Assembly: GCF_014066305.1 (NCBI RefSeq)
Contig: NW_023501041.1
Span: 1,178,001 to 1,242,000, forward strand
Source of the DNA: Letharia columbiana
Taxonomy: Eukaryota; Ascomycota; Lecanoromycetes; Lecanorales; Parmeliaceae
Direction of reading: 5' to 3'
Length of the DNA: 64,000 nucleotides
The notes under the pieces were generated by a model that was not told where the DNA came from, searched no databases, and saw nothing but the letters and a program-made list of their open reading frames with translations. This document shows, one piece after another, positions 1-64,000 of the stretch; position 1 is the first letter of the stretch; each line of letters opens with the position of its first letter. A program made the position numbers and the translations under genes.

Positions 1-3000
1 CGATTTTTTAAGGAATATTAAAAAAGTCTTCTATTTATTACTTAATATCTATTAAAACGATTATTACTTAATTAAGTATTCTATAAAAGACTTATACGAA
101 TACGCTAGTACATTATAAGAGAGCTCTATATAGCGAAATTCTAATCGATTATATATTAAATTAACTTTATATCTACTTTTTAATAAAGCGAGTAAGATAA
201 ATAAGATCGTTAATAAGTATAATAAATAGTTACCCGATAATTCTCTTAAGAATAAAATCTCGCCGAAGAAAAGAAGATAGTTAAATTAAGAATTAGACGA
301 TATAACTATAAATAAAATCGATAATACGTGGGATTTCTATAAGAATATAATAGACGAATAGCGAATAAATACTTTTCGAGGCCTCTTTAAAGGTTTAAAG
401 ACTTATTATAAGTACTTAAATTTAACTTCGAAGACCTCGTTTTTTAATATCTATTAATCAATTGCTTAGGGTATTAATACTTAATAATAATCTTAAATTA
501 AGTACTCTAAGCGCGTATAGCTAATTATTTTATATTATAATTATATTTAAAGCTATATAGCGCTATTAGCGAACCTCGCTATCGCCGTTAATAGGCCTAT
601 CAAATTTAGCTATATAGTATTATTATAGAGAAAACTACTACGTATCTTATATTAAGTTATTTAATATCGAAATAAGATTTCTACGCTTACGAATCGAAAG
701 GCCTCGACTAATTAAAGGGCTTTATTTAATTCTTTATTCATTTTAGATTTAATTTCTTTTTAGTCTTATAATTATATTAATTAATTATATTACTACTATT
801 TAATTATTTCTTTATTAATTCTCTTTATTTTTAAAACTTTTAATATCTATAAATATATACTATCGACGATATATTAGCGAGACGCTTAGAGTATAATATC
901 GCCGTCGCTATCGCCGTCGAAGAAAGATATTTTTAGAGATATATTAAAAAAAGTATATTAAACTATATTATTTCTTTAACTAGCCGTCTATCTAATTTCT
1001 AAAGTTATTTATATATATTACCTCTATCTACCTTTATATTAACTCTCTATCTATTCGCCGTTATTAATATATCGGCTAATAAAGATCTACTATCTATTTA
1101 CTTTTATTTCTTTATATTAAATATAATTCTAGTATTAGAACTTTTTCGCTTATAAAGCGTTATTATAATCTTCGTAATTAAGTCGACCTTTTTAGCCCTA
1201 TCCTCTTATACTTTTATTTCTATAGCCTTTTATCTATTTACCTTCGCTATAGTTTTCATATCTCTTATCTTCGTCTCTTTCGTCTCGTTTATTATATAAA
1301 TTCTTATTTATTTAATTACTTCTTTAGCTACTAAGACTTCTATCTTTTTCTTATTAATCTTAGTCTACTTTTTCTTCTTCGCCTACTCAACATTTAGTCT
1401 CTTATTAACTATAGCCGTTTTTTTAAGTTAACGTCTAATAAGAGAATAAAGCTTAAATTTATACTTATTTATCTAGTATAAATCTTATTTCGTTATTAAC
1501 GCTAAGAAGTCGTTAATAATAATAATAGTATTAGCTTATCTAGCCTATTTCTATACGATATTCGTATTTAAAAAGATATTTAATTTAGCAATATTAGTAA
1601 TATTAATCCTATTATATTTTTATTTATATTTCTCTTAATCTTACTTAAGTAATTTCTTACATATATTAGTTATCCTCGCGTTCGATATATAGTTTTTTAC
1701 GCTTATTAAGTCTTTAAATTATATATTTAAGATTCTTATAAATATAATTTTTTTATAATAATTATAGTATCCGATAGAATAAATCGTTATAATCGATTTA
1801 GTCTTATCGAAATACTCTAGAAAAAATTCTCGAATATAATTACTCTAAGGTTAATTAAGAATAATATATTATTCTTTTAATATATCCACTCGCTTTCTAG
1901 CTTATATTCTTTCTACCTCTATTATAAAAATAATTAAATTCTCGAGTAATAAACTAATTAGATTATTTTTAATAAATTATATAAAGTTACTATATAGATT
2001 TAATACTCGAGCTATATAACTAGCTCGCTATTATATACTTAAAAGAGAATAAATACCTTTAAATAATAATTACTATATAATAAGATATATATCGAGGTTA
2101 TTAATATTTATATTAAAAGCGTTTATAATAATAAGAAGTTTAACTATCGAATTTAATCTCTTAAATTTAATAGCTATAATTTTTAACTCCTCTTTATCTA
2201 TTTCACTATTATAAATACGAAAAAGTCTTTTTACCTCTCTTTTTATTTAATCTATATTAAGATATTATCGAGTTAACTAATTAATAATATTATAATCGAG
2301 TATAATATAATTAATATATAAAATTATCTTAGTAGATATATAATTCGATAACTATATTAAAAAACGAAGATCTTTAAACGAGTTCGATTTATATTATAGA
2401 GGCTTAATACTAAGTATAATATTCTCGCGATTAATAAAAATCTTTATAACCTCGATAAGCGTATCGTTTATAAAACTAATACGCGATCGATAGATATTTA
2501 ATATCTAATCGTCTAATATAATTAAAGTCTTAAATTATAATATATTAAAAGTTAATATTCTTATTTTATAAAGTTTACTATAATTAGAATAAAAGCTATC
2601 GTTCTATTATTATATTATATATATCTCGTTAATAGTAATAAGATTAAATCGCGAGATAAATCTTATATTCTTTATAATAATCGTATGAAAGTTCTTATTA
2701 TCTATAAAGATCTCGAAATTAATAAGAATATATATATAGATATCGCTAGCGATATTATATAGATTTTTATTCTTATTAATCTAAGTATTTAGAATAAAGA
2801 CGCTAATATTAAATAACGTATTAATCTTTAATTATTAATTTAACTTTAATATATTAAATAAATATACGAGAATCGCTATATTACCCGATTTTAATAGAAG
2901 TAGAGAGTAAAAAATAAGACTCTTTTTAAAGCCCGTTTTCGCTATTAGAATAGCGTCTTTATCGTTAAATAAATAGCGAATCGTATATATCTATTCCTTT

Positions 3001-3037
3001 TTAAGCCTATTTTTAATCTTATTAAGATTTACCTATT
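1..3037. other. AT-rich RIP-degraded DNA, no gene
   Basis: No reading frame of useful length survives on either strand. The stretch is dominated by TpA with very few CpA/TpG, while CpG remains, which is the RIP pattern. The minus strand between about 1900 and 2750 still looks like decayed coding sequence (long runs between stops), but I could not match it to a transposon family. It is probably one or more dead transposable elements. Confidence 0.7.
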
Positions 3038-3606
3038 CATCTGCAAATCTAAAAAGTTCCTGTAAAATTTGAAATTGCTGATCGCGCGTATGTCGTGGAA
3101 ATTATAAAATCCGTTGAATTAGTAAATCTGATTAGAATTCGCTTAAATTTCGTCGGTTTAGTAATTATCTTAATCTTTTCTATTAGTTCTACCAATTTAG
3201 TAGTAATACGTATAAAAAAAGAAAAGTTCTAATAATCGACGTTGCGACGGTAAGGTTTTACGATAACGAGTATCAACGTCAACTTAAATTTGGCTACGAA
3301 ATTGAATAATTTAATAAAATTAGTCGCGTAGATAATACTCTAATATGGCGTATAATAATACGTATATTAATAATAATATATATTAATATTATATATATAT
3401 AGAATAGTACTTAGAGTGTATTAAAGTGCATTACGCAAAATTTTTAAAGTTACTAAAAATTTTTTAAAGTTGCTAAACTAATAGAACTAATAGAAAGAGT
3501 TAGACATAGATAAAGTCTGCTTAATAGACTAAATCGTGCTAAATCGTGCTTATAATACGGACTCGGCGGAAATCGTGCGGAAATTCACTTTTCAGATTTA
3601 TAGATG
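3038..3606. mobile_element. MITE-like inverted-repeat element, copy 1 (RIP-affected)
   Basis: A 569-bp segment with imperfect terminal inverted repeats: CATCTGCAAATCTAAAAAG at the left end and, reading inward on the other strand, CATCTATAAATCTGAAAAG at the right end. It is homologous, in reverse orientation, to 18609-19198 along its whole length. For example, the GGCGGAAATCGTGCGG block near 3568 matches the reverse complement of the segment near 18633. It has no coding capacity. An internal palindrome-rich AT stretch lies around 3350-3410. It is less AT-biased than its flanks. I could not fix a target-site duplication. A non-autonomous DNA transposon is the simplest reading. Confidence 0.6.
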
Positions 3607-4590
3607 TTATTATTAATTTTATAAGACGATTAGAGTATAATATTACTCGCTCTTTATATTAATTATATATTTCGAGATATAGATTATAGCGTAATTAGTC
3701 TCTATTATTATATTAAAGATAAAATAATAAATATTAAAATTTAAAGTAATATAAGAGAGAGTATTAATATTACTAGTAATATATAAATCGTTATTAAGAT
3801 TATTATAACTACTCGACTCTTTCGCGCTTATATAATACTTAGAATTTTATTCTTTCGTAAGCGAAGAAGGGTTTATATCGTTATATATAATTTAAGATTA
3901 TATATAAACGTTAAAATATTCTTTTTTTTACTTTTATGCTCGGGAATCAAATATATAACTTTTTTTCTTTACTTCAGAACTGGTCCGCCAAATATTTTAA
4001 AACTTCGTATTCGTTAGAAGAAAGAATATATTTATAAGTTATAAAGAGATTAGTATATATAATTCGAAAATATCTCGCTATTATTATCGAAGAGAAAATC
4101 GCGTATCTAAGCGCCTCTTATAGTCTTTTTATTCGCTTAAATTTATTTTAAACGCGTTAAGCGTATTAAAATTATTTAAGATATATATTTTATACTCCCT
4201 TTAACTTCTAAGTAATATATCTTCGAGTTAATAAATATATATATAGGGGGGATAACTTTAATACTCGATTTTTATTAGATAATAATACGATTAAACTTAT
4301 AATTTAATTATTACACCCGACTCGTTATATAATCTTTTAATAATACTAAATACAATACGTTATTATCTAGAATTTAATTATTAAAGAATAATCGACTAAA
4401 GATAGATATTATAATCGTTAGCGAAGAATACGTATTTAAATAAGCTTATATAATAATAACGAGCTATTTAATTATAATAAAAAGTTTATATACTTATTTA
4501 GCGACCTCGAAAGGTCTATTAACCTCTTAATTAATATTAAAAGACTATATAATAATAATTAAAAAAATAGAGAAAGTCGCGATATTCAGA
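3607..4590. other. AT-rich degraded DNA, no gene
   Basis: Heavily RIP-like sequence with no usable frame. A small less-mutated patch lies near 3935-4010 (it retains TGCTCGGGAATC and ACTGGTCCGCC). It is too short to classify. Confidence 0.6.
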
Positions 4591-4780
4591 TAACGGGGTG
4601 ATTATTACGATAGGCCTATATAAATTAACGGTCTATATAGCGATTCGGGGGTTTTCTACTTAGACTCTAAGGGAGGGGTATATCGTAATAAGCTTGCGAT
4701 ATAATTAGTCCCCGAAGCGAGGTACAAGTATAAGGCTGGCTATAGATATCTCGACTAGCCGTAAGTCTAAATTACTAAGA
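4591..4780. mobile_element. GC-richer island, possible solo LTR or insertion in repeat B3
   Basis: About 190 bp with clearly higher GC than its surroundings. It begins near TAACGGGGTG and ends near ATTACTAAGA. The adjoining B copy diverges from the other B copies exactly at 4780/4781, so this looks like foreign sequence joined to B. It contains a GGCTA...TAGCC hairpin around 4737-4760 and a CAAG at 4725-4728 that resembles the reverse complement of the B 3' terminus. It could therefore alternatively include the true B3 end. No TG...CA termini with a duplication could be fixed, so the solo-LTR reading is only a possibility. Confidence 0.3.
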
Positions 4781-6105
4781 CTAAGCCGTATTCTTAATAA
4801 TAATAATCTTATTACCGTTTAATTTCTTCGTAATATTCTCCGTAGTATTCTCCGTAGTATTCTCCGTAGTGTTCTTCGTAGTATTCTTTATATTTATCTA
4901 TTATAGTTTCTTCTTTTACTTCTTCTCTTATAGAGTATTAGATTAAGTAACTAGCTAAGTGACTAACTAAGTAAATAACTAAGTAACTAGTTAATAATTT
5001 AACTAAGTAAATTACTAAGCTAATAAGATAAATAGTATTAACTAAGCGACTAAGAAATATAGTTAAAATAGGGTGATAAAGAATAGATTAAGAAGGAAGA
5101 CGCGTTTTAGAAGATAGTATCGCTGGGTTAGAAGATATTATCGCTGGCTTAAGAGAAGTATATAGAGAAGAACAATAACTATAAAGCCGTTTAGGCTTTT
5201 TTTAAAAGTCTTTTAATACGTTTATAAGTAATAGTAGATAGCTATTAAGCTTACGGCCTCGATTGCTAATAGTAGCGAATTCGTTAAGAGATAGTCTAAA
5301 AGCGTTAATAGGGGCTCTAAGAGGCGAATAAAAGGGGTGTATATGCCTAAAGCGTTTAGTAACGTTTCCGCGAGGGATAGAGTAATAAAGAACGAATTAA
5401 GAAGAAAGACGCGTCTTGAAAGATAGTATCGCTAGGTTAAAAGATATTATCGCTGACTTAAGAGGAGTATATAGAGGAGAACGATAACTGTAAATCCGTT
5501 CGAACTCTTTTTAAAGATCTTCTAACGCGTTTATAAATAGTAGTAGATAGCTATTAAGCTTACGGCCTCGATTATTAATAATAGCGAATTTATTAAGAGG
5601 TAGTCTAGGGGCGTTAATAGAGGCTCTAAGAGGCGAGTAAAATAGATATATATATCTAAAGCGTTTAGTAACGTTTCCGCGAGGGATATCGAGAATAATT
5701 ATATTTATATTAGTAAATTAATAGAATAGTAGAAGAAGAATAGTTACACAAACAGGTGGAAGGATTATTATTTAATCTCGAACGTATCTAGTATAATTAC
5801 TATATTTAAATATTAATTTAATTCACTAATAGTAGACTAAACTTTATTATTTTTATAGCGTTAGAAAGCGTAAAGCGAGCTTTATAATTTAAGAAATTAT
5901 AAAGTAATTATATCTATCGTAAGCTAAGTATCTTAAAGTATAAGACTTTTATATATAAATTTTTAATAAGAAGACGTAAGAGGATTATCGAGCTAATTTA
6001 GTTAATCTAACTAAAGAGCGTAGTAACTCTAAATTAATAATTAACTATATATATAAATTTAAGATTTTCTAGTTTAGCTCTATCTTATTCTTTTATATAT
6101 ACTAA
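4781..6105 (-). mobile_element. Helitron-like repeat B, copy 3 (minus strand, RIP-affected)
   Basis: Reverse-orientation copy of the repeat seen at 9453-11886 and 57550-59689. The 5' terminus, read on the minus strand, is TTAGTATATATAAAAG at 6105, preceded by A. The order of blocks is the same as in the other copies: an AACGCGTT-type block, a duplicated block of about 300 bp (5100-5400 and 5400-5700), and the repeat-rich 3' part. The 3' end is uncertain: B homology stops at about 4781, but a CTTG-like end is also present at 4725. It shares the Copia-C junction at its 5' side. It carries no transposase or helicase frame, so it is non-autonomous. Confidence 0.55.
4829..4888. repeat. 12-bp minisatellite, 5 units
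   Basis: Five consecutive 12-bp units of the form CGTAGTATTCTC with single-base variants. On the minus strand they would read as Glu-Tyr-Tyr-Gly-type tetrapeptides. The array lies inside B3 at the position where B1 has its GGAGAACACTGCGGAGAA block, so it is a local expansion of that cassette. Confidence 0.8.
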
Positions 6106-9100
6106 TTAATTTTATTAATTTTAAATTTAAAGCTAGCGAAGATATCTTTAATTCTTTAAGCGATATTAAGCTATTTAATCTTTATATTAAGAAGTTTATT
6201 ATATCTACTTTATAATTATTCTTAAAATCTTTTTTTAAATTTATTATCTTATCTAAAATAATAGTTAAATTATTATTACTAAGGTATCGTCGTTATTATT
6301 CTTTTTATTAATATTTTATATATTTTTATTTAAACTATTTTTTAGCGATAATAAATTTAAATAATTAATTATAATATTTTATAATTAATATTTAACTTTA
6401 ATTTAATAAAAGTAGTTTTTCTCTAATCTCTATCGCTATTCTAAAATCTAGTATAAGATATATTAAATAGAGATAAGATATTAAAGGCTAATTAATATTT
6501 AAAAAAAATTATTTTTTATTAAAATTATAAAGCTTAAAACTTATATAACTATTTTCTAATATCTTAAATATAGTAATTATTAGCTTATCGAGATTAATTA
6601 TAATAACGAAGATTCTTAGATAATATTAAATATTATTATTAAATATTATAAGCTTAAGAGCTTCGAGCTTTATACGAAGCTAATTCGCTAATTACTTAAT
6701 ATTATTTTTACTTTTAAAAAGAATATTTATTAATATAAAAAGAATTTTTATAAAATTATTATTAAAATCGCTAATCTATATAAATCGCTCGCTTTATTAA
6801 AATCTTTTCTAATTTAACTCTTTCTTATAAAACTTAAGAATTCTTTTAATATCTTTATAATTATTTATATCTAAATTTATAAGCTATATAATAATAAAGC
6901 TATTAAATTTAATAAGATTATCTATATTACGATAAATAAAGAGATTTATCTATTATTATTTAAAGATAATAATATTATTATATACGTTATTTATAATAAT
7001 AGCGATAAAAATAAAAATAAGTAATTCGCTAAATATTATAAAATTAACGATTTAAAAGCTAATCGCGAAATTTATCTTTTATATAAAATCGTTAAATATA
7101 AATTTAAATATTCTCTCGCTAAATACTAAATTAAATTCTTTTATTTAAAATTTAAAAAATTTATATTAAATAAAGAAAAGAAGAAGAAGACTTATATTAT
7201 TATAATTAATTTTAATAATATAAGAAAAAATTCTAATATTAAATGTAAGCGTATCGAAGAGATACTTTTTAATATCTCTATTCTAGAGAAGAATAAGTAT
7301 CTTAATATTAACTATATCTTTCTAAAAGAATTAAATTCGATTATATATTATATAAATTCTAATCTTAACGATTTTAATATTTTTAATATAGCTAATAATA
7401 AGAAAGTTATTAATTTAATAATTATCGATTTTAATTTAAAATATAATCTAATAACTATTAACTTTATTAATCTATACTCTTATATAATAATAAACTCTAA
7501 TTACTCTTATTATTTCTTTACTAATTATTCGATATTTATTATTTATAAAAAGATCTACTCTTATTCTATTCGCGATATTAAAAATAATTAAATTTAATCT
7601 CTTAATCGCGATATTATTAATTTAAATTATTTTATTTAAGATAAGCGTATAATTATTATCATCTTATTTAATATTTTATATATATTTAATATAGATATTA
7701 ATCTTCTTTTTATTAATAAACTCTTAAATTTTAATATTATAATTATCTTTTATAAGACTAACTACGCTTTAATTAAAGATAATCTAAAGCTTATAAATAC
7801 TTATAATTAAGATTTTTTTTTTAACCTCTAGAATAATTTAAATAATATCTTAATAATATATAATATTTCTTTAAATCTAATTTATTAACTTTAATATACT
7901 TATATAGATTATTTAAATTAATAAAATCTAAATAAGCTTCTTATAATAATAATAGATATAAATTTTATTAAGAATATCGCGAATAAGTATATTTATAAAT
8001 ATTATATTATAAAGCGTTAGAAGATTATTCTTTATATTAATTTTATTATATTCGATATATAATTAAGTGAATTTATTTATAGCGATTTTATAAAGTTTTT
8101 ATTTTTTACTAGTTTTAATAATTATAAATACTTTATAATATTTAAAAATAATTTTATCTTTTACTCTAAAGTCTATTATATTTATTATAAGAATAAAATC
8201 TTCGTTATATTTTTATAATTTAAGATTTATCTTAAATTATATAATTATAAAATCTCTTATATTCGCTTTAATAATAAAGGCGAGTATATATTTAAAGTCT
8301 TTCTTAACTATCTCACTCTATCGAATATTAAATAAAAACTTACTATTTTTAATAATTTTTAGATAAATAATATAATTAAGCGTTTTAAATAAACCTTACT
8401 ATATAAAATATATTTTATCTTTTTAAACTTTAATCTTAATAAATTCTTTTAATCTAAAATTATTATTATCGCTAATTATTTAATAATATAATTATCTAAT
8501 ATTAAAATTATTATAATCTCTTTTAAGGCCTTTTATTAACGAAAATCTATTCTTTTCTATTTATATATAATTAATTTTATTATTTACGCGATAAAATAAA
8601 TTTAGAAGAAGTTTATAGATTAAAGTAAAAAGTATATACTATTAAGATATAAAGAGGAGTATATCTTTTAATTATATAATCTTATTAAGAAAAGAATTAT
8701 TTACGTTAATAGCGTATACTTCGTAAAAAAATAATCTCTAATTATAAATTTAAAAAAGAAATTAAGGTTTATAAGCTCTCGAATAAATAATAATATTTAA
8801 TAATACTAATATTCGCTATAGAGAAAGTATTAAATAAATAACGTATTACTAATATTTCGAAAGATATTAAATCTAAAGACGTTATATCTATAATTAAAAT
8901 AATTATTAAATCTTTAACGACTTTAAGATCTTTAATATTTATAAAATTAAGATTAAATTTTCTCTAACTAGCTAATAAATTAATATCTTCGCGGAGATTT
9001 ATATAAGAGTTTTTAATATAATAAATTTAATTAATTACGTAAGAGCTCTTAGCTTAAATATTTTTAATCTAAATAACTTAATCTACTTAATTAAATATTA

Positions 9101-9452
9101 TATTTATATTTATATTAATAATTCGATTTATATTATCTATATAAGAAATTTCCTTAAACTTAAATTTATTATTTATTATTATCGAAGTTATATAAACTAT
9201 CTATAAAGATTATAAATTAAACGCTATTTAAAGAGTATTATATAATTATTTAAATCTTATAATTTTAAATCTATAAAATCTATTCTCTAATTCTCTTTCG
9301 AGAACCTTTATAATATTTATCTTACTTATAAATTATATTAATAAATTAAATATTTTTAAATCTATTATTTATAAATAGATTATATTTAATTAACTATTTT
9401 AAATAAATTAAAAACTTTTTATAAAGAATAAATATAAATCTTTTATAGATAA
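6106..9452 (+). mobile_element. Copia-type retrotransposon remnant C, gag to integrase/RT part
   Basis: Plus-strand, collinear with the reverse complement of the Copia element at 17671-25429 (its roughly 24.1-20.8 kb part), for example 6900-7100 against about 23.2-23.4 kb. The frame is destroyed by RIP, but the integrase core is still legible near 8250-8312 as RFNNKGEYIFKVFLNYL, the Copia DNGGE region with D changed to N. The element lacks both LTRs here. Its left end abuts repeat B3, and it is interrupted at 9452/9453 by repeat B2, resuming at 11887. It is non-functional. Confidence 0.65.
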
Positions 9453-11886
9453 TTAGTATATATAATAGAATAAGATAGAGCTAAGCTTGAAAATCTTAAA
9501 TTTATATATATAGCTAATTATTAATTCGAGTTCTATACGCTTTTTAATTAAACCGACTAAGTTAGCCCGATAGCTCTCTCGTATCTCTCTTATTAAAAAT
9601 TTATATATAGAAGTTTTATACTTTAAAGTACTTAGCTTACGATATATATAGTTACTTTATAATTCCTCAAATTATAAAGCTCGCTTTACGCTTTCTAACG
9701 CTATAAAAATTATAAAGTTTAATCTACTATTAATAAATTAAATAAATATTTAAATATAATAATTATAGTAGTTATATTAGACGCGTTCGAAATCGAATAA
9801 TAATTCTTCTATCTATTTGTTATTCTTTTACTATTCTATTAATTCTATTAATTCTATTAATTCTATTAATTTCATTAATATAAATATAATCGTCTTCGAT
9901 ACCCCTCGCTTAAAGGTTACTTAATATCTTAGATATATATATCTCTTTTACTCGCCTCTTAGAGCCCCTATTAACGCCCTTAAATTATCTCTTAACGAAT
10001 TCGCTATTATTAATAATCGAGGCCGTAAGCGAATCTAATAGTTATTTACTACTATTTATAAACGCGTTAGAAGATCTTTAAAAAGAGCTCGAACGGATTT
10101 ATAGTTATCGTTTTTTTCTATATACTCCTCTTAAGTTAGCGATGGTGTCTTCTAATTTAGCGATACTACCTCTTAAAACGCGTCTTTCTTCTCTACCCGT
10201 TCTTTATTACTCTCTTTTAAAGCCTCTTAACGCGTATTAGATTCTAAATATCGTTCTTAGACTATCTCTCGACGAATTTATTACTATTAATAATCGAGGC
10301 CGTAAGCGAGCTTAATAGCTATCTACTACTACTTATAAACGCGTTAAGAAATTCTTAAAAAGAGCTCTTACTCAGCTAGTTACTTAGTCTAATATTCTAT
10401 AAGAGAAGAAGTAAGAGAAGAAACTATAATAGATAAATGCGGAGAATACTACGAAGAATATTACGAAGAAACTAAGCGGTAATAAGACTCTTAGCATTAA
10501 GAATACGACTTAACTCTTTAAGATCTCACGTTATATACTCTCTACGATTTCATATTAAATTATTACTTAGTAAGCGGAGAATATTACTATAACTTAGTCT
10601 ATTATCTCTACTATATTAAGAAGTAAGAGAAGAATCTATAATAGACGAATACGAAGAATATTACGAAGAATATTACGAAGATAGTTATCAGTAATAGTAA
10701 TATAATAAACTTACTCTTTACGATCTTATATTAATTTACTTAGTTAGTATAAGAGAAGTTAATATAGTAGACGAATACGAAGAATACTACGAAGAAACTA
10801 AGTAATAATAAGATTATTATCATTAAAAATACGACTTAGCTCTCTAAGATCTTATCTTATATTAGTTATTTACTTAGTTAGTTACTTAGCTAGTTACTTA
10901 ATCTAATACTCTCTCTATAAGAGAAGAAGTAAGAGAAGAAACTATAATAGATAAATGCGAAGAATACTATTAAGAAATTAAGCGATAATAAGACTATTAT
11001 CGTTAAGAATATAACTTAGCTCTTTAAGATTTTACGTTATATTAATTATTTACTTAGTTAGCTACTTAGCTAGCTACTTAATTTAATACTCTATAAGAGA
11101 AGAAGTAAGAGAAGAAACTATAATAGGTAAATGCGGAGAATATTATAAAGAAATTAAGCGGTAATAAGATTATTATTATTAAGAACACGGCTTAGCTCTC
11201 TAAGATCCCACGTTATATTAGTTATTTACTTAGTTAATTACTTAGCTAGTTACTTAATCTAATACTCTATAAGAGAAGAAGTAAGAGAAGAAACTATAAT
11301 AGGTAAATATAGAGAATACTACGGAGAAATTAAGCGGTAATAAGGTTATTATCGTTAAAAACACGGCTTAGCTCTTTAAGATCCCACGTTATATACTCTC
11401 TACGATTCTATATTAAATTATTACTTAGTAAGCGGAGAATACTACTATAACTTAACCTACGATTATAGTTAATTAGGCCTCTATAGAAGAAATATTAGAC
11501 GATATATATTTAAACGAATTAAAATCGTTCGATATTTACAGCTATTTCATTATTCGAAAGATTTTACTACGATAGAAGATAATGTGGAATTCACACCACT
11601 AATTAATATGTTATCTCTATTTCTTTCCGATATTTCGATACTTCTTACTATAAGAATATGGCCTTTCTCTATTTTTTATAGATAATTATTACGAATTAAT
11701 TCTTTACACTTAATACACCTTCCTAATTAGGCCTTAGCGCGCCTCTCTTCGTATATATATATCTATATATAGGTTAAAAACGTATAGCAAGCGATTAGAG
11801 TTCGATTTAACTTAGGGCTAGGGCTAAAATTCGATTTAACTTAGAAAAATCCAACTTTATAAATTTAATTCATAAGCCTTTACTTG
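9453..11886 (+). mobile_element. Helitron-like repeat B, copy 2 (RIP-affected)
   Basis: A 2434-bp insertion beginning TTAGTATATATA and ending TTTACTTG. Joining its flanks (TAGATAA before, TAATACTTAATATC after) regenerates exactly the uninterrupted sequence of the homologous Copia copy near 20.80-20.83 kb. There is therefore no target-site duplication, and the insertion lies between A and T. Eleven bases before the 3' end is a near-perfect palindrome around 11862-11880 (TTATAAATT/AATTCATAA, one mismatch of RIP type). TC...CTRR-like ends, a subterminal hairpin and A/T insertion are Helitron hallmarks; the terminal CTTG departs from canonical CTRR. Internal blocks repeat in tandem (9900-10120 and 10200-10370; several copies of the AAGAGAAGAA...AAGCGGTAATAAG unit between 10400 and 11350). 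Confidence 0.65.
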
Positions 11887-11975
11887 TAATACTTAATATC
11901 TTATCTAGATATCTTTTAAGATATATTATTATATTATAAGTATAAGTATAAGATTTTAATAATAAAAGTTATAAT
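11887..11975 (+). mobile_element. Continuation of Copia remnant C after the B2 insertion
   Basis: Starts TAATACTTAATATC, the exact continuation of the Copia sequence broken off at 9452. Similarity to the reverse complement of about 20.83-20.70 kb fades by about 11975. It marks the far side of the B2 insertion. Confidence 0.55.
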
Positions 11976-14900
11976 TATTCTTCTAAGAAAAGCTACTATT
12001 AAGATATCGAGTACTAAGCTATATTAAGCTATACTAAGTTATATTAAGTCGTAATATCGACAGATATAGCTATAACTATAATATCTTTTCTTCTCGAGAG
12101 AAAGCTTATCTTAAATATTAAAGTAAATGAAAAGTGCTAATAAGTTTAAGGTAGGTACTCGATAATAGTGCTAGGAATTTCGTCGGCTTAAATATAGTCT
12201 TCTAGGCTTATCTATTCGCCGAGCGCTAGAGAAATTCTAAAATTCTAACCCTCGTATTAAGCGACTAGAGGTTTTATATTTAGAAACTCTATCGCGAGAG
12301 TCTTAATAGCGTCATTACTTTTTTATAGAACGACGTTAATATTTTATTTAATTTGCTTTCTATTTATTATAATAATCGCTATCTTTAATATTAAGAATTT
12401 ATTTATAAGAATTACTATTATATTATTTTAATATAAATTAAAAATTATTAAAGCTTAGATCTTATAATTAACGAAGATAATAATAGTAAATAGATTAATA
12501 ACTTATTTAAATAATCTAATCTCTATTATTCTTAACTCTATTAATATCTTATTTTTAGAAAAATAAATTTTTAAAGAGTTTATAATTAATAATATTAAGA
12601 TAGAGTTTAAAAGTAAAACTAGCTACGTAGTTGAAAATAAGATATTAATTAATAAAGTTTTTAATAAAGTCTATTTAAGAGAGTTTAATATCGAGATTAT
12701 AGTCGATATTTAACTAAGATATAAAGTTAAGAGAGACTACGATTTCTTAAGTCTATTACGAAAATATAGATAGTCTTAATAAGATACTTACTTTATTAAG
12801 TAAATAGGTCTATTAAGCAGATACCTTACTAAGCTTACTAGTCTACTATTATAAATAGTAGATTTCTAGATAGAAATAATTAAGCTTATTATATATTACG
12901 ACTATAGATTTTTATTATTATTATAATATAATAGTAATATTATTTCTTAATATTAATTAACTATTAAGAGATCTTAGAAGTTTCTTTACTAGGCCAGCCC
13001 GTTTAAAGAAAACTCATTCTTTAAGAAAGCCTATTTTTAAAGAAAGTTTATTCTTTAAATTCTATCTTAAGTTTCTACTACGCAAATTCTTTAAGTATAT
13101 TACTATTATCTAAAATTACCTTTAATAGTAAATCCCCTATATCTATCGTAATTTCAGCTAAGAATTTATAAGGAATAAAAATCTCTCTCTTAGAAATCTT
13201 AATTTTTTATAAGATTTCTTAATCTTTCTCTACTTCCTTTTAAGAATTATTAATATCGTCGATTAATAACTAAGCTAACTTTCTTAAGTTATTTAGTATT
13301 TAATCTAATTACTTATAATATTATTATTTTTATATTTTAATTATAAAAGTTTCTTAAAAGTAATTATATATTTATAAATTTACTTAATAAAAAGAATCGT
13401 TAATTTATTAAAAATATCGTCGAAAGTAATTTCTATTTATTTTTTATAACTCGAGAAATCTTAATAAAAAATAATTATTTATATATTAAATTAAATTTAA
13501 TCGAAATATTATTCTAGCCTCTTAATTAAATTATTAATAAATTATATTTTTATATAATATTTAGAATATTTAACGAAGGAGTAGAGCTATTATAAAGACT
13601 CGAGAATCTTTTATCTACGGGAGTTACTCTAGAAAACTCGCCGAGTTTTTTACTTTTAAAAACTATTATACTTCCTTTAATAAACTTAATCTTATCTTTA
13701 AAAATCGTTATATATTTTTTAAGAATCTTAAAAATTATAATAAAAATAATCTTTATTAATAAAGTAATCTATTCTTATCTAATCGATCTATTAAATAAAA
13801 TAAATCTTAATAATTTATAAATATAAGTTGTTATCGCGATAGCTACTTTCGCGGCGATAGCTTAATATATATATAATAATCTATTATAATAGAGAATATT
13901 AGAATTATCGAGCTTATTAAATATTATTAGTATCTTAAGAAATAATAAAGATTTCTTATAGCCGAGATAGAATCTAAGCGATATCGATTTCTTTAATTTA
14001 ATATATAAAGATAAATCGATAGTATCTAAAGCCTCGCCAATAAAGTATATATTAAAGAAGATATACTTCTATAATATTTATCTTTTTATCGAGTATACTT
14101 ATAACGTAGCTAGCATTAAAGATAATAATCTTATATATATAAACCTTTAAACTTACTTAAAAAGTCTTATCTTAAAATAATAACTTAGTAAACTTATTAA
14201 TAATAATAAGCGTTTTATTAAACTTAGTAATAGATTTAATAAGTAAAAATAACTACTTATTAAACGATTTAAGATATCTACTAATATAATTATTAACTTA
14301 AATTTTAAGAAACGCAATATACTTTATAATATTAATAATTATAAAGAATCTCGAGAATATATTTAATAAATTTTATAAGTAGTAAAAGATATTAAGTTTA
14401 TAGATATTAGTAATTAAATCGATGTTATTTATAATAATCTCGATTTCGATCTTAGATGAGATATTAGATATTTAAAAAAAAAAAAAAATTATAAAAATTT
14501 CTTATTAAGCTTAATAATTTTAAATATAATTAATAAATAGATATAAATAGATATAGAGTAGAAAGAAGTATAGATATCGAAAATACTTCTAGATTTTAAG
14601 TAAATTAATAACCTCGATTTATCGATAGTAATAGAGATAATTATAATTAGTTATAACCTCGATAATAATAAGATTCTAGATTTAATTAATAATTATCTTA
14701 TAATCGCTAATCTTATTAATCTTACTACTCGCCTTTTTCTTATTATTTTAATAATATAAATATTTATTTAAATTAATAATAGTAGAATTCTAGTTAATAT
14801 AATTAGTAATTAAATTTATAATATTAAATTTATTTATTCGAGACTCGATAATCTTTTTAAATTACTGTTTAGGCCTTTTAATACTTTTTAATACTAGAAA

Positions 14901-17269
14901 AGTTAAATCTATTTTTAAATTAAATCTAATTTTATATATTAACTAGTCTTAAATCCTTTCGCAGAGGATTTTTATACGCTAAAAACGGTATTTAGACTAT
15001 CTTCGAATCATCTTTAGGCGATATATAAACGGGTTAATATAGCCTAAAGTCTAGATATAATCTAAATATAGTCTGAATATCATTTTAATAGCGTTTAAAT
15101 ACGGTCTAAAGACGGTTTAAAGATAGTCTAGAAATTAAAGATAGTTTAAAAACTAAAGACGATCTAGGAAGTAAAGATGGTTTACAAAGATATTACTTGC
15201 TATATAAAATATCTTACTTAAAGTAATTTAAAAATAATACTATTTAAAGTCTACTATAGAATTAATAGTAATAATAATTATAATATATAAAAGTAATATT
15301 AAATAAAGTTAGATCGAAAGTAATACTCTATTAATATATCGTCTATTAAAGTCTTTAGTATATATATTATTATATAAGCTATATAATATAAAAGTAGTTA
15401 TATAGTCTTATAATAAAGATTTATCTTATTTAATATCTTCGTTTTTCTATATAATATCGATATTTTCTTTTTAATTCTCTTTATCTTTATCTTCATTTTT
15501 ATCTTTATTATCTATCTTTAACTCTCTCTTTAGTATATTTAAGTCTTTATACTCTTTATCTACTTCTTCGATATTTAATCTATACGAAGTATCGAAATTC
15601 TAATTAATATTTAATTTTTAATAACGTTTATATTAAATCGCGTATAGGATAATACGCTTTATAAAGTAATCGAGAGAGTGCGAGAACTTCTTTCTTTAAT
15701 AAAGAGTATTAAATATATTAAAGAGATATACGCGAGTATACTTAATTAGATTAAAATTATTAAAATCATCTTTATAAAGTTCTATAAGTTATTAATAGAT
15801 TATTAATTATAAAAAGATATCTAATAGTTATTAGCTAGCTACCGAAGCCTTTAATAAATATATTTATATTTTAAAAAGCGTATTTCTTTAGATTTTATAT
15901 TATTGAAGTTAATAGTTTTAATCTTAAATTTAAATATTATTTCTAACTAAGAAATATTAAACTCGCTTTAAATCTTCATTTTAATTTTCGAAAATATCTA
16001 AAGTGTTATTAGCTATATAGACTTTATAAGTTTAGCGTAATATATTTAACGTTATATTTATATTAATACCGCGATTAAAATATAAGTCTTTTATTACTTA
16101 TATATCTATTATATATATATCTTCACCTTCTTATAGACTAAATACTCAACCTTTATCTCTAAAAATATCTCTTATAATGGCTTATTTATATATATATTTA
16201 ATAGATATATTAAAAAGTAGCGTTTAATAAGGATGTTTAGCTAAGTTATAGCCTCTTTCTCACTCTTTTTAATCTTCGTTTTCTTTAACTTACTAATATC
16301 GATATCTATCCTTATACTATACTAGCTTTAATTCATATTAAAAAGTAGAGTTATAGTTAAATTACTACGATTTCTCTTATTTTCAAATTTCTTTTTACTT
16401 TTTCGCTTATTTCTAATTCTTCTATCTCTAATCCTCTTATCTCTAATTCTTCTATTTCTAATATTCTCTATCGAAGCCTTTAATATTTTTTTTATCGTCT
16501 TTAATTATTTAGATAAACTAAAGATTATATTAAGCTTTAAAGAGAGAAATAAAAAAAATTATATAGTAGTTAAGAATAGCTTCGATATATTCGATAGTTT
16601 AAACTTAAGAGTTAGACTTAAGCCTATAGAAGTCTTTTATAAAGCCTTTAAAATAGATATAAACTTAGATTTTTAAATTATTAAGATTTTTAGCGTAGTA
16701 AAGTCTATTATAATCTTCTTCGATAATAAAAATTAAGATTTATATTATAGTATAAATTTAGTAAAGTTCGAGACGTTCTCGAAAGATATCTATCGATTTT
16801 CCTAAACTGCTAGATAAAGATACTTTATTATTATTTAATACGTTTTTATCTATATCTCTTTTATAATAACGCGAATTATATATAGATCTTAATTAATCGA
16901 GTTCGTTTCTCAAATTATTATTATTATTAATTTTTATAGCGCGTTTTAATATATAATTTCGACTAAATCTAGATATCTTTAATATCTAAGATTTAAATAT
17001 CTTAATTATACTTCGTTTATTATCTACGATAATCCTTTATAAGATCTATTACGAAGTCTTTTATAAATTTTATTATTAAGATTCTCAAGCTATAATCTTC
17101 AATATTAATTATTTAGATTAAATAAAAGATAATATTTAGAAATAACTAATATTCGAATATATATAGAGAATAAAATATAAAATATATTTAAATATTAGAA
17201 ATATAAGATATAGCTTCTCCGTCTAGCGTATAGAAGTTACGCTATTACTATTTAGAGAAACTATATAAA
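11976..17269. other. AT-rich RIP-degraded DNA, unassigned
   Basis: About 5.3 kb without a usable frame on either strand. A less-mutated patch with GC-richer text lies around 12130-12310. A region near 15040-15190 repeats AAAGACGGTTTA/AAAGATAGT-type units. Around 16380-16470 short units of the form CTCTAATTCTTCTAT recur, which on the minus strand would encode an Arg/Lys/Glu-rich run. It is probably a dead transposon, but I found no recognisable RT, integrase or transposase motif. Confidence 0.6.
15080..15190. repeat. Degenerate short tandem repeat (about 20 bp)
   Basis: Successive units of the form GGTCTAAAGACGGTTTAAAGA with substitutions run through this stretch. They are imperfect in length and sequence. 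No function is evident. Confidence 0.5.
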
Positions 17270-17447
17270 AAGTTTTTTTTTCTTTTTCTTTTCTCTTTAA
17301 AAAAAAAATAAAAAATATTATAAAATTTTTTATTTTTTTTTTAAAAAAAAAAAAATATTTTAAAAAATTTTTAAAAAAAATTTTTTTTTTTTATTTATTA
17401 TTTTTTTTTAAAATTTTTTTTTTTTTTTTTTTAAATTTTTTTTTTTA

Positions 17448-17480
<33 letters not shown>

Positions 17481-17615
17481 TAAAAAATAATTTTTATTTT
17501 TTTTTTTTTTTTTTTTTTATTTTTTTTTTTTATTTTTTATTTTTTAATTTAATTTTTTTTTTTTATAATAAATTTTTTTTTAAAAAAATTTTTTTTTATT
17601 ATTTTTTTTCTATGA
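17270..17615. repeat. Near-pure A/T homopolymer tract (about 340 bp)
   Basis: Almost uninterrupted runs of T and A with only a handful of other bases after 17300. It lies about 55 bp outside the LTR that begins at 17671. It could be an expanded low-complexity tract, or an assembly or consensus problem at a hard-to-sequence site. Confidence 0.8.
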
Positions 17616-17670
17616 GATATATATAAAAATCTTTAATCGCTTATTAAAGCCTTTAGTAGTAATTTATATT

Positions 17671-17806
17671 TATGGAAATATGAGGTACGACACTTAGTTG
17701 TTAACTATGGAGTTACTATGGCGCAAAGAGCGACTAGATACAGTCACGCTGAGCCATGTCACGTGACCGCCAAGACACTAAGAGTCACGTAATCCGAATT
17801 TCAACA
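17671..17806 (-). repeat. LTR of A1, low-coordinate (3' LTR), little RIP
   Basis: 136 bp ending TTTCAACA. It aligns with the LTRs at 25279-25429, 25605-25735, 32706-32856 and 59711-59861. It has two CACGTGA/TCACGTG-type boxes and lacks a 15-bp duplication present in the other copies. It retains many CpA/TpG dinucleotides, unlike the element body. Confidence 0.75.
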
Positions 17807-18608
17807 CTCCCCTTCGCACATATTCTCTCATAAGCGAAACCTAGTGAACACGAAGTTTCGATACTAACGATGTAAAACCGGTAGATAAAAGATAAAATAA
17901 TTTATCGATTTTCGTTAGGTTATTAAAGTGAGTTGCGCGAGTGTTAAGTGAAATTCGGTAAAGTTAAGTTGGTCGGTAAAGTGAAATTAATATTAAATAG
18001 CTAAGGTGAGTTAGTACCGGGTAGCTAGCGTGAAAACACACCCCCCCTATACCCCCTATACCCCTATCTCCCCTCTATGTACACGAAATTGAAAAACATA
18101 CGAGATTCAATAGTTCGCGACGTCTAAAATAGGGTAGGTAAAGTGAAAAGTCGAAATCTGAAAACGACTATATCAGACTAGGCCCCCACCAAAATTCGAC
18201 CGAAATTCCACTTTTTGTTAAAAAGCGGTTTTTTAGAAATTTTATTTTTAGGCTATCTAATATATATTAAAAATCGATCGATTCGAGGCCGAAGGATATT
18301 TATAGGGGTGACTGAATGAAATAATTAAAAGAAATTCTTCTAGCTATATATCGCCGGCTATAAGGCCTCTATAAGGATTATTTTAAATATCTAATCCTTA
18401 GTAATAGTAACTATAACAACGACAATTTAAAGATATAATACCTCAAGACATTAGTAACGAATAGATATAAATTTCTCGAAAGAGTTTTAAAAGTTTTAAT
18501 AACGATAGTAGTAATAGCGCTAAAGAAATAGCTATTTCGATATAAAATAGCGAGTTTATAGAGTATTAAATCTAATATAGCGGCTCGATAAACGGCTTAA
18601 GTAGATTA

Positions 18609-19198
18609 CATGGCAACTCTAAAATTCCTTTCCGTTCGACTTCCGCCGGGTCCCCGCATATAAGCACGAATTTTTGAAAATCGCATTTAGCCTATCTAAG
18701 CAAACTTTTTCTATATCTAAGCCTTACCGCCAGTTCTATTAGTTTAGATCTATTAAAACGCAAGCGATGTTTTTAAAAAATTTTACGCAATACACTCTAT
18801 TATACTCTAAGTAGTATTCTACTATATATGGTATTGGAATATATATTATCCATCAATATGCGTATTATTTACGCTATATTAGAGTTATTACCTACTTGGC
18901 TGAAGAGTGAGTTTCAGTTAAATCGTTCAATGTCCGTAGCCAAACCTTTGAGTTGACGTTATTACTTCGCCTCGTAGAACCTAGTCGTCGCAATCGTCAT
19001 TAGAACTATTCTTTTTCGTTCCGTATTGATGTTAAACTGGCAGAACGGGCAATGATTAAGATGCTACTTGAATCTGACGGAATTGCTTTGGCTGATTTTT
19101 GTAGGGATAGTTGCTGAATATTGAAAAATGGAAAATGGTAAATTAGCTATTCGAAAAATCAGAATTTGAAATTTCGTCAGGAACTCCTGGTCCAGATG
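18609..19198. mobile_element. MITE-like inverted-repeat element, copy 2 (nearly RIP-free)
   Basis: 590 bp, inverted relative to copy 1 at 3038-3606, with ends CATGGCAACTC and CCAGATG. It keeps normal TG/CA content in strong contrast with the surrounding Copia sequence. The Copia 3' UTR that it splits is recognisable on both sides (GGCTTAAGTAGATTA before, TACTTATAG after, by comparison with 26650, 45550 and 56690). A TA or TAC repeat flanks the break, with about 13 extra bases at the right. It has no coding frame. Confidence 0.6.
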
Positions 19199-22100
19199 GG
19201 TTGTCGTAATGTACTTATAGTGCGAGAATTAATAAAATAACTCCTCTAAAGTAGGTGATAATAGGCGATTTTTTTAAATCTAGGTATAGATATAGTAGAA
19301 TAGCTCTTTTATAAAATAAGATTATATTAAGATAGTAGTAAGATTAGCGATTATTTAAGAGATAAATAAATATAGCTTTTATCTCGAGAGCGTTTTAAAA
19401 AGTAATAAATTTATTTAAGTAAAGGGCCTTAATAAGCCTATCAGCCATTTATTTATTAGTAAGAATATATCGTATATTTATAGTATTATTATTAATCTTT
19501 TCTTATATGAAATAGTAGACAATATTAATATACTTAATATAAGTATAAAATTAAGCGTTTTTTGCGAAGGATAATTACGTTTTAATTATTATCGAAAATA
19601 ATAATAACTTTAAAGTTTATATTATTAAGACGAAGAAGTTAATTAAATAAGTTTTTTAGCTAGATTACTTTCTTAATAGCTTATATTTAATTAATATACT
19701 TTATTTTATAAATAAATAATATTATAATAACTTAACGCTTAGATAATTAACTAATTATATCGCTTCTTATATTAAAGAGATAATTAGATATAGATCTTCG
19801 GGTTATATTATTAATTTAATTAGAATTAATATAATTAATAAGCTCTTAAAAAAAGCCTTTATATACGAGTTTATAGTATACTATATCTCTTAAATATCGA
19901 AAGATTTAAATAATTATATTTTAATATACTAAAGTTAAATTAGCTAAATAGCGATTTATTAATAATATCGCGTAAATAATATTAGAATAAATATCGAGTA
20001 TAATATATATAAGAGATTTCACCGCGAATTAATAGTTCTTTTATAATTTTCTTAAAGCGATATAGCTCTTTTTAATAAAAGTTAGTTTATAACTAATCTC
20101 GAGAGATATTAATATCGAGATAAGATTTTAATAATTAAAATAATTTAAGAATTAAGTAATATAAGCCTCTTATTTTAGACGAAGAATATCGCTATAACGA
20201 TTTTTTTTAATAGTTATATTTAAGTAATAGATATATAATTCTAAATTTAATATATAAAACTTCGTATTAAGTCCCTTCTTAATTCGCTAAATTTCGACTT
20301 TATTAAAATTAATAATTAAGATATTATCGATATAGAGCGCTATAATAATACTCTCTTTAAGATTTATAAATACGCTATTATTTAATTTAATAGAGAGAAA
20401 ACTTAGCTTCTTTATATATTTCGAGAAATATTAATATTAGACTTAAGAGAATTATTTTAAATTATAAAATATCTTATTTAGTTTATAAATCTTAATATTA
20501 TCTTTATTAAAATTATCAAATTAATATATATAAATCTCTTTTTTTATATTATTATATAAAAAGATAATTTTAATATTTATTTACTTTAGATTTTAATTTA
20601 GAATAATTATAAATATAAAGATTATTTTATAATTTATAGACTTTATTATTAACGCGAAAGTATTATAATAATTATAACTCTTCTATTATTTAAATTTTTA
20701 AATAATTTAATATATCTTATAGCGAATAATTTTTTTATTAAAATCTTATTTTAAGATATAAATTTATTTATTTTTTAGAATATAAGCTTTAAAAAACGCC
20801 TAAATAAGATATTAAGTATTATTATCTATAAGAGATTTATATTTATTCTTTATAAAAAGTTTTTAATTTATTTAAAATAGCTAATTAGATATAGCTTACT
20901 TATAAATAATAAACTTAAAAATATTTAATTTATTAATATAATTTATAAGTAAGATAAATATTATAAAGATCTTCGAAAGAGAGTTAGAGAATAAATCTTA
21001 TAGATTTAAAATTATAAGATTTAAATAATTATATAATATTCTTTAAATAGTATTTAACTTATAATCTTCGCGAATAGTTTATATAATTTTAATAATAATA
21101 AATAATAAATTAAGTCTAAGAATATTAAATTTAAATTTAAGGAAATTTCTTATATAAATAATATAGATTAAATTATTAATATAGATATAAATATAATATT
21201 TAATTAAGTAAATCGAGTAGTTTATATTAGAGATATTTAAATTAAGAGCTTTCGCGTAATTAATTAAATTCGCTATATTAAAGACTCTTATATAGATCTT
21301 CGCGAAGGCGCTTTCTTATTAATTAATTAGAGAAAATTTAATCTTAATTTTATAAATATTAAAGATCTTAAAGTTATTAAAGATTTAATAGCTATTTTAA
21401 TTATAAATATAATATCTTCTAATACTTCTTTAAATTTAATATCTTTTAAAATATTAATAATACATTATTTATTTAATATCGCTTTTATAGCGAATATTAA
21501 TATTATTAAATATTATTACTTATTTAAAAACTTATAAATCTTAATTTCTTCTTTTAAATTTATAATTAGAGGTTATTTTTTTATAAAGTATACGCTATTA
21601 GCGCGAATAATTATCTTCTTAATAAGATTATATAATTAAAAGATATACTCCCTCTTATATCTTAATAATATATACTTTTTACTTTAATTTATAAATTTCT
21701 TTTAATTTTATTTTATTATATAAATAATAAAATTAATTATATATAAATAAAAAAGAATAAACTTTTATTAATAGAAGATCTTAAAAGAAATTATAATAAT
21801 TTTAATATTAGATAATTATATTATTAAATAATTAATAATAATAATAATTTTAAATTAAAAGAATTTATTAAGATTAAAGCTTAATAGAATAAAATATATC
21901 TTATATAATAGAGTTTATTTAAAATACTTAATTATATTATTTATCTAGAAGTTATTAAGAATAATAAATTTTTATTTAATACTCGATAGAGCGAGATAAT
22001 TAAGAAAGACTTTAAATATATACTTATTCTTATTATCGAGGCGAATATAAGAGATTTTATAATTATATAATTTAAGATAAATCTTAAATTATAAAAATAT

Positions 22101-25100
22101 AGCGAAGATTTTACTTTTATAATAAATATAGTAAACTTTAAAATAAAAGATAAAATTATTTTTAAATATTATAAAGTATTTATAGTTATTAAAATTAATA
22201 AAGAATAGAGGCTCTATAAAATCGCTATAAATAAATTTATTTAATTATATATTAGGCGTAGTAGAATTAATATAGAAAATAATCTTTTAACACCCTATAA
22301 TATAATATTTATAAATATATTTATTCGCGATATTCTTAATAAAATCTATATCTATCGCTATAGCGAAGAGTTTATTTAAATTTTATTAATTTAAATAATT
22401 TATATAAATATATTAAAGTTAATAAATCGAGTTTAAAGAAATACTATATATCGCTAAAATATTATTTAAATTATTTTAAAGATTAAAAAAGAATAAATCT
22501 TAATTATAAGTATTTATAAGTTTTAAATTATCTTTAATTAAAGCGTAGTTAATCTTATAAAAAATAATTATAATATCGAAGTTTAAGAGTTTATTAATAA
22601 AAAGAAGATTAATATTTATATTAAATATATATAAGATATTAAATAAAATAATATTTATATACTTATTTTAAACGAAGTAATTTAAATTAATAATATCGCG
22701 ATTAAGAAATTAAATTTAATTATTTTTAATATCGCGAATAGAATAAGAGTAAATCTTTTTATAAATAATAAATATTAAATAATTAATAAAGAAATAATAA
22801 GAGTAATTAGAGTTTATTATTATATAAGAATATAGATTAATAAAGTTAATAATTATTAAGTTATACTTTAAATTAAAATTAATAATTATTAAATTAATAA
22901 CTTTCTTATTATTAATTATATTAAGAATATTAAAATTATTAAAATTAGAATTTATATAATATATAATTAAATTTAATTCTTTTAGAAAGATATAGTTAAT
23001 ATTAAGATACTTATTCTCCTCTAAAATAAAGACGTTAAAAAATATCTCTTTAATACGCTTACGCTTAATATTAAAGCTCTTCTTTATATTATTAAAATTA
23101 ATTATAATAATTTAAGTCTTCTTCTTCTTTTTTTTATTTAATATAAACTTTTTAAATTTTAAATAAGAAAATTTAATCTAATATTTAACGAAAGAATATC
23201 TAAATTTATATTTAACGATTTTATATAAAAAATAAATTTCGCGATTAATTTTTAAATCGTCGATTTTATAATATCTAGCGAATTACTTATTTTTATTTTT
23301 ATTATTATTATTATAAATAGCGTATATAATAATATTATTATCTTTAAATAATAATAGATAAATTTCTTTATTTATCGCGATATAGATAATCTTATTAAAT
23401 TTAATAATTTTATTATTATATAGCTTATAGATCTAAATATAAATAATTATAAAGATATTAAAAGAGTTTTTAAGTTTTATAAGAAAGAGTTAAATTAGAA
23501 AGGATTTTAATAAAATAAGTAATTTATATAAATTAGCGATTTTAATAATAATCTTATAAAAATTCTTTTTATATTAATAAATATCTTTTTTAAAAATAAG
23601 AGTAATATTAAGTAATTAGCGAATTAGCTTTATATAAAGTTTAAAATTTTTAGATTTATAATATTTAGCGATAATATTTAATATTATTTAAAAATTTTTA
23701 TTATTATAATTAATCTCAATAAGCTAATAATTATTATATTTAAAATATTAAAAAATAATTATATAAATTTTAAGCTTTATAATTTTAATAAAAAATAAAA
23801 GATTATTAAGTATTAATTAGCTTTTAATATCTTATTTTTATCTAATATATTTTATATTAGATTTTAGAATAGCGATAAAGATTAAAGAAAAATTATTTTT
23901 ATTAAATTAAAATTAATTAAAAATATTAATTATAAAGCGCTATAATTAATTATTTAAATTTATTATTATTAAAAGATAGTTTAGATAAAGATATATAGAA
24001 TATTAATAAAGAAGATAATAGCGATAATAATAATAATAATTTAATTATTATTTTAAATAAGATAATAAATTTAGAGAAAGATTTTAAGAATAATTTTAAA
24101 GTAAATATAATAGACTTTTTAATATAAAGATTAAATAGCTTAATATCGCTTAAAGAATTAAAACTATTTTCGCTAACTTTAAATTTAAAATTAATAAAAT
24201 TATTATTTAATAAAATAGTAAAAGTAAAATAAATACTCTAATTATTATTAGAGTTTTTAAAGATCTTATTAATACTAATTAACTATCATCTTTAAGCTTT
24301 AAATTTTTATATAAAAAATAAAAAGTATTTATATATAGAGCTATAATAGATATAAGTAATATAATTAAAATAAAAGATATTTAATAATAAAAATAATTTA
24401 TAAATAAAGATTAATTTCTAATAAAATTATATAAAGTATAATTATTATAAATATATAAATCTTCTTCTTAAAGAGAAATTAATATTCTTTTTATATTACT
24501 TATTTAAAAATTTAGATTTAAAATATTTATATCGCTAGCTATTATTATAAGACTTCGAAGATTATTCTAATTTTATAATTATAATAATAGAATATAAGTA
24601 ATTATAAAGAAAGAATTCGATAATAGAGCTTTAACCCTTTTTTTTAAGAGGCTTTCTAAAGATTTAGAAGCTAATATTAATAAGATATTCTTATTATTTT
24701 AATCTTAATAGATTTATAAGCGTATTAAAAGATAGTAATATTAGCTCTAAAATATTTTAAATTATAATTAAACTATTAATATTAATATTTAATTACTTTT
24801 AATTAATAATTATTAATTTAATAATTAATATATAATTTTAAAATTAATATTAATATAAAATAACTTTATTTTTAATAAAATTAAATATTCTAATTTAGCG
24901 AAAATTAATAAAATTTAAAAAATCTTAATAATATAACTTAATTATATAATAATATAATTATATACTTAATATATTTAGCGAGTTTAATATTTTGATTAGA
25001 GATAATATATCTTAACTCGCTTAGAATAGAGATAATAGCGACTCTTAATCTCTTATATTATTAATAAATTATACTCGTTTAAATCTATAATTATTTTAAA

Positions 25101-25261
25101 AGAGAAAAATATCTTTATTAAGAAGATTAAAAGAATATCTTTATAGCTACTACTATCTTTATATAATAGACTTTAAATATTATAAGATAGATATTAAAAG
25201 TCTAAAAGTAATTATAGTTATAAAAGTAAATAGTAGTTATAATATAATAGTTATCGAATAG

Positions 25262-25278
25262 AGCTTAAGTTTATAATC
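25262..25278 (-). promoter_or_regulatory. Primer binding site of A1 (half-tRNA-iMet type)
   Basis: Read on the minus strand, GATTATAAACTTAAGCT follows the LTR directly. It corresponds to the GGTTATAAGCCC-type site next to the better-preserved LTR at 32706, which is complementary to the anticodon region of initiator methionine tRNA, as known for Copia-group elements. G>A changes are consistent with RIP. Confidence 0.5.
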
Positions 25279-25429
25279 TATAAAAATATAAGATAAGATA
25301 CTTAGTTATTAACTATAAAGTTACTATAAAGAAAAGAGCGACTAGATATAAATACGCTAAGGCGTATTATATAATTATATCACGTGACCGCTAAGACGCT
25401 AAGAGTTACGTAATCTCTGAATTTCAATA
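25279..25429 (-). repeat. LTR of A1, high-coordinate (5' LTR)
   Basis: 151 bp, RIP-altered, beginning TATAAAAATATAAG and ending TTTCAATA (CAACA with C>T). It retains the GAGCGACTAGATA core. It contains the 15-bp duplication that is absent from the partner at 17671. Confidence 0.7.
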
Positions 25430-25565
25430 GATATTCGTAAAGCTTAATATATTATAATTTCTTTAAAAAAATTCAATATAATCTTTTTAGCTAAGACGTA
25501 GATTTCGATTAATATAATTATTCAAAAATTATTATATTAAGAAATAAATAAAATAAATATTTAAA

Positions 25566-25567
<2 letters not shown>
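25430..25567 (-). mobile_element. Copia pol fragment between two Copia elements
   Basis: Closely matches 27485-27610 of the neighbouring element A2 (reverse transcriptase region) in the same orientation. It is wedged between the end of A1 and a poly-A run. It is probably a leftover of an older copy into which A1 or A2 inserted, or a rearrangement product. Confidence 0.55.

Positions 25568-25604
<37 letters not shown>
25568..25604. repeat. Poly(A) run of 37 bases
   Basis: An uninterrupted run of 37 A. It replaces the expected first 12-25 bases of the A2 low-coordinate LTR. It is either a homopolymer expansion or an assembly artefact at the junction. Confidence 0.85.
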
Positions 25605-25607
<3 letters not shown>

Positions 25608-25735
25608 TTAGTTATATTAACTATAGAGTTCTATAAAAGAAAAGAGCGACTAGATATAAATATACTAAGGCGTATTATGTAATTATATTATATAATCGCT
25701 AAGACGCTAAGAGTTACGTAATTCGAATTCTAATA
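25605..25735 (-). repeat. LTR of A2, low-coordinate (3' LTR), truncated start
   Basis: Starts TACTTAGTTATATTAAC directly after the poly-A run and ends TTCTAATA. It is strongly RIP-altered relative to 32706-32856. It has lost its first bases. Confidence 0.7.
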
Positions 25736-25849
25736 CTCTTCCTTTATTTATATATTCTTTTATACGCGAAATTTAATAAATACGAAGTTTAACGCTAATA
25801 ATATTAAAATTAAATAGATAAGTAAAAATAAAATTAATCAATTTTCGCT

Positions 25850-26270
25850 AGAGTTTAATATTTAATTTTTAAATATAAATTTTTAAAGTAATTAAAATTT
25901 AAAGTTTAAGTTAAAATTAAAATTAAAGTAAAAAGTTTAAAGTTTTAAAGTTTAGTTATAAAGTAGTTTTAAGTTAAATTAAAGTTTAAAGTTTAAAGTT
26001 AATTAGTTTAAGTTTAAAGTAATTAAAGTAAAGTTTAATTAATAGTTAAAGTAAGTTTAGGTTAAATAATTAAAGTAAGTTTAAGCTAATAGTAATTAAA
26101 GTAAGTTAAAAAGTAAAGTTAAAAAGTTAAATAATTAAAGTAAGTTAAATAATTAAAGTAAATTTAATATTAGATAATTAAAATAAAGTTCGAATTAAAT
26201 AGTTAAAGTAAATTTAGCATTAAATAATTAAAGTAAAGTTAAAGTAAGTTTAGCGCCGAATAATAAAAGT
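25850..26270. repeat. Degenerate tandem array in the Copia A 3' UTR
   Basis: Runs of AAAGTAAAGTTTAA/AATTAAAGTAAGTTTA-type units of roughly 25-30 bp. The equivalent arrays in other copies are at 57080-57470 (reverse orientation) and, much shorter and less mutated, at about 17930-18010. It is therefore a structural part of this Copia family's 3' UTR that varies in length between copies. Confidence 0.6.
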
Positions 26271-29200
26271 AAAAAATCGAAATCTAAAAACGACTATATT
26301 AAACCCCAAATTCCACTTTTTATCAAAAAACGGTTTTTCGAAAATTTTATTTTTAGGCCATCTAATATATATTAAAAATCGATCGATTTAAGACCGAAGG
26401 ATATTCGTAGAAATAACTAAATAAAATAATTAAAAGAAATTCTTTATTCTATATATTACGATCGGCTATAAGGCTTTTATAAGGTTATTTTAGATATCTA
26501 ATTTTTAGTAATAGTAGCTAATAGTAATAGTAATATAGATAAGAGTATTTTAAAAGAGCTTTAAAGATTTAATAGCGATAGCGGTAATAGCGCTAAAGAA
26601 ATAGCTATTTCGATATAAAATAGCGAGTTTATAGAGTATTAAGTCTAAGGCTCGACGGGCGGTTTAAATAAATTATTTAAACTACGAAGATTAATAAAAT
26701 AATTAATAAAATAGCTTCTCTAAATAAATAATACTATAAACGATATTTTAGTCTAATTAATATATAAAACTTCTTAAATTTATTCTTAAATAGTACTTTA
26801 ATAAGTTTATCGACTATCTATTATTTAATAGAAATATATTTAAAAGTAATAATATTAGTAATAACTTATTTTTATATATAATAATATTAAATATCAATAT
26901 ACTTAATATATATATAAAATTAAGAATTTTTAATAAGAACTATAATACTTTAATTATTATAGTAGATAATAATAGTCTATATATACTTAGCGCTAAAATT
27001 AAATTAATTAAAAAGTTTATATAATTAAATTATCTTTTTAATAGCTTATATCTAATTAATATATTTAATCTTATAAAAGAATAGCGTTATAATAGACTAT
27101 TATTTCGATAATTAATTAATAATAATATTATTTATATTAAAGATATAATTAGAGATAAAATATTAAGTATTTTAATTATTTATTTAGTTCGCGTTTATAT
27201 AGCTAGTAAATAATTTTAGATCTCCTCTAAATATTAATTATTAGTTTTTAATATTATTTAAATATCAAAAGATACGCTTAATAGCCTTTTAATAGAATTT
27301 ATTTAAATTTAAAATATATCTAGAGATTATTAAAATAGCGAATATAATATTAAATTAAATATCTAATATTATATATATAAATAATTTTATAATTAATTAA
27401 TAGATATAGCGAGATTAATTAATAGAGATAAAATTATCTTTAATAATATAAAATTTATTATTATTAATAGAAGTAAGCGATAGCGTAAAGCTTAATATAT
27501 TATATTTCTTTAGAAATTTCTTAATATAATCTTTTTAGCTAAGGCGTAGAATTCGATTAATATAATTTTTAATAATTATTATATTAAGATAATAGATATA
27601 AGATTTTAAATTAATTATTTTAAACTTCTTATTAAGCTTATTCTTAATATTTTATATTTTAATTTTATTAAAATTTATAAATAGAATATTATTTATATAA
27701 ATAGCGATAATAATAATATTATTAATAAATATAGAGAGATTAATAGTAATAGATTTAAAACTTAATTTCTTTAAATAGATTATAAGAATATTATATTAAA
27801 CTTTAGAGAATTACTTTAAATCGTAAAATACCTTAATAAGCTTATATATCTTATTCTTTTAATCTTTAATCTTAAAGCTAGTAAGTTAAATAATATAAAT
27901 TATCTTCTTAATATCGTTATATAGAAAGATAATTTTAATATTTATTTATTTAAGCTTTTAATTTAAGATAATTATTAATATAAAGATTACTTTATAATTT
28001 ATAAACTTAATAATAAAAGCGAAGATTTTATTAAAGTTAATTTCTTTTTATTATTTAAAATCGCGAATAATTTAGCGAGCTTTATATTATATAATCTTCT
28101 TTATAAGATTACGCTTAAGCTTATAAATCTATTAATCTTTTAAAATATATATATTTAATAAAAGATTTATTAGAGTTTAAGTCTTATTAATAATAAGCGA
28201 GTTAACTTCTTTTTTTATAATAATTTTCTAATATATCTTATAATAAGAGTTTAATATAATCTTTTTATAGATTTAAGATTTATAGAATTTAAAAGAAAAG
28301 GCTTTTATTAATAGCGCTAGAGGATTTAAAGAAAATTCTTTATATACTCTTAAGATATCGAATAAATAATTTATCGTTAAAATTAAGTTATAATTACTTA
28401 TAAAGCGAGTAATAAATTTAAAAGACGTCGTTATAGAGGCTATAGAGAGAGTTTTATTACTAAATATATTAGATAATTACTCTTTTAAAGACTTTAAGTT
28501 AGCTAAGACTATTAATTAAGCTCTTTTAAAAATTTAAATAAAATTAAATAAGTTATTAACTTTATCTTTAACGAAAGTTACTTATCTCTTTTAGCGATTA
28601 TTCTCTAAAATTATAGATAAAGAGAGAAGATAACTTTTAAGATAATTAATAATTTTAATAAGTCGACGATTATTACGATAGACTATCATTTTAATATTAT
28701 TATATATATTCTTCTCTAAAATAAAGAATATAGACTTAAAAGAAATATTATTAAATTACTTAATATTCGAGATAATAGTAATTTTATTACTATTTAAGAG
28801 TATATAATAAAAATAATCTTAATAGTTTATAAGTTATCTCTTAATTATATAATTTTAATACTTTTTTTAATTAATAACTTTAAATATAATTTAATAAAAG
28901 TCTATTTATTTAATAATATATAGATAAGAAATATTAAAAGAGAAATTAATATAAATCTTAAAAGAAGTAATATCTTATTTAATTACGAGTTAATAATTAT
29001 ATAAATAATTTTTAATATAAATAAACTCGATTTAATACTTCTATAATAGATCGCTTTTCTTAAATATTACGCTAGTTTTACGCTAAATAATAATATCTAA
29101 TTATTTAAATTTATTATTTATTTAAAGATTTTTTAATATAATATCTTTTTAGATAATTTCTCTAAATAGATAAAAGGCTTTTATTTTATAATTCTAATAT

Positions 29201-32200
29201 TTTATATTATAATTAAAGCGAAGGCGAGTATAATAATAATTATTATATTTTATATTATCGAGAAAAAGCTTAAATATAATAAAAATAAACTCGTTAGATT
29301 TATTTAATAGAAGATAGATATTAAAGCGTAAAGTAAAATTATTTAAAAAGATAATTATAAATATATAGTTATTATAAAAAATATTAAATAATCTCTAGAG
29401 ATCGATATAAATTAAGTTATTCTCTTATCTTTTAAAAATAATATAGTATTTATAAAACTTTATTTTAAGATTAACTATAAAATATAACTTATAAATATTA
29501 TTAAAAGAAGATTTAAAAAGATTTATTTTAATATATATTTTAATTATCTTTTTAACGTTCTAAGTATCTAAATAATTTATATAGATATATTATATATATA
29601 AAATCTTTTTATAAATTTAAGACTTTTATTAATTAAAGGGCTTTATAGACTTAATAAGAAATTTATTATAAGTAAGAATTTCTTTATTAATAACGATTAA
29701 GGCTAGAGAAATATCTTTTTAAATATTAAGCGTATAAAGATAACTTTAAATATATTTAAAGAAAAACTACTATTTTTTTATAAAAAGATTATCGAAAATA
29801 AAAGAAAGCGAGTATTATTACTTTTTTAATTATCTCTTAAAAATAAGATTAAAATTATATTTAGATATATATTAGATATTATTAAGAGTTTAAATATACT
29901 TAATATTTTTTATTTTATATTTAAGATTAATATTATTAAAGTCGAAAGTTATATAATTATTATCGACGAGTTTATTAATAAAATAAGATTTTTAAAATCT
30001 AGAGAAGATTTTAAAGATTAAGAAATTATAAATAATATATTAAGTATATATATAATTATAAAGTTAAAGAGAGAATATTATTATTATAATAAAAAGTATA
30101 ATAATAAAAACTCTATTTAAGAATTTAATCTTAAAAGATTTATAAATTTTATTATTTAAGATTTAAAAATTAATAATAAATATAATAGCGATATAAGTAA
30201 TAAAATAGCGCGCTATTATAGATTAAATAATTATAATAATTACTTTAACGCTAAAAGATTAATTCTTCTCTTTTTTAAACTTTTCGAGTTTAGATTTAAT
30301 ATTAATATTATTATCTTCTTAATTATCTCTTCTATCTTAATTATTATAACTATTATAATCTCTATTTTTAAAGACTTAAGATTCTTCGCGAACGCGCTTA
30401 CACTTTAGCTATTCGAGATACTTTTTAATAAAATAAAAATCTTTATTATAAATAATATAATACTTATAAATCTATATTTAGATATAAGAGTTACTAGAAT
30501 TAATATTATTTTAAATATAATATTTAATTAATATAAGCGCTATAGAAATAAAAATATAAATATTTATTTCGATATAGATAGTTATTATATAAGTATTAAA
30601 GGACTTAGCGAAGATAGTAGAATTAGAGATAATATTAAGTTATTATATTCTAATATAAACTAGCGTAAATTTAAAAGATCTATTTTTATTATAAAGGTTA
30701 TAATTCTAATTATAAATCTCGCGATACTAAGTATACTAGCTATCTAGACTCTTATAAAAGTAATAAATCTTTTAATTCTTATTAATAATAAAGGGAAATT
30801 TCTTAAATAAGCTATTAACTTCTTATAATAGACTTATAAATTAATTAATATAAGCTTATAACTTATTTTCGTAGATAATAAGAGTAAGAGACTTTAGTCT
30901 TTAAATAATAAAGCTAAAAATATCTAATTTACGAGACTTATATTCTTTTAAATTCTTTTAGATAATTATAGCGTTAATATAGCTTTTAATAAGATTACGC
31001 GAGTTATTTTTATAGCGAGTTTTTATTATAATATAAAGTTTATAATATACTTTAATTTATATTACGATATCTACGTCGATAATAGTTTTAAAAATATTTC
31101 TTATAAATCACTAATCGATTATAGTCCTTACGATAACCGCTAAATAAAAAATTAATTAAATAATATTAATTTTAATATAGTATTAGAGGTCTAATAATAC
31201 GAAGAAATTCTATATATCTCGCTTTTATTTATAATAATTAAAAGTATTTTTAAGTATAGGAATTTAATAAAGTTAGCTTAAATTAATTAAAAGTTTAATA
31301 TTAATATATTTAGATATAATGCTATTTATAAAAGGATTAGTCTAATTTTTAAGGCTTAATAGAGTATTTTAATTGCTTAATAGAGTAGATAAGATAGATA
31401 ACGCCGATAAAACTGGCTTTACTATAAACTCGAAGAGCTCTTTATTTAAGATTAGCTTTAGTAGTAATTTAAAAATAAATTAACTCGATATAATAATAGA
31501 ATTAACGCGAGAAATTAGAGTATACTCGCTATTAATATTATTTATATCTAAAATATTTATAATTATTTAAAGCGTATAGAGGAAGTTCTGTTAAGCTTTA
31601 AAATTAATTTAATATAACTTAAAGCGTTATTTAGAAAGAAATCTTATATTATAATTTATAATATAATTAATAATATTTTAAAGAGATAAACTTTAATTTA
31701 TAGATATTAGAGGGAAATATAATATAAATATATAAAATCTTTATAAAAAATTATTATTCTTTATACTTAAGAGGGGATTTAATTAAATTTTATCTCTTAT
31801 ATTATTATCGTAATTATCTTAATCGCTTTCTATTATATTTATAATATAATATCTTCTACTAATTAGCTCTTCTATTAAAGAAATTAATTAAAATCGAATA
31901 TAAGATTACTCGTAATTTTACTTTACTCGCTTATTAAAACTAATTAAAGCTTCTTTATAAGATTACTTTATTTATATAAATATAGAGAATAATTATTCTT
32001 TAATTACTACGATAGAGAATAATTTCTCTTTACGTATTAATATATTAAATATATAAGATATAGATTATTTTCTCTTTTAGTATTACGTTATTATCTTAAA
32101 TTATATTTTAATCTTTATTATAAAAATTATATAATAAGATATTAGAGTTTAACTATTTATTATTAACTTTTAATATAATAAAGTATAAAAATAAAAATAT

Positions 32201-32689
32201 ATCATTTTTTATCTTTAGCGTATTCTACTTAATATAGGGAAACTAGTAATATTCTAGCGGTTATAATAATTATATAACGAAAAAGTATAAGCGTATAATA
32301 TTCTATTTCGGCGTATAAGCTTTAATATTATACGATTAAATATAGTATATCTTAACTTATCCTAAATTATCTTATATAAAAAATAATAAGAGAGTTTATA
32401 TATTAAATTATTAATATAATATATTAGCATATTAATAATTTCGATATAACTCCTTTTACTCGCTATCTCTATTCTTCTAATTAAAAGTATATTTAATATA
32501 TATTATTTAGCTAGAATAATTATCTTAAAATAAGAAATATCTATATTACGAAGATTAATAAAAGAGGTTCTCCGCGGTTATAACTACTATTATTTAATAA
32601 ATATTAATATAATAAATACGCTAAAAGTAGTTATAGCTATAATAGATAATAGATAGATTATAAAATAATTAAAATAGTTATCGGGCAGA

Positions 32690-32705
32690 GTTCGGGCTTA
32701 TAACC
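32690..32705 (-). promoter_or_regulatory. Primer binding site of A2 (half-tRNA-iMet type)
   Basis: On the minus strand GGTTATAAGCCCGAAC follows the LTR immediately. It closely matches the complement of the anticodon stem-loop region of initiator tRNA-Met, the primer type established for Copia and Ty5-like elements. This fixes the transcription direction of the element as minus. Confidence 0.65.
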
Positions 32706-32856
32706 TATCAAAATATGAGGTAGAACACTTAGTTATATTAACTAGAGAGTTCTATAGAAGGAAAGAGCGACTAGATACGGACACACTAAGGCGTATCACG
32801 TGACCATGTCACGTGATCGCCAAGACGCCAAGAGTCACGTGATCCGAATTCCAACA
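32706..32856 (-). repeat. LTR of A2, high-coordinate (5' LTR), almost RIP-free
   Basis: 151 bp, from TATCAAAATATGAGG to ATTCCAACA. It contains three CACGTGA-type boxes (about 32798, 32813 and 32834) and the GAGCGACTAGATA core. It keeps normal CA/TG content although the element body beside it is destroyed. Confidence 0.75.
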
Positions 32857-35070
32857 AAAACTATATCGTCGTTCGCGAAGAAGCTTATATTTTAACGTAT
32901 TAAAGATGAATATTTATTTTTAGATATTCTAGATATTATCGCGAAGGGTTATTTTAAAAATTCGTTAACTCTTATAAATATCGAGTATATAACTATAGAA
33001 AATAGCTTATTTATTTTTAATACTAAAGAATACTTTTAGAAGTATTAATTAATTAATTAGATTATTATAATTAATTATAATTTTAAAATATTATATAACT
33101 TTATAACTATTACTCGAGGTCTTAATTAATTAATTAATATAAAGTCTTAGCTATAGCTAATATAATATACGAAAGACTTAAATTAGAATAATATTATTTA
33201 TTAATTATTTATAGAGGATATTATTAGAGAGTTTAATAAATAATAAAAATACTTTAATAATCTCAATTATTAATATAAAGATTTAAAGAATTTTTATAAT
33301 TTTCTAGAGATTAAATAGTAAGAGAAGTATATAATATTTTAAATATTAGATATAACACTTTCTTAATAACTATAATTCTAATAATCTTTAACTATTAAGA
33401 CTCTTATTCTATTTTATACTAATCTAAATATATATAAATATATACTTATAGATATAATAGATCTTAATAAGATCTAAATTTTTATAGGATAATTATTATA
33501 GATAGATGCTATTATAAAAAACTTCTATTCTTTAAATATCCTTTTATTACGCTATATAAAGCTTTCTCTATATAAAGTTTACTTATCTACTTTATCTAAT
33601 ACTTTTTATTAAAGCCTTCTATAAATAATACTCTTAAAGTCTTTTATAAATATATTATTAAAGCTTATTAATAGCTACTATCTAGCTATAAAAGATACGC
33701 GTTAATTAATTAATTAAGAAAAGATCTTATATTAACTTTATATTAATTATTATATTAAAATATCTTATTATATAATAGATTAGAACTATTAAGCTTATTA
33801 CGCTTAAGGTCTTTATAATTTATAAATATTATAATAATGAAAAACGCTATAATTTAGTCGCTAGCGAGAAGATTATTTAGAATAAGCTTATTAAGACGTA
33901 TTTAGTATTTAATAAAAAGAAGTAAAATTCGAGAATAATTATAATTATCAATTATAGTATATTCTTAAATTAATATAGACCTTAAACTTTATAAAGCTAT
34001 TATATTAATCGATAATATATATTTAAAATTAAGATAAATAAGATAAAGATGAAGTTAAATTCGAACTAGAAGAATAATCTTAAGAATTACTTCGATATTG
34101 CTATTTTAAATAAAGTTTATCTAATTAAGTCTTTTATAGTTAAAGGCGCTATAAGCATAATCTAGCTTAATATTAATTTTTATATTCTTATAATTATATT
34201 CTCTATATCTAACGAAATCGCAGATTAAATTAATTATATATCGTTTATTAAATATAAAAAAATAGATTATTAATAAAAATCGAAATAGCTAAAAAAGCTT
34301 AATTTTGCGAAGAACTAAAATCTATTTAATCTCGTAGATAATTATTTAATAATTAAGTTATATATTACTTTTAAAACTATAAAAAACTAGATTTTCGTAT
34401 TAAAAGTTAATTTTATTATAAAAAATACTTATTTAATATAAATTTAAAAGAAATTTTTTATTTAATATATAATATAATATTTAGTTTAATTTTATTTTAT
34501 ATCGAATTTAGTATTAAAGAAACTTTATTAATTAATAAAGCTATTATAATTAATTATATATATAATAATTAAGAGAAGAAGAAATATCGCGAAATAAAGG
34601 ATTAGTTTATAGATAAATTTATTATTATTAAATTAGAATTTATATAATAGAGAAAGTCTAAGTAATCGTTAATTATATATTATTAACTCTCTATAAGTAT
34701 TATATAATTAAAATTTTCTTTTATTAATTAAAAATTCGATTTAAAGATAATTAATATTAAATTCGTTTTAAGAAATAAGATATACTTCGTTAATTAATTT
34801 TATTAAATAATTAATAATATAGTAGATCTAGACGAGTTTAAAAAATTACTATTTATATTTTATAGCGGTAGATTTAAGATTAGAGTTTTATTTTATAATA
34901 TTCGAAGTTAGATAAATCTCTATCTACTTATTTTTATTAAAGACTTCTACTTATCTTTATATAAAGTTTCTTATATATTACTTATTTATTAGCTTGTTAA
35001 AAATTTTAATAAATATATATAATTAATATAAAATCTTTTATAGAAGTTATTTATTAATATTATCGATAGT
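32857..35070. mobile_element. Unassigned degraded sequence E, part 1
   Basis: AT-rich, no surviving frame. The sequence is interrupted at 35070 by the Gypsy element with duplication ATAGT and resumes at 42314. Decayed coding character is visible (for example the plus strand 33040-33300), but I could not identify the family. Confidence 0.5.
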
Positions 35071-35242
35071 TGTTATAATAGCATAAGATCCTTAGAAATC
35101 TCATTCCTAAGAAAGACGTTTCTTGAGTGGTAAAAAGATGATCCTTCTCCTATGGAGTCTGGTTGCCTAAATACATCTTAATGCCAAGCCATGCCAAGCC
35201 ATTTCACTAGCTCCTGCCAAGTATCAAGCATAATCCATAACA
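35071..35242 (-). repeat. LTR of D, low-coordinate (3' LTR), RIP-free
   Basis: 172 bp, TGTTATAATAGC...ATCCATAACA, with TG...CA ends. It differs from the partner at 42137 mainly by C>T and G>A changes in the partner. A tandem GCCAAGCCAT repeat near 35192-35208 is intact here and mutated in the partner. Confidence 0.85.
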
Positions 35243-35666
35243 TATGCCGACAAGAAAGAGAAAGGTAGCGTCCTCGCTGCAAGCAAAGAAACTCATTTCT
35301 TCAAAGAAACTCATTGCTTCAAGCAAAGAACGGCCTTTCTTTCACAGAACAAACTTCCTCCCTTCCCGTAGCAAGATCCTACTTCGTAGAAGAAACCCTT
35401 TCCAGCAAGAATGGTCGAAAGACGTTTCACTGAGTAAGAAGTCGTATACTACGGCGGGTAGCGGAAGGATTTGGTAGCGAGGTGGGCGGTGGTGTAAGTA
35501 AAGGCGGATTTGTGGGAATCGTTTAAACCGGTGATAGGGAAGCCTTTCGAGGACGGCCTGGCTTCCTAGCAGCAGGATTCCCGCCAGCGTCAGCTTTAGG
35601 AGATTTCTTGGCCGGTGCTTCGCTTATTAGAGTAAGTGCTTTCTTAGCCGGTATTTGTGTAGCAGG
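35243..35666 (-). other. RIP-free 3' untranslated part of D
   Basis: 424 bp of balanced-composition DNA between the LTR and the chromodomain frame. A 77-codon plus-strand frame (35244-35477) is open but has a Lys/Arg/Ser-rich composition typical of chance frames and runs against the element's direction, so I do not call it a gene. A short AGGAAGCC-containing block near 35540-35620 shows some internal repetition (TTCTTAGCCGG/TTCTTGGCCGG). Confidence 0.5.
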
Positions 35667-35894
35667 CTACTTCTTTTCTCGACGATTTCTTGTGGGATCA
35701 GCAGAAATTCGAGCGTCGCATTCTGCTATTAGATCCTTTACTCCCGAGAGGGCATATAGTAGATACCAAGCATTATACTCCTTACCACTATCCTTCCAAT
35801 ATACCAGATACTTAATATTCCTTCCAATTCCCCATCTATCACTTAGCTTCTCGATTTCGAATAGTGGGAATCTAGCAGTAAGGTCTAAATCCAC
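35667..35894 (-). pseudogene. Chromodomain remnant, C-terminus of D polyprotein
   Basis: A 75-codon open frame running toward the element's 3' LTR and ending in a normal stop. The segment FEIEKLSDRWG, then IKYLVYWKDSGKEYNAW, then VKDLIAECDAR follows the chromodomain pattern: an aromatic-E-x-I-L start, a YLVKWKG-like strand, the W of the WEP motif, and a C-terminal helix with L-I-x-x-[CY]. In chromoviruses this domain tethers integrase to modified chromatin and steers integration to heterochromatin. The frame has no ATG of its own and is preceded directly by an in-frame TAG of RIP type, so it is the surviving tail of a broken integrase, not an independent gene. The P of WEP is absent. It is the best-preserved coding segment in the AT-rich block. 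Confidence 0.6.
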
Positions 35895-38800
35895 CTAGTT
35901 TTCCCCTTCTTCTTTTACTAATAGTAACGAATGTGGTTTCCTATAGTAAGGATCTTCAGACTAGTCTAAAGTAAATTCTAATTAGACTATAAATATTATA
36001 GAATAAATATATATAATATCCGAAAGATTCAATCTATAGGTAAGATTTTCGACTTTCTCTAATATCTTAAATAGTCTAACTCTCTAATTAGAAAGCTTAA
36101 GATTAACGTCGAGAATAAAATAGCTATAATATAGTCTTAGATAAATTAATAACTTTTTACGAAGATTAATAGCTTTATAATTCTTATTATAGCGAGTTTT
36201 TATTATAATATTAACGAAAGTAATAATATTATTAGCTTTCTTATTTAATAAGATATAATTAATTAAGATTCTCTAATAATAAATCTATAAGTAATCTTAG
36301 AGTATCTTTTACTCGAAATTTATAAGCGATTTTATTTAATATAAATTCTATTAATATAACTAAGTTATTAAAATATACTTAAAGAAATAAAAGTACGCTT
36401 AACTAGTCGTTCATATTAATAATAAAATAAAATAATAAAATAATCTCGATAGTTTAATTCGTTTTTTTCGATTATCTATCTATTTAAAAGTAATAAATAA
36501 TCGAAGTTACTATAGTAATTTCGAGCTTCTTAAAAATAGTTTTCTAAAAGATACTTATAAACTTAATATTACGATCGCTAATTACGATAATAGAAATATT
36601 TCAATTATAAGATATTAGAATAACGAGTAAAGTATTTACTTAATCGATTATAATCTATTTATTAAATCTTAATATAAGAAGTTTTTTCTTTAAAAATTTA
36701 TAAATTACGATAAAAAGTATATTCTTATCTTCTTAGAAAGGAAGTATAACGATAAAATCTATTATTATAATATAAAATAGAATCGACGGCGTAGAAATTA
36801 GATTAAGCTCGCTATAAATAAAATATTATTTAATTTAATTAAGTTAATACTTAGAATAATACTTTAAATAAATTTAAAAATACTTTAATAAGCTCTTAAT
36901 ATAGATTAATAGCGAGATTCTAATATAAGTAATATAGAAATTAATATAAAAATTCTAATTATATACTAGCTAGAAAACTTCTTACTATATAAACTTAGAA
37001 ATATAGAATTATTATTTATTAATATAATTAAGTATAATATTATAAATAAGATTATTATATTTTCGAAAGCGAAGTAATTTCGAAAGATTAATCTCGAGCT
37101 ACTTAAGTAAGTTAAGAATCTTAATTTATTAAGAATCCTTATTATATACCTTAATAAGACGTTTCTTAAAACTATTATTTATTTCTATTAAAGTTATATA
37201 ATAGATTAAAATTCCTTTAAGCGATATTATCTATTTATATTTAATTTCTATAATATTATTATAAAGGCTTTTTAATATTACTTACTTTTTTTTAAAATCT
37301 ATATCTACTTAAAGTTTAAATAATATATCGAAATTAATATTTATCTTATTAGTCTTATAGCGTATAATAAGATTAAATTTTAATAAATATTAAAAAGTAT
37401 AAATTAGTCGAAGATTTAATTTATTAATAAAAGAAGTAGAAAGCGTAGTTTATTAAGTAATCTAAATTATAATAGAATAATCGATATAAATTACTATTAA
37501 TAATACTTCTAATACTTCGATTAAATACTTAATCTTATAAACTATTTAAATTATAATAATAACTTTAAATTCTATAAATTAAGAAATATATTCTATAATA
37601 ATAATTAATTTACTTAGAAATATTATAATTTATATATCTTCTCTAATAGAAATAAAGACTTTCTTTTCTTTTTATATATAATAAACTATAGTAATAAAAT
37701 CCTATACTTTAAAAGCATTAATATTAATATATAACTTCCGTTTTCGATCAAAATATATTAGAAAAAAGAGCGAGCGGAAAGTATCCTATATTTCTTAAAA
37801 GATAGAAATTTCTTCCCGAGTCGATTTGTAATATAGCTTTATAGAAGTTTACTTATAGGCGGGTTTAATAAATTACTTTTTAGAAGTAATAATAGTAAAT
37901 ATAGTAATTACTTCGGGTTAATCTAAAAAAGTAATTAACTTAATTATTATTACTTAAATAAGAAATATCTTATATTCTTATAACGACTAAGCACGCTACG
38001 TATAGCGAGAAATTAAGTTTTTTAGCTATTCTATTAAGTTAAGAAAGATTTTTAAGTTATAAAAACTTAATAAGAATCGAAATACGATAATCGCCTTAAT
38101 CTTTTCTTCTATTATAAATATATTAAGAGAATTAACGCGCTATTCTAATAGTATTATAAATAAGAATTTTAGAAAGAATTTTATTAGTATTAGAGAAGCA
38201 TATTTCTCTCGCAGTAGCTAAAATAGCTATCGAAGATAAAATTTATACTTCTAAAAGATTCTACTAAAGACGATAATATCGTCTCTAAAAGTATATATAA
38301 AAGTATAAAGTAAACGTAGTAGAGTATTAGTCTAACGTTATATATATAATAAAGATCTCTTATATTCTATAAATACTATACTAGATTCTTTCTAACCGCG
38401 ATAACTAATAATAATAAGTTTATATCTATTAGAGAGCTTTATACTAAATTAATAGAACTATACGACTTCGTTTATAGTAGAAATATAGATATATTCTACT
38501 ATTAATATAATAATATCTAATTATAAGAATAATAGATAGTTATTATCTTCTATTATAATATTAAATCCTTAAATATCAATAATAACTCTTCTCTTACGAT
38601 CTTATAGTATATCTTATTAAATTACGAAGTAAAGTCAGCTATAAGAAGTTAACTACGTAAAGAAGCGAAGCTTTTCTTACTACTATAGCTTATTAAAAAT
38701 AATATTAATTACTTCTTAATCTTTATAGTTAAAAAAATAAACCTTCGATAGCTTTACTTTAGAATCTAACTTTAATAAAATCAATATCTACTATTCTTCA

Positions 38801-41800
38801 GAAATATCTATAATTCTTTCTAAATTCGTAAAGATATCTTTATATTTTATTACAATAGAGCTAAAAGTATAATAAGCTTCGTTATTATTATAGACGATTA
38901 CGCTATTTGAAAGTATATATTTAAGATTAAAATCTATTATAGCAATATAATTTATATTAATAGAATTATTTATAATAGCGATAACGATAATTATCTTCGA
39001 TTAATTTAAAATACATTATTTATAAACTACTAAGTTTACTAATTTATAAGAAACTTAATAGTATTTATTTATAATATACTCTACTATAATATCTAATCTA
39101 GTATTTCTAAAAAGTATAACTAATACTTTTATAGAATTTCTTACTTATATAAAAATTAAAGTAGAATTTATAATATAAATAAAGATATCGCTTTCTCTTT
39201 CGAGGAAAGTTAAGAATTTAAGCTTAAATAGATAATTATAATTATTAAAAAGCGTATTATAATAGCTAATTAAGATATTTATTATAAAGTTAAGTAATAA
39301 TATAAATATAAACTTTATTTTTATAACTCACTTAATTTAAAAATAAGACTTCGTTATAGAATAGATAGAAATCTCAATATTCTAGTAACTATCTATAATT
39401 ATAAACTATAACTTATAATCTAATAGAAACTTATATAATATAAAAATATTAATTTTAATTAGTATTTTAATCTTAAAATTATTTATAAAATAAATCTTTA
39501 TTTATATCTTAGTAAGAGTAGCGTTTTTTATATTTCTTAGATTTTCTAAAAAATATAAATCTATAAGAATATACTTTATAGTATTAATAATTTTATTATT
39601 ATAGTCTTAAATCGATATAAGAAATACTTACTTCTAGATTCGTTTTTTAAAGTTAAATAAAAAAAGCTAGCAAAGCACAATTTTTAAGAATAATCGAGTA
39701 TTTAGAATCTAAGTAAACTTTTATATTGAAAGAATTCGAATTTAGATAAGCATCTACTTTAATATATTAGAAACTACGAAAAGCGATTCTTTACTTATAT
39801 TTAGACGGTGCTAAGATAGTAGACTTAATGATTTTAAGAATAAAAACTACTTTTGTAATATAGGTACTTACTTCAATAGTATACTTAGAATTCTTATTCC
39901 CGAAATCTATAAATTTTCTAGAAATCTTATTTCTAAGTTTATAATTTTAATATTACTACTTAAGGTAATAGAATAGCTTATTTTTAAATTTAAACTTCTT
40001 ATAATATCGCTAATAAGAGTATTCTAATAGCGACGAGTCGATAAAGTTAACTTCCAATTCTATATTTCTATAAGATTCGTGAAAACTAAAGTAATCGTTT
40101 TCTTATTTCTCGATATTCTCTTTACTATAGTCGTTATAAAAGCTATTAAAATTCTTCGAGTAATTTAAATTTCATTAAGAATTCTCGAATTTCTTTACTT
40201 TATTAATTAAGATTTAATAAATCTATTACTTTTATAATTAGAAAGATTAAGTAATAATATTCTAATAGACTTCTTTAAATTAATATAACATATAACTAAA
40301 TTTAAAAGATTAGCGAGAATTATACGTATTTTACTATTAATATTAATTTAAATTAATAATAATCTAACGCTATACTAATAAAGCTAGTAAAGCTAGCAAT
40401 ACTTACTATATATCTCTTCGAGAGTAATTTTAATAAGTAGAATTATTACTTTAATAAGCTAATTAACGATTTTAGAATTAATTATAAATTTAATAATTCT
40501 ACTAATTAGAGAAAGCTAAAGATTATTATTATAGCTAATTAAAATTCTAAAAACTAGAGTTCGTAGATTAATTAGATATATCTCTTACTTAATTATATTA
40601 ACTAAGATTATCTCTATAAGATAAATTTAATATATAAAAAGTATTACTTATACTAAGCTTCGTTATCCTTAAAGCCTTTATCTACTATTAATTCTTTCTT
40701 ATATTTATAATTATAAGAAATTAATTTAGCGTAATTTAAATAATTAATAAATCTATATTAGATTGAAATTTAATATTAAGGCTATTTTAAATAATATTAA
40801 GCTAATTATACTTATTATTAAGCTTTACTACTTTAATAACTCTAATAATAATTATAATATACTTACGTAGCTTACGATATCTCATTATATTATTAAATAT
40901 ATATCTTTCTTTAACGATAATAGCTATTTCTAATACTTTAATAAGTTTAAATCTCTTAAATAAAATAACGCTTTATTTATTAACGTTATTATTATAAATT
41001 AATAAACGCTTATTATTATTAATAAACTAATATATATACTACTTAAGTACTTCGCCTTAAAAATAAATCTATAAATTATTTCGTAATAACTCTATATTCT
41101 TAACTCTCGCAATATTCTTAATTATATCGATAAAGATAATAATATCTTAAAAATAGATTTCTTTTTTAATATACTCTATACTTATTTTTATATTAGAAGA
41201 TTTACTATTATAGAAAAAATCGAAGAATCCGATATCGCTATTAAGAAAATAAGATTTATTACTTTTATTAACAATATTCTATTCTAATATTCCTAGATCT
41301 CCTAGATTTTCTAGCAAACCTAGCGAGTTAGAGAGTTCTAGATTTAAATAATTTCTTATATAACGATTAATAATATTAATAATAATTACTTCTATATTAA
41401 TAGCTTAAAAGTCTACTCTAAATCCTTTATCTACTATTCTACTATTACTATAATAGCGAATAATCTCGTTAATAGAGATATTTAAGATTTCTAATAAACG
41501 ATATTATAAATCGCTAAACTTAGTAGTAAATTAAGGATTATTACTTAAAGATCTAATAGATAAGATATCTATAGCTTACTTTAAAGGGGTATATCTTTCT
41601 ATTTCTAGAGTATTATCAATAGATAAAAGATTAAAAAAACGATATTTCTAAATCGTAGATTCTTAAAAGAAATAAAGTACCGTTCTTAGAGTAGTATAAT
41701 CGATTATCTAATCTTCTAATTAAGTCTACTAAAAAAGCGAATTAAATAATAAAAAATAAGACTATACTTATTAGTCTCTTAATAATAATAACACTAGTCT

Positions 41801-42136
41801 AGTAAGTCTAAAAATATTCTTAATAAGATATTAAATAATTCTTCGAGTAGTTCTATTAATAAGAAAGCTTACTTAATAATCGAAAATAATAAAATCTCGT
41901 AGCTACTAGGTCTAAATAATTATATTATAAGAAGCCAGCTTAATAGGTATATAGAAATAGTGGAAGATAAAGAGATACAAAGATTCTTCATTCTTATATT
42001 TAAAGAAGTATAAGGATTCTTTACTTCAAGAAGTATAAGAATCCTCAACTTCGAATTAATATTAATAGAGGACTCTATTAGTTTCTAGCAGCAAGCCATT
42101 ATATGATAGCTGCTGCTATATAAATATTACTACCAC

Positions 42137-42308
42137 TATTATAATAGCATAAGATTCTCAGAAATCTCATTTCTAAGAAAGACGTTTCTTGAGTGATAAA
42201 AAGATAATCCTTCTCCTATGGAGTCTAGTTGCCTAAATACATCTTAATGCCAAGCCATATTAAGCCATTTCACTAGCTTCTATCAAGTATTAAGTATAAT
42301 TCATAACA
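42137..42308 (-). repeat. LTR of D, high-coordinate (5' LTR), RIP-affected
   Basis: 172 bp, TATTATAATAGC...ATTCATAACA. It is the same length as its partner, with transitions in the RIP direction. It is followed on the minus strand by GTGGTAGTAATATTT, the presumptive primer-site position, which I could not match to a tRNA. Confidence 0.8.
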
Positions 42309-42313
42309 ATAGT

Positions 42314-44883
42314 ACTAGATAATTAGAAATAAAAAAACGTATATTATCTAATATTAATTACTAGCTATTACTATACTACTATTTATTATTTTTTAAATTC
42401 TCGATATTAATATTATTATAATTACTATCTTTTAAAAAATAAAAGAATATAATTTTATTATAAATTAATTTAATAAATTAAATAATAAAGTAATAATATA
42501 TATAATAATATATACTATTAAAAGTATTAATCTAAATATATAATAATAATAATATATTTATATAATTAAGAGTATATAGAATTTTAAAGTTTTAGAATAG
42601 ACTATAGATAGAGTATAATAATTTAATAATTCTTTTAAAGTTATATATTTTTATAAATACTACATTATTAATATATTTAATAATATTATAATATAAAAAA
42701 ATATTAAAAAGACGGTTTTTAAAGCTATAGATAAGTTAAATCGCGCTATCTTTTATTTAATCGATAAAATAATTAAATAAATTAATTTAAGTAACTAAAT
42801 ATTAATTAATAATAGATTAATAAGAATTAATAATTTAAATCTAGCGTTAAAAAATAAGATATTTAATATCTTAACCCCTTATAAGATACTACGCTATATC
42901 TTTTTAATTAAAAAAAGAGAATATATATAGCTATAAATATAAGCTACTCTCTTTATAAAATACTTTCTTTTATATTATACTAATATTCTTAATATATAGA
43001 AGCCTTTTATAAGAGGCGTATTTATAAAGCTATAACTATAATCTCTACTATAATATACTTCTTTTCTCTATATCTTATCTTTAATATAGAGATAATTTAA
43101 TTCTATAATTAATACTATTAATACGTTAAGCTATAATATAAATATTATAAAAGACTTTTTATAGCTTTCTTCTATTAATAATTATTATATTATTTAAAAC
43201 CTTTAATAGAGGCTCTCTTTTTTCTTTTCTTATAATTATATTTTAATTATAATTTATATATCTTAGTAGTAGTTAAAAACTACTTTAATAATCTTTATAG
43301 AGAAACTCGATAGCTTTAGTATAAATTATATATCTAATCTTTAATATATATAGATATAATAGTTAAATATTAAGTTAACTATATATACTAATAAACTATT
43401 CTTAAAATATCCTTAATAAAAAATATATATTATTAAATACTATATCTTAGATAAACTTATAATTTAAGATTTCTAAGATTTAAATAAGAATATATAGCTT
43501 TATGATAAGATTACTCTAAGGCTATAACTTTCTATAAATCTTATAAAAAGCGATTTTATAACTTTCTTTTAAATTTATAAATAACTTTTCTCCTCTAAAA
43601 TATATATTAATTATTATTATAACTTCTAAATTTCGAAAGATTAATAGTTTATAAGTATTTATATAGAATTTAAGTAAGAATAATAAGTTTAAAGATAATA
43701 AGTTTAGAGACGATAAGTCTAAAAATTTATTCTCGTATATTATTATTATAGATAATAATTATAAAAAATAATAGATTATATCTTTATATTATATTAGTTT
43801 AACGAATAATTCGCCCTCGTCTATATACGCTATAAAAGTTTTTAATAAAGGGGATTTTTATATAAGTAATACGATAGAGTAATAAGTATTTTTAAATAAG
43901 AGTATAGCTTCTTTAAGTATAAATAGATAGAAAATAAATAAATAAAAATAATTAATATTTAATACTAAGATAAATACGAAAAGTAATAAAGAGAAGGATC
44001 TATTTATTATAAGCTCTCTATATTTATAATAATAAATTCTAATTATTATTCAGTTAGCTGATAAAGTCTCAAATATATCTTAAGAAATATATATCTTAAT
44101 ATTATTAAACTATCTTAAAGATCTCGAGTCTTCTAGTAATACTAATAATAAGAATTTACTATTGTAAAATAGCTTTACTAGATTTAACGACTATAAAAAG
44201 CTATTATTACTCTTATATATAATATCCTTATCTACGATATTTTTATCTACGATATCCTTATCTACGATATCCTTATCTACGGCATTCTTATCTATAATAT
44301 TCTCACTTATAATATTCTTATTTACGTTATTTTATAAAATAATTCTATAGTAAGATAAAAAAAACGTCTTTCTACTATTTCTATATTTAGTATTAGATTG
44401 ATTATTCGAGGGATTTAGATATTTAAGAATCGACTACGTATATTTAAGAGAGATCTTTTAATTATAAAAGTCTTTTATAGAGGAAGTTAATATAAAGAAT
44501 AATAAGATTATAAATCTAGATCTAATATAGATCTTATTAATAAAGCTTAATATATTAAAACGCTAGATTTATCGCTATATATTATTATAATAATTAATAA
44601 AAAAGTCTTTAATAGTTATTCTAGAAAAATAGCTATTACTTTTATAAAGATAGAAAGCGATAAAATGTTAAAGAATTAAAAGATTAATATAGTAATATTA
44701 ATATAATTTTATTAATCTTATATATACTATTCTATTAACTACTAGACTATGTAAGAAAATATTTTTTAATATAACTTATTATATAAATAAGTTTACTAAG
44801 CTTTAAGAGTTAAATATCTAGAAATTATTTATATAAATAATATTTGAAGACGTTTACTATATAAGTACTAATACTCTTATTAT
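42314..44883. mobile_element. Unassigned degraded sequence E, part 2
   Basis: Continuation of the sequence broken at 35070 (the shared ATAGT marks the joint). It runs to the ATTAT target site of the next Copia element. It is AT-rich with no surviving frame. Around 44215-44330 a short unit of the form CTTATCTACGATATC recurs about six times. Confidence 0.5.
44215..44330. repeat. Short tandem repeat, about 18 bp
   Basis: Successive units CTTATCTACGATAT(C/T) with decay (also CTTATTTACGTTAT) over about 115 bp. No function is apparent. Confidence 0.6.
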
Positions 44884-45022
44884 TGTTAAAAGTAGTAGGT
44901 GAAATACTTAATTAATTTAATCTAACTGCAGAGAGCATCACGAATACATATATCGCCAAGCCTCGGTAAATCTTCCTCGCCTCGGCAAACCTTTCAACTT
45001 AGTTAGATAACACATTTCGACA
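44884..45022 (-). repeat. LTR of A3, low-coordinate (3' LTR)
   Basis: 139 bp from TGTTAAAAGTAGTAGG to ACATTTCGACA. It contains two CGCCAAGCCTCGG/CGCCTCGGCAAAC direct repeats and retains normal CA/TG content. Confidence 0.85.
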
Positions 45023-45193
45023 CTCCCACATACTCGAAATACAGCTCAAATTAAATAAGTAGAAAAACGAAGAAATACCCTCACCCCCCTATCCCCCCCA
45101 TTCGAGCAAATAACCATATCCGAACGCCGGGTGACAAAAGTGAAGAGGGCATGTGCATAGGAAAATTCCATTCACCCCATACAAAAAATTCCA

Positions 45194-45215
45194 TTTTTTT
45201 TTTTTTTTTTTTTTT
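45194..45215. repeat. Poly(T) run of 22 bases in the A3 3' UTR
   Basis: An uninterrupted T22 just before the conserved ATCAAAAAGCGGTTTTT block. The A1 copy has only five T at the same place, so this is a homopolymer expansion specific to A3. Confidence 0.8.
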
Positions 45216-45623
45216 ATCAAAAAGCGGTTTTTTAAAAATTTTATTTCCAGTCCACTTAATATACACCAAAGATCGATCGATTAGCGGCCGGAAGTTCGTG
45301 ATATTCACAATAAGGTAGATAATATGAAAAGTTGAAATCTAAAAATAACTATATCACGTTCTGGTCCTTGGCGATATAATAGTAATGTGCGCCCCGTACA
45401 TAATGCGCCAATAGGATGAGGTATAGGTAAGGGCATTTCGAAAGAGCCTTAAAGATTTAATAGTAGTAGTAATAATAGCGCTGAAGAAATAGCTATTTCG
45501 ATATAGAATAATAAGTTCGTAGAGTGTTAAGCTTAATATAGCGGCTCGACGAGCGGCTTAAATAAATTATTTAAGATATAAAAATTAATTAGAAGTAGGC
45601 TTTCATATAAGTAATAAGATCGA

Positions 45624-45717
45624 AATCTATTTACCCCTTAAAGTGCTAAAGTTAACTCTTTCTTAATAATAATCTATTTACCCCTTAAGGTGTTAAAGTT
45701 AACTCTTTCTTAATAAT
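45624..45717. repeat. 47-bp direct duplication in A3
   Basis: Two tandem copies starting AATCTATTTACCCCTTAA, with only a few differences (GTGCTAAAG against GTGTTAAAG). It lies downstream of the pol stop in the element's direction. Confidence 0.85.
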
Positions 45718-48700
45718 AAGCGTATCGCTAAAATATAAGAAATAATTATTCTATAGACGAGGTTCTAGATTAATAAATTCTCGAAAAAACTTAAATTTAT
45801 TTCTATATAGGGCCTTAATAAGCTTATCGACTATCTATTTATTAATAGAAATATATTTAAGATTTATATTATCGTTAATAATTTAATCGCGTATCTAATA
45901 ATATTAAATATTAATATACTTAATACGACTATAATACTAAAAATTCTTTATTAAGATAATTACGTTTTAATTATTATCGAAGATAATAATTATTTAAAGT
46001 AATTTATTAAGATAAATTTAATTAAATAGTCTTCGAAGCTAAATAACTTTCTTTATAATTTAAATTTAATTAATATATTTAATTTTATAGATAAATAATA
46101 CGATAATAACTTATCGCTTAAAAGACTAGCTAATTACTTTATTTTCTAGATTATAAATATAATCTAAAATTAATTTATAAGTATTATAATTATTAGCTTA
46201 ATCGAAATTAATATAATTAATTAAGTTTTAAAGCGAATCTTTATAAATAAGATATTAATAAATAATTATTTTAAGATATCGAAAAATACGCTTAATAGCC
46301 GCGTAATAGACTTTAATAGAGTTTAAAGAATATTATAAGATTATCGATATAGCGAATATAATATTCGACCTTATATCGAGTATAGCGTATATAAGAGATT
46401 TAATAGCTAATTAATAAGTTTTTAGTAACTTAATAAATATTATATAACTATTCTCGACGAAAAGTAATCGCGTATTAGTTTTTATAGAAGTAAACTATAA
46501 TTTAAACTCTTATATTTTATAATATCTAAGAAATTATTTAATATAAACTAATTAATTTAAATATAATATTCGATTAATATAATTATAAATTATAATTATA
46601 TCTAAATAGTAATTATAAGAGTTTAAATCGCTTATTTTAAACTTAATATTAAGTGTATTTTTAATTCGCTAAATATTAAGCTAAGAAGGGCTAATAATAA
46701 GAATATTATTTATATAAAAAGTAATAATAATATTAATATCGAGTTTAATAAATATATTATAATTAATATTAATAGAAATAAAATTAATTTCTTATATATA
46801 GTTAATAAAGATATTATACTATATACGCGGGGATTACTTTAAATTATAGAGTATCTTATTAAACTTATAAACTCGTCGAGAGTACTTCTCTAAAATAAAA
46901 CTAGTAGACTATTTTATATAGATTTCCTCTTTAATATTTCTATAGAGAAAAGCGATTTTAATATCTATTTATTCTAGATTCTAATCTTCGATAATAACTA
47001 AGATAAAGATAGTCTTATAGAATATAAACTTAATTACTAAAGCGAAGATTTTATTATAATCTAAGCCTTTATATTATTTAAAATTATATATTATCTAGCG
47101 AGCTTTATAGCGAATAACTTTATTATTAAATCTATATTTTAAAGTATAAATCTATTTATTATAAAGTATAATACGCTTATAAAGTAAGTCGATAAGAGTT
47201 TAGATATTATTCTCTTTCAGCGACTCGAATTCTTCGATTATACCGCCTTTCTATTACTTATAAAAAGAATTATTTATTATAACCTCTTTATAAATCTTTA
47301 ATTTATATAACTTTATATTTATAACTTAAATAACTATAATATAAAGTATAAGAGGATTTAAAGAGAGATTTCGAGAGATTAAGTAAGAATAATTAAGATA
47401 TAAAAATATATTATCTTATATCGTTAAGATAGACTAAGGCGTAATAATAGAAGTATCGAAGTTAAAAGGAGTTACTATAGATTTTAAAGGCCTTAGAATA
47501 AATCTAGATAACTAAATAAATTTATTTATATCTATTATATTTATAAAAAGAAAATTTCTAGCTAAGAAAGATATTATAGATCTAAGCGTATTTTTTTTTA
47601 TAGCTAGATTATTTAGCGATTAAGAAGATATTAAATTAAATAAGAGTTTATTCTTTTCTCTATCTTATATAACTTTTAATAAGTATATAATACTATTATC
47701 TAATAATAATATTTGATAAATATAATTACCGTTATAATCTATAAGAATATCTTTTTAAATATAATATTATTCTTTCTTTTATTTAATAGCTAATTTTCTT
47801 ATTATAGTGAAGCTCTTAATTCTAATATATCTAATATATACTAAATGAGATTTATAATTAATATAAGTCTTATATAGAGTAAATTTACGACCTATAATAG
47901 GGCTATAATTACGAAGATAGTTTACCGCTATTATAAGCTTTAATTAAAACTTTTAATTAATATTAATATTCTCTATAATAATATTAATAATACTAAAAAG
48001 AGTTTAATTAAATTATTTAATAACTCTATTTTATTCGAAGTTCTCTAATTAAATTAGCTTTTAAGTAATATTATAATTAATATAATAAATATTAAAATTA
48101 TAATTCTTATACTCGCCTCTATAATCGCTTTATAAATATCTAATAGTAAAATCGCTATATTCGTTATAAAGCTAAAAGCGCTTAAAGACTATAAAGATAT
48201 CGCTCTTTTATTCGATAATCTTAATCTTAAAGCGTTTATTATAATTATCTAGAAAAATAATAAAGTATTTATCTTTATCGAAGTCACGCGGGATAATAAA
48301 ATTATAGATATCAGTGTAAATTAAATTATTTAATCTTTTCTTAAGATAAATATAAGATTTATATAATATATTCTTCGCTTTTTTAATAGTATATAAAGCG
48401 TAAAACTTCGTTTTTATAACTTTTTTAATAAGGTCTATACCCTTAAATAACCCGGCGAGCTTTTAAATATTTTAATATCTTAAATAATTTATATAAGTAT
48501 ATTAAAGATTAAGAATTTCTTCGTTAATTTTATAAGGCGTGCCGTCGAAGTCGAAATTAGAGTCAAAGATATCAGACTTAGTGAAGACAAAAATATCTCT
48601 ATTTACCGAATTAGTCTTCTTTTTATATTTTAAAATAACCTAAAGTATAGCGAACTTTATATTATACTATTTAGATATTAATATAAATATTAATTCGACT

Positions 48701-51343
48701 TTAAACGATATTAATATAGATTTTAACTCTTATATATAAAAGATATATAATTATTTTTTTATAGCTAAGCGATAATATTATAATAACTAATTTCGATATT
48801 ATTTAAAACGAATTTTATAAATAGACTATTGCGTATTAATTATCTTTAAAAAACTAAATTAAGAGATAACTCGGGAAGATAAAGAATATTAATAAGAATT
48901 AACTTCTTCTTTTTATTATTAATAATAATATTAAAATATACTTTATTAATATCGATAGAAATAAAAAAGTTCTTAATATTCTTAATTAGATGAATATTAT
49001 CGATTTTAAAGTCGAGAAGATAATACTTAATAAAGGCGTCTCGATAAAGAGTAAAGTACTATAAGTAGATATAATCTAAAGCCTATCGCATAAGCGAGCT
49101 ATTAGATTTAGCGATATATACGATATACGTTTCTCTTTCGATATTAGTAGAATTATAACGACGCTTTTTACTAGACTTATAATCTCTATTCTTATTCTTT
49201 TTATTATTAGACTTAAAGTTATTATCTCGAGTATTACCCCTATTATTACTACCGCTAATAACTTTATTTTAACTCTTTTTACTAAATTAATTATACTTCG
49301 TTTTAATATAATAATATTTCTTATAATAGATATAATATTTAATATACTTTTAAATTATATAATTATTAAGATTAGATATAACTTTCTTCTATAACTTAAT
49401 AATAATAATAAAACTTAAGTTATTTAAGATAAAATAGCGAAGATATTAAGTAGTAAAGATATAGCTAAATTTAATACGCTTAAAAAATAAGTTAATAATT
49501 ATTTAAATAAATTAAGTAATAGCGTACTTTAGCGAGAAGATAAGCTTTATATTTATCTCGTTTATTAGCTTATAATTTTAAATATAATAGATAAAATAGA
49601 CGTTATAGATCTTACTTAAATCGATATAAAAGAGAAAAATAAGAAAGTTAATTTTTAACTTTAATTTAGGCGATATATTAATAATATTAATATAAATACT
49701 CTTAAGGCGAGTTATAAAATCTAATATATCTTTATATTAGCTAAGATTTAGCTTAAGTAATTAATAATAGAGATTATTAAAAGTATTAAAATTTTTAAAT
49801 TTATTATTAGCGATAATAGCCTCCTATAGAAGATAAATATTAATTTAACTTTTTAAATTTAATAGTAGATTATTATCGAGGCGATTTTAGATAATATTAA
49901 TAGTTAATTTATATTCTAGCTTTTACTTAATAACTTTATTTTTAATAATATTAATAAATTTTATAATTTTAGCGTTAAACGTATTTTCGATTAAGATAAA
50001 AATAATAAAATAATCTTTTTATTTAACTCTAGTAAACTTAATAAAATATTACATTATAAGATATTAACGTATATCTCGCTATTATATTTAAAGATCTTTA
50101 AATTCTTTAAACTTAACGATATAAAGAGATAGCTCGCTAAACTTTATATTTAAATTAATTTCTTTTAATATAGCTTTAATTTCGATATATTATTTAAAGC
50201 GCGAAGAGATTAAGAGCTTATAAAGAAATTAAATTTAATAAACTATATAATAGTATTAAAGAGATTCTTATTATTAATTAATTTAAGAAATAACTCGCGA
50301 GTTAAATTATTAAGAATTACGAAGTTATTAAAGAGATAAATAAATATATAATCGCGTCCTTAATTTTCTAGACGCTTTCTAAATTAATATTAGACTTTAT
50401 TTAATATTTAATTATATCGAGAGAAATCGCGCTTAAAAATATATTTACCCGCGCGTGCTTTATTATATAACGTATAAAATTATTCTTAAGAGATATCTAG
50501 AGATATAATAAACGCGTATAGTCTATAGTAGCTTTTAAGCTTATCTTAAACTATAAAAAATATTAATAAATAATTATATTTAAGGCGTTTAATATTATCT
50601 TAATTAAGAGAAGATATTAATATATAACTATATCTAAGACGTATAATATTATTTTAATTAATATAATTAAATAAAGGATTTTCTTAAGATATAATTAGAT
50701 TTAAAGGTAATTAAGTAGATATAAAGTCTATATTAGATAGAAAATCTAAGAATTCTTTATACTCTTTATCTTACGCGGTAATTATATTCTTTATTAATTA
50801 AATATTTAATTATTAATCTAATAACTTATTAATTAAATAATTAATAGTATTAATATAATAATACTTCGCTATAATCTATCTAGCTAATATAACTATATTT
50901 CGATTAGAAAATAAGAATACTTCTTTATATACTACCTCTTTTATAACTATATTATTTCTATTTATAAATTTAGCGTTCTATAAGCGAAATTAATATTATT
51001 TAAAGCGCTTAGCTAATTAGTTAACTCGATAAAATTTTTAATTAACTTAATACTTAAGCTCTTTATCTTAATTTTCTATTTTATAATATAGCGATTAGAG
51101 ATAATAATAGCGAGATCTCTATAAGAATTATAGCTATTACGTAATAAGTATAATTTATAATTTAAAGGTTTATAAAGCTTAGAGAGTACTATCAAATTAT
51201 CTCGAAGTAAATTAATTAAATATTTAATATTACGATAATATCGCTAAGCGGTATAATATTATAATAAAGTTTTCCTTTATTTTTTAAGTACTTAGTTAAT
51301 AAGCTAGCTAACTTATAAATAATATATTAAATAAATATCTTAC

Positions 51344-51360
51344 GATTTAGGCTTATAATC
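51344..51360 (-). promoter_or_regulatory. Primer binding site of A3 (half-tRNA-iMet type)
   Basis: On the minus strand GATTATAAGCCTAAATC follows the LTR with no gap. It resembles the A2 site and the complement of the initiator tRNA-Met anticodon region. It confirms minus-strand transcription. Confidence 0.6.
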
Positions 51361-51499
51361 TATTAAAAGTAGTAGATAAAATACTTAGTTAATTAGATCT
51401 AACTGCAGAGAGTATCATGAATACATATATCGCCAAGCCTCGGCAAATCTTCCTTGCCTCGGCAAACCTTCCAACTTAGTCAGGTGACACATTTCAACA
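51361..51499 (-). repeat. LTR of A3, high-coordinate (5' LTR)
   Basis: 139 bp, the same length as its partner at 44884. It begins TATTAAAAGTAG (TG>TA by RIP) and ends TTTCAACA. There are few differences from the partner, in contrast with the ruined interior. Confidence 0.85.
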
Positions 51500-52960
51500 A
51501 TTATCTCTAAAGATCTAATTTGTATTAGATCTCTATCTTTTAGAATAAATCGTATAATATTTATTAATTAAGACTATTAGAGGAATATCGATAAAGAAAT
51601 AGTTATAACTATATAGATAGTTATAGAATAGCGATATATATAATTTATCTTATACGATTTTAATTTAAATAGAGATAATATATATAAATTCTTTCTATTT
51701 AAGAATTAACTTTTTAAGATAAATAATATTAATCGTTATTTTAATATATATCTTAATTATAAATATAATAATAATAAGAAAGAGATTATCTATTTTGACG
51801 ATTAATACTATATTTGAAGAGTCCTTAATCTTTATATATCGAGTATTTAATCTCTTCGCTATCTCTATTAAACTTGAGAAGAGTTAGAAATATAATATTT
51901 CGATTATAAATATATCGAAGTATTTATAATTAAATCTTATATATTTATACTATATCTTTTATTTATTAATAACTCGAAGTATATAAAAATATATATAAAG
52001 TCCTTAAGATATTTTACTTAATTTCGATTTATTTAAATTATAAGAAATATAGAAAGCTTATTAATATATTTATGATCTTATTAAGATTATATAATATAAG
52101 ACTTAATAATATAGTAAAAGTCTTTTATAAATTTATTTAAAAGTTAGATTATAATATAAAATTAAAGATTAATAGAAATCGAAATATAACGTTAATATAG
52201 GTCTTTAATATAATATTCTTTAGCGATATACTTTAATAGATTATAAAACTTACTATTATTTAAAGAAAGAATAAGGGAATCTTAATTACGATATTAAAGT
52301 TAATAGTAGATATTATATTAAGATATTTAAATAGAGGAAATATATATAGAATTTAAATAATAAGATAGAATATAAGATATTTCTCCGAGATATAAAAATA
52401 CGATTAAAGGCTTTGACTATTATGAAACTCGTATTAGCCTTAGATCTAATTTAATTATAAGTATATAATACGCCTTATTCGAAATAAAGGAGGTTAAAAC
52501 GTATTCTTTAAGATTTTTTTATAACTTTAATTCTAAATAAATATAAAAATACTATTTATCTAAAAGCGTTTTAGTAATATCGATTTTCTTCTAACTAAAT
52601 ATAAATTTAAAGTCTAATATATTATATATAATCTTAATTATTAATAGAAGTAGAAAAGACGATATTATTAGCTCTATTAATATTTCGAAGTTATATTATA
52701 ATTAAATAATTTAAACTACTATTTTTTAGATAATAAAGAATATTATAACTATTTAATCTTTATCTCTAAGAGCTATCGTATAAGTATTCGATTTAATTAT
52801 ACGAAATAATACTCTAATAAAAAGCTAGCGCTATATTGAGCTTAATACGCTATATAAATATATAATAAAGATATAAAAAGTATATTAAGAGTTAATTTTA
52901 TATACTATAATAGCTAGAAAAGACTTCGATAGATAAATCGTTAAAGTCGGAGAAGTTAAA

Positions 52961-53005
52961 GAAGATAGAGAAGATAAAGAAGATAAAGAAGATAGAGAAG
53001 ATAAA
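52961..53005 (+). repeat. 9-bp coding-like minisatellite (5 units)
   Basis: Five units of GAAGATA(G/A)A. In one plus-strand frame they read Glu-Asp-(Arg/Lys) repeats, suggesting a charged low-complexity segment of a dead E-encoded protein. Confidence 0.7.
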
Positions 53006-54577
53006 AAAGCCGAAGAAGATAAAAAATATAAGATCTTAAAAACTATTCTATCTAACGTCATATACTCTAAATCGAAAATAATATTAGCGAGATTAAAACT
53101 TAAAGATAAAGAGCGACTATCTAAGAGTAATAAATTTTAAAAATTTCTTAGTCTCTCTAATATATATATAAGTTTATATCTAATTAAGAACGCGAAGAAA
53201 TATATAATAATTATAAATTCTAATATATTAATTAATAAATTAAAATATAAGTATAATATCTTAATATAAAATATAGTAGACGCTAATAATTCTATAGAGT
53301 TTTTAAAGATATAGCGAATATAGCTATATCTCTAAATCTTATAAAATATCTATTCGCTAAAGATATTATAAAATAGTTATTATAATTTAATCTTATTAAG
53401 ATATAAAAGTATAATTATTTAAAGATAATAAAGGTATTAAAGCTATTATATATTTAATATTTAATATTTATAAAAAGCTTTCTATTAGTTAAAGAATAAT
53501 TATTTAACGAAGAAGATAATAAAGGCTTTTACGATATAATGAAAAATACTAATTATCGATATTCCTATCTTTTTATAATAGGTTTTATTCTAGATATATA
53601 TTTTTATATTAAGACTATTATAAATCTAATAAAGCTTTTATTATAATATAACTTTATTTAATACTTAATAGCGATATATTATTAAGACTATAAAATTCGA
53701 GTTCTTAATTTTAATATAAGAGTTTTAAAGTGATATTGAAGAATAGAATTTATAGATATATAAGTTATATATTTCTTAATCTAGATTCTATTAAAGTCTT
53801 CTATAGAAATAATAAATATTATATATATAATATTAACGATTATCTTTATATAAACGATATTAGAGATAAACTAAATTAATATTTTTCTTATATATATTAG
53901 CGAAAGAGATACGTATTTCTTATTATATATATCTATTTAGCGATAGAGAACGAAAATCCTATTATAGATTTGATTCTAAATCTTTTAATATATACGCGTA
54001 AAGGCGCGTAGTAATATATCTATAAGCTCTCTATATTAGGGAATAAGAGTTTATATATAATAGAGATATTGAAAGAATTTAATTAGTTATATAAGAATAT
54101 AAATAACTATATATTAGACTATATATAAGATATTAATTATTTATAAGATAAGTTTATATATAATAGACTTTATTTAAAATAAGTATAAGTATATAAAAGA
54201 CTTAAGACGAGTATATAATAGATCTTTAAATAGAGGTTATAATAGAGATCGATTTAAGATGTTTCTAATATATATTTAATATATATTAAATATATATATA
54301 GTTTAAGTTTCTAAACTCTAAACTTTTAAAAATATTAAGAAAAGATATAGATATTTAAATGATCTTAGAATCGTTTTTCTCTAATATTATACTAGCTAAA
54401 GATTATCTAAAAATAATCTAAATACGATATTAGAAAGATTTTATAATCGATTATAAACCGGTTTTAAACTAGCCCTATATCATCTTAATATCATCTCAAA
54501 ACTCGAGGTATCTAGATTATCTACGATAATAAAATTTTAGAGTTAGACTCTATAGTATTTATAGTTCTATAAGAATC

Positions 54578-54654
54578 GTATAATCGTTCTATAATCGTTT
54601 TATAATCGTTCGATAACTGTTACGTAACCGTTACGTAACCGTCACGTAATCGTT
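54578..54654. repeat. 11-bp tandem repeat, 7 units
   Basis: Seven consecutive 11-bp units, from GTATAATCGTT through ACGTAACCGTT to ACGTAATCGTT. The middle units contain the perfect palindrome GTTACGTAAC. The less-mutated units keep CC where the others have TC or TA, in line with RIP-type change of one ancestral unit. Confidence 0.8.
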
Positions 54655-55007
54655 AAACAACGAATATAAAATTATAAGTTAGAACAATTCTTCTAACGAG
54701 TATAAATTGAGTTTCGTATCGGTTATATATCGATAATACATCGATTATTTATCGATTATTAGTTATATAATCGTTATATAACGGTAATATATCTTTAGTA
54801 ATGGCTAGAATAGAATTCTCTATAAATAGAAAGTTTTATATAACTCTATTCGACATACGTTATATAGAACGTAAAATCTAAATATATTCGATGTGTAGTC
54901 CTTATTATACAAATCGTATTATTATCGCTAATAACTTATCTATTTTCTATTAATAGTAAATTTTCATATGTAGTAGCTTTCGTAAGGTAGAGGCTATACG
55001 CGTAGTA

Positions 55008-55113
55008 GCAGCATATTAAAAATTAATTAATTCGAGATCGAAGAATATTTATAGAAGTAACTAAATAAAATAATTAAAAGAAATTCTCTATTTTATATAT
55101 TATAATTGGCTAA
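55008..55113 (-). mobile_element. Copia A 3' UTR fragment, opposite orientation to its neighbour
   Basis: TATTAAAAATTAATTAATTC... followed by GAAATTCTCTATTTT matches the 3' UTR block at 18258-18360 and 26365-26460 in the same plus-strand orientation, so it belongs to a minus-strand element. It abuts directly, at about 55114, a plus-strand Copia copy. Confidence 0.55.
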
Positions 55114-57549
55114 AATATATTAAGAAATTATTATAAAAAAAGAAGTTAACTCGCTTATTATTAATAAGACTTAAACTCTAATAAATCTTTTATTAAATAT
55201 ATATATTTTAAGAGATTAATAGATTTATAAGCTTAAGTGTAATTTTATAAAAAAGATTATATAATATAAAGCTCGCTAAATTATTCGCGACTTTAAATAA
55301 TAAGAAGAAATTAACTTTAATAAAATCTTTATTTCTATTATTAAGTTTATAAATTATAAAATAATCTTTATATTAATAATTATCTTAAATTAAGAACTTA
55401 AATAAATAAATAAATAAATATTAAAATTATCTTTTTATATAGCGATATTAAAAAGATAATATATATTATTTAATTTATTAACTTTAAGATTAAAGATTAA
55501 AAGAATAAGATATATAAGTTTATTAAGATACTTTATAATTTAAAGTAATTCTCTAAAATTTAATATAATACTTTTATAATCTATTTAAAAAAATTAGGTT
55601 TTAAATCTTTTATATTATTATTATTATCGCTATTTATATAAATAATATTCTACTCGCGAGTTTTAATAAAATCGAAATATAAAATATTAAGAATAAGCTT
55701 AATAAGAAGTTCGAAATAATTAATTTAAAATTTTATATCTATTATTTTAATATAATAATTATTAAAGATTATATTAATTAAATTCTACGTCTTAGCTAAA
55801 AAGGCTATATTAAGAAATTTCTAAAAAAATATAATATATTAAACTTTACGCTATCGCTTACTCTTATTAATAATAATAAATTCTATATTATTAAAGATAA
55901 TTTTATTTTTATTAATTAATCTCGCTATATCTATTAATTAATTATAAAATTACTTATATATATAATATTAAGTACTTAATTTAATATTATATTTACTATT
56001 TTAATAATCTCTAAATATATTTTAAATCTTAATAAATTTTATTAAAAGATTATTAAGCGTATTTTTTAATATCTAAATAATAAATATTAAGAACTAATAA
56101 TTAATATTTAAAAAAGATTTAAAATTATTTATTAGTTATATAGACGCGAATTAGATAAATAATTAAAATATTTAATATTTTATTTCTAATTATATCTTTA
56201 ATATAAATAATATTATTATTAATTAATTATTAAAATAATAATTTATTATAGCGCTATTCTTTTATAAAATTAAATATATTAATTAGATATAAATTATTAA
56301 GAAGATAATTTAATTATATAAATTTCTTAATTAATTTAATTTTAACACTAAATATATATAGACTATTATTATTTATTATAATTAGATAATTAAAATATTA
56401 TAACTTTTATTAAAAAAAATTAATTTTATATATATATTAAGTATATTAATATTTAATATTATTATATATAAAAATAAGTTATTATTAATAATATTATTTT
56501 TAAATATATCTTTATCGAATAATAGATAGCTAATAAACTTATTAAGATATTATTTAAAAATAAATTTAAGAAATTTTATATATTAATTAAATTAAAATAT
56601 CGTTTATAATATTACTTATTTAAAGAAATTAACTCTAACTTTAAAAGAGCGATTTTATTAGTTTTTATAATTTAAGTAATTTATTTAAATCGCTCGTTAA
56701 GCCTTAGATTTAATACTTTATAAACTCGCTATTTTATATTAAAATAGCTATTTCTTTAGCGCTATTACTACTATTACTATTAAATCTTTAAAACTCTTTT
56801 AAAATATTTTTATTTATACTATTATTATTATTAGCTATTATTATTAAAGAATTAAATATCTAGAATAACTTTATAAAAGTCTTATAGTCGATTATAATAT
56901 ATAAAATAAAAAATTTCTTCTAATTATTTTATTTAATTATCTTTATAAATATTCTTTAATCTCGAATTAATTAATTTTTAGTATATATTAGATAATCTAA
57001 AAATAAAATTTTCGAAAAACCGCTTTTTAATAAAAAGTAGAATTTAGAATTTAATATAGTCGTTTTTAGATTTCGACTTTTTACTTTAGCTATTTAATAC
57101 TAAACTTACTTTAACTATCTAACTCTAACTTCACTTTAATTATCTAATATTAAATTTACTTTAATTATTTAGCTCGAACTTTATTTTAATTATTTAATAT
57201 TAAACTTATATTAGCTATTTAACTCGAACTTTATTTTAATTATTTAATACTAAATTTATTTTAATTATTTAATATTAAATTTACTTTAATTATTTAGCTT
57301 AAACTTTACTTTAATTATTTAATATTAAATTTACTTTAACTATTTAGTTTCAACTTTACTTTAATTACTTAATATTAAAACTTACTTTAATTATCTAATT
57401 TAAATTTTATTTTAATTACTTAATATAAACTTTACTTTAATTATCTAATATTAAACTCTAGCGAAAGTTAATTAAATTATTTTTATCTTATTTATTCGAT
57501 TTTAATACCGTTAATATTAAATTTTATATTTATTAAATTTCGCGTATAA
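55114..57549 (+). mobile_element. Copia retrotransposon remnant A4 (plus strand, RT to 3' UTR)
   Basis: 5'-truncated in the pol region, homologous to the reverse complement of A2 from about 28.23 kb down. The Copia-type reverse transcriptase (RVT_2) is still legible despite RIP near 55265-55440: YKAR*IIRDFK, then EEINFNKIF, then a TAFLYGD-like segment. The YVDD catalytic box reads YINN at about 55645. A GYTDADWA-type RNase H motif reads SYIDAN* near 56135, and the ADGLTKPL-type C-terminus lies near 56530. The 3' UTR carries the shared AAAAAGCGG block (57017) and the tandem array at 57080-57470. It is interrupted at 57549 by repeat B1 and finishes at 59690-59861. Confidence 0.75.
57080..57470. 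repeat. Tandem array in the A4 3' UTR (about 30 bp unit)
   Basis: A dozen or so degenerate units of the form TTTACTTTAATTATTTAATATTAAA, alternating with CTCGAACTT- and CTAACTT-containing variants. It is the counterpart of 25850-26270. Confidence 0.7.
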
Positions 57550-57969
57550 TCAGTATATATAAAAGAATAAGGTAGGGCTGAACTAGAAAACCTTGAATTT
57601 GTATGTGCAGCCAATCATCAATTCAGGGTCACTACGCCCTTTGGTTAGACCGGCTGAGTCAGCCCGGTAGCCCTCCCGCGCTTTCTCATCAAAAATTTGT
57701 ATGTAGAAGTCTTACACTTTAAGGTACTCAGCTTGCGATAGATATAGTTACTTCATAATTCCTCAAATTGTAGAGCTCGCTTTGCGCTTTCTAACGCTGT
57801 AAAAATAATGAAGTTTGGCCTACTATTGGTGGATTAAATTGACATTCAAATATGATAATCACACCAGACGCGTCCGGGATCGGATAATAATCCTTCCACC
57901 TGTTTGTTTGTGTAACTATTCTTCTTTCACCATTCTACCAATTTACTAATATGAACATAATCATCCTCG

Positions 57970-58480
57970 ATACCCCTCGCGGAAACGTTACTAAACGCTT
58001 CAGGCACGTACACCCCTTTTGCTCGCCTCTTAGAGCCCCTACTGACGCCCCCAGGCCACCCCTCGGCGAATCCGCTACTGCTGGCAATCGAGGCCGCAAG
58101 CTAACAGCTACCTACTACTGCTCATAAACGCGTTAGAAAACCCTCAAAAAGAGCCCGAACGGATTCACAGCCATCGTTCTCCCCTATATACTCCTCTTAA
58201 GTTAGCGGTAATACCTTCCAACCTAGCGATATTACCTTCTAAGACGCGTCTTTCTTTTTAATCCGTTCTTTATCACCCTATCCTCGCGGAAACGTTACTA
58301 AACGCTTCAGGCGTACCCCTTTTACCCGCCTCTTAGGCCCCTACTAACGCCCCCAGGCCCCCTCGGCGAATCCGCTACTGTTGGCAATCTACCTACTACT
58401 GCTCATAAACGCGTTAGAAAACCCTCAAAAGAGCCCGAACGGATTCACAGCCATCGTCCTCCCCTACATACTCGACCAGC
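57970..58480. repeat. Direct duplication inside B1 (about 307 bp period)
   Basis: The block beginning CCTCGCGGAAACGTTACTAA occurs at about 57975 and about 58283, both times followed by the same order of motifs up to GCCCGAACGGATTCACAGCC. The second copy has short internal deletions. B2 and B3 have the same duplication, so it predates their spread. Confidence 0.75.
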
Positions 58481-58499
58481 CGCTCAATCAACACTACCT

Positions 58500-58590
58500 A
58501 CCCTATCAGCTCAGTAATCCACTCAATTAGATCGTCAGCCAGTCACTCAGTCATCCACTCAGTCAGCCACTCAGCTAATCACTAAGTCTG
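58500..58590. repeat. Short tandem repeat CCACTCAGTCAG in B1
   Basis: Degenerate 12-bp units (AGTCACTCAGTCAT, CCACTCAGTCAG, CCACTCAGCTAA). The homologous RIP-altered stretch in B3 is at 4935-5050. Confidence 0.65.
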
Positions 58591-58616
58591 ATACTCTATA
58601 AGAGGAGGGCAAGAGG

Positions 58617-59280
58617 AGGAACTACAACAGGCAAATGCGGAGAACACTGCGGAGAAACCAAGCGGCAACAAGGCCACCATCGTCAAGAACACGGCTCAGC
58701 TCTCCAAGATCCCACGTCATATCAGTCATCCACTCAGTCTGATACTCTACAAGAGAAGGAGCAAGAGGAGGAACTACAACAGGCAAATGCGGAGAACACT
58801 GCGGAGAAACCAAGCGGCAACAAGGCCCCCAGCACCAAGAACACGGCTCAGCTCTCCAAGATCCCACGTCATATGCTCTCCACGGTTCCACATCAAATCA
58901 TCACTCAGCAAGCGGAGAACACCACTGCAACTTAGCCTGTCATCCCCACTGCATTAAGGAGTAAGAGGAGGAACTACAACAGGCAAATGCGGAGAACACT
59001 GCGGAGAAACCAAGCGGCAACAAGGCCCCCAGCACCAAGAACACGGCTCAGCTCTCCAAGATCCCACGTCATATACTCTCCACGGTTCCACATCAAATCA
59101 TCACTCAGCAAGCGGAGAACACCACTGCAACTTAGCCTGTCATCCCCACTACATTAAGGAGTAAGAGGAGGAACTACAACAGGCAAATGCGGAGAACACT
59201 GCGGAGAAACCAAGCGGCAACAAGGCCACCATCGTCAAGCACACGGCTCAGCTCTCCAAGATCCCACGTCATATGCTCTC
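58617..59280. repeat. Cassette array in B1 (units of about 160-196 bp)
   Basis: Four starts of the same cassette at about 58617, 58773, 58969 and 59165; the last two intervals are 196 bp. Each unit holds AACTACAACAGGCAAATGCGGAG, AAACCAAGCGGCAACAAGG and CAGCTCTCCAAGATCCCACG. The last units are almost identical, implying recent unequal exchange or replication slippage. Confidence 0.8.
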
Positions 59281-59689
59281 CAATGCATATTTGAACGAAT
59301 TGAAACCGTCCGATGTCTATAGCTATTTTATTATTCGAAAAATTTCACTGCGGCGGGAGATATTATAGGATTCACACCACTAATTAGCACGTTGTCTCCA
59401 TTTCTTTCCGGTATTTCGATACTTCTTGCCATAAGAATATGGCCTTTTCTTTTTTTATGGGCAATTATTACGGATCAATCCTCCACACTCAATACACCTT
59501 CCTAATTAGGCCTTAGGCGCCTCTCTCCGCACATATATGCCTGTATATCACATAGATCAAATCAATTTTATCGTGGTGAAGTAGGTCAAAACGCATGCAA
59601 GCGATTGAGTTCGATTTAACTTAGGGCTGGGCTAAAATTCGATTTGACATAGAAAATCCAACCCATGAATTTAATTATGCCTTTACTTG

Positions 59690-59861
59690 AAGAATATATA
59701 TAAAGAGAAGTATTAAAATTCGAATTATATAACTCTTAACGTTTTAGTAATTATGTGATATAGTTATATAATACGTCTTAGTATATTTATATCTAATCGC
59801 TCTTTTCTTTTATAGAACTCTCTAGTTAATATAACTAAGTATTCTATCTTATATTTTAATA
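59690..59861 (+). repeat. End of A4 with its 3' LTR (59711-59861)
   Basis: 59690-59710 completes the A4 3' UTR interrupted by B1. 59711-59861 is a 151-bp RIP-altered copy of the A LTR in reverse orientation relative to 32706-32856, starting TATTAAAATTCG and ending ATATTTTAATA. Its orientation fits the plus-strand A4 element. Confidence 0.7.
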
Positions 59862-60504
59862 GAATTATAGAAATATATAAAGTAACTAATATACGCGTTT
59901 TAAAGATAAAGATAAAGATTTCTTTAATATAAATTATTTTAAATAAAATAATTTTCAAAAATTAAATTATAAGAGAAATATATTTAATAATTAAAAAGAA
60001 TAATTTTTATATTAGAAGAAAGATAAGAGAGAAGTAAAAATAAAAATATAAAATAAGAGAGATTTTAATAGAAAATTATAGAAATTATAGATTTTAAAGA
60101 TTATAGAGCTCGCTAATTAAATTTTAATAATAAATATAAATTAATTTTAATATACTCGAAAGATATAAAAGTTAATAAGAGATTAAAAAATAAAAAATAT
60201 ATATTATATTAAGATTACTATTAATTAAAGATTTTTAAATAAATAAAAATATTAATATAACGAAGAGAATTAGAATCGAATTAAAGATTTCTCTATTAAA
60301 AATTAATTAAAGTTAAAAGTTTTACTCTTATTTAGATATATATAGTTTTTTTTTATATAAATAGAGTATTAGATATTACTTTAAGTAGCTATATATATAA
60401 TTAAAAAAAATTAAATATATTCTAATATTTTATTTAAAATAAATAAATAAAAGATAAATCTTAATAAGAGAGATTAAGATTAGCGATATATTAAAAATTT
60501 ATAA
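59862..60504. other. AT-rich degraded DNA, no gene
   Basis: Strong RIP-like composition. No frame or repeat I can name. The text directly after the LTR (GAATTATAGAAA) could be a decayed primer site of another LTR copy, but this is not secure. Confidence 0.5.
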
Positions 60505-60610
60505 TTAATATATATAAAAGAATAAGATAGAGCTAAATTAGAAAATCTTAAATTTATATATATAGTTAATTATAAATTTATTAGATTTATACTTTTTAAT
60601 TAGATATTAT
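60505..60610 (+). mobile_element. Helitron-like repeat B, copy 4 (5' fragment)
   Basis: Begins TTAATATATATAAAAGAATAAG after TATAA and aligns with the first roughly 105 bp of B1, with RIP-type changes. Homology is lost after about 60610. It shares the 5' terminus and the preceding A with the other copies. Confidence 0.55.
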
Positions 60611-60990
60611 AAATAAACGAATTAATATTTATAACTATTAAAAATCTCTTATTCTACTTTTAATCCTTTAATAACTTTATTATTATCTATTAAAATTTTT
60701 AGATTTTTTTTTAATTATAGAGCGTAGATTACGCTTTTAAATACTTTAAGAATTCTAAAATTTAATCTTATAATTATTAAAAGGCAAGGTACTTAAATAT
60801 CGCTTCTTAAAGATTACTTATTAAATTTACTCGATAGCTCTAATTAAAAAAAAAATTATAAATTTAATTTATAGGCATTTACTCGTTAAGTATATAACGT
60901 TAAGTATTTTCTTAATAAAAAAAGGTATCTAAGTTCTATATATTTTCTTAATAGGTAAGGGTATACAAGTTCTATAAGGTAAGGGTAGAT
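60611..60990. other. AT-rich DNA up to the compositional boundary
   Basis: No gene. At 60945-61000 a GGTAAGGGTA...AAGT(T/C)C unit occurs twice, about 28 bp apart. GC content rises sharply from about 60990. Confidence 0.6.
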
Positions 60991-61101
60991 AAGTCCCGTA
61001 AGTATTTCCATAACATCAAACGCATATAGCAGGAACGGCACGCGTTTTTCTATTAGCAAGTTGCAGGGAATCAGATGCGTCCAAGGATTCCAATAATGCA
61101 C
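60991..61101. other. Transition from the AT-rich block to genic DNA; 3' flank of the Whi5-like gene
   Basis: About 110 bp of normal composition between the RIP-affected block and the stop codon at 61102. It must hold the 3' UTR and polyadenylation signals of the neighbouring gene unless these run into the AT-rich DNA. No clear signal was identified. Confidence 0.5.
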
Positions 61102-62587
61102 CTACGCTCCAACTGTTTGTGGCGGTGGACGTGTGCCCTGTAGTTCGCCATCATCGCTGCTACTCGTATCGGGCATTTCGTCAAGTATCTTGTCCATTTC
61201 CGCGTTAGACAGTCGTCTCTTTCGGGGAGGACTTCGCAGATGTGGGGAATAGGATAGCCTAGGCTGTTCACGAGGACCACGAGCTGAATCGGGCATAGAA
61301 AAGCCCAGGCTATCTGTCTGATCGGCCTGGCGTTCGAAATGATTCCGCAGTGGGGTCCGAGCAAAGGCTCCAGGCGGGTGGTAACCAGAATTCCCCGGAC
61401 TCGACATAAATAGCAAGGTCTCTACAGCGTCCTTTTCGACTTCGGCTTGCTGGCTTGGGGTTCGAATCTTGGACTGTCCTTTTGGTGGGGGGGTTATAGG
61501 CGCTGAGTTAGTACCAAGATTGTCCGTACGAAGCGGTGGAGGCTGCTTCTTCTTTGCGTCTGAGCGCCGTGGCGTGCGGACAACGATATTTGCCGATGGG
61601 GCCAACGAAGGGCCAACGGTAGGTGCCTCAACGGGTCGTGAGGCACCACTTGCTTCGTGGTCCCGCCAGAAGGACTCGTAGGCAGCGCCAACTTTGCTTG
61701 GGCGCGAAGTGGAGTCAAACGTTCCATGCTGTCGATGTTTAGAAATATGTTCAGCAGTGGTTGCGCTGTCTCGGGGCGAGGGATGCGCATAATCTGGAGT
61801 TGCTGCAGCCCGCTCGGAAAGCTGTATGGATGTCGGTGCATCTGCAGGAAAATAGGCTGGAAGATGACGATCGTACAACCGGTGCGCATTAGAGACTGTA
61901 GAAACGGGTGAAGCTTGATTTGATGTCATACTCTCGAGCTCGCTGATATTATGTGATTGCCAGCCATTCTGCACTTTGACCATGGCATACGACAAACGGG
62001 TTCGTAATTGATTCGACAACTAATGATTATTAGGTGTGTCTACATTAGTCGTTTTGCGAGAAATCACGGACCTCGCCAATCTGTGAATTTCGGGACGTCC
62101 CACTGCTATTTCTTGAATGCCCATACTGGCTTGACTCGACTGGACTAGCCGGTAGACTGGATTCTGAAGGCTTGACTTCTCCATTTGCCATGCGCTTCGG
62201 CGCGCTCGGGTGGACTTTGTCAAGTGCATTTTCTGTTACTAGCCCATCAATGTTCTCGTCTTGGTCCACGGAGGATACGTCAGGCTCCACTAGATAAAGT
62301 CTGTCAGTGTCTTCCTGGCTTGACTTATTCGATAACGAGGTCGAGCGGGTCATCGCGTTGTGAGGACTGATGATGTCGAGATCACCAGCTGCATTGGGCC
62401 GAAGTTGTGATTTATGGCAACTCAGAGAACCAGAGGATGCCTGGGAGGTTGGCGGAGATCGTGCATTCGTTACAAGGTTAGTGCGCCTGGTATGAGGCTC
62501 CTGCGATGCTTGCCCTGCATTCATATGAGTTGCCATTTTTGAGAGCATGTGCCGGTACTGCTGACCTTCATGCGGGCTGTGAGCCAT
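61102..62587 (-). CDS. Whi5/Nrm1-like G1/S transcription repressor, two exons
   Basis: Exon 1 62587-62072, intron 62071-62020 (52 nt, GTCCGT...TTAG, phase 0), exon 2 62019-61102: 477 residues with this start. Exon 2 opens without an ATG, and splicing restores the frame exactly. Just after the junction (about residues 177-192) is LRTRLSYAMVKVQNGW, which I recognise as the short Whi5-like (GTB) motif of fungal Whi5/Nrm1 proteins. These bind the SBF/MBF G1/S transcription factors in the nucleus and repress them until phosphorylated by cyclin-dependent kinase. The rest is low-complexity and Ser/Thr-Pro-rich, with CDK-type sites RTPRR, RTPLR and SPPRK, a basic PPRKRR nuclear-localisation candidate and a second conserved-looking block DAVETLLFMSSPG (about 372-384). 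The start is uncertain: ATG 62536 has the better context (AAAATGG), and the frame is open to 62785. Family call from motif recognition; Whi5 against Nrm1 cannot be told. Confidence 0.75.
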
Positions 62588-63093
62588 GAACAGCGCGTAG
62601 ACAGACGGGTTTTGACCGACACAGCACAGCAGTTTACCAGAGCTTATATGACACTTCTGATGATATCCAAACGCGCTGAGTAGATATCGACAGGTGTGAA
62701 CGCACGGTAGCACATATGCCACGGATAGATCTGGACTAACGTGTAGAATGTCGCGAGCGTAGCAAGTCAAATATTCCGAGTACAAAGGCGCGTAAATGGA
62801 GTAATGGTGAAGGTGGGAGAGATATGTGCAACGATGAGTGGGTTGCGACTGCGGGCATATTTTCGCGCCTGGTGCGCCATCACGTGTATTTCACACATGA
62901 AACTCTACTTTGAATAAGTTAAGTGCACGAGTTGGACAAAATGGTAGCCAAGAAGGTAATCATTTGGCCAGGACGAATGATATAGATGACAGGTTATTGA
63001 CCCCGAGAGTCTGTATTCCTGACGGACAGAGTCATCGAGCACAATATGGAGTACGCCTTAACTCCTCGCTAAAAGCATCCAGTATCACGAATA
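62588..63093 (-). promoter_or_regulatory. Intergenic region / upstream region of the Whi5-like gene
   Basis: About 500 bp between the stop of the upstream gene and the chosen start. A frame continuous with exon 1 runs back to an ATG at 62785, but its Cys-rich composition looks non-coding. TTTTCGCGCC at 62860-62869 resembles E2F/SBF-type sites, and a CACGTG box lies at 62881-62886. A plus-strand frame at 62910-63368 overlaps exon 3 of the neighbour and has no support as a gene. Confidence 0.45.
62860..62869. promoter_or_regulatory. Candidate G1/S (E2F/SBF-like) site TTTTCGCGCC
   Basis: Matches the TTTCGCGC/GCGCGAAA core known for E2F and overlapping the SBF/MBF specificity. It lies about 270 bp upstream of ATG 62587. 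G1/S repressors of this family are themselves G1/S targets in yeasts, so a feedback site is plausible. A single occurrence of a short motif proves little. Confidence 0.35.
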
Positions 63094-63954
63094 TCATGCT
63101 TCATCTCTATCCTTTGCCACCCACACATGCCGATCGTCCAAAGTCCCGTACGTATGTGAGGTTGCTGAAGAATCTTCTTCCCTCCGACTATTGCTTTCAT
63201 CCCATTGCTGGGCCTCCTCAGAATCTTCATGCATTTTACCTACATTACCTGGCTCATCATCGCCGTCACCGATTGCGAAGTCTGAGCCAGACGCTGGGTC
63301 GATTCTGCCCGGCTCGAAGCCTTCGCGCACGACTTCTCCTTCATTCTCGTCCTCGTAAGTTCGACTAAGGGAGCGTCAGACACTGTTCTTGTAATTTCAA
63401 GCCCGGACTTACATGTAGTGTTTGGTCTCATCCTCGTTCCATGCAGAACCCCCTTCTTTCCTAGCTCTGACGCGCTCAGTCTCCTCAGCTTCCGTGTCTT
63501 CGACCATTAGATCAATTAGCTGACTCCTACCCGACCTGGCGGAGTGAGATGATGAAGATTCTTCTCGGAGCATTCCATCCAAAAGTGGGGCTCGAGACCG
63601 CGATTTGGACTTGCCTTTATCAAGGTCCTTCTGAATGTTGCTGGCTCGTCGTTCTCGATTCGCCTTTGTTGGCTGCAAGAGATTTCTATTGGTCGACGTG
63701 GTAATGAGTCCAGGGTCGGCGCCGAGCCACCTGTCGGCGGCTGGCACATGAGCAGTTATGACCGGGTACTACGCTCTTTTCAGTAGCTGAGGGTTGTGAC
63801 AAGATAGAGGGAGACAGCCTACATTCCAGTCTCCGAACTCCAAAGCTTTAGCGGTGGTAAAAAGCCTTTCGTCCTCTGCGTCAAGCTTCGCTTCATCAGC
63901 TTCATCGATTCCGGTATCTTCGTGTAGGTCTCTTCCACGCTTAGAAGTACTCAT
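63094..63954 (-). CDS. Unrecognised acidic protein, three exons
   Basis: Exon 1 63954-63823, intron 63822-63769 (54 nt, GTAGGC...GTAG), exon 2 63768-63413, intron 63412-63365 (48 nt, GTAAGT...TTAG with a CTGAC branch-like sequence), exon 3 63364-63094. The three pieces join in frame to 252 residues. I do not recognise the family. What can be seen: an acidic N-terminus (DEADEAKLDAEDERLF), a basic middle (about 80-100, KANRERRASNIQKDLDKGKS), a Ser-rich segment (about 110-125), and a strongly acidic, glycine-containing C-terminal third ending WVAKDRDEA. There are no membrane segments or signal peptide. Such charged, low-complexity proteins are often nuclear, but that is inference. The ATG has A at -3. 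However, the frame stays open upstream through the window edge, so the gene may start beyond 64000. It lies upstream of the Whi5-like gene in the same direction. Confidence 0.6.
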
Positions 63955-64000
63955 AGTCGCTGCTCGACTCGGTCCTCCGCTGCCACCAAGGAGAGGCGTT
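63955..64000. other. Window edge: 5' flank or further coding sequence of the acidic-protein gene
   Basis: 46 bp of balanced composition. On the minus strand it is open in frame with the ATG at 63954 (Gly/Ser/Pro-rich), so it may be 5' UTR or the end of an earlier exon. Confidence 0.4.

Follow-up and report, generated by a model that had tools for sequence, protein, structure and literature searches.

A Helitron family with CTTG, CTTA and CTCG 3' termini in the genome of Letharia columbiana

An interrupted repeat in the genome of Letharia columbiana raises the question of whether an insertion with Helitron-like features and a 3' end other than CTRR is a Helitron, and of which kind. The inserted element, designated B2, occupies positions 9453..11886 (plus strand) of the window, which is the whole stretch of 64,000 nucleotides analysed here; these boundaries, given in an earlier note, proved correct to the base. 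B2 is a RIP-mutated, non-autonomous Helitron copy of 2434 bp (TTAG...CTTG) with a GC content of 27%, inserted between A and T, which starts with TTAGTATATATAATAG and terminates with GCCTTTACTTG. The 5' terminus lies at 9453..9475 (plus strand, TTAGTATATATAATAGAATAAGA), and the 3' end (11857..11886, plus strand) comprises 19 bases of decayed palindrome, TTATAAATTTAATTCATAA, and then the terminal 11 bases, GCCTTTACTTG. An internal tandem array with a period of 176 bp is present in 3.5 copies (10774..11394, plus strand), and the longest stop-free frame is 70 codons.

When the B2 flanks were joined by script, the product aligned with the minus strand of the window at positions 21120-20737, with 86% identity across 391 bases that span the junction. 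The empty site is located at 20804..20831 (minus strand), with the insertion point between 20821 and 20822, and all 28 junction bases, read by eye, are identical to the joined flanks. The junction lies between A and T, with zero bases gained or lost and no target-site duplication. Both the restoration of an uninterrupted sequence at 20.80-20.83 kb, here read on the other strand, and the insertion between A and T without duplication, as described before, are thereby borne out. The naming of the host repeat as Copia was not: in the window the Copia reverse-transcriptase model has just two matches, 27493-28185 and 46528-47208, and neither lies at 9 or 20.8 kb. These two matches (RVT_2, Copia reverse transcriptase) are on the minus strand and are riddled with stops.

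A non-autonomous sister copy, B1 (57550..59689, plus strand, 2140 bp, 47% GC), aligns with B2 at both ends. B1 lacks the RIP signature and runs from TCAG to CTTG, as had been stated for the unmutated copy. The flanks of B1 are only 12-14% GC, in contrast to 47% within this RIP-free element, indicating either that B1 arrived later or that it was spared RIP. The longest stop-free frame of B1 (121 codons) lies within a repeat array, and internal tandem arrays with periods of 152 and 200 bp extend over 58580..59282 (plus strand). A putative remnant of a RepHel frame start (57951..58127, plus strand; ATG, 58 codons, stop) resembles, in translations compared by eye, the beginning of the first reading frame in a RepHel copy on contig C8. 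B1 1-733 aligns at 84% with the 5' part of the same C8 copy, and B1 2044-2139 aligns with its 3' end; a longer 3' match, of B1 1734-2140, involves the neighbouring copy without RepHel that lies immediately upstream on C8. The sequences of B2 and B1 are most readily explained as those of non-autonomous copies that have undergone internal deletion. As in canonical Helitrons, terminal inverted repeats were not found in B1: there are 11 inverted pairs of 9-10 nt, and none links both ends. The 3' stem of B1 is three bases short, and no clear empty site for B1 was found in the window and the retrieved loci, L016 being partly similar with an indistinct junction. A minisatellite-like repetitive stretch (57041-57537), which resembles 25968-26249, adjoins B1 on the left. 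A further family copy (4776..6105, minus strand, 5' end TTAG at 6105) and a further copy fragment (60505..60781, plus strand, 5' end TTAA) are present in the window; the family 3' end was not found in either.

The termini were then surveyed over the genome (52 Mb, 161 contigs). For the 3' end the pattern was AATTYATRRRCCTTTAC, then 14 unspecified positions closed by A or T, and for the 5' end it was A or T, five unspecified positions and TYARTATATATAANAGAATAARR. At least 953 3' ends and at least 1,329 5' ends were detected, both being lower bounds because zero mismatches were permitted, while the reversed-pattern controls gave 0 for both, and thus chance is excluded. Terminus classes were determined for the first 100 listed of each end in contig order, a non-random sample. 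Within this sample the 3' tetranucleotide was CTCG in 47, CTTA in 29, CTTG in 21 and another sequence in 3. The next base was T in all 97 ends classified as CTTG, CTTA or CTCG, and in 99 of the 100 listed overall; at B1 (57550-59690), in contrast, the following base is A. The base preceding the 5' end was A in 99 of the 100 listed, the sole exception being preceded by TACTCG, which is itself a family 3' end. Insertion between A and T without duplication, a canonical Helitron feature, is therefore observed apart from the 3' flank of B1. The listed 5' ends start with TTAG (61), TTAA (35) or TCAG (4). The TC start of canonical Helitrons is observed in low-RIP copies (B1, L010, L012 and L014-L016), and TT is found in L011 and L013, recovered in the same search as L010-L016, and in RIP-mutated copies. 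Variable termini, which would have counted against the Helitron reading, were confined to the CTTG, CTTA and CTCG alternatives at the 3' end and to RIP changes at the 5' end, the ends being otherwise constant. Within L010 1469-1504 on contig C153, a pair of oppositely oriented family 5' ends is separated by only 34 bases, with A before each.

None of the 100 listed 3' ends is CTRR, in agreement with the earlier description of CTTG as non-canonical, and this absence counts against membership of the canonical Helitrons. An origin of CTTG from CTRR by RIP was considered and rejected. RIP converts C to T and G to A, and the third-base A or G of CTRR therefore cannot become T or C; moreover, among the 15 listed copies with an unmutated CATGGG arm, 13 end with CTTG and 2 with CTTA. 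CTTA can be derived from CTTG by RIP, and it is present in low-RIP copies as well (C8, L074). All 47 listed CTCG ends are associated with arms other than CATGGG. One copy alone, L022, combines a CATAGG arm and a CTCG end with a low-RIP context, and because of it CTCG looks like a subfamily terminus rather than a product of decay.

The palindrome of 16-20 nt that canonical Helitrons carry some 11-12 bases from the 3' terminus has its counterpart in genome copies and is degraded in B1 and B2. The palindrome earlier placed 11 bases before the 3' terminus is thus perfect in some sister copies (CCATGAATTTAATTCATGG followed by GCCTTTACTTG) but damaged in both copies of the window. In single-stranded DNA folding the gain over shuffled sequences was modest for L018 (z -2.4), L058 (z -2.9) and L024 (z -1.39), and the 3' ends of B1 and B2 folded no better than shuffles (z 0.19 and 0.35), because their palindrome stems are damaged.

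Coding relatives with the same ends were identified in the genome. The Helitron_like_N profile gave 28 genome matches, 26 of them above the cut-off and at least one from another RepHel family; the family Pif1 helicase gave 76 matches, fragments counted, and the Rep core from contig C9 gave 101, some of these matches being fragmentary and one or more belonging to a different RepHel family. Stop codons are abundant in most of the Helitron_like_N, helicase and Rep matches. Two elements carry both family ends together with Helitron_like_N, Rep and helicase in this order: C3:217076-223452 (6,377 bp, TTAG...CTTG) and C44:390001-383609 (6,393 bp, TTAG...CTTA), each preceded by A and followed by T, with 47 and 37 stops, respectively, in the helicase. 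In a third, C8:846125-841586, both ends are retained and the helicase frame is open over 593 residues, but the reading frame changes in the 5' part and the catalytic part of Rep has been lost. Among the genome matches, none combined both ends with an uninterrupted RepHel frame. The autonomous Rep/helicase copy with the same ends that had been sought is thus represented by C3 and C44 as far as the ends are concerned, but their coding parts are riddled with stops. An enzyme of an LTR or TIR transposon, sought as counter-evidence, was not what the relatives with the same ends encode; they encode Rep and Pif1 helicase instead.

A family-like 3' end was detected 222-287 bases downstream of the helicase in 7 of the 10 fetched loci, with T after each, and was not found in the other 3; these ends differ at 1-4 of 20 bases, with up to 6 differences permitted and no shuffled control. 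They are CTTA in 3 cases, CTTG in 3 and TTAA in one (L060), CTCG being represented by 0. Among the seven is the C9 relative (L058, C9:117500-123500), with a helicase identity of 74%, in which the frames for Rep (420 residues) and Pif1 (588 residues; PF05970 PIF1, E 2.3e-74) are open. It has the same 3' layout with its own hairpin, CCATGAAATTTTTTCATGG, then GCCTAAACTTG followed by T. This relative lacks the N-terminal portion of Rep and has no 5' end that could be recognised, its Helitron_like_N match being short and below the cut-off. The PHAH and KYIFKYVHKG segments of the C9 Rep can be aligned with proteins of plants and Rhizophagus (41-46% identity), and in our reading of the sequence they may be the HUH and two-tyrosine motifs, respectively. 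The named organisms among the 120 listed relatives of this Rep are plants and Rhizophagus, most rows being unnamed, and no protein named Helitron2 is among the listed similarity matches. Three further observations concern RepHel loci. A 249-residue frame lies upstream on the opposite strand in L058; a second RepHel family, with a Rep about 33% identical to that of C9 and 16 protein-search matches, is present at L056 (C8:877500-886500); and long overlapping repetitive frames of the YFSYLGYRSHGD... type, probably a minisatellite, adjoin a RepHel fragment at L053 3886-6975 (C135).

Based on these data, B2 and B1 very probably belong to a Helitron family that encodes RepHel and would move by the canonical mechanism, and they are themselves non-autonomous members shortened by internal deletion. 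The Helitron reading of the earlier note is supported by the constant termini, by three empty sites between A and T and by the RepHel copies with the same ends, in which the predicted HUH/two-tyrosine Rep and the Pif1 helicase would correspond to the RepHel of canonical Helitrons. CTRR is the one canonical feature absent from the first 100 listed ends. A Helitron2 or Helentron type like the FoHeli1-5 elements of Fusarium oxysporum, with asymmetric terminal inverted repeats and insertion at a site other than between A and T, shares with the present family a fungal host, RepHel coding and self-insertion, and FoHeli1 and FoHeli2 also start with TCAG according to the account of these elements (PMC5148889). 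The same account gives asymmetric terminal inverted repeats, ATTTT or CTCCTGT ends and, for FoHeli1/2, insertion between TNAT and A (PMC5148889), whereas CTYR accounts for nearly all of the ends listed in the present genome, with insertion between A and T. Neither such repeats nor an ATTTT or CTCCTGT 3' end was observed, none of the 11 inverted pairs in B1 joining its ends, and the named organisms in the mostly unnamed list of 120 Rep relatives likewise speak against this type, which we consider highly improbable. Still less credible, to the point of being negligible, is a TIR/MITE-type DNA transposon or another non-Helitron repeat with merely Helitron-resembling ends. Short copies of 436 and 592 bp with longest stop-free frames of 52 codons do exist and count in its favour, but terminal inverted repeats were not found in B1, the three empty sites are exact and without target-site duplication, and the same ends occur on RepHel coding copies, the linkage in C3 and C44 speaking strongly against it. 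A TIR/MITE origin was accordingly rejected.

For the Helitron family the following order of events, itself conjectural as to nicking, can be proposed. Rep of an autonomous copy, with its HUH and two-tyrosine motifs, would nick the 5' TC end, and the Pif1 helicase would peel one strand off. The hairpin ending 11 bases before the 3' terminus would signal the end of the element, and a second cut would be made after CTTG (or CTCG); by analogy with Helraiser (as described in PMC4778049), the hairpin may pause the helicase and the second Rep tyrosine may cut the 3' tetranucleotide. The strand, through a presumed single-stranded or circular intermediate, would insert between A and T without target-site duplication, and non-autonomous copies would be mobilised in trans. 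This scheme draws on the termini, the duplication-free insertion between A and T and the ends common to non-autonomous and RepHel copies, and further on the HUH/two-tyrosine motifs in a relative and the hairpin in sister copies. As a tentative proposal, somewhat short of an even chance, Rep of this family may recognise CTY rather than CTR and mobilise two terminal variants in one genome. CTCG makes up 47 of the 100 listed ends, yet it is found on none of the helicase-linked ends (CTTG or CTTA in 6 of 7, TTAA in one), and in the single CTCG element that was read completely, a copy of 436 bp, no frame exceeds 52 codons.

Copies of the family are also inserted into one another. Two short copies, L072 (436 bp, CTCG) and L073 (592 bp, CTTA), each with a longest stop-free frame of 52 codons, sit within the 5' ends of other copies, and their joined flanks rebuild the family 5' end TTAGTATATATAANAGAATAAG exactly. 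Target-site duplications, which would have spoken against a Helitron, are absent from all three empty sites (B2, L072 and L073). In 21 genome junctions a family 3' end is joined to the AT located eight bases inside a 5' end, the pattern that insertion into an existing copy gives. In addition, 15 exact head-to-tail junctions, CTYR joined directly to TYAR, were found genome-wide, compared with about 0.2 expected for random AT insertion at an AT frequency of 0.12 in the examined loci, an estimate that ignores AT-rich preference. This excess would fit rolling-circle concatemers inserted whole rather than separate insertions. The pair at C3:232844 is low-RIP on both sides, contrary to the expected difference, and since the relative ages of the partners are therefore indistinguishable, it is compatible with concatemers and decides nothing. 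Against whole concatemers stand the second class of 21 junctions at an internal AT, which fits insertion into existing copies, and the junction at C8:846125, where the two joined copies are unlike, one having no RepHel near its end and the other being a RepHel copy. A similar adjacent pair in maize, with the 3' end joined directly to the next TC at a G/T junction, was judged by its authors to represent consecutive insertions (PMC2267711). Concatemers are, in our estimate, unlikely. The maize description concerns one case, as opposed to the 15 exact and 21 internal-AT junctions observed here.

Among known systems, HELPO2 of Pleurotus ostreatus, compared by description only, is similar in being fungal, in AT insertion, in a subterminal palindrome, in RepHel and in its reported 3' end, CTTG (PMC4289320). 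It differs in that its paper, in the text available, reports intact non-autonomous copies for HELPO1 only and names no CTCG (PMC4289320). The suggestion of altered termini is therefore correct insofar as CTTG departs from CTRR, but altered termini of this sort were known before, the CTTG end of HELPO2 being already in print (PMC4289320). As described for them, Helibat and Helraiser share the 5' TC, insertion between A and T, a palindrome of 19 bp situated 11 bases from the 3' end, a RepHel protein that carries HUH and two tyrosines, and head-to-tail junctions; their 3' end is CTAG, in contrast to CTTG or CTCG in the present family (PMC4778049). The same paper describes CTTG at some of the insertions obtained with Helraiser constructs from which the hairpin or the right end was missing, and remarks on CTTG for maize Helitrons (PMC4778049). 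In Mycosphaerella graminicola, CTRR is reported for two of three Helitron families (PMC4522978). No CTCG Helitron 3' end was met in a limited search of open-licence literature, in which the one paper with Helitron in its title has CTCG in a primer. The present elements would form a new Helitron family of an already known type, one that departs from the textbook in a single feature, CTRR. The putative CTCG subfamily and its possible bearing on Rep specificity would be the most novel point.

The Helitron finders HelSearch and HelitronFinder, at least, seek CTRR at the 3' end, as described in PMC4289320 and PMC2267711, and a family as large as this one could therefore be overlooked or filed as an unclassified repeat. 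With many copies, exact empty sites and two terminal variants, the family is a good natural data set on the requirements of the 3' cut by Rep, and the same copies form a data set on the frequency of Helitron self-insertion. If recognition of CTY proves true, the specificity with which a Helitron Rep cleaves the 3' end would have shifted and relaxed in nature.
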